Assembly (NCBI GenBank): GCA_002839765.1
Contig: PGYR01000018.1
Coordinates: 1 to 48,327 of the forward strand
Origin: Ignavibacteriae bacterium HGW-Ignavibacteriae-4
GTDB lineage: Bacteria > Bacteroidota > Ignavibacteria > Kapaibacteriales > UBA2268
Length of the DNA: 48,327 nucleotides
Direction: 5' to 3'
The notes beneath the pieces were generated by a model that searched no databases, was not told the origin of the DNA, and saw only the letters and a list, made by a program, of their open reading frames with translations. This document shows, one piece after another, positions 1 through 48,327 of the stretch; position 1 is the first letter of the stretch, and each line of letters starts with the position of its first letter. Position numbers and translations under genes: made by a program.

Positions 1-426
1 AGAGATCATAGTGGTTTATCTTTCTATTATGAAAACTTTAATGGCGCGTATGCAAAGATTTTTCCTGAGCTAAAAGATAAATTTATAAAGATAGTGTCAT
101 TCAATGAAAATAAATGGACACATTTTGATTTAAAAAAAGACACAGTTAGTGAAATCGGAGAAAATATTACATACGAGTTTAAAGTGTATGGTGAAAAAAT
201 AGAAGACCTAATGATAGATTACAAGGGAGAACAACACGAAGCTATAAAAACTAGATTACTTACTTACGGTACTGCATATAATACTCAATCGAAAGAAGTA
301 CGATATTCTGCTAGGAATAGTGGTTTCGAGTTTATTACATTAAAAGACATAGGCCTATATGAATTTAGAAATACTCTAGAAGGGGTTATTTCAGAGAACT
401 ATGAAAGACTGGTAGATCATAAGTAG
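1..426 (+). CDS. C-terminal part of an unknown protein (5' end outside window)
   Basis: The frame is open from the first base to a TAG at 424-426, so this is the 3' end of a gene starting upstream. A GTG at 94 could serve as a start, but the codons before it (RDHSGLSFYYENFNG...) read like normal protein, so truncation by the window edge is more likely. The visible 141 residues are soluble, charged and rich in Lys, Glu and Tyr, with no membrane segment and no motif I recognise. A hairpin at 518-539 lies between this gene and the convergent serine hydrolase. Function unknown. Confidence 0.6.
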   Translation, partial: RDHSGLSFYYENFNGAYAKIFPELKDKFIKIVSFNENKWTHFDLKKDTVSEIGENITYEFKVYGEKIEDLMIDYKGEQHEAIKTRLLTYGTAYNTQSKEVRYSARNSGFEFITLKDIGLYEFRNTLEGVISENYERLVDHK

Positions 427-517
427 ATAGGGTTCTAATTTAGTCCCATTTTGTATCATAGTTGTAATCTTTGATAGCTCTGGCTTGATAAATAACACTA
501 AATTCAAATCACCCTAG

Positions 518-539
518 CCCTCTTAAATCTTTAAGAGGG
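518..539. terminator. Hairpin between convergent genes
   Basis: A perfect 10-bp inverted repeat, CCCTCTTAAA / TTTAAGAGGG, with a 2-base loop lies between the stop at 426 (+) and the stop at 626 (-). No clean T-tract follows on either strand. It could be a bidirectional terminator, or one of the palindromic intergenic repeats common in Bacteroidota, since it is preceded by CACCCTAG. Confidence 0.35.
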
Positions 540-625
540 TATTCGTTGAAGCTCTTAGCCCTTAAAAACGGATTCCGCTGATTATCGTTTATATAAGACA
601 GTTAGGTGCCGAAAGTTCTAAAGCT

Positions 626-1939
626 TTACTCCTTTTTCATCACAACTTCGCCGCCGCCTTGTATTATAGTTAATTCAGATTTTTCGGGACTGAATTCGAT
701 AGTAAGCATAGCTGGTTCGAATTTGAATTTATGCTTTTCGAATGCCTCTAATTGGAATTCTGATTGTCCTGTCGCTTGTCCGTATAGTGCATCACCTTCT
801 ATGAATATATTCATTTTCATTGGGATAGTAGGGGTTGAATAAACGCCTACGTATTGTTCCAATTCGGCTACTGGAACATTGATAGTTGGAGCATACACTG
901 GGAGCTCATATTCATCACCAAAATAGATTTTCAATACTCCAACTAATATGTTATTGAGTGGGATAGCTACCCCGTTTGACAGATATGTAACTGATATTTT
1001 TTCTTTAGGAAAGTAGAAGGAATTGGATTGGAATCCATCTATTCCACCAGTGTGACCATACGCTTTTTTATCATTGTAGGGTACGGAGAATAGGCCCGCA
1101 CCGTAATTGTCTTCCAATGTCATCATTTCTTTCAAAGATGCCTCGGACACTACTTTACCATTGAATAGGCAATAGAGAAACTTATTCAAATCGCTTGGAG
1201 TAGAAACAACAGCACCCGCCCCCATAGGGACACTCATATCAGTTTCTGTAGTCTGCACCCATTCTCCAGTATAATGATAAGATTGTGCTTCATTGCTCTT
1301 GTTGCCGATAGCTCCACCATAGTATGTATTGCTCAATTTACAAGGAACTGTTATTACCTCAGCTAGTATAGTGGCTAAATCTTTTTTAAGAATATCTTCT
1401 GCAATGAATGATAATAGTACATAGTTTGAGTTCGAATATTCTCCCTTGGAATCGGGTTCGAAACTGCTTGGATATGCGGCTATTATGTCAACCAAATCTG
1501 CTTTACTTTTCGGCTTTTCCATCCATTCTGGATAATCCTCAGCGCTTGTGAAATTGTAAATCCCACTTCTATGCTTTAGTAGATTTTTAATAGTTATCTT
1601 ATCAGCATTACTTACAGTTGGGTAGTATTTACTTAGCTTAGTGTCTAATGTTAATTTATTAGCTTCAACTAATTTCATGATTATAGAAGCAGTAAATGTT
1701 TTAGATATAGAACCAATTCGGTATTCGGTTTTATCTGAGGCTTTTATGCCATTTTCTATATTCTCGTAACCTAAAGCATTACTATAAACTTCTTTCCCAT
1801 CTTCATAGATAGATAGACTTCCCATAGCTTTGTCATTTTTCTCGAGAATGCTAATGAGTGAATCTAGCTTTGCTTTATCTAGTGAATATGAGATCGAATA
1901 GAGAGAAATAAACGCAATTAGTAAAAGAAGTTTTTTCAT
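626..1939 (-). CDS. Exported SxxK serine hydrolase (class C beta-lactamase / PBP-like family)
   Basis: The 437-residue protein has a Sec signal peptide (MKKLLLLIAFISLYS...) and a beta-lactamase/transpeptidase-like domain at about residues 25-345. All three catalytic motifs are visible: S77-I-S-K80 (nucleophile and general base), Y168-S-N170, and H296-T-G298 in place of the K-T-G triad. A C-terminal beta-rich domain (about 355-437) resembles the lipocalin-like tail of many family members. Such proteins act in the periplasm as esterases, D-aminopeptidases, carboxypeptidases or beta-lactamases, and the sequence does not tell which. No neighbouring regulator of the AmpR or BlaI type suggests inducible resistance. 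The gene diverges from dnaX across 254 bp. Confidence 0.88.
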   Translation of the reverse strand: MKKLLLLIAFISLYSISYSLDKAKLDSLISILEKNDKAMGSLSIYEDGKEVYSNALGYENIENGIKASDKTEYRIGSISKTFTASIIMKLVEANKLTLDTKLSKYYPTVSNADKITIKNLLKHRSGIYNFTSAEDYPEWMEKPKSKADLVDIIAAYPSSFEPDSKGEYSNSNYVLLSFIAEDILKKDLATILAEVITVPCKLSNTYYGGAIGNKSNEAQSYHYTGEWVQTTETDMSVPMGAGAVVSTPSDLNKFLYCLFNGKVVSEASLKEMMTLEDNYGAGLFSVPYNDKKAYGHTGGIDGFQSNSFYFPKEKISVTYLSNGVAIPLNNILVGVLKIYFGDEYELPVYAPTINVPVAELEQYVGVYSTPTIPMKMNIFIEGDALYGQATGQSEFQLEAFEKHKFKFEPAMLTIEFSPEKSELTIIQGGGEVVMKKE

Positions 1940-1997
1940 GTTATTATTTTTAGGTTACTTAAAAAAAAGATTAAACGAATTAGTTAACTATTGGTTA

Positions 1998-2005
1998 CAA
2001 AAGTA
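1998..2005 (-). promoter_or_regulatory. Candidate Bacteroidota -7 element for the serine hydrolase
   Basis: The minus strand reads TACTTTTG, an exact match to the Bacteroidota -7 consensus TAnnTTTG, about 58 bases before the ATG at 1939. No TTG is found at the expected -33 spacing, so this is only a weak prediction. Confidence 0.3.
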
Positions 2006-2193
2006 AACACATTATCAAATAGTAGTTAAACATAAATAGTTGGATATAGGAGTAAGGTTAAAGTCCTTCGTGAAGTGATTCTCCCCCATCATATAGAAAT
2101 GTCAATTTCGACTAAAATATTATTAATATTTATACATTTACATTAATTCCTTAAATTGTAATTCGTGATTTTGCACCAAATGATTAGATTATT

Positions 2194-3825
2194 ATGTCTG
2201 AAAGTAAAGAGTTTTTAGTAACAGCTAGGAAGTGGCGACCACGTCTGTATTCAGATGTAGTTGGCCAGGAGCATATTACTAAAACGTTGAAAAATTCCAT
2301 TTCCTCTGATAGAGTGCATCACGCTTATTTATTCAGTGGGCCTCGAGGTGTAGGTAAAACTACAACTGCTCGTATCCATGCTATCGCACTCAACAATCAT
2401 ACGGACGATTTCGAGCCAGATCTGAACTCCGAACTAGCGAAACAGCTTGGCGAAGGCAGAGCAATGGACATAATTGAGATAGATGGTGCTTCTAACAATA
2501 GTGTAGATGATGTTCGTAGATTACGTGAGAATGCCAAGTATCCACCTGTGAATGGAAAATACAAGGTCTATATAATAGATGAGGTGCACATGCTCTCTGA
2601 TTCAGCATTCAACGCACTGCTGAAGATAATCGAAGAGCCACCACCGCATTTAGTCTTTATATTAGCTACTACTGAACCACAGAAAATACCTGCTACAATA
2701 CTTAGTCGTTGCCAAAGATATAATTTCCGTAGAATGGAAATAGAGGAAATAGTCGAGCAACTTAGTATGATTGCTAATGCTGAAGAATTAAAAATTGATG
2801 AAGAATCGCTACAGATAATAGCTCGTAAGGGCGATGGCTCTATGCGTGATAGCCAGAGTATTTTCGACCAAGCAATTGCTTTTTGTGGACGAGATATAAA
2901 ATATACTGAACTTGCAAGTGCACTTAATCTAATAGATGAAATGTTCTATTTCCGAATTAGTTCGGCTATTATAAATCACGATATCAAAGAGATATTTACT
3001 ATAAGCAATGAGATAGTAACTCACGGGTATGATGTAAAAGAATGTATGTCAGGGCTTCTGGAACACTTCCGAAATACTCTGACAGTAGTTACAACTACCA
3101 AAACAGATTTGATAAAAACATCAAAGACATTCAAAGCGAAGTACGTAGAACTAGCTCATAATATGGCTAAAGCGGATTTGCTTAGGCTGATGGAGTTGGC
3201 TTCTCGCACAGAAAATGATCTTCGATTTGCGAGTTCACCTAGTATAAAATTTGAGACTGCATTGGTACAAATGGCTTCTATGGACAAGGCAAAGGACATA
3301 GAAACGTTACTAAAAGAAGTGATGAAACTAAATGGTGCGGAGTTACCAGCTAATCCAGAACCCGAAAAAAAAAAGATTGAACGATTAGTAGAAGAAACTC
3401 CGGTTGAATACAAAGCAGAAGTAAAAGCAGAAGAGAAAGAAATTGTAGCTCAAAAAGTAGCTGTTACGAAAGAGGAAATACCTCCACCGCAACAACAAGA
3501 AAGCATACAAGACAAATGGAATAAATTCGTTGCTTACGAATCACTTATTGGCTCTGATATATCTATGGTCAAAGAAGTGATGGATATTGACTTTGATGAC
3601 GATAATATAAAGCTATTCATCAAAGATCAATTTATCTATGATAATCTGAACAGTCATAAAAAGCAATTACAATCTGCTTTCACTGAAATAACGAATAGTA
3701 GAGCAGTTATTGAATTAGAAAAAGTAGAAAAAGAAGAAGAAGTAATAGAAGAACGAGAAAAGCATCCGATAGAGAAAAAGATAATATCGGAATTCAAAGC
3801 ATTCGAAGAAAAATCACAGGATTAA
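2194..3825 (+). CDS. dnaX: DNA polymerase III subunit gamma/tau
   Basis: The clamp-loader ATPase of the replisome, 543 residues. Visible features are the N-terminal RKWRP motif, Walker A G49-PRGVG-K55-T, Walker B IIDEVHML (about 127-134), the sensor-1 region LATTEPQ and the SRC motif (171-173). A charged Pro/Glu/Lys linker (about 385-435) leads to a tau-like C-terminal domain. Oddly, the zinc module normally found between Walker A and the IEIDAAS motif (four Cys, as in E. coli DnaX) is gone: no cysteine occurs before residue 173, and the segment reads AIALNNHTDDFEPDLNSEL. The gene leads a tight plus-strand run, with bcp 6 bp downstream. Confidence 0.96.
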   Translation: MSESKEFLVTARKWRPRLYSDVVGQEHITKTLKNSISSDRVHHAYLFSGPRGVGKTTTARIHAIALNNHTDDFEPDLNSELAKQLGEGRAMDIIEIDGASNNSVDDVRRLRENAKYPPVNGKYKVYIIDEVHMLSDSAFNALLKIIEEPPPHLVFILATTEPQKIPATILSRCQRYNFRRMEIEEIVEQLSMIANAEELKIDEESLQIIARKGDGSMRDSQSIFDQAIAFCGRDIKYTELASALNLIDEMFYFRISSAIINHDIKEIFTISNEIVTHGYDVKECMSGLLEHFRNTLTVVTTTKTDLIKTSKTFKAKYVELAHNMAKADLLRLMELASRTENDLRFASSPSIKFETALVQMASMDKAKDIETLLKEVMKLNGAELPANPEPEKKKIERLVEETPVEYKAEVKAEEKEIVAQKVAVTKEEIPPPQQQESIQDKWNKFVAYESLIGSDISMVKEVMDIDFDDDNIKLFIKDQFIYDNLNSHKKQLQSAFTEITNSRAVIELEKVEKEEEVIEEREKHPIEKKIISEFKAFEEKSQD

Positions 3826-3831
3826 GAAAAA

Positions 3832-4305
3832 ATGGCAATAGAAATAGGAAAGAAAGCACCTGCATTTAAAGCAATGGCAAGCGGTGACAAAGAAATTAGT
3901 TTGAAAGATTATGAAGGTAAATGGCTTGTATTATATTTTTACCCAAAAGATAATACTTCTGGTTGTACGAAGCAAGCGTGTGGATTCAGTGAGAACATAA
4001 AGCAATTCGAGAAGCTAGATGCAGAAATATTAGGCGTTAGTCCTGACTCTGTCAAATCACACGACGGATTCAAATCGAAGTATGATTTACATTTCGATTT
4101 GCTAAGTGACCCAGAGAAAGAAATAGCTACAAAATACGATGCTTACGGTGAAAAGAGTATGTACGGAAGAAAGTATATGGGAATAATCCGTTCTACTTTC
4201 ATTATAGATCCGGAGGGCAAAGTAGCCGCAGAGTACAAAAAAGTAAAAGTAGCCGGTCACATAGAAAAAGTAATGAAAGATTTGGAAGAGCTAAAAAGCA
4301 AGTAA
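3832..4305 (+). CDS. bcp: Thioredoxin-dependent peroxiredoxin (Bcp/PrxQ family)
   Basis: A 157-residue AhpC/TSA-type peroxiredoxin that reduces hydrogen peroxide and alkyl hydroperoxides in the cytoplasm with electrons from thioredoxin. The active-site stretch YPKDNTSGCTKQAC carries the peroxidatic C45, within the PxxxTxxC motif, and the resolving C50 five residues later, the spacing typical of atypical 2-Cys Bcp/PrxQ enzymes. Length matches the family. It starts 6 bp after dnaX, and its TAA overlaps the ATG of the tatD-type gene by one base (TAATG), so the genes are almost certainly co-transcribed. Confidence 0.95.
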   Translation: MAIEIGKKAPAFKAMASGDKEISLKDYEGKWLVLYFYPKDNTSGCTKQACGFSENIKQFEKLDAEILGVSPDSVKSHDGFKSKYDLHFDLLSDPEKEIATKYDAYGEKSMYGRKYMGIIRSTFIIDPEGKVAAEYKKVKVAGHIEKVMKDLEELKSK

Positions 4306-5747
4306 TGATAGATACTCACGCACATATAGATACTGAAGCATTTGCAGAGGACATAGAAGAAGTAATAGCTAGAGCCAAAGCTGTAGGAGTAGAGCATATA
4401 GTAATACCTGCTATAGAGCCAGATGCTTTCGATAATTTGGTAGCTCTTGTAGATAAATACGATATGCTATACTTCGGGATTGGTGTTCATCCGCATAGTG
4501 CTGATAAGTTCGATGACTCTGTAGAACAAAGAATAAGAGAGATAGCAAAGCACCCGAAATGCGTTGCTATTGGAGAGATTGGACTAGATTACTATTATAA
4601 TGAATTATCTGCAGCCGATGTACAAAAGCATGCTTTCAGAAGGCAGATAGAAATAGCGAAAGAGCTAGGAAAACCAATAATAGTACACAATAGAGATTCG
4701 GATGATGATTTGATAGATATACTTACAGAGTATCAAGATGGAAATTTGAAAGCTGTGCTTCATTGCTTCCCAGAATCAAAAGAATTACTAGAAAAAGCAA
4801 TTCATTTGGGGTTCAATGTATCCTTTACAGGTAATATTACGTTTAAGAAGTCAGAACATAAAGAAGTATTGGAATTAGTTCCTCTGGATAGATTTATGAT
4901 AGAAACAGATTCGCCGTATATGGCTCCTGTTCCGAACAGAGGAAAGAGAAACGAACCGAGCTTCGTAAAAGAAATAGCAAAAAAAATATCAGAGGTTAAG
5001 AATATGAATTATGAAAATATACTAGAGCAATCTACAAAAAACGCAAAGAGTTTTTTCAAGATTATGATGCTAGTTATGGGTATTGCTTTATTTACTCAGA
5101 CTACGTATGCTCAAAGAGAAAACAGTTACAATGATAAATTCTATGAAGACGAAGGCGACTATGATAAGGCTCCTTATCCCAAGTTTATCGGTATAGGTGG
5201 ATTTGTCGGGACGAATACAATTGTTGAAAGTCAAGTCTTTACAGAAGATCCAAATATACCCGATAGAAATATCTCTTATGAAGGTATTAGTTCTTATGGT
5301 GGTACAATAACTTATGGTGGTATAGCTGAGTATTTGGTTTTGCAAGTAGGATACGCTTACTCCAAGAACACGAAAGTACAAGAAGATACACCTGGTAGTT
5401 TACCGAACATACACCAACTAATTGAAGTATCGTCTCTTTGGATTCCAAATCCTCATAATAAAATCAATGTATTCGGTGCTATCGGTCCAAGTTTTATTAT
5501 GAATTCGATTAATGGTGTAGAAAATTCTCAAATCGGTCTTAATGCAGGTGTTGGATTTATCTTCAATATTCCTATAAAAGGTGCTGGTTTATTAAACTTT
5601 GCAGCTGAGTGGAGATTGAATTTCGATTTGGCAGCAGTACAAAGTGAGGTTTTAGTACAGCCAACCCCTAGAGTTGTTACAGCTATTGACTCAAAGAGTT
5701 TTTATTCTATTCCGAGATTGAATATTATATTCTATCCTGATTTCTAG
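4305..5747 (+). CDS. TatD-family DNase fused in frame to a signal-peptide-bearing outer-membrane beta-barrel protein
   Basis: Residues 1-253 form a complete TatD metal-dependent hydrolase: H5-x-H7, E91 in GEIGLDYYY, H128 in IVHNR, H153 in LHCF and D202 in ETDSPY, ending like a normal TatD (EQSTKNAKSFF). With no stop codon, the frame continues into IMMLVMGIALFTQTTYA-Q, which looks like a signal peptide h-region with an AxA-like cleavage site near residue 269. About 210 residues of alternating beta-strand, Gly/Tyr-rich sequence follow, ending in an aromatic residue (FYPDF), as in small outer-membrane barrels. A normal TatD is about 255-265 residues and this is 480. Internal ATGs at 5004 (M234) and 5064 (M254) could start a separate barrel protein. 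Either a true fusion or two nested products is possible. The next gene starts on the base after the stop. Confidence 0.82.
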   Translation: MIDTHAHIDTEAFAEDIEEVIARAKAVGVEHIVIPAIEPDAFDNLVALVDKYDMLYFGIGVHPHSADKFDDSVEQRIREIAKHPKCVAIGEIGLDYYYNELSAADVQKHAFRRQIEIAKELGKPIIVHNRDSDDDLIDILTEYQDGNLKAVLHCFPESKELLEKAIHLGFNVSFTGNITFKKSEHKEVLELVPLDRFMIETDSPYMAPVPNRGKRNEPSFVKEIAKKISEVKNMNYENILEQSTKNAKSFFKIMMLVMGIALFTQTTYAQRENSYNDKFYEDEGDYDKAPYPKFIGIGGFVGTNTIVESQVFTEDPNIPDRNISYEGISSYGGTITYGGIAEYLVLQVGYAYSKNTKVQEDTPGSLPNIHQLIEVSSLWIPNPHNKINVFGAIGPSFIMNSINGVENSQIGLNAGVGFIFNIPIKGAGLLNFAAEWRLNFDLAAVQSEVLVQPTPRVVTAIDSKSFYSIPRLNIIFYPDF

Positions 5748-7010
5748 ATGGGCGTTAAAGAGATTTTACGGAATCTTGGCCCAGGTTTACTATTTGCAGG
5801 GGCAGCAGTAGGTGTATCACATTTGGTACAATCTACTAGAGCGGGTGCGGCTTATGGTTTCGATTTAGTCTGGATTATACTATTAGCTAATGTATTCAAA
5901 TACCCATTCTTCGAAGTAGGTCAGAGATACACTGCGGTTATGAACGAAAGTCTCATCCGTGGGTATGAACGACTTGGTAGATGGGCAGTATGGCTTTTTC
6001 TAATCCTCAATGTTTTCTCTTCAGTACTTACAGTTGGTGCAGTTACTTTCGTTGCTTCAGCTATTTTCAACTATCTTTTTTTCCTTTATACAGGTGTTAC
6101 TTTTGCTGCCGAGACAACTTCTGTATTTTACTTAGTTTTTACCGCTGTGATACTATTTCTTGGTAAATATGGATTGTTCGAGAGTTTTGTGAAATATCTC
6201 ATTATCTCGCTTTCTATACTAACAGTTGTAGCAGTAGCTGTCGCTGCTTCAATTGGCTCTAATGTCTCTCCCGAATTCATACCACCAGAAATACTAAACC
6301 AAGCTGGTATAGGTTTCCTCTTAGCACTAATGGGATGGATGCCTGCCCCTCTTGAACTATCGAGTTGGACTTCACTCTGGGCTCTGGAAAATGACAAAGA
6401 AACAGGAACAAGAAAAGATTTCAAAAACTCAATGCTCGACTTTAACATTGGGTATGTAGTATGTATCTTCTTAGCTATTTGTTTTTTAGCTTTGGGAGCT
6501 TATGTTATGTATGGAACAGGTGAAGTGTTTTCAGGAAATGCTGTAGCATTTACTGAGCAACTACTCTCACTCTATACTACGACAATCGGTCAATGGAGCA
6601 AAGGTATTATTGCATTTATTATGCTCGTTACTATGTTCTCTACGGTTATTACATGTTTGGACGCTTATCCTCGCTCTTTGGCAGAGGCCGTTAAGATAAT
6701 ACACGGCTACCCCTCAGATGATCGTTCTAGCCGCTATTATTGGCCTTTTTTGATAGGTATTACTCTTGCTAGCTCTGTAATTATATACTTTTTCACTAGC
6801 TCATTGACTCTATTCGTAGATATAGTTACTATAATTGCTTTCCTATCTTCACCTGTTATCGCTACTCTCAATTTCTTAGTTATCCGAAAGCCGTTTTTCC
6901 CAATGGAACATAGACCAAAGCCGTGGCTCAATTGGCTATCATACTTCGGTTTGGTATCTTTCTTTGGCTTTGCTCTACTGTATTTGTACAGCATTTCGTT
7001 TATGGGATAG
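5748..7010 (+). CDS. Nramp-related divalent metal transporter with altered ion-binding motifs
   Basis: A 420-residue inner-membrane protein with about 11 helices and the Nramp (LeuT) fold. The TM1 frame GPGLLFAG...RAGAAYGFDLVW aligns column by column with MntH, but the metal-binding D-P-G-N is replaced by G22-V-S-H25. In TM6 the M-P-H motif is M198-P-A-P201, so the thioether-bearing Met and the helix-breaking Pro remain while the His is lost. Loss of the TM1 Asp and Asn ligands implies a different substrate or coordination from canonical Mn/Fe Nramps, as in the Nramp-related outgroup clades. It is the last gene of the dnaX-bcp-tatD run with no gap, and it converges on the next gene with only 2 bp between stops. 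Confidence 0.82.
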   Translation: MGVKEILRNLGPGLLFAGAAVGVSHLVQSTRAGAAYGFDLVWIILLANVFKYPFFEVGQRYTAVMNESLIRGYERLGRWAVWLFLILNVFSSVLTVGAVTFVASAIFNYLFFLYTGVTFAAETTSVFYLVFTAVILFLGKYGLFESFVKYLIISLSILTVVAVAVAASIGSNVSPEFIPPEILNQAGIGFLLALMGWMPAPLELSSWTSLWALENDKETGTRKDFKNSMLDFNIGYVVCIFLAICFLALGAYVMYGTGEVFSGNAVAFTEQLLSLYTTTIGQWSKGIIAFIMLVTMFSTVITCLDAYPRSLAEAVKIIHGYPSDDRSSRYYWPFLIGITLASSVIIYFFTSSLTLFVDIVTIIAFLSSPVIATLNFLVIRKPFFPMEHRPKPWLNWLSYFGLVSFFGFALLYLYSISFMG

Positions 7011-7012
7011 AG

Positions 7013-7483
7013 CTATAAGTACTTTTTCCAGCAATCTGATTCAGAACATTTCTTTATCTCTTCATTCCTTTTTACTAATAATTCTCTCATATAGCTTTCC
7101 AAGATTATTCTATCTACAAAACTACCTAATATTCCTGCAGGAGAGAGATATTCAAACTTATCATGCATTATTACGAGATTGTTCTTTTCTTCAAAGAGAT
7201 GTGTGTGTTTAAATGATTTGAAAGGACCTTTTACCATTTCATCAACAAACATATTTGGTTTTTGGAGTTCGGTAATCTTAGATGTCAAATTAAATCTGAA
7301 TCCAAAATGTTTCGCTTCCCAGGTTACGGTTTCATTTAGTTCTATTAATCCAGTTATTCGTCCAGCAATTGCTTTTTCATTTGTATCAGACAAAGATTGT
7401 TGGTGCAAATCAATGCTCCTCGATAAATCAAAAACAATTCCTATTTTTGAGTCAATTTCTGTTCTGATATCAATTTGAGGCAT
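7013..7483 (-). CDS. SRPBCC (START-like) family protein
   Basis: A 156-residue soluble protein with the START/SRPBCC layout: an opening strand with I-D-x-x-I-x-x-VFDLSRSID, a central stretch of alternating strands (TWEAKHFGFRFNLTSKI), KGPFKSFKHTHLF, then a Gly-containing turn and the long C-terminal helix (FVDRIILESYMRELLVKRN) that closes the hydrophobic pocket. This family binds lipids or small hydrophobic ligands; the ligand here is unknown. It starts 1 bp after the stop of the membrane glycosyltransferase-like gene, so the two probably form an operon. Confidence 0.75.
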   Translation of the reverse strand: MPQIDIRTEIDSKIGIVFDLSRSIDLHQQSLSDTNEKAIAGRITGLIELNETVTWEAKHFGFRFNLTSKITELQKPNMFVDEMVKGPFKSFKHTHLFEEKNNLVIMHDKFEYLSPAGILGSFVDRIILESYMRELLVKRNEEIKKCSESDCWKKYL

Positions 7484-7484
7484 T

Positions 7485-9008
7485 TTATTTAAAATTCCTA
7501 TTCACTAACAAATCCAACTCATGAGTTTTGATTATATATCTATACCCATTCATCAAATTATCTTGGAAGTAATTGTCCGTAACTACTCGTCCTTTTGATT
7601 CCATATTGAGCAAGATGACATACTTATTTTTCTCGAATAGTGTATATAGTAGTTCAGTTTGATAACTCTTCCTGTCAGCAATACCGGGATGCAATTCGTG
7701 GTATTTTACTACTGGTTTTAGTCCTAATATATAATATGAAAGTACATTATTCACTTCAATCGTGTTCATATTCTTTAACCCAATGAATGTTGGCTCACCT
7801 TGGATTATCTTGCTGTTTAGCTCGGCTAGATAACTAAACTGCGCTAGTTGGGTTGGCTCTATATAGATGAAATCCATTCTGTCCAAATTCGCTTTCACTA
7901 GCGTATTACTCATGTAGTTCTGTTTAGCGTATTTTAGCTTTTTACCAATTGGCATTAGAAGAAGCACAATCGTAACCACTATCACTCCTATTCGCCTGTT
8001 GAACTGGACTTGCATAGAGTAAACAATGGCAAAAAGTAATGGAAGCGAAAGCAGCAAAGACGGCAATAAATGTGAGTAATCAGAACGGTTCAGAGCTTGA
8101 TTATAAAACAGCAATACAAGCAACCCATAGTATATGAAAAGTGAAGCATGCTTATTTCTTCTATAAAGTATATAATTCAATATTGCCAATACGGGAGGCA
8201 GTAGGAAAACGAGTGCCAACCAGATATTGAATACATAATTGGAGACGGAATCAGAGATTGCCCTCGCTTCCCATATTAGTGGGAATGGAAGTGAACGAGT
8301 CACACTGAATTCAGTAAGTGGGAAGATAATTAGTTGCTCTATTATATTGCTATATCCAACTATTGCTCCTAGTATGGCATAGATGAAAATAGCTGGTAAT
8401 AATCCAAGCATTAGTTTAGCAACTTTATGAATCAGGTTCTCTTTATTTATATCAAAAAGCAAACTCATTAGAACAGGAATGAATAAATATGCAGCGAAAT
8501 CATGCCTTACCAGTGAGGTCAATCCAATCAAAAGACCACTATAGAGTATGTGTCTCTCATCGCTCGATTTGAAATACTTTAGCGTTTGAACCACAGAAAA
8601 TAGTGCAATCATCAGCCCAAATCCTGCTGTGTCTATATACTTCAAGCCAAAACCAGTTAGAACGATAGAAGCTATAAAGACGGCATAATTTCGTTTATTA
8701 GTTAATAAATTGAATATGCGGTTTAATTGGAAAGCAACAATGAAGTTAAATACAACGGCTAAGAATTTATGTAACCAAATCTGTTCGCTGATTAATTGTA
8801 TCAGTGCTGAAAAATAATACACACCGGGTGAGTATATTGTCCAGAAGTCTTGGTAGGGTATATCCCCTGATAGTACACGCATACCGCCCACGAGTACTAA
8901 TCCTTCATCATAGATATTTATTCCATAGTTGAAAGAAATTAGTAGATATATAAATCCAATAGTGTATATTATGTATTTCAAGATTCTCAAATTTGATAGT
9001 TTTCTCAA
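7485..9008 (-). CDS. GT39/PMT-like polytopic membrane glycosyltransferase
   Basis: A multi-pass membrane protein with roughly 10-12 hydrophobic helices. The first periplasmic loop has the DEG motif of dolichyl/undecaprenyl-phosphate-dependent glycosyltransferases of the PMT/ArnT type (NIYDEGLVLVGG, then GDIPYQDFW and YSPG), where the acidic pair is catalytic. Such enzymes move a sugar from a polyprenyl phosphate carrier to protein or lipid in the periplasm. The frame extends to an ATG at 9134, but that would run 114 bases into the divergent alkB gene and add about 42 unconvincing residues. The TTG at 9006-9008 (MRKLSNLRILKY...) leaves 12 bp between the divergent starts and gives 507 residues, so I prefer it. 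Substrate unknown. Confidence 0.75.
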   Translation of the reverse strand: MRKLSNLRILKYIIYTIGFIYLLISFNYGINIYDEGLVLVGGMRVLSGDIPYQDFWTIYSPGVYYFSALIQLISEQIWLHKFLAVVFNFIVAFQLNRIFNLLTNKRNYAVFIASIVLTGFGLKYIDTAGFGLMIALFSVVQTLKYFKSSDERHILYSGLLIGLTSLVRHDFAAYLFIPVLMSLLFDINKENLIHKVAKLMLGLLPAIFIYAILGAIVGYSNIIEQLIIFPLTEFSVTRSLPFPLIWEARAISDSVSNYVFNIWLALVFLLPPVLAILNYILYRRNKHASLFIYYGLLVLLFYNQALNRSDYSHLLPSLLLSLPLLFAIVYSMQVQFNRRIGVIVVTIVLLLMPIGKKLKYAKQNYMSNTLVKANLDRMDFIYIEPTQLAQFSYLAELNSKIIQGEPTFIGLKNMNTIEVNNVLSYYILGLKPVVKYHELHPGIADRKSYQTELLYTLFEKNKYVILLNMESKGRVVTDNYFQDNLMNGYRYIIKTHELDLLVNRNFK

Positions 9009-9020
9009 AGAACAAAAATA

Positions 9021-9599
9021 ATGAATAAAAGAGTACTTATAGAAGATAAGTTGATTTATTTCACAGGTGTGTATAGTAATGAGGTGAATCTTGGATACTT
9101 CAAAACTCTGAAAGAGACTATAGAATGGGGTCAAGATGAGATAATGATGTTCGGCAAAAGGACTAAAGTACCGAGGTTGACTAGCTGGTATGCTGACCCA
9201 AATGTGAAGTACAGTTACTCGGGTTTGGAGCTAATACCAAGACAATGGACACCAGAACTGATTGAACTAAAATCATTGGCTGAGAAATTGTCCAACCACT
9301 CATTCAATAGTGTATTGCTGAACTTCTACCGAGGTGGCGCGGACTCTATGGGATGGCATTCGGACGATGAGAAGGAGCTAGGAACAAATCCAATTATTGC
9401 TTCTATAACTTTCGGATACCCTAGGAGATTTTTGATAAGAGAAAGAATGGATTTCAAAAATAAAAAAGAAATTGAGCTAGAAGACGGTAGCGTGCTTGTA
9501 ATGCGGGGTGACTTCCAAGAAACTTACCAGCACTCTATTCCCAAAACAGCTAGAAAAGTAGGCGAAAGATTGAACCTAACATTCAGGACAATACGATGA
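9021..9599 (+). CDS. alkB: AlkB-family 2-oxoglutarate/Fe(II) dioxygenase
   Basis: A 192-residue DNA/RNA demethylase of the ALKBH2/3-like bacterial group, which oxidatively removes methyl groups from 1-methyladenine and 3-methylcytosine. The iron ligands H113-S-D115 and H171 are present, as is the 2-oxoglutarate-binding R183-LNLTF-R189. The PRLTSWYADP segment and LLNFYRGGADSMGWHSDDE are typical of the substrate-binding region. Length is normal for the family. Its stop overlaps the anmK start by 4 bp (ATGA), so the two are translationally coupled although functionally unrelated. It diverges from the membrane glycosyltransferase-like gene. Confidence 0.93.
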   Translation: MNKRVLIEDKLIYFTGVYSNEVNLGYFKTLKETIEWGQDEIMMFGKRTKVPRLTSWYADPNVKYSYSGLELIPRQWTPELIELKSLAEKLSNHSFNSVLLNFYRGGADSMGWHSDDEKELGTNPIIASITFGYPRRFLIRERMDFKNKKEIELEDGSVLVMRGDFQETYQHSIPKTARKVGERLNLTFRTIR

Positions 9600-10720
9600 G
9601 CAAAGAACTATACATAGGAATAATGACTGGAACATCAGTTGATGCTATTGATATAGCTTCGGCATCTTTTGCTAGTGGGAGCATCACCGATATAGTGGCA
9701 GATGAATTCAGCTTTACAAGTGAATTACAAAGCTACTTAAAATCACTAACTGGTGACATCACCCTCAAATCACTATCACAACTAAACATCAGATACACAG
9801 AAGAAATAGCCGTAGCTGTAAACGAGTTTTTAAGTAAATATAGAATAGAAAAAAGCGATGTAAAAGCAATCGGCTTCCACGGTCAAACGCTATGGCATCA
9901 GCCCGAGTTAGAGCTATACCTAGGTGAAATGACTAGCTCAACTTATCAGCTCGGTTCGGCTACACATCTCGCTATCCTGACAGGCATAGACACTGTGGGC
10001 GATTTCCGTACTGCAGATATGACAGTCGGTGGGCAAGGTGCACCGCTAATCCCGATATTCGATTATGCATTTCTGAGTGATAAAAGCAGAGATACAATAG
10101 TGCTGAATATCGGCGGAATAGCTAATATCACTTACCTACCAGCTGGGGGTAGTAAAGATGAAGTAATCGCATTTGACACAGGAGCTGGGAACTGCCTAAT
10201 AGATTTGGCAATGAAAAAACTCTTCGATAAAGATTATGATAAGAATGGAGAAACAGGCCGAAACGGAAAGCTGAATGAAGCAACCTTCAACTCATTAATG
10301 AGTGAGCCGTTTATTGATAAAATTTATCCCAAATCAACGGGTAAAGAATTATTCAATACTGCTTTACTGGCAAAGCACAAAGTATATTCTCTATCCCCAG
10401 AAGACGCTATTAGCACGTTGACTCACTTCACGGCGAAGAGTATAGCACAAAATATAGACAAAGTCATCAAAGACAACTACACCCTGAAAATTGCAGGTGG
10501 AGGTGCTAGGAATTCATACATGGTAGAATTGATAAACCACTACTCTCCCAATGCAAAAATAGAGAGACCCGTGCTCAATAGAATCGATATATCCGATAGC
10601 CGAGAAGCACTGCTAATGGCATATCTTGCTTACCTAAGATTGGAAGAACAATGCGGCAATATGCCAACTGTAACTGGTTCTACTAGAGAGGTAATCCTAG
10701 GCAGTTTAGCGAAGGGGTGA
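9596..10720 (+). CDS. anmK: Anhydro-N-acetylmuramic acid kinase
   Basis: A 374-residue ASKHA-fold kinase of normal family length. It phosphorylates 1,6-anhydro-MurNAc while cleaving the anhydro bond, giving MurNAc-6-P for peptidoglycan recycling. Visible motifs are the N-terminal phosphate loop GIMTGTSVDAID (most relatives have DGID, so one Gly is Ala here), GFHGQTLWHQPE, the VGGQGAPL loop, NIGGIANIT, FDTGAGNCLID and the C-terminal nucleotide-binding AGGGARNSYM. The start ATG overlaps the alkB stop (ATGA). Confidence 0.95.
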   Translation: MSKELYIGIMTGTSVDAIDIASASFASGSITDIVADEFSFTSELQSYLKSLTGDITLKSLSQLNIRYTEEIAVAVNEFLSKYRIEKSDVKAIGFHGQTLWHQPELELYLGEMTSSTYQLGSATHLAILTGIDTVGDFRTADMTVGGQGAPLIPIFDYAFLSDKSRDTIVLNIGGIANITYLPAGGSKDEVIAFDTGAGNCLIDLAMKKLFDKDYDKNGETGRNGKLNEATFNSLMSEPFIDKIYPKSTGKELFNTALLAKHKVYSLSPEDAISTLTHFTAKSIAQNIDKVIKDNYTLKIAGGGARNSYMVELINHYSPNAKIERPVLNRIDISDSREALLMAYLAYLRLEEQCGNMPTVTGSTREVILGSLAKG

Positions 10721-10730
10721 CGGGGTTTAC

Positions 10731-10870
10731 TGTCATTGCGATGACACAGAGTGTAGCGATGTGGAAGTGGCAATCTCAAAATATACGCAAACCAAAGGCA
10801 TGGGAAATCTATTGAGTGAAGTAATGTAAAATGAGACTGCCACGTCACTCCGTTCCTCGCAGTGACATAC
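10731..10870. repeat. Imperfect inverted-repeat element ('HCEERSD'-type)
   Basis: The left arm (10731-10780) and right arm (about 10831-10870) are imperfect reverse complements around a 50-base centre. The right arm read on the minus strand translates as CHCEERSDVAVS, a peptide seen in spurious ORFs of many bacteria because it comes from a widespread palindromic intergenic repeat. It lies in the 193-bp gap between anmK and the tfoX-like gene. A related, more diverged copy lies at 43069-43162. Confidence 0.65.
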
Positions 10871-10913
10871 GGTCTCCAAACACAACAAATATATAAAACA
10901 ACAAGGAACAACT

Positions 10914-11258
10914 ATGGCATACGACGAATTATTAGCAGAGAAAATCCGATTATACTTCATCACCAACGGAGTAGAGAATAGAGAGATAAAGATGATGGGC
11001 GGGCTTTGCTTTATGGTAGATGAAAAGATGTGCGTAGGAGTCATGGGCTCAGAACTAATGGCACGAATAAACCCAGATATATATGAACAATCAATAGCGA
11101 AAAATGGCTGCAATGTAATGCAGTTCACTGGTCGCCCAATGAAAGGATTCGTAATAGTAAACCTAGATGAAGTTGATGCCACTCACGATCTGGACTATTG
11201 GCTGCAACTATGCCTAGACTACAACCCACTTGCCAAATCGAGTAAGAAGAAGAAATGA
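10914..11258 (+). CDS. TfoX/Sxy N-terminal-domain protein
   Basis: A 114-residue protein with the TfoX N-terminal fold: MAYDELLAEKIR, then E-x-KMMGGLCFMVD-KMCVGV (strands with the GG turn), L-MARINP, and the conserved MQFTGRPMKGFVIV segment before a C-terminal helix and a lysine-rich tail. Full TfoX/Sxy proteins are competence regulators in gammaproteobacteria, but stand-alone N-domain proteins like this have no established function in this group. The stop overlaps the next start by 4 bp (ATGA). Confidence 0.85.
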   Translation: MAYDELLAEKIRLYFITNGVENREIKMMGGLCFMVDEKMCVGVMGSELMARINPDIYEQSIAKNGCNVMQFTGRPMKGFVIVNLDEVDATHDLDYWLQLCLDYNPLAKSSKKKK

Positions 11259-11836
11259 AAAAGAACATTAGAAGATTAATATATACACTTTCAATAGTAT
11301 CTATTGTATGGATAGGATTGACTATTTGGGTGCAGTTTTCAAACAGTGGTGATGAAATAATTATCGGAGAGACAGGCGGAGAACCTACTGTCCTAATCAC
11401 ATATAACCCCGACCCAATATATAATCTCGACGAACAGATATGCATAGCCTTTGCTAAAGGACTAGCTACCAATGGAATAAAGTCGAGAATTATCACTACG
11501 AACACTGAACCACTGACCGAGGAATATGACATCTACGTATTCTGTGCTAATACATACAATTGGGCGCCCGATTGGGGAATCACATCATTCATATATAACA
11601 TCCCAAATCTAGAAAATAAGAACTGTATTAACATCACTGTCGGTTCTGGTTCTACTTCCCGAGCACGAACCATATTAGCCAAAAGCGTACAAGATAGAAA
11701 TGCAAACCTTATGGATTCACGAGAGTTTTGGCTTCTCAAACCTAATGACGAAAACCGAATAGAAGAATCTAACATCGATGTAGCCGTTGATATGGCTAAT
11801 CAATGGGGTTTGGAAATGGGGCTGAAGATTAAGTAG
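11255..11836 (+). CDS. Membrane-anchored flavodoxin-like protein
   Basis: 193 residues. One N-terminal membrane helix (about residues 8-28) acts as a signal anchor. The rest resembles a flavodoxin-like alpha/beta domain: first strand PTVLITYNPDPIYN followed by a helix starting at D-E-Q-I, second strand SRIITTN, third strand YDIYVFCANTYNWAPDW and fourth strand CINITVGSGSTSRA. The first loop lacks the usual (S/T)xTGxT phosphate-binding pattern, so FMN binding is not assured. The anchor would place the domain outside the inner membrane, which is unusual. It is coupled to the tfoX-like gene by an ATGA overlap. Confidence 0.6.
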   Translation: MKKNIRRLIYTLSIVSIVWIGLTIWVQFSNSGDEIIIGETGGEPTVLITYNPDPIYNLDEQICIAFAKGLATNGIKSRIITTNTEPLTEEYDIYVFCANTYNWAPDWGITSFIYNIPNLENKNCINITVGSGSTSRARTILAKSVQDRNANLMDSREFWLLKPNDENRIEESNIDVAVDMANQWGLEMGLKIK

Positions 11837-11861
11837 GCATTTGTGAGTTAAAAAAGTGTTT

Positions 11862-11895
11862 AAAAAAAAAGGCAGTCCAAAGTATGAACTGCCTT
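11862..11895 (-). terminator. Rho-independent terminator of the large Asp-box gene
   Basis: On the minus strand an 8-bp perfect stem (AAGGCAGT / ACTGCCTT) with an 11-base loop is followed at once by nine T residues. It lies 26 bp beyond the stop of the minus-strand gene ending at 11921, and just past the convergent flavodoxin-like gene. Confidence 0.88.
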
Positions 11896-11920
11896 AGTCG
11901 TACTCAAATATTTGTGTGTG

Positions 11921-14900
11921 TTATTTCACTATTACTAATTGCTTAGTTAAAGTGACTTTATCCAATCTTAATTCAATAAAGTAAGTACCATTTACTACAT
12001 TGTTAAGCTGTAATTCTACTCTGTTCATACCAGAATTCAAAGAAAGATTTCCAATAGATGCAACTTTCTGACCATTAGAATTATAAATATTTAAATCAGC
12101 TATTGCAGACTCATCCATCGTTAGAGTCAGATTATTCAAACTATTAGATGGGTTTGGATATATATTGATAACTCTATCTGCTAATTCGCCAACACTTGTT
12201 GGGTTTAGTGCTTGAGTATAGAATATACCTCTTTGAGTTGACATAACTAATACATCATTGTTCGGGTCGTCAATTCCTGCAATTGAGGTCATCACTGGGC
12301 CCATAAATGCTTTTAAATCTGTAGCATTTGAGAAGTTTCCTTGAGTATCATCTAGTACTTTAGCCCATACATTAGTTTTGCTATCAAATTGGAATATAGC
12401 TTGTGACGTTAGTGCATACACATTTCCCGATTCACTACTTGTTAGGTCTATTATTGCATTCGTTGTTAGTCCGTTATTAGCTTCTACGAAAGTTAATCCA
12501 TTATTTTGAGAGCTCATAACACCAGAAGTGCTAGAAGATATGAATATATTCCCTGCTAAATCAGTTCCGAATCCAGTTATATCATCCACGATGCCTTGAT
12601 AGTTAACCTCACTAATTACACTTGTTGTTGTACTCAACATAAATGTTGTACCTTCATTAGTTACTATTAGCAAGTTACCCTCTGCGTCTGCAATTACTTC
12701 TGACATAGAATTGATATTTCCTTCTATATTAGACCAAGTTGCACCAGCATCTTTACTTCTCTTAACCAATGTTTCTGAACTAGCTATGATAGTAGCTTCG
12801 CCATCTGACTCCACCTTATTAACAACTTCACCGTTGAATTCAGCTGATAAATCTGCTAAAATCTGACCTGTTTGACTGATTTTCAGGAATCCATTGTCTC
12901 TAGTCGCAACAAATATCTCATTAGAGTTATTAACGGCAGCATCTAAGATAAATCTACCTTCTAATAATATCTTGTTAAAGCTATTTCCAAAATCTTCACT
13001 AATAAATAGTCCACCTTCGCTTGATGCTAATATCTCAGTTTCAGAAATTATAGCTATTTCACTAAAGTTTATATCCGTTAGATCAACTTTAATTTCTTCT
13101 CTGTTATCATTATCTATACTACCACTGAATAGTCCATTCTTAGTTGAAAGTAGTAAGCTACCATCGTTTGAAATATCAAAGTTAAAAACATTATTAGATG
13201 AACCAATATTACCATTTAGATCAGAGAATACTGATAGATCGTTAGATTTGGATAGTTTAAGTTTAGAGTCACCTAGTACAATCAGACCACCGTTATTAGT
13301 AGTTTCTAATCTTACTATGCTATTCAAGCCAAGATTACCAGTTACATCAGTTGTTTCGCTATCAGCATTTAACCATATTTTGTTTTTCGTAGCTAATACT
13401 AATCCATTGGTAGTAGTTGCGAAATCTAATATTCCGCTTATTTCAGTTTCACTTCCTTCACCTTCTACTTCTTGGAATTTTACACCACCATCTATTGATA
13501 CAAATAGGCCTGTTTCAGTCGAAACAGAAATATAAGAACCTAAAGCATTTGCAGTGATTATACCTTCAATATTACCGTTTACGCTAATCAAAAATAGATC
13601 ATCATTACTATTTATAAGAGCTAATTTTGACTCTTCACCATATTTTACCATCAATCTATTATCTGCTGATTTTTCTAACGAGATTATGTTTTCTCCATAG
13701 ATCAAATTATCGCTGAACATCTGGAAACTATCACCACCATTGAAAGATACCATCAGACCATTGGTAGTACCAAGATAAAACTTGTTGTCATTAGTAGCAT
13801 CCACTTCCAAAGAAGTAATAGTAATTGCCTCTAACTCCGTTGATAAGTTATACCAAGTCTGTCCATTATCATCTGATTTGAATAAACCATTGCTCATAGT
13901 AGATAATATAAACTCTCCACTGCTATTAGAAGCAATGTCTGTCATAGTACCTATATTTATCATTAACTCTTCTTTTGTGAAAGTCTCACCACCATCTTCT
14001 GATGTATATAGACCTTTATTCGTTAGTAGCTCTATTCTATTATTGCTAGCTAATTCGAATGAAGTTATGCTTGATATATTTAACTCTTCCGTTGCATTTT
14101 CGAAAGTAACTCCACCATTTTGACTTACCATAAAAGCATTGTCAGTTTGTACGAACAATTTATTACCTTGAGTTTCTATATTTATTATATTCTCATTGTC
14201 CAATACACCTGATAATTTCGTGAAAGTTTGTCCATTATTAGTTGATTTGAAAAGACCATTCGAATTAGTTCCCAAATATACATTTCCTTGAGAGTCCCAC
14301 TTAATACTACCTATCAGGCTCAATGACAATCCCAAATCTAATGCTTCGAAAGTTTCACCTTCGTCATCACTTATATAAAGCAATGTATTATTAGTTACAC
14401 TTATTCTGCCATTGCTAGCTACATCTACACTAGTTACTTTCGTATCTAGGTCGAGCAATCCTGTAAAGTCAACTATTTCGTAATTGCTAAAAGAGCTATT
14501 TTCGGAGATTAGTAAACCATTTTCAGTTCCTATTAAAATTTTTCCTTCAGCAGAAACTTCAATTTCAGATGCTACACCAGTTTCAATTTCTGAAACTAAC
14601 TCAGTCCAAACTCCAGTCGAATTAGTCAGTTTGTACACACCTTTGTTAGTAGCTGCTATTGAAATACTACCCATTACTTTCAGATTGTTGATCACCATCT
14701 CTTCGTCATTGATATCACCTATTCGAAAGTAACCTTCGGCGTTTCCACTCAAAGTTCCTTTACTAGTAACAGCAATTTTGTTGTCTCCATCAGAAGAAAA
14801 TGCAATAATAGAAGAACCATCGTAGTTCAAGTTTAATTTAGTTAAAGAGTTCGCATTTTCCCCTAGAGATAATCCATTCTCGTCTATCAATAATAGTTTA

Positions 14901-15787
14901 TTATTCTTAGTGATTTCTAGATTAGTAACTAGATTACCTGACCCTTGAATCTTAGTGAAGTTCGTTCCATCAGTGGAACTATATATTCCTTTATTCTTAG
15001 TAGAAACCAATATACCCAAACTAGAGTTAGACTCTATGTCAACTATAGCATCTGCTATAACGCTTGAGTTCAAAACTTCATCAAGTTTTAAAGTTATTTT
15101 GTTCAAAGTCATCAACGCACCATCTGCGTTACCCAACCATACATTCCCAGCACCATCTAATTCGATAGCAGTTATAGAAGTGATAGCACCACCGATACTA
15201 ACACCTAAGTCAAGAGCACTAAAATTAAGCCCACCATCATTAGAAATACTAATACCTGAGTTAGAGCCAGATACTAACAAATTGCCCTGTGCATCTTCGC
15301 CAATAGCTAAGATAGCATCACTGCTTGATTGGCCATTAAGATTGAGTTTAGACCATGAGCTTGATTTGCTACTCCATTTGAATGCACCATTACTAGTAGC
15401 TGCCAATATCATGCCGCTAGTCATAACTTCTAGATTAGTAACTGTCGTATTGCTCAACTCTTTGGTAATATCAACCCAAGTGAAACCGTCGTCAGCTGAT
15501 AGCATTACTTTGCCTTCTTGAACGACTAATAACTCACCCGTTGACCCAACTTCAAAATCAGTAACCTTGTTCAACTTTAGGTCTGAATCAATATTAATCC
15601 AAGACATGCCATTGTTAGTTGACTTCAGCAAACCAATGTCCGTCAGTTGGTATATATTATTATCAGATTTGACTAAAAATTTGCTGTAGGTATTAGCTAT
15701 GTATTCGGCTGTTTTGTTGAACTCTATTGCCCCTAGAGTAAGGGTCGTAACTGCTATAAGCAGTAATAGCGTAAGTAATTTTTTCAT
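11921..15787 (-). CDS. Secreted Asp-box beta-propeller protein with T9SS sorting domain
   Basis: A 1288-residue exported protein. A signal peptide (MKKLLTLLLLIAVTTLTLGA) is followed by a very long run of beta-propeller blades, each with an Asp-box-like turn S-x-(D/N)-x-G-x-(T/S)-(F/W), for example STNNGMSW, SADDGFTW, SEDGGETF and SDDNGQTW. I count at least 14, roughly one per 45-90 residues, giving two or more BNR/sortilin-like propellers. The last 75 or so residues match a type A T9SS sorting domain: VYPNPS, the NIYNSNGQKV strand, and the end NGTYFIELRLDKVTLTKQLVIVK. It should cross the outer membrane by T9SS and be surface-anchored or released. Ligand unknown. A GGAG lies about 10 bases before the ATG, and a strong terminator follows at 11862-11895. 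Confidence 0.9.
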   Translation of the reverse strand: MKKLLTLLLLIAVTTLTLGAIEFNKTAEYIANTYSKFLVKSDNNIYQLTDIGLLKSTNNGMSWINIDSDLKLNKVTDFEVGSTGELLVVQEGKVMLSADDGFTWVDITKELSNTTVTNLEVMTSGMILAATSNGAFKWSSKSSSWSKLNLNGQSSSDAILAIGEDAQGNLLVSGSNSGISISNDGGLNFSALDLGVSIGGAITSITAIELDGAGNVWLGNADGALMTLNKITLKLDEVLNSSVIADAIVDIESNSSLGILVSTKNKGIYSSTDGTNFTKIQGSGNLVTNLEITKNNKLLLIDENGLSLGENANSLTKLNLNYDGSSIIAFSSDGDNKIAVTSKGTLSGNAEGYFRIGDINDEEMVINNLKVMGSISIAATNKGVYKLTNSTGVWTELVSEIETGVASEIEVSAEGKILIGTENGLLISENSSFSNYEIVDFTGLLDLDTKVTSVDVASNGRISVTNNTLLYISDDEGETFEALDLGLSLSLIGSIKWDSQGNVYLGTNSNGLFKSTNNGQTFTKLSGVLDNENIINIETQGNKLFVQTDNAFMVSQNGGVTFENATEELNISSITSFELASNNRIELLTNKGLYTSEDGGETFTKEELMINIGTMTDIASNSSGEFILSTMSNGLFKSDDNGQTWYNLSTELEAITITSLEVDATNDNKFYLGTTNGLMVSFNGGDSFQMFSDNLIYGENIISLEKSADNRLMVKYGEESKLALINSNDDLFLISVNGNIEGIITANALGSYISVSTETGLFVSIDGGVKFQEVEGEGSETEISGILDFATTTNGLVLATKNKIWLNADSETTDVTGNLGLNSIVRLETTNNGGLIVLGDSKLKLSKSNDLSVFSDLNGNIGSSNNVFNFDISNDGSLLLSTKNGLFSGSIDNDNREEIKVDLTDINFSEIAIISETEILASSEGGLFISEDFGNSFNKILLEGRFILDAAVNNSNEIFVATRDNGFLKISQTGQILADLSAEFNGEVVNKVESDGEATIIASSETLVKRSKDAGATWSNIEGNINSMSEVIADAEGNLLIVTNEGTTFMLSTTTSVISEVNYQGIVDDITGFGTDLAGNIFISSSTSGVMSSQNNGLTFVEANNGLTTNAIIDLTSSESGNVYALTSQAIFQFDSKTNVWAKVLDDTQGNFSNATDLKAFMGPVMTSIAGIDDPNNDVLVMSTQRGIFYTQALNPTSVGELADRVINIYPNPSNSLNNLTLTMDESAIADLNIYNSNGQKVASIGNLSLNSGMNRVELQLNNVVNGTYFIELRLDKVTLTKQLVIVK

Positions 15788-16038
15788 TTTTGTAACTCCA
15801 ATAAATTAATAATAAATATTATTTTTATTTGTGATGAGGTTTAATTTTTAAACCGAATTTTAGTACACTTACGATATTAAGGTAGCATCGGATTTTATTT
15901 GTTAAGATTTTTTCACAAAATGGAGTAGCTAGATTTGCTTAATGTGGCTTATGGCAAGGGATATAGAGATATAGAAAAATTATGTTTTTTTTATACTCCT
16001 TCATTGGCGCAACCAGAGAGGTGGTGCTGAGTAGTATA

Positions 16039-16063
16039 AAACTCCCCAACCGAAGATGGGGAG
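16039..16063. repeat. Palindromic repeat unit A, copy 1
   Basis: 25 bp identical to 16282-16306 except for one base in the loop. The stem is CTCCCCA / TGGGGAG with the loop ACCGAAGA. Confidence 0.85.
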
Positions 16064-16073
16064 CAAATTGACT

Positions 16074-16108
16074 GGTCATTAAGCGGCGTCGAAATGCGGT
16101 CACTGACC
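16074..16108. repeat. Palindromic repeat unit B, diverged copy
   Basis: The unit has outer arms GGTCA / TGACC and a core AAGCGGCGTCGAAATG related to the next unit (AGCGGAGTCAAAATG). It ends in a small palindrome GGTCACTGACC (16098-16108). Confidence 0.6.
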
Positions 16109-16122
16109 CTGCCGCGCCCCTA

Positions 16123-16148
16123 GTTCACTGAGCGGAGTCAAAATGAAC
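16123..16148. repeat. Palindromic repeat unit B (GTTCACTGAGCGGAGTC type)
   Basis: 26 bp with ends GTTCA / TGAAC around GCGGAGTC. This resembles a palindromic intergenic repeat family that I recall from many Bacteroidota genomes. Confidence 0.6.
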
Positions 16149-16194
16149 GGTAACCAAGAGATTCAAAACAACAGTTACTAGGTATAAAGTAAAA

Positions 16195-16277
16195 GTCCCT
16201 CCTTGAGGAGGGATTTAGGGAGGTGTTAATTTACCACCCCGTCCTGCTTCGCAGTCCACCCCTCGAGAGGGGAATTT
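16195..16277. repeat. Interspersed double-hairpin repeat, copy 1
   Basis: It contains CCTCC-TTGA-GGAGG, then CACCCCGTC, a small palindrome CTGC-TTC-GCAG, TCCACCCCT and CGAGAGGGGAATT. The order CCCCGTC / small palindrome / CCACCCC / hairpin / GGGGAATT recurs at 40461-40517, and a shortened copy in the other orientation lies at 36922-36952. Confidence 0.75.
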
Positions 16278-16281
16278 AAAA

Positions 16282-16306
16282 AAACTCCCCAACCGAAGCT
16301 GGGGAG
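16282..16306. repeat. Palindromic repeat unit A, copy 2
   Basis: Direct repeat of 16039-16063 with a single mismatch. The two copies bracket the B units and the double-hairpin repeat. Confidence 0.85.
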
Positions 16307-16361
16307 GGAGACTCACACAATCAAGACATAGCTATACAACTTGACAATGCTAAATTAAAAT

Positions 16362-16802
16362 CTAATCCACGCTTACTTTATCTACTTCTTTTTCTAATCT
16401 AATCTTAGATGTATCAATTAAAGGCATAATTACTTTGTCTAAATATGTTCCTTGATTATAAGAAAACAATATTCCTCTAGTTGTAGATATAGCAATGGAG
16501 TTTAAAGTGAATGCAAATTCAGGGGGAAGTATAATCTCTTTTGAATTCTTGTCTTCCAATTCTTTAATGTTTTCTACTGAGAAATCTATAAATGTGACCA
16601 ACTTACAAACTAAGAACTTACTAACCCTAGTGGTTATTCTTATTTCTGTTTCAACCCTTACAAACTTATCCTTTTCATTAATACGCAATCTATTGTTTAT
16701 CGTAAAATCTAACTCGTCATCTTGTTCAAATGAACTAAAAGATGCTAGATTATATTCATCTACGAAAATATTATTTATTCCATAAGTTAATTGTACACTC
16801 AT
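16362..16802 (-). CDS. SecB-like chaperone of a toxin-antitoxin-chaperone module
   Basis: 146 residues, acidic and strand-rich, close to SecB length (about 150-160). The central strands (INNRLRINEKDKFVRVETEI, KLVTFIDFSVENIKEL) and the C-terminal pattern LPPEF...LNSIAISTTRGILFSYNQG...IMPLID correspond to SecB, where a P-containing segment is followed by an I-x(n)-TRG strand-turn and a final helix. Similarity is of fold and pattern only; I cannot run a profile search. As the third gene of a toxin-antitoxin operon, it would stabilise the antitoxin instead of serving general export, like Rv1957 in Mycobacterium or CmdC in E. coli. Its ATG overlaps the antitoxin stop by 4 bp (ATGA). It is visibly AT-richer than the flanking core genes. 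Confidence 0.62.
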   Translation of the reverse strand: MSVQLTYGINNIFVDEYNLASFSSFEQDDELDFTINNRLRINEKDKFVRVETEIRITTRVSKFLVCKLVTFIDFSVENIKELEDKNSKEIILPPEFAFTLNSIAISTTRGILFSYNQGTYLDKVIMPLIDTSKIRLEKEVDKVSVD

Positions 16803-17254
16803 GATAAAACCCTATCATTTTCGTTTTGTAAATCTGAATCAAAAGTAACTAAAACACCACTATTACTCACTGACCAGCTGTTTTTATCATCTTTGTCAAC
16901 AAACTCTTTGGCTTTTAATTTGAACTCTGTTTCAATTGCTGTCTTAAAATTGAATTCCTTCTTCTCTTCATACATTGCTACTAATTTAATATCTAGCAAT
17001 AAGCTAAGTTCTACAAGCTTATCTACAGTGAAATTCTGTGTACCGCTTAGCCACCTAGTTATTTCAGATTGGTTTTTTTTACCCATCTTTTTCATTAGGT
17101 CTTTTTTGCTCCAACCCTTAGCTATCATAGCATCATCTATCATAGCCGCTATGTTCATCTTAGTGCTGGTTTTCTTATAACTTATAGGATCTATCCTGTC
17201 ATTAAGCCATTTTATAGCAGAATTATTGCTATCTCTTTTTCTATTCATCTTCAT
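16799..17254 (-). CDS. HigA-like XRE antitoxin with long C-terminal tail
   Basis: 151 residues. An N-terminal arm of about 33 residues leads into an XRE/Cro-CI helix-turn-helix (about 34-92: MIDDAMIAKGWSKKDLMKKM...NQSEITRWLSGTQNFTVDKL). About 58 further residues follow the HTH (MYEEKKEFNFKTAIETEFKL...). Simple antitoxins of this type usually end soon after the HTH; in TAC systems an extension (the chaperone addiction domain, ChAD) makes the antitoxin depend on its SecB-like partner. I infer that the tail is such a domain. The start overlaps the toxin by 14 bp and the stop overlaps the chaperone by 4 bp. Confidence 0.8.
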   Translation of the reverse strand: MKMNRKRDSNNSAIKWLNDRIDPISYKKTSTKMNIAAMIDDAMIAKGWSKKDLMKKMGKKNQSEITRWLSGTQNFTVDKLVELSLLLDIKLVAMYEEKKEFNFKTAIETEFKLKAKEFVDKDDKNSWSVSNSGVLVTFDSDLQNENDRVLS

Positions 17255-17738
17255 CTCCGAATTTTAAATTTCCTAATAATCTCATATAATTGGGACTAAA
17301 AGTAATTTCTCTATTTTGTACTTTTAATTCTAAATCACGACTTACATGTCTTAGAAAATCATTATTTTCTTTTAGTTCTTCGCTCTCTTGCAATGCTCTA
17401 ATATTTTTAGGTTTAACTCCACCATCGCCAATTATTAAAATTGTTTTGCCTAAATTTATAAAGTACAATCTTAACTTACTGTTTGGCTTATCGAAAATGG
17501 CTTCAATTTGACTACCTGGAAACCCTTCATTTGGTTTAAAGTAACTCTGCCTGTATCCAGATTCGTTTGAAACTACTTTTAGAATTTCCCATATATATTC
17601 TATTTCACTTAAATGTGAATCTTTATATTTCTCAATAAACCTATTTAATAGCGTATCTTCGCTACCATTTAGTCTTATGCTATATATAGTTGCCTTATCT
17701 CCACACAGCTCTTCTATTTTAACTAATTCATACTTCAT
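17241..17738 (-). CDS. RelE/HigB-like toxin, first gene of a toxin-antitoxin-chaperone module
   Basis: 165 residues. The N-terminal part has alternating strands (KATIYSIRLNG) and helices; the core at about 70-118 reads EGFPGSQIEAIFD...KLRLYFINLGKTILIIGDGGVKPKNIRALQE. This is the RelE/HigB-type pattern of a basic, Arg-containing strand (LRLYF), a hydrophobic strand (ILIIGDGG) and a Lys/Arg turn before the last helix. Such toxins cut mRNA on the ribosome. Toxin-first order is typical of higBA. I recall similar protein pairs from Bacteroides genomes, mostly annotated as hypothetical. The gene follows the helicase-nuclease by 73 bp but has its own candidate promoter and operator. Confidence 0.7.
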   Translation of the reverse strand: MKYELVKIEELCGDKATIYSIRLNGSEDTLLNRFIEKYKDSHLSEIEYIWEILKVVSNESGYRQSYFKPNEGFPGSQIEAIFDKPNSKLRLYFINLGKTILIIGDGGVKPKNIRALQESEELKENNDFLRHVSRDLELKVQNREITFSPNYMRLLGNLKFGDEDE

Positions 17739-17752
17739 ATAATAAACGTTTA

Positions 17753-17760
17753 CAAAGTTA
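17753..17760 (-). promoter_or_regulatory. Candidate -7 element of the TAC operon promoter
   Basis: The minus strand reads TAACTTTG, an exact TAnnTTTG match, 14 bases before the toxin ATG. Nineteen bases upstream the -33 triplet reads TTC instead of TTG. A 10-bp palindrome TAAACGTTTA (17743-17752) lies between this element and the start codon. Transcription from here would give a very short leader. Confidence 0.45.
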
Positions 17761-17765
17761 ACAAA

Positions 17766-17783
17766 TTTTACTTATAAGTGAAA
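17766..17783. promoter_or_regulatory. Candidate autoregulatory operator of the TAC operon
   Basis: An 18-bp imperfect palindrome, TTTTACTTATAAGTGAAA, with a perfect 10-bp core ACTTATAAGT, lies between the -7 element and the expected -33 position. HigA-type antitoxins bind palindromes at exactly such places to repress their own operon. Confidence 0.5.
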
Positions 17784-17811
17784 TATTTTCTAGATTAATC
17801 AATTTAAAAAC

Positions 17812-20800
17812 CTAAGAGTTTAACCAATTTGAGACTTCTTGAATACACTTTTCTAAATCATATTTTAACTGATAAACCCAAAACCTCTTTACTTCCCATC
17901 CTAATTCCACCAATCTTTCATTTCTTAGTTGATCGCGTCTTAAATATTCATTATCCCAATTCTTATGATACATTTCACCATCTATTTCAACATTCAATTT
18001 TCGTTCACCATCGAATAACGCAAAATCTAATTTGTATAAATCTACAGGATATTGTGGAATTGCATTAATTTTTGCTTCCTTTAATTTTAAATAGAATAGT
18101 CTTTCCCATTCTGAAACAACAGAATCATCCATGATAATTGGATAATTTCTTAGTTCATTAACTTTCGACTTTGCATCTTTTTCACCTTCAATTTGAAAAC
18201 TATACTCTACAAAATTTTTGAGATATTCAATACCTGTGTTTACTAAATACTCTCTATCACCAACTACAAAAAGATGGGCTCTTGCTCTAGTAATTGCCAC
18301 ATTGAACAGATTAGGATTGTTCATATAAAAGAAAGTTAGATTCTCATAATTGTTTTGTGACAAAACGGTTGAGAAAATAATAATATCCTTCTCATCTCCT
18401 TGAAATTTATGTATTGTATCAACAGTAAAATCTAACGAGTTTAAAGCCAAATTTAATTCATCATCGTTATTAATTCGTTTCTTAATTTCATTTGTCTGTT
18501 CTCGATACGCAGAAACTATTCCAATTGAGCCATGGTATTTATGTCCTAGAACTATTTCCTTCAATATTTTATATACCTCTTCTACTTCATACTTATTTAT
18601 CAAACTGCCATATGGTGGTCTTACACTTTTACCTTTCACTTCTATCCAATTGAAGGGTTTAAAAAAATCTATTTTGTTCAAACCATCAAGTTTGGTTAGA
18701 ATCCTAAGTTCATCAAAGTAGAATTGATAATTAGAGAAATTTATAATTTGGGGATCTGAACGATAATGATTTCTCAGATTAATCGATTTTACGGGATTTA
18801 TTAAAGTAACTGCTAATTCCAACAATGATTTTTTAAAACTCCAATCAATCTGATCTATTTTATATTTGTTAATCAATTCGTTATCTACTTCGGATTTCAA
18901 ATTATCAATATGGTTTAGCTGCTTACTGTCGCCAATTATCACGACTCTTTTAGCTCTATATAGTAACGGTATTGTGGAAGCAACATCACATTGGCTTGCC
19001 TCGTCTATTATCAATAAGTCAAAATAATTTTTAGTAAATGGAATTTTCTGTGCTGATAAGGAAGTAATTGAAACTGCCTTGAATATGTCTAATAATCTAG
19101 TTTGTATTATTGACTTTCTTCTCCAATCCCTTGAGTTAAGAAACTCCTTAATCTGTTTAAAATAATTATCAGGAACGTCTTTTATTCTTCTTTTATTATA
19201 TAATTTAAAAATAGTTTTTGAGGATTCTATTATGTTAGACTTATCTGTATAAACTGATATATATTCTTTCTCAATACTTTGACTAACTAATTTCGAATAA
19301 ACACTAAAATATTCTTTAACCTTTATAGAATTATTGATAGTCTTATGTAGAACATTCAAAATATTTTTACTATATTCTAGATTATTAGAAATTGATTCTT
19401 CATATGATATAGAATCTCTTTTAAATATTTTTCTAAGTTGATTCATTATCTGTTCAAGTTCATTTTGATAACTTTTTCTATAATAAAACCAAAGTAACTT
19501 CTCAATTAAACTAAGTTTAATTTTTTGAAGCTTTAGAATAGTTCGTTCTAATTTTTCATACATTTCTTTATAATAGTTCACATCAAGTCTATGTAAAACT
19601 TCTATTTTAGTTTTCGAATTCATTTTGATTTCATCAATTTCACTGTCAATGCTATCTAATTGGTTCCTTTGAGACATTAAAGAGTGAATTATTTTTGTTC
19701 TATTACCTAATGTTGATTTTATAGCTTCTCTATTCTTAATTAGATTTTCAAATTCGATCTCTTCATTTCTATTGAATGTAGTACTTAATAAACTACTACA
19801 ATATTCATCGAAATTATTATCAGTATCTTTGCCTAATCTCAATAAAAAGGGCTTCTTACCTGCAAGATTATTTGTCCTTTCTTTAACTACATTTACTGCT
19901 TGATTATTCTTACTAGTAAAAATCACTTTTTGATTGTTTTCTACTGCATTAATTAAAATATTTGTAACCACCTGAGATTTACCAGTTCCTGGGGGACCTT
20001 GAATAATAGTTAAATTCCTTGATAACGAGTTCTCAACAGCTTGTCGCTGTTCATCATTGAGATTGGTATATGGATTTATGCTGAAGCTATTGTTCTTTTC
20101 TTCTTCATCTAAACCGAAAAAAAGATTATATAGAGCTGTTCCTTCAAAAGCACTATCTTCCTTTTGACTTAACAATAAAAGTTCGCTTTCAAGACCTTTG
20201 GTGAAATTGGATTTATCTCCAATGAAAATCATTGCTTTATTATACACCCCTCCATAGTTCACATTATTAAAATCAATATTTGGTTTATCTAAATAATCAA
20301 AATCAAATTGATTTCTATAATTCCAGTAACTTTTAGTTCTCTCAAATAATTCAGTAAAATATATTTTGTATTCACTTAAGCTTAATTTTGCTAAATGTTT
20401 CTCAACATCAACAAATTCTTGAATAGATTCATAATCCGAAGTATTTTTACTTAGTTTAAAAGCAGATTTATTAAGGATTGGATTTTCTATATTCACCTTA
20501 ATTCTATAATTATCTGTAATTTCAATATTGAAATAAACTATTGGTGTGGCTTTCAGTTCAAAAAGTCGATTGAAGCTTTTCTTTTTCTTAAAGTAAAATG
20601 GATAACCATAGTAAATATCAGTACTATTCTTATCTTTATTATTTAGCTTCACAAGCTTATCTATTGTAGCCCAATTTGCATCCCCCACTTTCAGAATATA
20701 TTCTTTTTCAAGAAGATTCAAATTTTTACTAATTATATAATTTCTTTCGTCTTCAGTATTCTTAATGATAAAACTAAAATCATCCCTTGTATTTGCTAAA

Positions 20801-20844
20801 CAATCAAGATAGTATTTACATAATTGAGCAATTTCTTTACTCAC
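17812..20844 (-). CDS. SF1 (UPF1-like) helicase with C-terminal DUF559/Vsr-like nuclease
   Basis: 1010 residues. The N-terminal region (1-255) is unassigned. The helicase core begins with a Q-motif (LNDEQRQAV, about 262-270) and Walker A G283-PPGTG-K289-S. A coiled, charged insertion (about 360-590) precedes motif II D614-E-A-S, motif III GDSKQL (638-643), a UPF1-like C-terminal RecA domain (GIVSAYREQ, TVDTIHKFQGDEKDIII) and motif VI ITRARAHLFVVGD. The last 100 residues form a PD-(D/E)XK nuclease of the DUF559/Vsr type: D940, E953-x-D955-G, RRDQLRNERLVELGWEV-RFW. Helicase-nuclease fusions of this type are common in phage-defence islands. Start is GTG, overlapping the acetoacetyl-CoA synthetase stop (GTGA). 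The gene is far more AT-rich than that neighbour. Confidence 0.88.
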   Translation of the reverse strand: MSKEIAQLCKYYLDCLANTRDDFSFIIKNTEDERNYIISKNLNLLEKEYILKVGDANWATIDKLVKLNNKDKNSTDIYYGYPFYFKKKKSFNRLFELKATPIVYFNIEITDNYRIKVNIENPILNKSAFKLSKNTSDYESIQEFVDVEKHLAKLSLSEYKIYFTELFERTKSYWNYRNQFDFDYLDKPNIDFNNVNYGGVYNKAMIFIGDKSNFTKGLESELLLLSQKEDSAFEGTALYNLFFGLDEEEKNNSFSINPYTNLNDEQRQAVENSLSRNLTIIQGPPGTGKSQVVTNILINAVENNQKVIFTSKNNQAVNVVKERTNNLAGKKPFLLRLGKDTDNNFDEYCSSLLSTTFNRNEEIEFENLIKNREAIKSTLGNRTKIIHSLMSQRNQLDSIDSEIDEIKMNSKTKIEVLHRLDVNYYKEMYEKLERTILKLQKIKLSLIEKLLWFYYRKSYQNELEQIMNQLRKIFKRDSISYEESISNNLEYSKNILNVLHKTINNSIKVKEYFSVYSKLVSQSIEKEYISVYTDKSNIIESSKTIFKLYNKRRIKDVPDNYFKQIKEFLNSRDWRRKSIIQTRLLDIFKAVSITSLSAQKIPFTKNYFDLLIIDEASQCDVASTIPLLYRAKRVVIIGDSKQLNHIDNLKSEVDNELINKYKIDQIDWSFKKSLLELAVTLINPVKSINLRNHYRSDPQIINFSNYQFYFDELRILTKLDGLNKIDFFKPFNWIEVKGKSVRPPYGSLINKYEVEEVYKILKEIVLGHKYHGSIGIVSAYREQTNEIKKRINNDDELNLALNSLDFTVDTIHKFQGDEKDIIIFSTVLSQNNYENLTFFYMNNPNLFNVAITRARAHLFVVGDREYLVNTGIEYLKNFVEYSFQIEGEKDAKSKVNELRNYPIIMDDSVVSEWERLFYLKLKEAKINAIPQYPVDLYKLDFALFDGERKLNVEIDGEMYHKNWDNEYLRRDQLRNERLVELGWEVKRFWVYQLKYDLEKCIQEVSNWLNS

Positions 20845-22790
20845 ACCAGCCCCACATACTCATCTAGGCAGTCGGGATTAGCAAGGGCGGAGCGGTTCTT
20901 CACTTCTTCGCCATTCACTATTTTGGTGACAGCTAGCTCTACTTTCTTTCCACTTAAGGTTACTGGTATGTCATTCACTTGGCGGATAACTGCCGGTATG
21001 TGGCGGGGGGTTGCTCCCTTGCGTATATTATCTTTGATAGTGACTACTAGGTCTGGGGTTAGCTCCTCGCCATCACGTAGGGTTACGAATAGCACTACTC
21101 GAGTGTCTGATTCATATTGCTGACCTACTACTATACTGGATGTGATTTCGGGCATAGCTTCTACTATTCGGTATATCTCGGCTGTACCAATTCGGATACC
21201 ACCGGGGTTGAGTGTTGCGTCTGAGCGGCCATAGACTATTACTCCACCGCGTTCGGTTATCTCTATGTAGTCGCCGTGTCGCCATATCCCCTCGTAGTAA
21301 TCGAAGTATGCACCGAAGTATTTTTCGTCTTGTGGGTCATCCCAAAAGTGGGTTGGCATACAAGGGAATGGCGGATGGCATATTAGCTCGCCTTTTTCAC
21401 CAATTACCTCTTCCCCTTCGTCAGAGAGTGCTCGAACGTCCATACCGAGGCCGCGGCTCTGTATCTCTTCGTCATATACTCCGAGCATTGGGTTGCCGAG
21501 CATAAAGCAAGATACGATGTCCGTACCGCCGCTTATCGAGGCAAGCTGTACATCGGGCTTCACTTTGCTGTATACCCATTGGTAGTTCTCTGTTACTAGA
21601 GGAGAGCCAGTCGAGTAGATTGTTTTTAGTTCTTCGAGATAATAGTTTTCATCGGGCTCGATTCCTTCTTTTTGGCAGTGTGTTAAGAATTTGGGGCTAG
21701 TGCCGAGTGCCTTGATTTTCTCTTTGGATGCCTCGCTCCACATTATACTAGCATCGGGGTAAGTTGGGCTACCGTCGAATAGGTATAGAGTCGCTCCTAC
21801 TGAAAGTCCACCAACTAGCCAGTTCCACATCATCCATCCACAAGTGGTGAAATAGCTGAGTACGTCGCCCTTGCTCAGATCTCCGTGCAGGTAATGCTCC
21901 TTGAAATGTTGGAGTAAAGTGCCACCAGCACCGTGGACTATACACTTCGGTATGCCGGTAGTACCAGATGAATACATAATATATACTGGGTGGTCGAATG
22001 GTAGTTGTTCGAACTCTATTTGCTCTGCGGAATTGTCCACCATTGTGCTGAAAGTCGTGTATTTATCGCCCTCTAGCATTGGTACGTCTATCTCTTCTAG
22101 AATTATTACTTTTTCTATTGAGTCTATGCTTTCTACTATTTGAGCAAGCTTTTCTGATGTGTCGTAGGGCTTTCCGTTGTAAGAATATCCGTTGACAGCT
22201 ATTAGCACTTTTGGCTTTATCTGTCCGAATCTATCCATTATCCCTTGGAAACCGAAGTCAGGCGAACTAGATGACCATATTGCCCCAATCGAAGTTGCCG
22301 CTAACATACACACAATAGTTTCGGGTACATTGGTAACGAATCCAGCTACTCTGTCGCCTTTGACTACGCCTAGCTGACGCATAGAGTGAGCCATTTTCAC
22401 CACTTGGCGGTAAAGCTGACTATGACTAATACGTGTGTTTGCCTTGCCTTCTCTGTGGGCTATTAGAGCAGTTGTGTTGTCTCTGTATTTGAGTAGGTTT
22501 TCGGCAAAGTTAAGTTTTGCCCCCGGAAACCAGATTGGTCGAGGAACTTTCTTGCGGTTCAAATCCTCCATATATACATCACTATACATTTCGGAGTGCT
22601 TGACATCTGCTAAGTTCCAGACTTCTTTCCAAAATTCTTTTTTATTTTCGACAGACCATTTGTGTAGGTCTGCATAAGAGTCCATTTCCAGATTGTACTT
22701 ACTATTGACGTCGGTCATTAGCTTGTACATATTGGTGCTTTTTATCTGTTCTTCTGTTGGTTGCCAGTAGGGTTGCTTATTGTCAGTCAT
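20841..22790 (-). CDS. Acetoacetyl-CoA synthetase (acetoacetate-CoA ligase)
   Basis: A 649-residue ANL-superfamily ligase of the length typical for acetoacetate-CoA ligase. It makes acetoacetyl-CoA from acetoacetate, ATP and CoA via an acyl-adenylate. Visible features are the N-terminal W-x-P and YADLHKWSVEN segment, WFPGAKLNFAENLL, SSSSPDFG, the P-loop-like AMP motif Y273-SSGTTGIPK and the C-terminal hinge and catalytic lysine region (YGRSDATLNPGGIRIGTAEIY, then PVTLSGKKVE). Base composition is near half G+C by eye, higher than anything around it. The stop is shared with the GTG of the helicase-nuclease gene, so the promoter upstream of this gene probably drives both. Confidence 0.92.
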   Translation of the reverse strand: MTDNKQPYWQPTEEQIKSTNMYKLMTDVNSKYNLEMDSYADLHKWSVENKKEFWKEVWNLADVKHSEMYSDVYMEDLNRKKVPRPIWFPGAKLNFAENLLKYRDNTTALIAHREGKANTRISHSQLYRQVVKMAHSMRQLGVVKGDRVAGFVTNVPETIVCMLAATSIGAIWSSSSPDFGFQGIMDRFGQIKPKVLIAVNGYSYNGKPYDTSEKLAQIVESIDSIEKVIILEEIDVPMLEGDKYTTFSTMVDNSAEQIEFEQLPFDHPVYIMYSSGTTGIPKCIVHGAGGTLLQHFKEHYLHGDLSKGDVLSYFTTCGWMMWNWLVGGLSVGATLYLFDGSPTYPDASIMWSEASKEKIKALGTSPKFLTHCQKEGIEPDENYYLEELKTIYSTGSPLVTENYQWVYSKVKPDVQLASISGGTDIVSCFMLGNPMLGVYDEEIQSRGLGMDVRALSDEGEEVIGEKGELICHPPFPCMPTHFWDDPQDEKYFGAYFDYYEGIWRHGDYIEITERGGVIVYGRSDATLNPGGIRIGTAEIYRIVEAMPEITSSIVVGQQYESDTRVVLFVTLRDGEELTPDLVVTIKDNIRKGATPRHIPAVIRQVNDIPVTLSGKKVELAVTKIVNGEEVKNRSALANPDCLDEYVGLV

Positions 22791-22820
22791 TTTATTGTCT
22801 TTTCTATATTATGGTTAATA

Positions 22821-22851
22821 TAAAAATAGCACAAATTGAGCTAAATGACAA
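22821..22851 (-). promoter_or_regulatory. Candidate promoter of the acetoacetyl-CoA synthetase gene
   Basis: On the minus strand a TTG (22851-22849), a 20-base spacer and TATTTTTA (22828-22821, one mismatch to TAnnTTTG) end about 30 bases before the ATG. This is a reasonable fit to the Bacteroidota promoter form. It would also drive the downstream helicase-nuclease. Confidence 0.35.
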
Positions 22852-22853
22852 GA

Positions 22854-22880
22854 GGAGAAGATTAAACTTTAATCTTCTCC
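22854..22880. terminator. Hairpin downstream of the TraB/GumN gene
   Basis: Perfect arms GGAGAAGATT / AATCTTCTCC with a 7-base loop (AAACTTT) lie 34 bp past the stop at 22915. The better T-run lies on the plus strand (CCCCTTTATTT), so efficiency on the minus strand is uncertain. Confidence 0.5.
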
Positions 22881-22914
22881 CCTTTATTTCATTTAAGTGT
22901 TTACTCTTCTCTTA

Positions 22915-23799
22915 CTAGAAATTAGTAATCTTATATTTGTCTGTTTTTTTAAGCTGATTGATAATGCCTCGCTCACCGATTATGTGACCCGCACCGACTA
23001 CTATGAATATAGTCTTGTCTTCCTTCAGCCATTCCTCGACTTTCTTTGTCATATTATCATTTCTCTCATCTATTATCTTTTCGTACATCTCCTCTAATTC
23101 GGGGTACTCATATCTAGAGCTATCCAATATATGTTGTAATTCTGCTTTATTTCCAGTTTTCCAAGCATTAATCATTCTATCTACCTCTGTTTCAGGCTCT
23201 TCAGAATTATCTAACGTATAATTGATAAAACTATCTCCAACGTTATCAAACTGAGAAAGTAAATCCATTTGGTAATCGACAGTTTCTAATTCTCTTACCT
23301 TTTTACTATCATTTGTGGCTTTAGTCATGAAGTGTTGGTCTATTCCCAAAGCAGCGTCATATCCGGCACCTCGGAGCATACTAGTTTGAACAGACATAGC
23401 CGCAGCCCAAGGTCTCATATTCCCAAACATAGATTCTGTCATTCCCATAGAGGAAAATTTTTGTCTAAGCTTTTCGTAATTCTCTGCACTAATCCTATCT
23501 TTCAATTTAGTTCCATCAGTATATGTCATGTATTTCATAAATAACATTGGATCTGCTTTGGTCATATCTATTTCGAATGCAACTATATCACTACCTCTGT
23601 ATGCCTCTTCTATTCGATAGTCCAGAGGGTACATATTCTGCTTGGCTACGTGTATAGAACCAAGAAGGAATATATGCGAATTTCCATCATCTACTTTCCA
23701 CAAAAAAGTTTCCTCCGTATTCTCTGTTTTTAAAATAGAACAAGATACTGTTACAAGTGAAGCTATTGCTAGCAATAAAATTAATCTAATTTTTTTCAT
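22915..23799 (-). CDS. TraB/GumN-family lipoprotein
   Basis: 294 residues. A lipoprotein signal ends in the lipobox VTVSC with C20 as the lipidated residue. The mature part has the TraB/GumN (TIKI-like) signature: FLWKV...SHIFLLGSIHVAK near the start, VAFEIDM, RPWAAAMSVQ, GYDAALGIDQHFM and the C-terminal VVGAGHIIGERGIINQLKK. These conserved H, E and G residues are the putative metal-dependent hydrolase centre shared with TIKI proteases. The substrate in bacteria is not established. It is probably anchored in the periplasmic or outer-membrane leaflet, and transcribed alone. Confidence 0.88.
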   Translation of the reverse strand: MKKIRLILLLAIASLVTVSCSILKTENTEETFLWKVDDGNSHIFLLGSIHVAKQNMYPLDYRIEEAYRGSDIVAFEIDMTKADPMLFMKYMTYTDGTKLKDRISAENYEKLRQKFSSMGMTESMFGNMRPWAAAMSVQTSMLRGAGYDAALGIDQHFMTKATNDSKKVRELETVDYQMDLLSQFDNVGDSFINYTLDNSEEPETEVDRMINAWKTGNKAELQHILDSSRYEYPELEEMYEKIIDERNDNMTKKVEEWLKEDKTIFIVVGAGHIIGERGIINQLKKTDKYKITNF

Positions 23800-23969
23800 T
23801 TTTTTTATTTTTAGTTAGTACAGTTATATAATGATAAATATATGAAAAAATTCGCAATTGAAACTCTATTTCACTTTTATTCATTTTATATTTATTAATC
23901 AATTAGTCCTTAATCTAATGGTCTCCATAGACAAGACTTTTATCTACTTACCTGAAACGCTATATTAAA

Positions 23970-24110
23970 CTAAGTATTGCAAGTAATATAAGCAATTCTC
24001 ACTTCGTATGTAGTACTTTGAGCAAAAGTACTATTTATAGTAAAAAACAGCAACGCATTTACAGCTATTGCAGATGTTACTAATTTAGTAAACTGATTAT
24101 TCTTCCAAAT
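23970..24110 (-). pseudogene. Short remnant with intact signal peptide, perhaps of a metal-binding (HMA-type) protein
   Basis: In a frame different from the adaptor gene, after a TAA, the minus strand reads 46 codons: a KNNQFTKLVTSAIAVNALLF start, a hydrophobic core and STFAQ cleavage site, then TTYEVRIAYITCNT and TAG at 23972-23970. The only in-frame starts are non-standard (ATT at 24110), and it overlaps the adaptor's 3' end by 14 bases. Small exported heavy-metal-associated proteins often follow czcCBA-type genes in Bacteroidota, and their motif is xxTCxxC; here the frame stops right at TCNT. I infer a decayed gene. A hairpin TAGTACTTT / AAAGTACTA (24011-24033) lies inside it. Confidence 0.4.
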
Positions 24111-25287
24111 TCCTTAGTGCTGACAATATGGAATATGCATTTTTCGTTACAATTTTTGCATTATTGATATCCATACTATCTGATAAAGTAATTGCAGTAT
24201 ATCCTTCTTGCTCAACACCTTTTTTGATCTGCTCTAATTGAAAGTTAACAGAGCCATTCTTTTCACTCAATTCCAAAATAATGAAATCCTTGCCTTCCAA
24301 CTGCACTATGGCATCCCTTGGAACAGCCATTTGTTGTTGTGTTCCAGTTTCTACCCAAGCTTTGACATACATTCCTGGGAGCAAGCCTTTTTGATTACTC
24401 GTTATATGGCAATGTACGGGAATACTACGATTTTCTCCAGCCGATTTACCAATAAGAAATATTTTTGCTACGCGATTAAAATTGTTTTCGTTTGCGAGCG
24501 AAAACTTAACCGATTGACCTTCTTCCAACAGACCTAAATCTTTTTCGAAAACGTTTAAAGCTAGATGGATATCATCTAGGTTTATTAGTTCAAAGATTAC
24601 ATCGTGTGGAGTTACATAATCGCCAATATTCTTATTGCTTACCTTTACAAACCCTGATATAGGTGCATAAAGATTAGCAGTTCTGGTTATGTTGCCTTTT
24701 TGAACAGATGTTTTATTTATTCCCGCCAATTCTAATTGTTGCTCATATCCTTTGATACGAGCTTTCATAACATTCAATTCTGAAGTAATCTGTTGAAACG
24801 TTTTTGCAGAATTTATATCTTCATCACGCAATTTTTGCTGACGTTGATACTCTTCTTCGAGAAATTGAAGTTTGCTCAAACTTTCCAAATAATTCTGTTG
24901 GATATTTATAAATTCAGGATTCTCAATAGTGGCTATAACTTGTCCTTTCTTTACCGCTTCACCAGGTATTAATGCTGCTGATTTTATGTAACCACCTAAA
25001 GGCGCTGAAACAGAGGCCATACTTTTTGGTTCTATATCTATTAGACCAGTAATTTTGATGATATTACTCAAATTTCTCATTTCTACTTGACCAGTTTCTA
25101 TGCTAGCCAGATTGTATTGGGCTTTTGTCAAGCTTATCTTATATACTCTATTTGATGCCGTTGCTCCTTGATTAACATTTGTTTCAGCAGGAGTTCCATT
25201 TTCTTTATTGTCTTTGTTTCCGCAAGCCGTAATTAGTATTATCGACAATAACAATGCAGAAATTTTTGTGATAGATTTTATATTCAT
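24097..25287 (-). CDS. RND efflux periplasmic adaptor (CzcB/CusB type) lipoprotein
   Basis: 396 residues. A lipoprotein signal with lipobox ITAC places the lipid on C22. The mature part has the membrane fusion protein layout: a barrel-sandwich half (IDIEPKSMASVSAPLGGYIKSA, GEAVKKGQVIATIENPEF), an alpha-helical hairpin of about 60 residues (NYLESLSKLQFLEEEYQRQQ...KARIKGYEQQLELAG), the second lipoyl half (LYAPISGFVKVSNKNIGDYV) and beta-barrel and membrane-proximal domains. It links the inner-membrane pump to the outer-membrane channel. It lies 31 bp downstream of the CzcA-TolC fusion gene on the same strand, so they are co-transcribed. No His-rich metal-binding N-terminus is seen. Confidence 0.92.
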   Translation of the reverse strand: MNIKSITKISALLLSIILITACGNKDNKENGTPAETNVNQGATASNRVYKISLTKAQYNLASIETGQVEMRNLSNIIKITGLIDIEPKSMASVSAPLGGYIKSAALIPGEAVKKGQVIATIENPEFINIQQNYLESLSKLQFLEEEYQRQQKLRDEDINSAKTFQQITSELNVMKARIKGYEQQLELAGINKTSVQKGNITRTANLYAPISGFVKVSNKNIGDYVTPHDVIFELINLDDIHLALNVFEKDLGLLEEGQSVKFSLANENNFNRVAKIFLIGKSAGENRSIPVHCHITSNQKGLLPGMYVKAWVETGTQQQMAVPRDAIVQLEGKDFIILELSEKNGSVNFQLEQIKKGVEQEGYTAITLSDSMDINNAKIVTKNAYSILSALRNLEE

Positions 25288-25318
25288 TTTTATTTTTCCT
25301 TTTAATTTAGAATCGATA

Positions 25319-28300
25319 TTATTTTAAGCCCATTAGGGTTTCTACTATTATTATAGATTTGTTATATTGATAAAGCGTATTCAAATAATCTTTTTGTATT
25401 GTATTTGCCATTGAGATATTTTGCAAATACTGAGTATATGATACATCACCACTTTTGAAGCTTTTTTCAGAATTGTCAATAATCAAATCTGCTTGTGGTA
25501 GAGCTTCATTTTGATAATACTGAAGTGTACTTTGCAGCTTATGATACTCCTCAACCAAATTTTGCAACTCACCATAAAAGTTTATTTTAGTCAACTCCAG
25601 CTGTGATTTTGCAATGGATTCATTTAGCTCGGCCTCATTTATCTTAGAAATATACCCACCTGGGAACAAAGTCACCGCAATGCCAACTTGAAAATATGAA
25701 AACCTGTCACTATTTGTATAGACTTTACCAAGCGGATTTTGACTCCCAGCAAATGTTGGACTGTTGTAACCAAACATAATATCGGGTAACAATTTATTTA
25801 TCTCAACTGTAGTCATTTGTTCGTTGATCTTAAGTTGCTGCTGCAAATATGCAATCAATGGACTTTGAGAAACGGAGTCGCTTTGAAAAGTCATATCCAA
25901 TGTATTAGGTATCAAATTATTTTCTGCAACCGTAATGTTATCTCTTGTATTAAGTAACGTTTGCAGTTGCTTACTTGCAATTTGAATATCTGACTGATTT
26001 CGCATTAATTCATTTCTTATTTGCATTGACTGTGTAGCAGATGTTACACTTTCTAGCTTTGTCGATTCCCCAGTTTTATACCTCATTTCGCTGAATCGAC
26101 TTAGATTATTATAGAGAGTGTCACTTTTTAAAAGTAATTGCTCTTTTTCCAATGCATACTGTAAATTCAAATATGCGGTTTTGATATCGCCCTTTAATTT
26201 ATTTTCTTCTATTGCCTTCAATTGTTCACTACTTTTTACTCTTTCTTCAGCGAGTTTATATTGACTTATGTAAAGCATAGGGAAATTAATACGTTGGAAT
26301 ATACTGATCATATTATCAGTAATACCAGGATTATTAATATCACCTGTAGTATATGACAACTCTGTTTTTGGTATTGTGAAAGCACCCAACTTACCAGTTT
26401 CTTCTACCTCGATTTGATAATTGGCTATTTTGATTCGTTTATTGTTTGTCAAGGCCTCATCTATAGCTTGTTGCAAGGTTACTGCTCTTACTTTTGACTG
26501 ATTGTCTTGTGCCTGTATTTTTGTTATTGGACTCAATAGTGCAAAAAGAATAATACAGCTTGTAATTACGTTATTTTTTTTAAATCTTAGTTTCATCTTC
26601 CCTTCAGTAAAATAAATATATAACACGGGCAATACAATAAGTGTCAATGCGGTCGCCGTAATCAAACCACCAATAACCACAGTAGCCAATGGACGCTGTA
26701 CTTCTGCACCTGATGAATTTGATAATGCCATAGGTAGAAAACCTAAAGCAGCTACGGTAGCGGTCATTAATACAGGTCTCAATCTTACACGAGTACCTTT
26801 TACGACACGTTCATAAATATCGGTTACACCCTCTTTATCCAGCCTATTGAATTCTGCCACCAATACGATTCCATTTAAAACCGCCACACCAAATAAGGCA
26901 ATAAATCCAATTCCTGCTGAAATACTAAAGGGTATGCCTCTTATGATTAGTGCAAAAACACCACCAATGGCAGATAAAGGGATTGCCGTAAAAATGAGCA
27001 AACTTTGTTTCATTGAACCAAAAGTGAAATAAAGAAGTACTAAAATAAGCAACAAAGCTACAGGCAAAGCAATCATAAACCGCTGATTAGCTTCTTGTAG
27101 GTTTTGAAATTGACCGCCATAGGTTACATAATAACCTGCTGGCATATCAACTTTTGAATTCATAATTTGCTTGATGTCCTCAATAATACTTAGTACATCC
27201 CTATCACGCACGTTGAAGCCAACTATAATTCGACGCTTTGCATTGTCACGCTGAATTTGTACAGGTCCTGGTTCAAATGAAATGTTCGCCACCTGACTTA
27301 ACGGAATTTGATTTCCTTGAGGTGTGCTAACATATAGATTCTGAACATCGGTAATATCAGTTCGGAAATCTTTGTCCATTCTCACAACAAGGTCAAAGCG
27401 ACGTTCCCCTTCATAAACAAGTCCTGCAGAAGTACCAGCAAATGCAGTTTCGATCGTATTATTTATGTCCTCGACATTCATACCATATTGAGAAATCTTA
27501 TCACGGTTCATTTTAATATTAATCTGTGGTAGTCCGGTCACTTCTTCAACAAACAGATCTTCAACTCCTTCTACCGATTTTATTTTGCTACCCACATTAC
27601 CAGCCAAATCTGAAAGAATATTTAGGTCTTCGCCATAAATTTTAATTACAACATCCTGTTTTGCGCCGGTTAAAAGTTCGTTAAAACGCATTTGTATGGG
27701 TTGTTGAAAACCAAAAGTAGCATTAGGGATGACAGACAGCGATTTCTGCATCACTGCTGCCAGTTCTTCTCTTCCGCCAGCTTTTGTCCATTCCGATTTC
27801 GGGCTTAAGATAATCATCATATCTCCAGCTTCAATTGGCATCGGGTCTGTTGGAATTTCTCCTGAACCAATCTTGTTTACAATTTGTAATACTTCATCTG
27901 GATATTCATTTAATAATATGGTCTGAGCTTTTTGAGAAACATCAATCATCTGATCGATAGAACTTCCTAGAGGAACTCGTGTTTCAACCGCAAAATCTCC
28001 TTCGTCCAATTGGGGAATAAACTCCCCACCCATATTTGCAAAAACTATAAGCGTTAAGACTAATAATCCTACAGCCAATCCAAATACAAATAGTTTTGCA
28101 TGTAGGGCAGCTTCTAAAATAGGTTGGTAGATACGCTGAAAGAAATCCATCATTTTATCTGAAAAATTGCGTTTATGTTCCGTCTTGCGACCCAGTGCAA
28201 GGGCAGACATCATTGGAACGTAGGTCAGTGATAAAATTAATGCCCCAAGAATTGCGAACATTACTGTTTGAGCCATTGGGTGGAACATTTTTCCTGCAAC

Positions 28301-29713
28301 GCCGGTCAAAGCTAAAATAGGCACGTAAACGATTAATATTATGATTTGTCCAAAGGCAGCGGAATTCATCATTTTTCCTGCAGAGTGCTTTACCTCAGTA
28401 TCCATTTGTGCAGACGATAGTTTTGCAACGTCAGCATATTTCTTTTTACTGGTATGAATCCCAAACATTACAGACTCAACTACAATCACCGCCCCATCTA
28501 CAATTAATCCGAAATCAATCGCCCCAAGACTCATCAAATTTCCTGAAACACCGAATAGATTCATCATAGCAATAGCAAATAGCATAGAAAGTGGAATGAC
28601 CGAAGCGACTATCAATCCACCTCTTAAATTTCCAAGAAAAAGGATTAGCACAAAAATTACTATTAACGCACCTTCCGTAAGGTTAGTTGTTACAGTCCCG
28701 ATTGCACGGTCCACCAAACCTTTTCTATCCAAAAAAGGCTCAATGGTTACGCCTTCAGGCAAAGTTTCTTTAATCTGCTCAATTTTAGCTTTTACATCAT
28801 TGATAACGGCAGAAGAATTTGCTCCCTTTAGCATCATTACAATTCCCGTAACAACTTCTCCTTCTCCATTTCGCGTAGCTGCGCCATAGCGCACACCGTG
28901 ACCAAACTGTACTTTGGCAACATCCCTAATAAGAACAGGTATCCCGTTATTTAATTTAACAGCTATTTTCTCCAGCTCTTGTAGATTGTTAACTAGGCCT
29001 TCGCTCCGAATAAAATAGGCATTAGGACCTTTATCAATATAAGCACCACCCGTGTTTTGATTGTTTTTTTCCAGTGCTGTAAAAATATCTCCAATAGTAA
29101 CATTCATACTTTGAAGTTTATCTGGGTCTATTGCAATTTCATATTGTTTCACTAAACCGCCAAAACCACTCACTTCCGCTACGCCAGGTGTTCCCAATAG
29201 TTGTCTTTTGATAATCCAGTCTTGTATGGTTCTTAATTCGGTAGCATCATATTTATCTTCATATCCTTTTTCGGTATGAATTACATATTGATAAATTTCA
29301 CCTAACCCTGTAGTTACGGGTCCCATCTCTGGTTTTCCTATCCCCTCAGGAATATCTTTGGCAGCAAGCGTTAATCGTTCTTGAATTTGTTGCCTTGCCC
29401 AATATAAATCTACGTTTTCTTCAAAAACAATAGTTACAATGGAAAGTCCGAAACGAGAAAAGGAACGCATATTCTTAATCCCAGGAATACTCACCATTGT
29501 TTGTTCTACTGGAAATGTAACTAATTGTTCTACTTCTTGTGCCGCTAAAGTGGGTGATATGGTCATCACCATAACTTGATTGTCTGTAATGTCTGGCACA
29601 GCATCTATGGGAAGCTGAGATAGCGAATAAACACCCCATCCAATTAAAGCCAGTGTCATTAATCCTATAACAAGTTTATTGTTAATTGAAAATTGAATTA
29701 TTTTGTCTAACAT
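25319..29713 (-). CDS. CusA/CzcA heavy-metal RND pump fused to a TolC-type outer-membrane factor
   Basis: 1464 residues. Residues 1-1045 are a complete HME-type RND pump: TM1 near residue 15, the docking loop, TM4 with the proton-relay D400-FGLIVD405-GAVIVVE, the second periplasmic half and the last helices ending LPVLYIYFTEGK. Residues about 1046-1069 (KKNNVITSCIILFALL...KIQA) look like the old signal peptide of the next protein. Residues 1070-1464 are a full TolC/CusC-like outer-membrane efflux protein (TLQQAIDEAL...NNKRIK, AYLNLQYALEKEQLLL, GYISKINEAELNESIAKSQLE, long coiled helices). The fusion is known in Bacteroidota; the internal signal could be cleaved to release the channel. It probably exports Cu/Ag or Zn/Co/Cd; which ion is not visible. 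Confidence 0.92.
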   Translation of the reverse strand: MLDKIIQFSINNKLVIGLMTLALIGWGVYSLSQLPIDAVPDITDNQVMVMTISPTLAAQEVEQLVTFPVEQTMVSIPGIKNMRSFSRFGLSIVTIVFEENVDLYWARQQIQERLTLAAKDIPEGIGKPEMGPVTTGLGEIYQYVIHTEKGYEDKYDATELRTIQDWIIKRQLLGTPGVAEVSGFGGLVKQYEIAIDPDKLQSMNVTIGDIFTALEKNNQNTGGAYIDKGPNAYFIRSEGLVNNLQELEKIAVKLNNGIPVLIRDVAKVQFGHGVRYGAATRNGEGEVVTGIVMMLKGANSSAVINDVKAKIEQIKETLPEGVTIEPFLDRKGLVDRAIGTVTTNLTEGALIVIFVLILFLGNLRGGLIVASVIPLSMLFAIAMMNLFGVSGNLMSLGAIDFGLIVDGAVIVVESVMFGIHTSKKKYADVAKLSSAQMDTEVKHSAGKMMNSAAFGQIIILIVYVPILALTGVAGKMFHPMAQTVMFAILGALILSLTYVPMMSALALGRKTEHKRNFSDKMMDFFQRIYQPILEAALHAKLFVFGLAVGLLVLTLIVFANMGGEFIPQLDEGDFAVETRVPLGSSIDQMIDVSQKAQTILLNEYPDEVLQIVNKIGSGEIPTDPMPIEAGDMMIILSPKSEWTKAGGREELAAVMQKSLSVIPNATFGFQQPIQMRFNELLTGAKQDVVIKIYGEDLNILSDLAGNVGSKIKSVEGVEDLFVEEVTGLPQINIKMNRDKISQYGMNVEDINNTIETAFAGTSAGLVYEGERRFDLVVRMDKDFRTDITDVQNLYVSTPQGNQIPLSQVANISFEPGPVQIQRDNAKRRIIVGFNVRDRDVLSIIEDIKQIMNSKVDMPAGYYVTYGGQFQNLQEANQRFMIALPVALLLILVLLYFTFGSMKQSLLIFTAIPLSAIGGVFALIIRGIPFSISAGIGFIALFGVAVLNGIVLVAEFNRLDKEGVTDIYERVVKGTRVRLRPVLMTATVAALGFLPMALSNSSGAEVQRPLATVVIGGLITATALTLIVLPVLYIYFTEGKMKLRFKKNNVITSCIILFALLSPITKIQAQDNQSKVRAVTLQQAIDEALTNNKRIKIANYQIEVEETGKLGAFTIPKTELSYTTGDINNPGITDNMISIFQRINFPMLYISQYKLAEERVKSSEQLKAIEENKLKGDIKTAYLNLQYALEKEQLLLKSDTLYNNLSRFSEMRYKTGESTKLESVTSATQSMQIRNELMRNQSDIQIASKQLQTLLNTRDNITVAENNLIPNTLDMTFQSDSVSQSPLIAYLQQQLKINEQMTTVEINKLLPDIMFGYNSPTFAGSQNPLGKVYTNSDRFSYFQVGIAVTLFPGGYISKINEAELNESIAKSQLELTKINFYGELQNLVEEYHKLQSTLQYYQNEALPQADLIIDNSEKSFKSGDVSYTQYLQNISMANTIQKDYLNTLYQYNKSIIIVETLMGLK

Positions 29714-29909
29714 TTGTTTCCTTTTTTTTTAATGTTCGAAGCCATTTGCAGGTGCTTTGATTAGTATATACTAAGATTGAATACTCAGAATATATACAAA
29801 TACTACAAAAGCACAATGCAATTATGGTTCAGGAATATATATTATTTTTATAAGTAAATTGCTATATTATTAGCTATAGAGTCGCAGCGATGCGAAAGTA
29901 GGTGTTATA

Positions 29910-30227
29910 CTAAGATTTAGGAGGAGTAACTTTGGGTTGTATATATTGGTCGATTGTAGCGAAAGTATGCTCTTGGCATTCAGTAATTGTATATTCTAAA
30001 ACAAAATCTATCTGCGCTACTTCCTCTACTAATTGCGTACTACAGCAATTGCACATACAAAATGGTGTGCAAGTCTCTTGATATGGAACTACGTCAGAGT
30101 GCGCGTTAGCACAATCAACTACGCTGTATTCCGCGTGATTATCGAATGCATCATCATGACTATCTGTGCAAGGGAATGCAACAAATGTAGTAATCAAGAT
30201 GAGCAATATGATAGAAACTATTTTCAA
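29910..30227 (-). CDS. DUF6660-type Cys/His-rich exported protein
   Basis: 105 residues. A signal peptide (MKIVSIILLILITTFVAFPC) is followed by a His/Asp stretch (TDSHDDAFDNHAEYS, CANAHSD) and a dense cysteine cluster C-T-P-F-C-M-C-N-C-C (residues 53-62). I recognise this as the DUF6660 family, small periplasmic proteins found at the head of CusA/CzcA loci in Bacteroidota, so a metal-binding or sensing role is a fair inference. It lies 196 bp upstream of the pump gene on the same strand; that gap may hold a separate promoter for the pump. Confidence 0.75.
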   Translation of the reverse strand: MKIVSIILLILITTFVAFPCTDSHDDAFDNHAEYSVVDCANAHSDVVPYQETCTPFCMCNCCSTQLVEEVAQIDFVLEYTITECQEHTFATIDQYIQPKVTPPKS

Positions 30228-30580
30228 AAGTTAATTCTGTTGTTTTATTAAGAGACTCAAAAGTCTTTTATTTATTTTTGCAACTTAGTAAAAAAGTTGA
30301 TGAATGAGAAGAATAATTACATTCATGTTTATTCACTATATGTTAGTTAAAGCCGACGGCAATACTTTAGATTGCTTAAGCAAGTTATTTGGAGAGAATT
30401 AGAATGTATTGCCTCGTTTTTAATAGTCGGATAAGGAATTAGAGGGAACCCTCATAGGGACTTCAAGTCCCATAAACTGGAATAAAAAAAAATACTAATA
30501 CCCTCTTTCCAGAACAATTAAAAGAAAGCCCCGACTTTTCCGTATCTTGCGTATAATAATATTGAAAATAACAGAAGAAT
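30228..30580. other. 353-bp non-coding region between divergent DUF6660 and SDR genes
   Basis: No convincing gene. It should carry the promoters of the metal efflux locus (-) and of the SDR-uvrC pair (+), but I find no clear promoter match. A small hairpin GGGACT-TCA-AGTCCC lies at 30457-30471. A 32-codon frame at 30304-30402 is too weak to call. Confidence 0.6.
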
Positions 30581-31276
30581 ATGCTGAAAGGAAAAAACGT
30601 ACTTATATCTGGCTCTACTCGTGGTATTGGCTGGGCTATAGCAACTAAGTTAGCTGACGAGGGTGCAAGCGTAATAGTAACAGGGCGAGGAAAAACAGCT
30701 CCGTCCAAACTGTCACCAAATATGATATACTTCCAAGTGGATTTCTCGAAATATGAGAATATAGCCAAATTCCGTGAGCAACTAAAAAGTAATGGTATAA
30801 GCATAGATATTCTTATCAATAATGCTGGTAATACAATCGTCAAGGACTTTAAGGATATGTCAATTGAGGATTTCGATACAGTAAATGACCTCAACTACCG
30901 CTCTGTTTTTGCTATTACTAGGTTGTTCTTAGATGATTTGATTGCGAACAAAGGTGGAATTGTTAATATATTATCAATAGCTGTAACAGATATTTTCAAA
31001 GGGAATAGTCTGTACGCAGCTAGTAAATCTGCCGTTTCAACTATGATGAAAGTTCTAAGAGAAGAGCTAAGGGAAGATGGAGTGGATGTAGTCAATGTCT
31101 ATCCGGGCGCTACTAGTACTGACCTGTGGTCAGACGATTTACGAAAAGAACACGAACATAGAATGATGAAGCCAGAAGATATAGCGAAAGCAATACTCCC
31201 AGCAATAGATGCGATAACTGAGAATAGAACGACAATCGAAGAAATAGTACTTAGGCCAAAGCAAGGCAATATATAA
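30581..31276 (+). CDS. Short-chain dehydrogenase/reductase
   Basis: 231 residues, a classical single-domain SDR. The cofactor glycine motif is S-G-S-T-R-G-I-G (10-17), followed by VIVTGRGK, whose Arg-Lys suggests NADP(H). NNAG is at 80-83, catalytic S132 in NILSIA, and Y145-AASK149 as the YxxxK pair. PGATST follows the catalytic helix and is in the usual substrate-loop position. Such enzymes oxidise or reduce alcohols, ketones or sugars; the substrate is unknown. The stop codon directly abuts the uvrC ATG, so the two genes form an operon. Confidence 0.9.
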   Translation: MLKGKNVLISGSTRGIGWAIATKLADEGASVIVTGRGKTAPSKLSPNMIYFQVDFSKYENIAKFREQLKSNGISIDILINNAGNTIVKDFKDMSIEDFDTVNDLNYRSVFAITRLFLDDLIANKGGIVNILSIAVTDIFKGNSLYAASKSAVSTMMKVLREELREDGVDVVNVYPGATSTDLWSDDLRKEHEHRMMKPEDIAKAILPAIDAITENRTTIEEIVLRPKQGNI

Positions 31277-33136
31277 ATGGAACTTTCAGACAAAATAGCG
31301 AACCTCCCCCAAAAGCCGGGTATATACCAATACAAAGACGCCTCTGGGAAAATAATCTATGTAGGCAAAGCGATAAAGCTCCGCAATAGAGTGCGTTCAT
31401 ATTTCAATAAACTAAAGCAGCACGACGCTAAAACTCGTGCATTGGTTGCCAAAATTGATGATTTGGAGTTTATTGTCACCGATTCGGAGGCCGAAGCCCT
31501 TATATTAGAAGATACGCTTATAAAGAAGCATAAGCCACGCTACAACGTTAATTTGAAAGATGACAAATCTTACCCCTATGTGAAGGTAACGAGCGAGCCA
31601 TACCCCCGTATATTCCAAACAAGGACAGTTGTGCGTGACGGCTCCAAATATTATGGGCCTTTCACTAAAGTTGGTGATATGCACAGAGTTCTTGATCTAA
31701 TACATAAGCTATTCAGACTGCGAACTTGCGCTCTGAACATAACGGCTAGTACTATCCAAGAGAAAAAGCATAAGATATGCCTAGAATTCCATATAAAGAA
31801 ATGCGATGGTCCTTGCGAGGGTTTGATTTCTTTCCAAGATTATAACAAGAATGTTGATTATGCTAAAAGTATATTGAGTGGGAAAACACGAGATTTAGAG
31901 CTATTCCTGCGTGATAGAATGGAGCAGCTTTCTGAGGAAATGAAGTTCGAGGAAGCTGCTGAAGCTAGAGATCAACTCGGAGCTGTGAGACAATTCGTTT
32001 CCCGACAGAAAGTAGTAACTGCTGACTTAATAGATAGAGATGTATTCGGAATTTGCAGAGAAGAAAATACGGCGTGCTCGTTAGTGTTCACAGTCCGAGA
32101 AGGTAAGCTAATAGGTCGTAAGCATTTTATAATCAAGAAAGCCGATGAACTGAGCGATGCAGAAATACTACAACGTACATTAGATACGTGGTATTCGGAG
32201 CAAGAGTTCGTACCCAAAGAAATATTCTTGCCTACAGAGCCAGAGGATTTGGAGACACTATCGGCAATCCTATCAGAGAAACGTAAAACTACAGTTCATA
32301 TTAAAATTCCTAAGATTGGTGATAAAAGACATCTGATTGATTTGGCAGAAAACAACGCACAGTATATTCTCAAGGATTACTTGCTAGCTATTACTAAACG
32401 TGAGCAAACAATACCACACGCAGTACAAGCACTTCAGCGAGATTTGAGATTGAAAAAAACACCTCGTATAATCGAATGTTTCGATAACTCGCATCTACAC
32501 GGAACTGAACTAGTTAGCTCTATGGTTTGCTTCGAAGACGGCAAGCCAAAGAAATCAGATTATCGCAAATTCAAGAATCAAACAGTTAATAAGAACGATG
32601 ATTTTGCAGCTATGAGAGAGGCGGTTGAACGCCGGTATAGCCGATTGATTAAGGAGAAATATAGATTGCCAGACTTGATAATAATAGATGGTGGTAAAGG
32701 GCAATTATCTTCAGCCGTTGGTGTTTTAAAAGAATTGGGAATCTTCGACAAAGTTGCAGTAATAGGACTTGCAAAAAGATTGGAAGAGGTTTTCTTCCCT
32801 GGTAATTCAGAAGCTGTTTTGTTACCTAGAACTTCGAGTTCACTTAGGTTAATCCAACAGCTGAGAGACGAAGCACATAGGTTTGCTATTACTTACCATC
32901 GTCAATTAAGGTCAAAGCGGACATTCAAGACAGAGCTGACAGATATACCCGGTATAGGTGCCAAAACTGCTCAGAAATTGTTGATAGATATGGGATCGGT
33001 AGAAGCTATTCGCAATAGTTCTATAGCTCAAATCAAAGTCCATATCGGCGAAAAGCAAGCGAAAAGTATTCACAAGTACTTCGCCGATAAAGAGAATAAT
33101 ATTTTAGACGATACCGCGGCTGAAGCCGAGTCCTAG
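31277..33136 (+). CDS. uvrC: Excinuclease ABC subunit C
   Basis: 619 residues, normal length. UvrC makes both incisions in nucleotide excision repair with UvrAB. Domains in order: N-terminal GIY-YIG nuclease (GIYQYKDASGKIIYVGKAIKL), a Cys-containing linker (CALN...KICLEFHIKKCDGPC), the UVR motif (LEEAAEARDQL-like, about 215-235), the RNase H-like endonuclease half (ECFDNSHLHGTELVSSMV, then LIIIDGGKGQLSSA) and the C-terminal tandem helix-hairpin-helix (TDIPGIGAKTAQKLL). It starts on the base after the SDR stop. Its last 33 bases overlap the convergent CopD-like gene. Confidence 0.97.
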   Translation: MELSDKIANLPQKPGIYQYKDASGKIIYVGKAIKLRNRVRSYFNKLKQHDAKTRALVAKIDDLEFIVTDSEAEALILEDTLIKKHKPRYNVNLKDDKSYPYVKVTSEPYPRIFQTRTVVRDGSKYYGPFTKVGDMHRVLDLIHKLFRLRTCALNITASTIQEKKHKICLEFHIKKCDGPCEGLISFQDYNKNVDYAKSILSGKTRDLELFLRDRMEQLSEEMKFEEAAEARDQLGAVRQFVSRQKVVTADLIDRDVFGICREENTACSLVFTVREGKLIGRKHFIIKKADELSDAEILQRTLDTWYSEQEFVPKEIFLPTEPEDLETLSAILSEKRKTTVHIKIPKIGDKRHLIDLAENNAQYILKDYLLAITKREQTIPHAVQALQRDLRLKKTPRIIECFDNSHLHGTELVSSMVCFEDGKPKKSDYRKFKNQTVNKNDDFAAMREAVERRYSRLIKEKYRLPDLIIIDGGKGQLSSAVGVLKELGIFDKVAVIGLAKRLEEVFFPGNSEAVLLPRTSSSLRLIQQLRDEAHRFAITYHRQLRSKRTFKTELTDIPGIGAKTAQKLLIDMGSVEAIRNSSIAQIKVHIGEKQAKSIHKYFADKENNILDDTAAEAES

Positions 33137-33553
33137 TACCATAAGAGCGATAGAGATAAGAGTTAATATCCAAATCATAGATGATGCGCTGGATACATTA
33201 TTGTTTTCTAAAGTAGAAAGTGTTTTCTTCTTGAAGACCACGAATAGCCCCATAGTCAATAGTATCAAAACTAATTTCCAGATGAATAGAACCGCTGCAT
33301 GGTTAGAAAAATCGAAAAGTCCTTTCATACCGCCAGCGTAAATCATAGCTAATCTAAAACCGGTTAGGAATTGCATAGTCAGTGCTATCATTCCTAGTAT
33401 ATGAAATGAACCTTCATAATCTTTTATTAGAGATGCATTATTTGCTTTTTTTGCTTTTGGTAAAACGCCAAGAGCCATGATAAGCATACCGCCTATCCAT
33501 ATAGAAGCACCCAAAATGTGCAAGATTATCAATACACTTTTTTCTATTCCCAT
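33104..33553 (-). CDS. CopD-like four-helix membrane protein
   Basis: 149 residues with four hydrophobic helices (about 5-28, 47-70, 85-106, 124-145). The first helix has ILHILGASIWIGGMLIM, the H-x6-W-x-GG pattern of the CopD / DUF2269 / HemJ-like family, where conserved His residues may bind haem or copper. The second helix region has GSFHILGMIALTMQFLTG and the third begins near FIWKLVL. The role is not established; an integral-membrane redox or metal function is likely. The 3' end overlaps the uvrC 3' end by 33 bp in antisense. Confidence 0.72.
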   Translation of the reverse strand: MGIEKSVLIILHILGASIWIGGMLIMALGVLPKAKKANNASLIKDYEGSFHILGMIALTMQFLTGFRLAMIYAGGMKGLFDFSNHAAVLFIWKLVLILLTMGLFVVFKKKTLSTLENNNVSSASSMIWILTLISIALMVLGLGFSRGIV

Positions 33554-33630
33554 CGAACATACCTTTATATTTGTTGTTACTGCTTGCTAATCCGAAATAA
33601 ATACGGTCATAGAACGTATATATTGATAAT

Positions 33631-33843
33631 ATGAAACCAAAAATCAGACATATCGGACTATACCTTCTCATTGCTACTTTATTTAGCACTGCGTTAGCTT
33701 TGTCTTTACAAGTGGATATGACATTCACTATCCCACTTTATATCATTTCAGTGATTTTGATATTCCTCGATGACAAATATATCGATAAATTCTTGAAAGA
33801 AATGACTCCAAGACCAATTCCTATCGATAAAGATAAGAAATAG
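33631..33843 (+). CDS. Small two-helix membrane protein
   Basis: 70 residues with two hydrophobic helices (about 9-26 and 32-46) and a charged C-terminus ending in Asp-Lys-Asp-Lys-Lys. The start MKPKIRHIGLYLL closely resembles that of the 63-residue protein at 39307 (MDPKIKNIGMFVL), suggesting a small family. It diverges from the CopD-like gene (77 bp between starts) and converges on the M36 protease with 2 bp between stops. Function unknown. Confidence 0.6.
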   Translation: MKPKIRHIGLYLLIATLFSTALALSLQVDMTFTIPLYIISVILIFLDDKYIDKFLKEMTPRPIPIDKDKK

Positions 33844-33845
33844 CC

Positions 33846-36743
33846 TTAGTCAACCAATACTTTCTTAGTTATAACTTGTTTTCCATTGTTTATCTCTAGT
33901 AAATAAACTCCGGTTACTAGATTACTTCTACTAATTGCTACAGTTTTTTGATTGTTGATGTTCGATACTGAAATAACCTTTCTACCTTTTATATCGAACA
34001 AACTTATCTCATTATCCAGAGTTGTACCTTCACCTAATGTAATATTGATGTTATCATTTTCTACAGTTACGCTATATTGGTCTGCTAACTCAGATTCAAC
34101 CGAAGAGACAAATTCAGGATCTATTATACTAATATCATCTATCTGGAATTCAGAAAAACAAGTAGGGAAACCACTTGATACAGTAAATCGACTATTCGGG
34201 TTAACCCTTATAGCAAATTTGAAATTATCTGTGGATGCCACGTATTGATTTATAACTATATAGTGTTGGCTCCAAGTACCCTTTGCATCTTCCTCATCAT
34301 CTAATTTGAAACCCTCTTTCCAGCTGCTGCCCCCATCGGAACTAATATAAATGAGTAAATCAACATCTGCTGATGGATCTAATGATTGTTTAGAGTACCA
34401 AGTCTTGAATTTAAGAACGGGGTATTTATAACCCTCTAATTTATATATAGGTGAGTATCCTTCTAAAGCTGTAAATGGAACACTATTAAAAAATGATTGT
34501 GCATTTACTTTCGCTCCAGTCACTATGGAAATATTATCTGAATCTTCAGAATCTGAAGTCTGACTTACACTAAGACCAATTTGTGAATAGTCAAATACAT
34601 CTGGAGTACCTATTTCAAGTTCAGCTCCTAATGCTGAGCCGACTCTTTTGAATACCCATTCATCACTTAACATATCCTCTTTTTTCAACTCTAAGTATCC
34701 ATATTCATAGATAAATGAACTATTTCCTGTTTTAGTACTTAACTTTTCTAAGACTTTACCTGTACTTACGTTTTTGAGATTAAAATGATATGTTATCAAA
34801 GCATATTCAATTACCTTGTTAAACTCAAATTTGTATCCATTTTTGACTTTTGTTGCTTCACTGAATGGTATTTCAGTTTGAGTTTTAAAATCATCGTAAG
34901 AGTAAACCAGAGAAATTTCTAAACTATCTTTATTGAAGTTAGATTCTGCAAGAATATTACTGCTTATAGAAATGATATTGTTAGTACTGACAAGATCAAC
35001 TTTTTGATCATGTATTAATGCCTTTCTCAACATTAGGTCAAACCCGATATTGTGATTGTCAAATGCAGTAATTATGGCTTTACTATTCGGAGTACCATTA
35101 GTCAAATCTCCATCATCGTCGTCGGCAACTAAAACTTCTATTAGCCATTCGCTAAAACATACGTCGTTTTCTTCATCATCTGGAAGTCCGTAACGAGCGA
35201 AGTGTGCTATATTCCTAACAGTTTCTAAATCTGTAAGCTCACGCAAATCCCACAATGCACCTGATAATATCTGACTATCGTGATGTGACTCACCAATTAT
35301 ATCATCTGGATATTTAAAATTGTTTTTACAATTACGGATTATTTGATTTGGGTCAGCAGTATAAGCTCCATAACCAACTCTTGAGTCATCTACCATTAGT
35401 GCTGCAGTAATATCGGCTATTCCTTCGTTAGCTGCACCATTTACCATACCTTCCTGTTGCCCTAATTCTTGATAAAGTAATTTGTTAATACTATGACCAT
35501 ACTCATGGTAGAGTACAGTTGGTGTTTCAGATAATCTTGCTGATTTATCATTTATATTAACAAAACCAATCACACTTCCACCTGAATAGGCATTAGGTGA
35601 GGTCCCAAATCTCGTCGACTTATCAAAAAGAAGTTCCATCTGAAAATCCATGGCTTTCTTAGTAGTATCGAATGCTTTGTAGTAATCTCTGATTTTATTT
35701 AAGTGATGGACAACCATTCGCTCTCTTATATCACTATTCGAATCATTCCACTCTATTACATTATTCTCACCGGCCTTAATCTCAGTGTTTATTTTACCTT
35801 GTTCGAATACTTGATTTTCAAATTTCGCCCATGGACCTTCGAAGTTGACAACTATCTGTTCGTCAGTATTTAGGTCAAGTTCTAATTTGCCATCTAGTCC
35901 TGTTGTGTATTGCTTTCCTTTTATATTAATTGTTTGGTAATCAGCAGGAACTCTTACCACTGGGCTTAGTGCGCTTTCTTCTTTTATATTAGTAAAAACT
36001 TCCACAGTAGTTTTTAATTCGTGTGTCATTTTCTTACGGAAAAGTGTCTGACCATTAATAGATGAGATATAGACAGCATAGTCTTTGTTATCAACTTTGT
36101 ATTCAGCTCTATATGCAGCTTCTATTCTATAACTACCATTTTCATACATCGGGAAAGCATAAAGTTCTCCAGATTTAGCATTATCCATAATTTGATTATC
36201 TTTGGGGCTCAGCTTAGTTTCCATTTCATATGCTTGGTTAAACCCAACACGAGGAGTCAAATCGACATTATTAGTTTCGTAATATTCTACTCCATAAGAA
36301 AAAACCTGTGCATTTTTATTAACTTTTAGCTCTATACCAGAGAATACAACGGATAGCCCATTTATCTCTTGTTTCAAATGAACGTACCATTTACCCATCA
36401 CATAGTTTGAGTTGTGATATACTACTTGTGATTTATCTACTCCTAGCATTTCTGCATTATCTTCTATGAATTTGAGAGATAGAGCTTCTATATTATCTTC
36501 TGTAACAGTCTCATAACCACTAACGCTGATAGGTTTACCGAAGGCACGGAATGCCTTTTTTGTAGTGCTTTTTCGGAATTCTGTCCAATTATTTGTGTTG
36601 CTTACTCTGTCGACTTCTACAACTGCATTGGTAGTACTTGTATTCAATTCCTCGAGAGAAGTACCACTGCTTTGTTTATCCATCGCATTGGAAAAAGTTA
36701 ACGAAAATAGGATTAGTCCAATAATAAGATATTTGTTTTTCAT
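33846..36743 (-). CDS. Secreted M36 (fungalysin-like) metalloprotease with T9SS sorting domain
   Basis: 965 residues. A signal peptide (MKNKYLIIGLILFSLTFSNA) is followed by an FTP/PepSY-like propeptide (about 50-240; NAEMLGVDKSQVVYH, GLSVVFSGIELKV). The catalytic domain carries H413-EYG-H417 and the third zinc ligand E440 in ANEGIAD, the M36 arrangement. A beta-rich domain with DDISIIDPE (about 730-885) resembles the MAM/jelly-roll modules of Bacteroidota proteases. The last 75 residues form a T9SS type A sorting domain (ISLFDIKGRKVISV, VTGVYLLEINNGKQVITKKVLVD). The enzyme is probably kept inactive by its propeptide until secreted through the outer membrane, where it degrades extracellular protein. 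Confidence 0.9.
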   Translation of the reverse strand: MKNKYLIIGLILFSLTFSNAMDKQSSGTSLEELNTSTTNAVVEVDRVSNTNNWTEFRKSTTKKAFRAFGKPISVSGYETVTEDNIEALSLKFIEDNAEMLGVDKSQVVYHNSNYVMGKWYVHLKQEINGLSVVFSGIELKVNKNAQVFSYGVEYYETNNVDLTPRVGFNQAYEMETKLSPKDNQIMDNAKSGELYAFPMYENGSYRIEAAYRAEYKVDNKDYAVYISSINGQTLFRKKMTHELKTTVEVFTNIKEESALSPVVRVPADYQTINIKGKQYTTGLDGKLELDLNTDEQIVVNFEGPWAKFENQVFEQGKINTEIKAGENNVIEWNDSNSDIRERMVVHHLNKIRDYYKAFDTTKKAMDFQMELLFDKSTRFGTSPNAYSGGSVIGFVNINDKSARLSETPTVLYHEYGHSINKLLYQELGQQEGMVNGAANEGIADITAALMVDDSRVGYGAYTADPNQIIRNCKNNFKYPDDIIGESHHDSQILSGALWDLRELTDLETVRNIAHFARYGLPDDEENDVCFSEWLIEVLVADDDDGDLTNGTPNSKAIITAFDNHNIGFDLMLRKALIHDQKVDLVSTNNIISISSNILAESNFNKDSLEISLVYSYDDFKTQTEIPFSEATKVKNGYKFEFNKVIEYALITYHFNLKNVSTGKVLEKLSTKTGNSSFIYEYGYLELKKEDMLSDEWVFKRVGSALGAELEIGTPDVFDYSQIGLSVSQTSDSEDSDNISIVTGAKVNAQSFFNSVPFTALEGYSPIYKLEGYKYPVLKFKTWYSKQSLDPSADVDLLIYISSDGGSSWKEGFKLDDEEDAKGTWSQHYIVINQYVASTDNFKFAIRVNPNSRFTVSSGFPTCFSEFQIDDISIIDPEFVSSVESELADQYSVTVENDNINITLGEGTTLDNEISLFDIKGRKVISVSNINNQKTVAISRSNLVTGVYLLEINNGKQVITKKVLVD

Positions 36744-36921
36744 AGATAGTTCCTCTTGGAAATGAAAATGAGTATTCCGACAATATACGAAATGAATGAT
36801 TTATTTTCCCTATAAACAAGTTAATGGTCTGTTAAGTTACACTTAGAGGTAAGTTTTTTTAATACTACTATATAAATATAAACAAAACTGTCCACGAATT
36901 ACCTAATATCTACAACTCTGA

Positions 36922-36952
36922 TAATTCCCCTCTAGACAGGACGGGGTGGTTA
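36922..36952. repeat. Interspersed double-hairpin repeat, shortened copy
   Basis: It reads TAATTCCCCTCTAGACAGG then ACGGGGTGGT. This is the reverse orientation of the 16195-16277 unit with the inner CTGCTTCGCAG palindrome and its flank mostly deleted. Confidence 0.6.
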
Positions 36953-37084
36953 ATTATTGCTACTAATATTGAACCGTAATACTTCCTCTCTTGGACTCTT
37001 CTAACGCCTGCGGCGTTATCAGAGTGACGTGGTTTACAAGAAGTTATGGGGTATGAAACGAATATACTACGTCTCTACATAGTA

Positions 37085-37117
37085 TAAAAAAAGCTCTACC
37101 GGATTAGAGTAGAGCTT
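37085..37117 (-). terminator. Rho-independent terminator after tRNA-Pro
   Basis: On the minus strand a perfect 9-bp stem AAGCTCTAC / GTAGAGCTT is followed by an uninterrupted T-run (complement of the A-run at 37086-37092). It begins 11 bp beyond the tRNA 3' end. Confidence 0.88.
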
Positions 37118-37127
37118 CTTTCGTTCG

Positions 37128-37202
37128 TCGGGGTGGCAGGATTTGAACCTGCGGCCCCTTGGTCCCAAACCAAGTGCGCTAACCGGACTGCGCCACACCC
37201 CG
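37128..37202 (-). tRNA. tRNA-Pro (anticodon TGG)
   Basis: A 75-nt cloverleaf on the minus strand. The acceptor arms are CGGGGTG and CACCCCG with discriminator A. The anticodon stem is CTTGG / CCAAG with the loop TTTGGGA, giving anticodon TGG. The T-arm is GCAGGTTCAAATCCTGC. CCA is not encoded. A strong terminator follows. Confidence 0.96.
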
Positions 37203-37341
37203 AACGGGTAATTATATTTTCATCTTTTGTAAAAAAGATAGGCACAAAATTGATAATTCTTTGACTAATTACCAAATTTATTTTTAATACAACTGCATTT
37301 ATTTTAATTTGAGATTGATATAAGCATAATTCTGTAATACT

Positions 37342-38013
37342 ATGAAACTAACAAAGAACGAAGAAGACTACTTAAAAGCACTATTCAACTTGACTATAGA
37401 ACGTGATGGTGACAAGGCAGGTACTAACCAATTAGCAGAGCATCTGGGGTTCTCACCTGCTTCTGTGAATGGTATGCTCAAGAAGTTAAAAGCAAAGGGG
37501 CTAGTCTCTTATAAAAAGTATGGTAAACTTGAGCTAACAGAAGATGGTAATACTATTGCTTTGCAACTCATTCGTAAGCATAGACTTTGGGAAACTTTCC
37601 TATATAAATGCATGAATTTCGGTTGGGATGAAGTCCACTACGTTGCAGAACAGCTAGAACACATAGAATCTGACAAATTAATTGCGGAATTAGATAGGTT
37701 TTTGGGTTTCCCAAGTACTGACCCACATGGTGCTATTATTCCTAACAAAGAGGGGGAATACACCGATAAGCCCAAGCAAACACTTAACGAAATGGAAGCA
37801 GATTCGATTTGTAGGATTGTTGCAGTCAAAGATAGCTCTGTAGAATTTCTCAAATATGTAACGAAAATCGGTTTAGAACTAAGCAGTAAGATCAAAGTAA
37901 TCGAAAAACGCGAATTTGATGAATCTTCACTTATCGAGTTCAATGATAGACAGTTGTCGGTTTCTAAGAAATTTTGTGAGAATATATTCGTAGAGCAATT
38001 AGGAAAGAAATAG
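37342..38013 (+). CDS. DtxR/MntR-family metal-dependent regulator
   Basis: 223 residues. The N-terminal winged helix (LTKNEEDYLKALF, NQLAEHLGFSPASVNGMLKKLKAKGLVSYKKYGKLELTEDG) is the standard DtxR DNA-binding domain. The dimerisation and metal-binding domain follows (ALQLIRKHRLWETFLYKCMNFGWDEVHYVAEQLEHIES...LDRFLGFPSTDPHG), with the H-R-L-W-E, E-V-H, E-x-x-E-H and D-P-H-G ligand positions conserved. A C-terminal SH3-like FeoA domain follows (about 150-223). Such regulators repress Mn or Fe uptake, or control metal efflux, when loaded with Mn(II)/Fe(II). No transporter is adjacent; the Nramp relative lies 30 kb away. Regulon unknown. Confidence 0.93.
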   Translation: MKLTKNEEDYLKALFNLTIERDGDKAGTNQLAEHLGFSPASVNGMLKKLKAKGLVSYKKYGKLELTEDGNTIALQLIRKHRLWETFLYKCMNFGWDEVHYVAEQLEHIESDKLIAELDRFLGFPSTDPHGAIIPNKEGEYTDKPKQTLNEMEADSICRIVAVKDSSVEFLKYVTKIGLELSSKIKVIEKREFDESSLIEFNDRQLSVSKKFCENIFVEQLGKK

Positions 38014-38115
38014 TGACAATTTCTGCTAACCTATACCCAATTAATTGCTTTACTTGTTTGAAGATTTACTCATAGATGTTTAACTTACCTATAATAATAA
38101 CTACCCAGATAGAAA

Positions 38116-39306
38116 ATGATAAAAAAATCTCTCATAGACTTACTTTTCAAAGGCTTTTCCATAGTAAGATGGAACGACAAACTAAGACCAATAGACTTAA
38201 TCCAAATTGATAAGCATTCGCACAAGATGATGATTGCCTATTGCTTTGCCAAATACGAGGAAGAAGCTGGCAAAGAGTTCGTTTGGAATGATATTATCAA
38301 AGGCGGTATATACGAGCTAATTAGACGAAATGTAATTAGCGATATACAATCACCGGTCTTCAAAGAGATTAGTAAAAATAAAGCATTAGTGAAAAAGCTC
38401 AACTTCATGATTTACAAAGAAGTTGAGGGCAAATTCAGCAATGATGAGATAAAAGAAGAGTTCTACCGCTATATGACCGAAGATGATTATATACATCCTT
38501 ATAGTCAGCGAATATTAGATGCTGCACATATCTACTCTACTTACTATGAGTTCCTAATAGTTCGCCATGCGAATCCTGAGGGATACAAAATAGACCATAT
38601 TCACAAAGAATTAGTCAATGAAGTAGAGAAATATAGCGATTTGGTCGGTATACAGAACATTTTAAATAAACAGAAAATAAAGAATTTCGTTGAGCTAACT
38701 GGTGAACTCCGCTACCAAGTACGTTGGGGACATCTGCCGCGCATACCCAATACCTCTGTTTTGGGGCATACTATGCTCGTGGCTTGTCTTTCGTACTTCT
38801 TGACGAAGGCTATACCGAATGTTGCAGACAAACGCATATACAACAATTTCTGGGGTGGAATATTCCACGATTTGCCAGAAGTGGTAACTAGAGACATAAT
38901 AAAACCAGTGAAACGCTCCGTACCGGGTATGCAAGAAGAGATAAAGCGTATAGAAGAAATGCTCGCTGACCAAGAGATATTCCCACAAATAGAAGCTCAA
39001 TGGATAGACGAGATGAAGTTTTTCACTCGCGATGAGTTTGCGGCTAAGATCCACAATGGTGAGATAGTAGAGCAAGACGAGATTAACCAAAAGTACAACA
39101 GCAATGAGTTCAATCCTTACGATGGTACTTTGCTGAAAGTGGCCGACGATTTCGCGGCATTTTTAGAGGCTCGTAATTCAATAGATTACGGTATTCGCTC
39201 TAAAGAACTAGAAGAAGCAGCAAGCGGAATCACCCGTAAGTACGCTAACAAAATAATAGCAGGCGTACCAGTCTATAAATTATTCGATGAATACAACGAG
39301 AAATAA
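38116..39306 (+). CDS. HD-domain phosphohydrolase-like protein
   Basis: 396 residues. An N-terminal helical half (about 1-200: DKHSHKMMIAYCFAKYEEEAG...) is followed by an HD domain with the metal-binding pattern H (LGHTMLVACL, about 217), H-D (GGIFHDLPEVVTRDIIKPVK, about 251-252) and a distal D (LLKVADDFAAFLEARNSIDYG, about 343-344). The FHDLPE-TRDI-PVK pattern recalls YfbR-type 5'-nucleotidases, which are much smaller (about 200 residues), so this is a larger relative with duplicated HD-like architecture. The substrate is unknown, perhaps a nucleotide. The stop is immediately followed by the ATG of a small membrane protein gene. Confidence 0.78.
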   Translation: MIKKSLIDLLFKGFSIVRWNDKLRPIDLIQIDKHSHKMMIAYCFAKYEEEAGKEFVWNDIIKGGIYELIRRNVISDIQSPVFKEISKNKALVKKLNFMIYKEVEGKFSNDEIKEEFYRYMTEDDYIHPYSQRILDAAHIYSTYYEFLIVRHANPEGYKIDHIHKELVNEVEKYSDLVGIQNILNKQKIKNFVELTGELRYQVRWGHLPRIPNTSVLGHTMLVACLSYFLTKAIPNVADKRIYNNFWGGIFHDLPEVVTRDIIKPVKRSVPGMQEEIKRIEEMLADQEIFPQIEAQWIDEMKFFTRDEFAAKIHNGEIVEQDEINQKYNSNEFNPYDGTLLKVADDFAAFLEARNSIDYGIRSKELEEAASGITRKYANKIIAGVPVYKLFDEYNEK

Positions 39307-39498
39307 ATGGATCCGAAAATAAAGAATATTGGAATGTTCGTACTACTAGCTATTGGTAGCTTTTTCTTTTTTTTCTATTTAGTGGATCTGGGATTGTATA
39401 TGTCTTTGGGAATCACTATACTATATATGTACCTGTTGTATAGGTCGTACAAACGTAAAGAGCAGATATTAGCAGAGCCTGATGATGAGGTTTATTGA
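39307..39498 (+). CDS. Small two-helix membrane protein
   Basis: 63 residues, starting on the base after the HD gene's stop, so surely co-translated. Two hydrophobic helices (about 8-27 and 31-46) are followed by YRSYKRKEQILAEPDDEVY. The first dozen residues, MDPKIKNIGMFV, match the start of the protein at 33631 in most positions. Function unknown. Confidence 0.65.
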   Translation: MDPKIKNIGMFVLLAIGSFFFFFYLVDLGLYMSLGITILYMYLLYRSYKRKEQILAEPDDEVY

Positions 39499-39539
39499 AA
39501 ATATATATAATTATATTGGAATAGAGAACGGTCCCGAAA

Positions 39540-40394
39540 ATGAAAAAAGTAATATTAATCTATTTATTTTTTATAATGCTCATATTTAGCATTTCTAAAT
39601 CTGAATCAAATAATAGTGATGAACTTAATCTATTTATTGTTAATTACGTTTTAATAGCAAATCATATTAAATCTGGGTCTTTCTATTTTGAGCCTAATTT
39701 TATAAAGAGTATTTGTGAAAAAAATATTGAATCTGTAATAATTAAACATGGTGATTGGAAAGAATACGAATTCAGTTTTGAAAAAGATGGAAAGATAAAA
39801 TCTATTTTTGATTATGTAAACATTTTGGAAGGATTCAAATATTCGAAAGTTAATGATACTCTCTTAATTAATGATTCTCTTAACCATCGGAATTATAAAT
39901 TTTACTTTGTGAATAATAGAATAAAATCATTCGAATACAAAAGATTGAATTCAAATGGCAAAGAATTTGAATCATTTAATGAAATTGAATTTGATGTTGA
40001 GAACTTTTCTATTGAAATATTTAACTATAAATACTATTTTGATTATAAAAAAAATTTCCTAGCCAATGGAAGAACAAGTAAAAATTTATTTACTACTTTA
40101 TTTTGTGGGTCTGGAGTTGACATATTTAGGAAGCTAAACTATAATCAAGATACAATAATAAATACAATAAATAAGTCAAATTTGGACAACTATTTTGAAG
40201 GTGTGTTTCCTCCACCTTTTGAATTCAACTACAAAGGTATTAAAAACTCTATTGAAAATAGTTTCGATGTGTTTCGTGAGGACAAACTAAGGTATAAATT
40301 CAAATTAAATGATAAAGGCTTGGTTTCAAATGTTTTTCATTACTTTGATGACGGGAATGTAGAAGAATATAACTTCTTATATACTTATTACTAA
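39540..40394 (+). CDS. Exported protein of unknown function, AT-rich
   Basis: 284 residues with a signal peptide (MKKVILIYLFFIMLIFSIS). The mature part is rich in Asn, Phe, Tyr and Lys with repeated strand-like pieces such as YEFSFEKDGKIKSIFDY, KFYFVNNRIKSFEYKR and YKFKLNDKGLVSNVFHYFDDGN. These look like short antiparallel beta repeats (x-F-x-F-x-x-D/N-G-K/R-I-x-S-x-x-Y), as in MORN- or YD-like scaffolds, but I cannot assign a family. Base composition is strikingly AT-rich compared with the HD gene upstream. A repeat element and then a thioredoxin-domain gene follow. Confidence 0.65.
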   Translation: MKKVILIYLFFIMLIFSISKSESNNSDELNLFIVNYVLIANHIKSGSFYFEPNFIKSICEKNIESVIIKHGDWKEYEFSFEKDGKIKSIFDYVNILEGFKYSKVNDTLLINDSLNHRNYKFYFVNNRIKSFEYKRLNSNGKEFESFNEIEFDVENFSIEIFNYKYYFDYKKNFLANGRTSKNLFTTLFCGSGVDIFRKLNYNQDTIINTINKSNLDNYFEGVFPPPFEFNYKGIKNSIENSFDVFREDKLRYKFKLNDKGLVSNVFHYFDDGNVEEYNFLYTYY

Positions 40395-40460
40395 TTATTT
40401 TTTCTAAAATTGAACTGAAATTACATTAAAGAGTTTAGTTGCAATTTTGTATTATAGAAA

Positions 40461-40517
40461 ATACCCCGTCCACGCCGTAGGCGTGGCCACCCCTTTTTTA
40501 AAAAAGGGGAATTAAAA
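40461..40517. repeat. Interspersed double-hairpin repeat, copy 2
   Basis: It holds CCCCGTC, the palindrome CACGCC-GTA-GGCGTG, GCCACCCC and then a second hairpin, CCCC-TTTTTT-AAAAAA-GGGG, ending AATTAAAA. The layout equals 16195-16277, but both palindromes have different sequences, so the structure is kept and the bases are not. It ends about 10 bases before the next gene. Confidence 0.75.
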
Positions 40518-40527
40518 ATAAAACTAT

Positions 40528-41688
40528 TTGAGAAAAATGATGACGGGAATATTTAGGTTAATAATACTGGTTCTAATAACTGTTTCAGTTGTAAATGCAA
40601 CGGTTATTGAAGTGCGTTTTAAAACTGATTATAATGACCGACTGATTGTTTTGAAAGATAATCCACCGAGTATTTATAAGAATTATGGTGATACTATATT
40701 CAATGAGTTTACTGACAAAGATATCATACTTGAATTTGATATAGATGAGCCACAAATTCTGACACTTTACTTCCCATCTACTAATATGACTGAGGAAATA
40801 TTAGTCATTCCTAAAGATAAATTAAAGATTGAGATACAAGAGATTAATCACCAATTTAGAGCTATTGAATTATCCAGAAAAATTGATGTTTCTACTATCG
40901 AAAGCATAAAAAAAAGGAATAAGTTTAGTTCACTCTACAAAAGTAATCTAGCTCGGATGACAAAGGATTACAATGATATTATTTTGAATAAAATTTCAGA
41001 ATATTATGACAAGACTGCAAATATTCAAGATGCTCGATTTTTTATGGAAGTGGAACGTGATGATAAGAATAGACCCTATAAAGAGTTTATTGAATTTATA
41101 AAAAATGAATTCAAAAATGAGTATTTCAAGGAACAGATACTACTTTTTATACTTGAGGATATAAACCATAAATCAGAAAAATATGAAGTTCTAAAAGGTT
41201 ATTATGATCAGATACTACCTGCTATATTGACTAAGAATGGCAAAAAGATGTACAACGATAATCTTAAAAATATTGAAGTTCTAACTGGGGAAAGTGATAT
41301 AGATATAGATTTGCTTGATAGCACAATGTCAAATACAGATTATAAGTTATTGTACGTAACAGCAAGTTGGTGTGGCCCATGTATAGAGTATAAAGACTCT
41401 GTTATAAAAGCTCTTGAGTTAAGCCAAAGTATCGATAATTTTGAGATGCAGCTATTCGCAGTAGAGAATCATATTACTGATATGAAGAAAACTTATGATC
41501 AATATAATACCGAAGTCATTGTATATCTGAAAGGCATTAACACTAATCCTTTGGGGGCAAGATTAAATATAAATAGTGTACCATCTTTATACTTTATAAA
41601 AGACAATAGAATAATAAAATGGAATTGGATTTCACCTTTCGAATTACCAGCCTTTATTCGCGAGAATTTTGAGATAAGGGAGCGATGA
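40528..41688 (+). CDS. Exported protein with C-terminal thioredoxin-like domain (TlpA/ResA type)
   Basis: 386 residues. A signal peptide (about 1-24) is followed by a beta-rich N-terminal domain (about 25-110) similar in layout to the DUF4369-type domains of Bacteroidota TlpA proteins, a helical linker, and a thioredoxin-fold domain from about 270 with the active site W281-C-G-P-C285 and the cis-proline V351-P352. It probably reduces or isomerises periplasmic disulfides. The TTG at 40528 gives MRKMMTGIF..., with the positive charges a signal peptide needs; the ATG at 40537 would give MMTGIF... and is an alternative. A 1-bp gap separates it from the small membrane protein gene that follows. 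Confidence 0.85.
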   Translation: MRKMMTGIFRLIILVLITVSVVNATVIEVRFKTDYNDRLIVLKDNPPSIYKNYGDTIFNEFTDKDIILEFDIDEPQILTLYFPSTNMTEEILVIPKDKLKIEIQEINHQFRAIELSRKIDVSTIESIKKRNKFSSLYKSNLARMTKDYNDIILNKISEYYDKTANIQDARFFMEVERDDKNRPYKEFIEFIKNEFKNEYFKEQILLFILEDINHKSEKYEVLKGYYDQILPAILTKNGKKMYNDNLKNIEVLTGESDIDIDLLDSTMSNTDYKLLYVTASWCGPCIEYKDSVIKALELSQSIDNFEMQLFAVENHITDMKKTYDQYNTEVIVYLKGINTNPLGARLNINSVPSLYFIKDNRIIKWNWISPFELPAFIRENFEIRER

Positions 41689-41689
41689 T

Positions 41690-41893
41690 TTGAAACCAAG
41701 AAAGAAATCATTATTATTCATGACACTTGTATCTATTCCGGCAATACTATTGTTGTACTTCGTTGCGGAGTGGACTATCTGGCAAATTGCAATTATATTT
41801 GCACTTCAAACTGTTTATTATTTCTATATATTCAGAAAGCAAGATGAAAAAGAGAAAAAAGAATGGGATGAGAAGTGGGAAAAGGGGGCGTAG
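41690..41893 (+). CDS. Small two-helix membrane protein
   Basis: 67 residues, starting with TTG 1 bp after the thioredoxin gene. MKPRKKSLLF leads into two helices (about 9-24 and 30-48) and a strongly charged tail (RKQDEKEKKEWDEKWEKGA). The in-frame TTG is the only plausible start: the nearby ATG at 41685 stops at once. Size, MKP start and tail resemble the small proteins at 33631 and 39307. Function unknown. Confidence 0.55.
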   Translation: MKPRKKSLLFMTLVSIPAILLLYFVAEWTIWQIAIIFALQTVYYFYIFRKQDEKEKKEWDEKWEKGA

Positions 41894-41982
41894 TCTTGTA
41901 GTCCCGAACTCTTTACTTTTGCTTAGCACAGGCTTACGCTTCGTTTCTCTGGAAATATATTGTCAACGGCATAGGCAGTTTT

Positions 41983-42003
41983 GAGACGTATGCAATCCGT
42001 CTC
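41983..42003. repeat. Small inverted repeat GAGACG...CGTCTC
   Basis: GAGACG, 9 bases, CGTCTC, followed by TAC. A related half (ACTACGTCTCTAC) lies at about 37066-37078. I recall that palindromes with GTCTCTAC ends are a frequent intergenic filler in this group. It sits in the 186-bp gap between convergent genes. Confidence 0.5.
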
Positions 42004-42079
42004 TACAATCTCTGATTCTGACAAATGAGACAGTTAAACTTTTTCAGTCCTTACTGTGACATTCTAAGAATTCTACAAA

Positions 42080-42490
42080 CTAATCTATATCTACCTTGAT
42101 TGTAGTATCAGATTGTAAATAGAATTTGCATTCATCGTACGAAGGCTCAGCCATGAATATTCGGGGGTTATTTGAGAAACCAAAGTTTTCTTTTGGTGCA
42201 CCAAAGAAATTATAGTCCATTTTCTTATTTCCATTCTCGTCTTGCAGTACTGCCATAGCCCACCAACCTTTTTTGACATTAGGTATAGTGACTTTCAATA
42301 CTTTAGAATCTGCTTTTACTGCCTTAAAGAAAGTAGTATTATCATGATCAAGAAAGTCATCTTTATTATCATAAAATGCTAAATAAACGGTACCTTTACC
42401 TGGATCTACATTTTCAACTTCTACAGTTAGGGTATGTTTGCTACTAGCCGTAGTAAGAAGTAGCATTGTCATTACTATTATCTTTATCAT
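42080..42490 (-). CDS. DUF2141 family exported protein
   Basis: 136 residues with a short signal peptide (MIKIIVMTMLLLTTASS). The mature part follows the DUF2141 pattern: strand LTVEVENV, GKGTVYLAFYDNKDDFLD, a VTIPNVKKGWWAMAVLQDENGNKKMDYN segment, and the hallmark FFGAPKENFGFSNNPR. Family members are small secreted Ig/transthyretin-like domains of unknown role. The ATG overlaps the upstream RlpA-like stop by 4 bp, so the two are coupled; both concern the periplasm. Confidence 0.88.
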   Translation of the reverse strand: MIKIIVMTMLLLTTASSKHTLTVEVENVDPGKGTVYLAFYDNKDDFLDHDNTTFFKAVKADSKVLKVTIPNVKKGWWAMAVLQDENGNKKMDYNFFGAPKENFGFSNNPRIFMAEPSYDECKFYLQSDTTIKVDID

Positions 42491-42894
42491 TTTAATAATT
42501 CTATTTTTACGTCTATAATTCCAGCACGAATCATATCCAATTCTTCGGCTGCTACTCGAGTTAGATCTATAACTCTTCCTGCTACGTAGGGCCCACGATC
42601 GTTTATTCGAACTATAACAGATTTATTATTAGCTAAGTTTGTTACTTTTACCAGACTTCCGAAAGGTAAAGATTTATGAGCTGCTGTGTATTCTCTATTA
42701 CTAAAAGTCTCTCCATTTGAAGTATTTCTTCCCTCGAATTCGGAGCCATAATATGATGCTTTACCATACATTACTGTAACTACTTCGGTATTATTATCCT
42801 CATATTTAGTAGTGTTTGCACTAGTAAACCTAACTGCTGAAGAGCATGAAGTAAAGAGTATAGCTGTTAATATAATTAGTAATGTTCTTTTCAT
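42487..42894 (-). CDS. RlpA-like double-psi beta-barrel lipoprotein
   Basis: 135 residues. A lipoprotein signal with lipobox LFTSC lipidates C17. The DPBB domain covers about 43-135: GKASYYGSEFEGRNTSNGE, EYTAAH73KSLPFGSLVKV, V-I-V-R-I-N-D99-R-G-P and GRVIDLTRVAAEEL. These are the conserved residues of RlpA, a lytic transglycosylase acting on peptidoglycan lacking peptide stems. The SPOR domain found in longer RlpA proteins is absent, so septal targeting by SPOR is unlikely. It overlaps the DUF2141 gene by 4 bp. Confidence 0.9.
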   Translation of the reverse strand: MKRTLLIILTAILFTSCSSAVRFTSANTTKYEDNNTEVVTVMYGKASYYGSEFEGRNTSNGETFSNREYTAAHKSLPFGSLVKVTNLANNKSVIVRINDRGPYVAGRVIDLTRVAAEELDMIRAGIIDVKIELLK

Positions 42895-43068
42895 ATATTT
42901 CTTCTTTTATTAATAAATCATTAGACCGTAATAGTTTTACTTAGCAAGCTACTTAAACCCACCTAATTCCTAACTTAAAAAGGGAGTACCTTACCCTTTT
43001 ATGACAAATATTTCATTAGAGTTTTTAGTAATGCCTATTTTTACAACTTATTTAGTTTAAGCTCCGTT

Positions 43069-43162
43069 CATTGCGAATAATATCTGTTTGCAGATATTGT
43101 GTGGTATTCTCATTTTATACAATTTGATCAATAGATTACCACGCTTCGCTCGCAATTACACT
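43069..43162. repeat. Imperfect inverted-repeat element ('HCEERSD'-type), diverged copy
   Basis: The left arm (43069-43113, CATTGCGAATA...TGTGGTATTCTCA) and the right arm (43133-43162, GATTACCACGC...GCAATTACACTG) are imperfect reverse complements, with the same ATTGCGA...GTGGTA skeleton as the element at 10731-10870. It lies in the 293-bp gap between manC and the RlpA-like gene. A further small hairpin, AATATCTG-TTTG-CAGATATT, lies inside the left arm. Confidence 0.5.
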
Positions 43163-43187
43163 GTTATTAAGAGTTATGGGCGATAAC

Positions 43188-44279
43188 CTACTTTATCATC
43201 TTATTTAATTCTTTAGCTCTTATGTGGTGAATCAAATCTTTCACATTTTCTGATTTGCCTCGACTGCTAATGAATATCGCATTATCGGATTCTATTACTA
43301 TTAGATTATCTACGTCTGTTATAGCTATTAGTTTTTCAGTTGATTTGATCAAACTATTGCTAGTTTTCAGAGCGATTACTTGACCTTTGAGTACGTTATT
43401 GTGCTTATCTTTATCGCAAAGATTGAAATATTCATCCCAAGTACCTAGATCACTCCATCCAAAGTGAGATTTCACTATATATAGTTTTTTTGTTTTCTCT
43501 AATAGACCATTATCTATAGATACAGAGTTTATTTGCTTATAAATATAGCTTCTATTTTCATTAAAATCTTCTGCTCCGATTTTAGCTTCTATTTTCTTGA
43601 TTAACCCTGAAAGCATTGGTAAATACTCACTTATCTCATTTCGTAATGTTTTCATTTTTGCAGAAAATATGCCAGTATTCCAAACAAAATCACCTGACTC
43701 TATAAAGCGGCGAGCGGTGTCTATATCGGGTTTCTCTGCAAATACTTTTGCTTTTCTCAAACCAGCATCATACAATTCATCTTTCTCAATATCATTATCG
43801 GCATACTGTATATATCCTAATTGGCTGTTAGGAAACTCAGGCTCAATCCCTACCGAAACCAATCCATCAGTAGTAATTGCAGCTTGAATTGAATTTTCTA
43901 CCGCGGCTAAATATTCATCTTGATTTTCAATTATATGATCTGATGGAAAGATAGTTACTACATCGTTTTCATCATATTTATGATTAATCATTGCTTGTGC
44001 TAATGCAATAGCAGGAGCTGTGTTACGACCGAATGGCTCAAGTAATATATTCTCTTTTGGTAGAGATTCGATAGTTGATTGTAATAGCTTCTTATACTTT
44101 TTGAAAGTTATGACATATACATCTGCGGGGTCAAAGTATTTACATATCATATTATATGTATCTAACACCATCGGCAAATCCGAAACAAATGAACGAAATT
44201 GCTTTGGATTAATATCCGTACTTTCTGGCCATAATCTGCCTCCGGTACCACCGGCAAGTATAACAGCTATTTTCTTCAT
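43188..44279 (-). CDS. manC: Mannose-1-phosphate guanylyltransferase
   Basis: 363 residues, the single-domain form without a fused phosphomannose isomerase cupin. It makes GDP-mannose from GTP and mannose-1-P for surface polysaccharides. Motifs are the nucleotidyl-transferase signature LAGGTGGRLWP (8-18), PKQF, EPFGRNTAPAIALA (81-94), FPSDH, the LGYI segment, VFAEKPD and FVWNTGIF. The C-terminal left-handed helix region has the SDLGTW motif. It lies 5 bp downstream of hldC and ends the operon. Confidence 0.93.
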   Translation of the reverse strand: MKKIAVILAGGTGGRLWPESTDINPKQFRSFVSDLPMVLDTYNMICKYFDPADVYVITFKKYKKLLQSTIESLPKENILLEPFGRNTAPAIALAQAMINHKYDENDVVTIFPSDHIIENQDEYLAAVENSIQAAITTDGLVSVGIEPEFPNSQLGYIQYADNDIEKDELYDAGLRKAKVFAEKPDIDTARRFIESGDFVWNTGIFSAKMKTLRNEISEYLPMLSGLIKKIEAKIGAEDFNENRSYIYKQINSVSIDNGLLEKTKKLYIVKSHFGWSDLGTWDEYFNLCDKDKHNNVLKGQVIALKTSNSLIKSTEKLIAITDVDNLIVIESDNAIFISSRGKSENVKDLIHHIRAKELNKMIK

Positions 44280-44284
44280 TTACA

Positions 44285-44746
44285 TTACTCGTTTATTTTG
44301 TTTATAATGTTCGTAGTTGATTTTCCATCCACGAATGGAATAATTACAACTTCACCACCATTGTTTTCTACTATATCTTTTCCAACCACATCTTCTTTTT
44401 TGTAATCTCCACCCTTCACCAAAATGTCAGGGACAATTAAAGAAATAATTTCTTGTGGAGTGTCCTCTTCGAAGATAACAACGTAATCTATGCTTTTTAG
44501 TTCCGAAATCACTATTGCTCTGTCCAACTCAAAGTTGATTGGTCGTTTTTCGCCCTTTAAGCGACGTACAGAAGCATCGGAATTTAAGCCAAGGATTAGT
44601 ATGTCTCCTTGCTCTTTCGCTTTCTGTAGGTAAAATACGTGCCCCGAATGTAAGATGTCAAAACAACCATTTGTGAAAACTATGGTTTTTCCGTCACTTT
44701 TTAGCTTTTCCGAAAGCTCTTTTATATTTTTTCTTTCTACTATCAT
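44285..44746 (-). CDS. rfaE2: D-glycero-beta-D-manno-heptose 1-phosphate adenylyltransferase
   Basis: 153 residues, the adenylyltransferase half of HldE as a separate protein (RfaE2/HldC). It makes ADP-heptose, or a related nucleotide heptose, for LPS core. The nucleotidyl-transferase motif FTNGCFDILHSGH has H33-x-x-H36, followed by GLNSDASVRRLKGEKRPI, the RA-VIS motif and DILVKGGDYKKEDVVG. The ATG overlaps the kinase gene's stop by 4 bp. Kinase and transferase split over adjacent genes, instead of fused as in E. coli HldE, is common outside Proteobacteria. Confidence 0.94.
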   Translation of the reverse strand: MIVERKNIKELSEKLKSDGKTIVFTNGCFDILHSGHVFYLQKAKEQGDILILGLNSDASVRRLKGEKRPINFELDRAIVISELKSIDYVVIFEEDTPQEIISLIVPDILVKGGDYKKEDVVGKDIVENNGGEVVIIPFVDGKSTTNIINKINE

Positions 44747-45720
44747 AAATATGATAAGATGTCATCTTTTGTTACTGAAACAATTCCTGGTTCACCGCAT
44801 ACATATCCAGCAGCAATATTTGCTATAGTCGCCGCTTCTGTCATATTTGCTCCACCAGTTTTACATGCCGCTAAAGTTGCGATTACTGTATCGCCTGCCC
44901 CGGACACATCGGAGACTAATCTTGCTTTTGTATCTACGTGATGTATATTACCATTCGCTTCGAATAGCATCATACCCTTATCGCCAAGAGTGAGCAGTAC
45001 GTTATCACAGCTAAGTTTATCTAGTAGCATTTGCCCAGCTATTTTTACATCTTCTTCTGTTTTAATCTCTATTTTTAGGGCTTGTGCTGCTTCCTTCTTA
45101 TTTGGTTTGAATGCAGTAACCCCTTTATATGCAAAGAAGTTAGCAAACTTAGGGTCAGCATATACTTCTATATTATTAGACTTAGCGTACTTCAGAACAT
45201 CTTTTATTAGCTTTGAAGAAATTGCACCTTTGTCATAATCACCGAAAATAATACTTTCTATATCACTATTTTTCTGCAATGTTGAGATAATATGTTTTTC
45301 ACCAGCAGTATTTATTACATCTCGCACTTCCCTATCTAATCTTACTATCTGTTGGTTGTTGCCTATTATACGAGTTTTTACAGTAGTTGGTCTATCACTA
45401 TCTTTATAAAGTCCACTAGGGTCTATTCCCCGTTCTTTGCATATTTGTTCGAACATTTCGGCGCTATTATCATCACCTATTATACCGCAAAGTATTGATT
45501 TTATACCTAGAGAATTAAGATTTGAAGCAACATTTGCAGCTCCTCCTAGGTGAAATGTCTCATGTTCTAGATCTATAACTGGTACTGGAGCTTCGGGTGA
45601 TACACGGGTTACACTACCCCAGAAGTATCTGTCTAGCATTATGTCACCTATGACAGCGATTTTCTTACCAGCGAAGTTTTTGAATATTTCTTTTACTCTA
45701 GTTTTATTTAGATTTTTCAT
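44743..45720 (-). CDS. rfaE1: D-glycero-beta-D-manno-heptose 7-phosphate kinase (PfkB family)
   Basis: 325 residues, the kinase half of HldE. It phosphorylates heptose-7-P to the 1,7-bisphosphate. Ribokinase/PfkB features are IAVIGDIMLDRYFWGSVTRVSPEAPVPVI near the N-terminus, the HLGGAANVASNLNSLG glycine-rich substrate motif, KTRIIGNNQQIVRLDRE, YADPKFAN and the C-terminal catalytic ATP motif VSDVSGAGDTVIA with its Asp base. It overlaps both neighbours by 4 bp in the rmlD-like/hldA/hldC run. GDP-mannose synthesis downstream makes an envelope-sugar operon likely. Confidence 0.94.
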   Translation of the reverse strand: MKNLNKTRVKEIFKNFAGKKIAVIGDIMLDRYFWGSVTRVSPEAPVPVIDLEHETFHLGGAANVASNLNSLGIKSILCGIIGDDNSAEMFEQICKERGIDPSGLYKDSDRPTTVKTRIIGNNQQIVRLDREVRDVINTAGEKHIISTLQKNSDIESIIFGDYDKGAISSKLIKDVLKYAKSNNIEVYADPKFANFFAYKGVTAFKPNKKEAAQALKIEIKTEEDVKIAGQMLLDKLSCDNVLLTLGDKGMMLFEANGNIHHVDTKARLVSDVSGAGDTVIATLAACKTGGANMTEAATIANIAAGYVCGEPGIVSVTKDDILSYL

Positions 45721-46634
45721 TTACTATCTTTACTTAGTTGATGTTTTAGGTTAATAATACCTGTTTCTAAATCGGAAAATTTCATCCCAAGTGATGTTTC
45801 AGCTTTTAAATTGATCAAACCACCTTTCTCTGGTCTAATTGCTTTTTGTTTAAGAGCTGATGATGGAATCTTAGTAATTAGTTTTTTATCGAATCCAAAA
45901 ATTTCTGCTATTAAAATAGCTATTTGGTATCGATTATAATAACCTCTACCTGCAAAATTATAGATTCCCTTTCTTTTCTTTTCAATGATTTTGAATACAC
46001 CTTTGGCAATATCATCTGCCAAAGTTGGATTACACCATTGCCCATCTATTATTTTCAGTGATTTTTCTTCTTTTAGTGCTTCTATAACCCAGCGTATAAA
46101 GTCAGTTTTATTATAAGAACTATTACCATATACTACGTTTGTTCTTATAATTGTGCTATTATTGCTTGCCTCGATTCTTACAGCATTCTCCCCTGCTAAT
46201 TTAGATTTGCCATAATAGCTCAAAGGATTTGGTAAAGCATCTTCTAAATATGGTCCCTTTTTGCCATCGAAAATATAATCAGTGGAGAATGTGATGAGAT
46301 GGAATTTATATTTATTTGCGAATAGAGCTAGTGATTCTGGTAAAATAGCATTCATCTCCATAGCCATTTTCTTATTTACTTCGCATCCATCTACATCTGT
46401 CATTGCGGCTGCATTAACAACTACATCTGGTTTTTCATCTTCTAGGATAAAATCTAATGTTTTCTTCTCACGAATATCGAATGTATATACAGCATCTTGC
46501 TTTCTCTTGTTTATATACTCTGAACCCGAGGAAAGCAGTATAATACTATAATCGGTTTCACGGCACAAGAACTTGTAAGTAGCTTCTGCTACTTTCCCTG
46601 ATGCTCCCGTTATGATTACTTTCTTTCCGATAAT
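45717..46634 (-). CDS. RmlD-like (dTDP-4-dehydrorhamnose reductase family) SDR with non-standard start
   Basis: An extended SDR of the RmlD_sub_bind type: VNAAAMTDVDGCE, AMEMNA, FSTDYIFDGKKGPY, Y-YGKSKLAGE (YxxxK), RTNVVYG and GIYNFAGRGYYNRYQIA. It reduces a nucleotide-linked 4-keto sugar with NAD(P)H or has a related role. The first usable standard start in frame is TTG at 46568, but that would remove the first strand and nucleotide-binding loop (KKVIITGASGKVA), which is clearly encoded just upstream. An in-frame TGA lies at 46643-46641, so a full-length protein must start in the short stretch GGA AGT ATT ATC; ATT at 46634 or ATC at 46631 is implied, with GAGGAAG just upstream. It overlaps hldA by 4 bp. 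Confidence 0.72.
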   Translation of the reverse strand: MIGKKVIITGASGKVAEATYKFLCRETDYSIILLSSGSEYINKRKQDAVYTFDIREKKTLDFILEDEKPDVVVNAAAMTDVDGCEVNKKMAMEMNAILPESLALFANKYKFHLITFSTDYIFDGKKGPYLEDALPNPLSYYGKSKLAGENAVRIEASNNSTIIRTNVVYGNSSYNKTDFIRWVIEALKEEKSLKIIDGQWCNPTLADDIAKGVFKIIEKKRKGIYNFAGRGYYNRYQIAILIAEIFGFDKKLITKIPSSALKQKAIRPEKGGLINLKAETSLGMKFSDLETGIINLKHQLSKDSK

Positions 46635-46644
46635 ACTTCCTCAA

Positions 46645-46660
46645 TGTTTCACGTGAAACA
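46645..46660. promoter_or_regulatory. parS: parS centromere site (ParB binding)
   Basis: The sequence TGTTTCACGTGAAACA is identical to the consensus chromosomal parS site bound by ParB/Spo0J. The palindrome extends to 20 bp (AATGTTTCACGTGAAACATT, 46643-46662), overlapping the last two bases of the mnmG stop region. parS sites cluster near oriC, often by mnmG-rsmG-parAB, so this window is probably close to the origin. Confidence 0.93.
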
Positions 46661-48327
46661 TTATGACTTCAAATATAGTGTTAATATAGACACATCAGTT
46701 GCAGATATACCCGAAATACGAGACGCTTGTCCCAATGATCCAGGTCTTATCTTTGATAGCTTCTCTTTCGCCTCTGTAGAAAGAGAATTAATACCATAAT
46801 AATCCGTGTTATCAGGTATCATTCGATTCTCATTCTTTAAGAAGTGGTCTATCTCCGTCATCTGTCTTTTTATATATCCTTCGTACTTTATTTCCGTTTC
46901 TAGTTTATGTGTCAATTCGCTTGAGCGACTAACTGTTCTTAGATTCTTATATAATCCAGTAGCGCTATCTAGTACTCCAGACATTCTTGTTCTTGATCGT
47001 TTAGTAAGCTGATAAATATCAGTTGAGAAATGTATTTCTGATTCATTAACAGATAACAGATACTCATTCACTTCATCAGGTGTAACTTTCAATTCTTTTG
47101 ATTCTTCATAAGCAGCATCAACTATACTTTGTTTCTTATTGATTTCGTCCATTCTTCTATCAGAAACAAGACCAATTCTGTGCCCATATTTCGCGAGACG
47201 TATTTCAGCATTGTCTTGTCGAAGTAATAATCTATACTCTGCAAGAGAAGTGAAGATTCTATATGGTTCATTTGTACTTTTGTTGACCAAATCGTCTATA
47301 AGAACTCCAATATATGCTTCAGAGCGTTTCAGAACTAATGGCTCTTCCCCTTTTATCTTTAATCCAGCGTTTACCCCAGCCATGAAACCTTGAACAGCGG
47401 CTTCTTCATATCCTGAAGTTCCGTTTATTTGTCCTGCGAAGTATAATCCTGCTACAGCTTTTGTCTCTAATGTGAAACGTAATTGGTATGGGAAAAAGAA
47501 ATCATATTCGACAGCATATCCTGGGACGGTAATATTTGCGTTTTCTAATCCAGGTATAGTAACGATTGCTCTTTTCTGAATATCTAGAGGTAAACTAGTA
47601 GAGTATCCGTTAACATAGACAGAGTTTGTATTCAACCCTTCGGGTTCTAATAGAATCTTATGACTTTTGCGCTCTGCAAATCTAAATATCTTATCCTCAA
47701 TTGAAGGACAATAACGTGGACCAGCGCCCGTAATATTACCTGTAAACATAGGTGATTGATCAAATCCTTCTTCTAATATACTATGAGTAGTCTCATTCGT
47801 ATCTGATTGATGGCAGACCATCACATTACGTACTGCTGATGATCTATGCGAAAATGGAACAGGCTCTCTATCAATATCAGCAACTGAAAGTTGAGAATAG
47901 TCAATACTTCTAGAATCAACTCTAGGTGGTGTACCCGTCTTGAGTCTTCCTCTTTCGAATCCATAGTGATTGAGCATATCAGATATCTTATCGGAAGTAT
48001 CCTCACCAATTCTTCCACCTTTGGTCTGTACTAGTCCAGTATGCATTACTGCTTTTAGAAAAGTACCCGCACATAAAACAATGGCTTTACATTCTAATAT
48101 ACTACCATCTTCAGTTCTTAAACCAACAACTGAATCATTCTCTATTAATATCTCAGTTGCTTTAGCTTTGATAAGGCTAAGATTTGTAATATTTCTAAGC
48201 GTTTCATTTACGTAAAGGGGATAAAGGTCTTTGTCTATCTGGCAACGAGGTGACCAAACAGCTGGTCCTTTGGACGTGTTCAGCATCTTAAAAGAAATAC
48301 CTGCTTTATCAGCTAAGTATGGCATTT
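46661..48327 (-). CDS. mnmG: tRNA uridine-5-carboxymethylaminomethyl modification enzyme MnmG (N-terminus outside window)
   Basis: With MnmE, MnmG (GidA) installs the cmnm5 group on wobble U34 of several tRNAs, using FAD and a folate-derived carbon. 555 codons are visible out of about 620-630. The N-terminal FAD-binding GxGxxG and about the first 70 residues lie beyond the window, and the Met at 48325 is internal ([19 protein letters not shown] follows). Visible signatures are [81 protein letters not shown] and C-terminal YEGYIKRQ. Its TAA stop abuts a parS site. Confidence 0.97.

Follow-up and report, generated by a model that had tools for sequence, protein, structure and literature searches.

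A conserved tatD frame in Kapaibacteriales that probably encodes a second, predicted outer-membrane protein from a nested start

The cytochrome b/c1 precursor FbcH of Bradyrhizobium is a polyprotein with an internal signal, and its exported part is freed by signal peptidase. Other frames contain nested starts, and all same-frame nested starts known to us yield a shorter form of the same protein. The internal-start papers examined likewise report products that are shorter forms of the same protein (PMC11005335). They cover SsaQ, SpaO and HrcQ as well as N-terminal proteoforms of Salmonella and E. coli, in which one frame holds a conserved second start (PMC11005335). We found no literature on a TatD protein with internal translation initiation and a signal peptide, and none linking Kapabacteria and TatD; among the papers listed by a looser search, none concerned a fusion of TatD with a barrel, judging by titles or the beginnings of abstracts.

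The window analysed here is the whole 48,327-nucleotide stretch of contig PGYR01000018.1 from Ignavibacteriae bacterium HGW-Ignavibacteriae-4 (order Kapaibacteriales). Positions 4305–5747 on its forward strand form a single open frame of 480 amino acids without an internal stop, in which a TatD domain is followed by a signal-like stretch and a predicted barrel; the same architecture is present in 114 genomes of the order, which bears out the claim of an earlier sequence-only reading that TatD is fused in frame to a second domain. The TatD DNase domain (4305–5060, forward strand) was matched by Pfam TatD_DNase (PF01026) over residues 2–252 and profile positions 1–253, with an E-value of 3.9e-86 and 289 bits against a cut-off of 27, and this full-length domain exceeds the curated cut-offs of both PF01026 and TIGR00010. 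We take residues 5, 7, 91, 128, 153, and 202 (H/H/E/H/H/D) to be the TatD metal ligands. The last four are identical in all 114 aligned fusions, and residues 5 and 7 are identical in 113 of them, with a single gap at each position. Among the nearest solved structures to the TatD part by sequence are 2gzx and 6l25. A QatD identity proposed by PADLOC was rejected; it is a weak-family match over the TatD part only, as expected from any TatD.

The genome of the window contains a single TatD match, and its neighbours are dnaX, a bcp-like peroxiredoxin gene, and an Nramp-type transporter gene. The peroxiredoxin stop and the tatD ATG share one base in TAATG (4303–4307, forward strand), and the ATG of the Nramp-type gene directly abuts the TAG of the barrel with zero gap (5745–5750). 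The tight packing at these two junctions suggests one transcript. A promoter scan gave 20 sites as compared to 22.7 expected, and no terminator was found alongside it. Among plasmid records, 149 had a TatD match, none of which covered 80% of the query.

Matches were obtained in 120 of 123 genomes of the order (three gave none), and the frame runs uninterrupted over the junction between TatD and barrel in 114 of these 120; the loci of all 114 were examined. The fused relatives include two metagenome-assembled genomes named “Bacteroidetes bacterium” and “Ignavibacteria bacterium”. Five genomes could not be judged, either because the match reaches a contig end (G016, G026, G432) or because only weak matches were present (G426, G468). 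The sequence-only reading had called for a search of related genomes and would have been refuted by relatives in which the two genes are cleanly separate; among the 115 genomes with a judgeable junction, only one, G463, has them apart. From the locus sets we removed L133 (broken frame), L152 (split TatD), and L072 and L073 (duplicates of L009 and L019), and L161 was left out of alignment A5. Several genomes of families f2 and f9 also encode another TatD-like protein, which is weakly similar, about 225–265 amino acids long, and without a barrel (e.g., G059:C8:780161-780595 and G043:C11:5173-5643).

Within the wider class, five genomes of family f13 carry this barrel in frame with TatD. Family f19 has a longer version, and profile comparison showed its C-terminal part to be similar to the first half of the barrel (probability 94, E 1.2e-7). 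In the f19 proteins (L054, L063, L156–L164), which are about 590–625 amino acids long, TatD and a signal-like stretch are followed by an extended charged segment with many R, E, and Q residues and then by an end that resembles a barrel. Elsewhere in the class, TatD occurs alone or fused to a radical SAM domain. Apparent fusions of the latter type were seen at L056, L058–L060, L062, L064, L065, L067, L069–L071, and L075, and the domain (TIGR04038) was confirmed by profile in one of them, L075. Such fusions in other families of the class indicate that the TatD C-terminus acquired different partners in related lineages. When 75 TatD domains are placed on a tree, two changes are needed to account for the 48 barrel fusions among them, and a single origin is not excluded (62% of 200 bootstrap trees). 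As judged from these genome comparisons, the TatD-barrel fusion is real and old.

Downstream of TatD lies a putative signal peptide of 36 amino acids (residues 234–269; 5004–5111, forward strand), with a hydrophobic part at about I253–T266 and a predicted cut after A269. The stretch from I253 to A269 is hydrophobic and ends in TTYA ahead of Q270. A 12-residue segment with a mean hydropathy of at least 2.0 was present downstream of TatD in 113/114 fusions as compared to 0/21 TatD-radical SAM fusions, and 110/114 fusions have an AxA-like cut motif. The region around the last helix of TatD carries a mean of 2.4 K or R residues. By simple criteria only, without a dedicated predictor, the stretch qualifies as a Sec signal peptide, having a positive n-region, a hydrophobic core, and small residues at −3 and −1. 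Both the hydrophobic signal-like segment proposed by the sequence-only reading and its suggestion that the last TatD helix is shared as the n-region of the signal hold.

The predicted mature domain (residues 270–480; 5112–5744, forward strand) consists of an acidic linker and a predicted small beta-barrel, and the final residue of the protein is F. This ending agrees with the beta-barrel-like domain ending in Phe that had been proposed earlier. Residues 254–480 of the window protein match no Pfam or NCBIfam family. OMP_b-brl (PF13505) matches 10/21 family members at E-values up to 1 (best 3.6e-7), and the barrel of G463 scores 25.6 bits against this profile, under the cut-off of 28.7. Structure prediction gave an all-beta model of low confidence (pLDDT 51, and below 50 in the full-length model); Foldseek with this model gave best matches of low TM-score, which are uninformative, and the barrel profile against PDB sequences gave one match at E 0.45, which is at chance level. 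Size, the weak all-beta model, and the matches of some relatives agree with the small outer-membrane beta-barrels of PF13505, while the window member itself reaches no Pfam model. We consider it likely, not proven, from profile and model evidence, that the domain is a small outer-membrane barrel.

In profile searches of the class and the phylum, the barrel was not seen as an ordinary gene beside tatD in unfused relatives. The profile matched 39/197 genomes of the class at E 0.001 (34 of the order and five of f13) and 26/296 genomes of the phylum at E 1e-5, and every match in these searches sits in a frame of at least 410 amino acids. Among the genomes searched, the barrel profile is limited to the order and f13. 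In the eight order genomes with a missing or broken TatD, a whole barrel was found only in G463; G014 has a barrel scrap of 25 positions at a contig end.

Within the TatD part, M234 is an in-frame ATG (5004–5006), and the inferred nested gene that starts there (5004–5747, forward strand) would encode a predicted outer-membrane protein precursor of 247 amino acids in the same frame. We compared ATG codons from −14 to +3 relative to the N of the last TatD helix (NAKxLF). An in-frame ATG in this range is present in 106/114 order fusions as compared to 20/71 unfused TatDs and 4/21 TatD-radical SAM fusions; these controls come largely from other phyla, 67 of the 71 and 10 of the 21 being from a wider scan. 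The ATG stands at −4 in 62 genes and at −12 in 25 (the genus of the window and most of f2 and f7), and further positions are −10, −9, −7, −5, −1, +2, and +3. On a tree built without the ATG region, its position changed at least 17 times and its presence or absence three times, so the conservation of one amino acid does not explain a codon that shifts while its presence is kept. One f2 gene lacking the ATG (L233) has GTG with AGGAG 5 nt upstream. The six f5 fusions (L202, L203, L205, L206, L210, L212) are GC-rich, keep the frame and the signal-like stretch, and have no internal ATG between −14 and +3; they contain a few GTG codons.

A Shine-Dalgarno-like GAGGT lies 7 nt before the internal ATG of the window (4992–4996, forward strand) in codons E230–V231. 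The usual site is GAGGT at 7 nt in most of f1 and GGAG at 9 nt in most of f2. Matches of at least 4 nt were present in 86 of the 106 genes with an ATG and of at least 5 nt in 50, whereas synonymous codon shuffles within the genes gave means of 34.4 and 13.4 and maxima of 51 and 24, respectively, in 2000 rounds. Elsewhere in these TatD genes, in-frame ATGs have such sites in 81/469 (at least 4 nt) and 13/469 (at least 5 nt) cases, and the own start of tatD in 29/113 and 9/113. For the Glu codon four ahead of the ATG, GAG is used in 66/79 genes against 26.7 expected. This choice follows the position of the start: GAG is used at codon −8 in 41/44 cases with ATG at −4 versus 6/18 without it, and at codon −16 in 23/31 cases with ATG at −12 versus 10/65 without it. 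No bias is present at Glu −8 of unfused TatDs (GAG in 16/47, 16.5 expected). Taken singly, f3, f7, and f8 do not reach significance in the Glu-codon test, and tests on independent pairs point in the same direction without significance, with at most five supported pairs.

Near the internal ATG, the mRNA has less structure than elsewhere in the gene, with a mean z of +1.21 (n = 106) as compared to −0.20 to +0.32 in controls. This looseness is a property of the region and not of the ATG alone, as similar z-scores are obtained at the fixed codons −4 and −12. Bacteroidota ribosomes conceal the anti-Shine-Dalgarno (PMC9976891). The 16S tail of four relatives contains CCTCC (the 16S of the window is cut short), and for rpsU, examined for a link to a hidden anti-Shine-Dalgarno, the start was obtained at only 3/12 loci. 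Sites of at least 4 nt precede 44/73 bcp starts, and Shine-Dalgarno sites precede 11/34 starts in the window as compared to 55/283 internal ATGs; together with the tatD starts, these numbers indicate a moderate general use of Shine-Dalgarno sites.

The strength of the internal-start signal differs between families. It is strong in five families with 87 genomes, where ATG and a Shine-Dalgarno match of at least 4 nt occur, respectively, in 49/49 and 48/49 (f1), 20/21 and 20/21 (f2), 3/3 and 3/3 (f8), 13/13 and 10/13 (f9), and 1/1 and 1/1 (f10) genomes. In the other five families, with 27 genomes, it is weak or absent: ATG is present in 8/8 (f3), 3/3 (f4), 0/6 (f5), 1/1 (f6), and 8/9 (f7), and the 4-nt match in only 4/27 genomes (3/8, 0/3, 0/6, 0/1, and 1/9, respectively). 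Outside the order, f13 has the ATG in 5/5 and a 4-nt match in three, and f19 has it in 9/11 (at codon −6) with a 4-nt match in none. Judging by these patterns, a conserved start codon with a ribosome site inside a longer gene is present, except that it is missing in f5 and weak in f3, f4, f6, and f7.

We propose that one frame encodes two proteins, the TatD-signal-barrel product and a barrel precursor from a nested start, and we place the probability of this reading at about three in four. Initiation at 4305 would produce TatD joined to the signal peptide and the outer-membrane barrel, and initiation at the ATG at 5004, guided by the Shine-Dalgarno site in the codons of the C-terminal TatD helices, would produce only the barrel precursor. 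The signal peptide of this precursor would use the last TatD helix as its n-region; Sec may then export the precursor, which would be cleaved behind A269 and end up in the outer membrane. The long product would probably take an N-in/C-out orientation in the inner membrane and be cut at the same site, leaving an active TatD with a hydrophobic tail. Most likely, the greater part of the barrel protein is translated from the nested start, for which there are no protein or ribosome data. The sequences show a conserved fusion with a signal-like stretch, an internal start that recurs, and a synonymous-codon bias toward a Shine-Dalgarno site. That translation begins at the internal ATG is inferred, and so are the export and cleavage of the barrel, its place in the outer membrane, and what becomes of the long product and its activity, including TatD nuclease activity.

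The sequence-only reading had left a choice between an internal signal that releases the barrel and a second start at M234 or M254. The evidence favours a second start at M234, which has the GAGGT 7 nt upstream, and a start at M254 was set aside, as its signal would lack a positive n-region. The first alternative, a polyprotein made from one start whose internal signal inserts during translation and whose barrel is freed by signal peptidase, is not excluded. It accounts for a frame that is kept in all 114 genomes and for the hydrophobic stretch in all but one of them. Because f5 keeps the frame without an internal ATG, a polyprotein alone may suffice there and may be the sole route in that family. 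As a general account it must treat the ATG and the GAGGT as having no role, or suppose that GAGGT slows ribosomes to aid targeting, and it leaves unexplained the excess of ATG codons, their shifting position with kept presence, and the fact that the Shine-Dalgarno-like site goes with the ATG at a fixed spacing. We consider it unlikely as the whole explanation.

In G463, a member of f7, TatD ends with NAMHFFDVK at a stop (L152, 2183–2971) and has bcp-like and dnaX-like neighbours, like tatD of the window. A separate gene at another locus (L153, 3067–3822) encodes the barrel as a protein of 251 amino acids, with an N-terminal signal-like stretch and 27% identity to the internal product of the window over 251 columns. 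By eye, this barrel gene adjoins glycosyltransferase-like genes. The separation indicates that the barrel can be an ordinary secreted protein and that TatD can exist without a tail; this is easier to reconcile with two products than with a single bifunctional protein. A bifunctional protein, in which TatD and the barrel remain linked and TatD either works at the outer membrane or leaves the cytoplasm together with the barrel, would agree with the conserved fusion and with the retained residues presumed to bind metal. It is very improbable, since TatD precedes the signal and would stay cytoplasmic, cut motifs are nearly universal, internal starts are in excess, and G463 carries both as separate genes. 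The loss of a stop codon by sequencing or assembly error, which the sequence-only reading had named as a possible refutation, can be neglected, as 114 order genomes share the in-frame junction and no evidence for an error was found.

The preferred reading, two proteins from one frame, also bears on why the fusion persists. The nested start and the signal lie within the last helices of TatD in the same frame, so a TatD stop is hard to regain: any stop downstream of the nested start would terminate the barrel as well, and one upstream of it would truncate TatD, which makes the fusion hard to undo. The overlap would explain the persistence of the fusion without a need for joint function. A broader version would be an obligatory dual-product gene across the order, in which every TatD is an N-in/C-out polyprotein cut by signal peptidase and anchored by the spent signal peptide, most barrel comes from the nested gene, point mutations can hardly separate the pair (an evolutionary lock), and selection acts on a start that moves along the helix. 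We put this forward only tentatively, with somewhat more doubt than belief. If two products are made, they would be unrelated and have separate destinations in the cell, and the end of an enzyme would at the same time provide another protein with its ribosome site and export signal. The locus would offer a case of two genes hardly separable by point mutation, with more than 100 genomes usable for studying start-site movement, and it gives a reason to search the C-terminal domains of cytoplasmic enzymes for hidden secreted proteins.

Compared with known systems, the TatD part is as complete as TatD/YcfH-type DNases (PF01026, TIGR00010), but it lacks its own stop and continues into a protein predicted to be exported. 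The TatD-radical SAM fusions (TIGR04038), which occur elsewhere in the class and also beyond the phylum, likewise have a C-terminal partner in one frame; this partner lacks a hydrophobic stretch, and internal ATGs are rare. FbcH has the same succession of a cytoplasmic-side domain, an internal signal, and an exported domain, while the TatD-barrel frame indicates a second start with a ribosome site. In SsaQ, SpaO, and HrcQ, the short form belongs to the same protein, whereas here the short product would be unrelated to the first protein, is predicted to be exported, and would take the end of that protein as its signal peptide.
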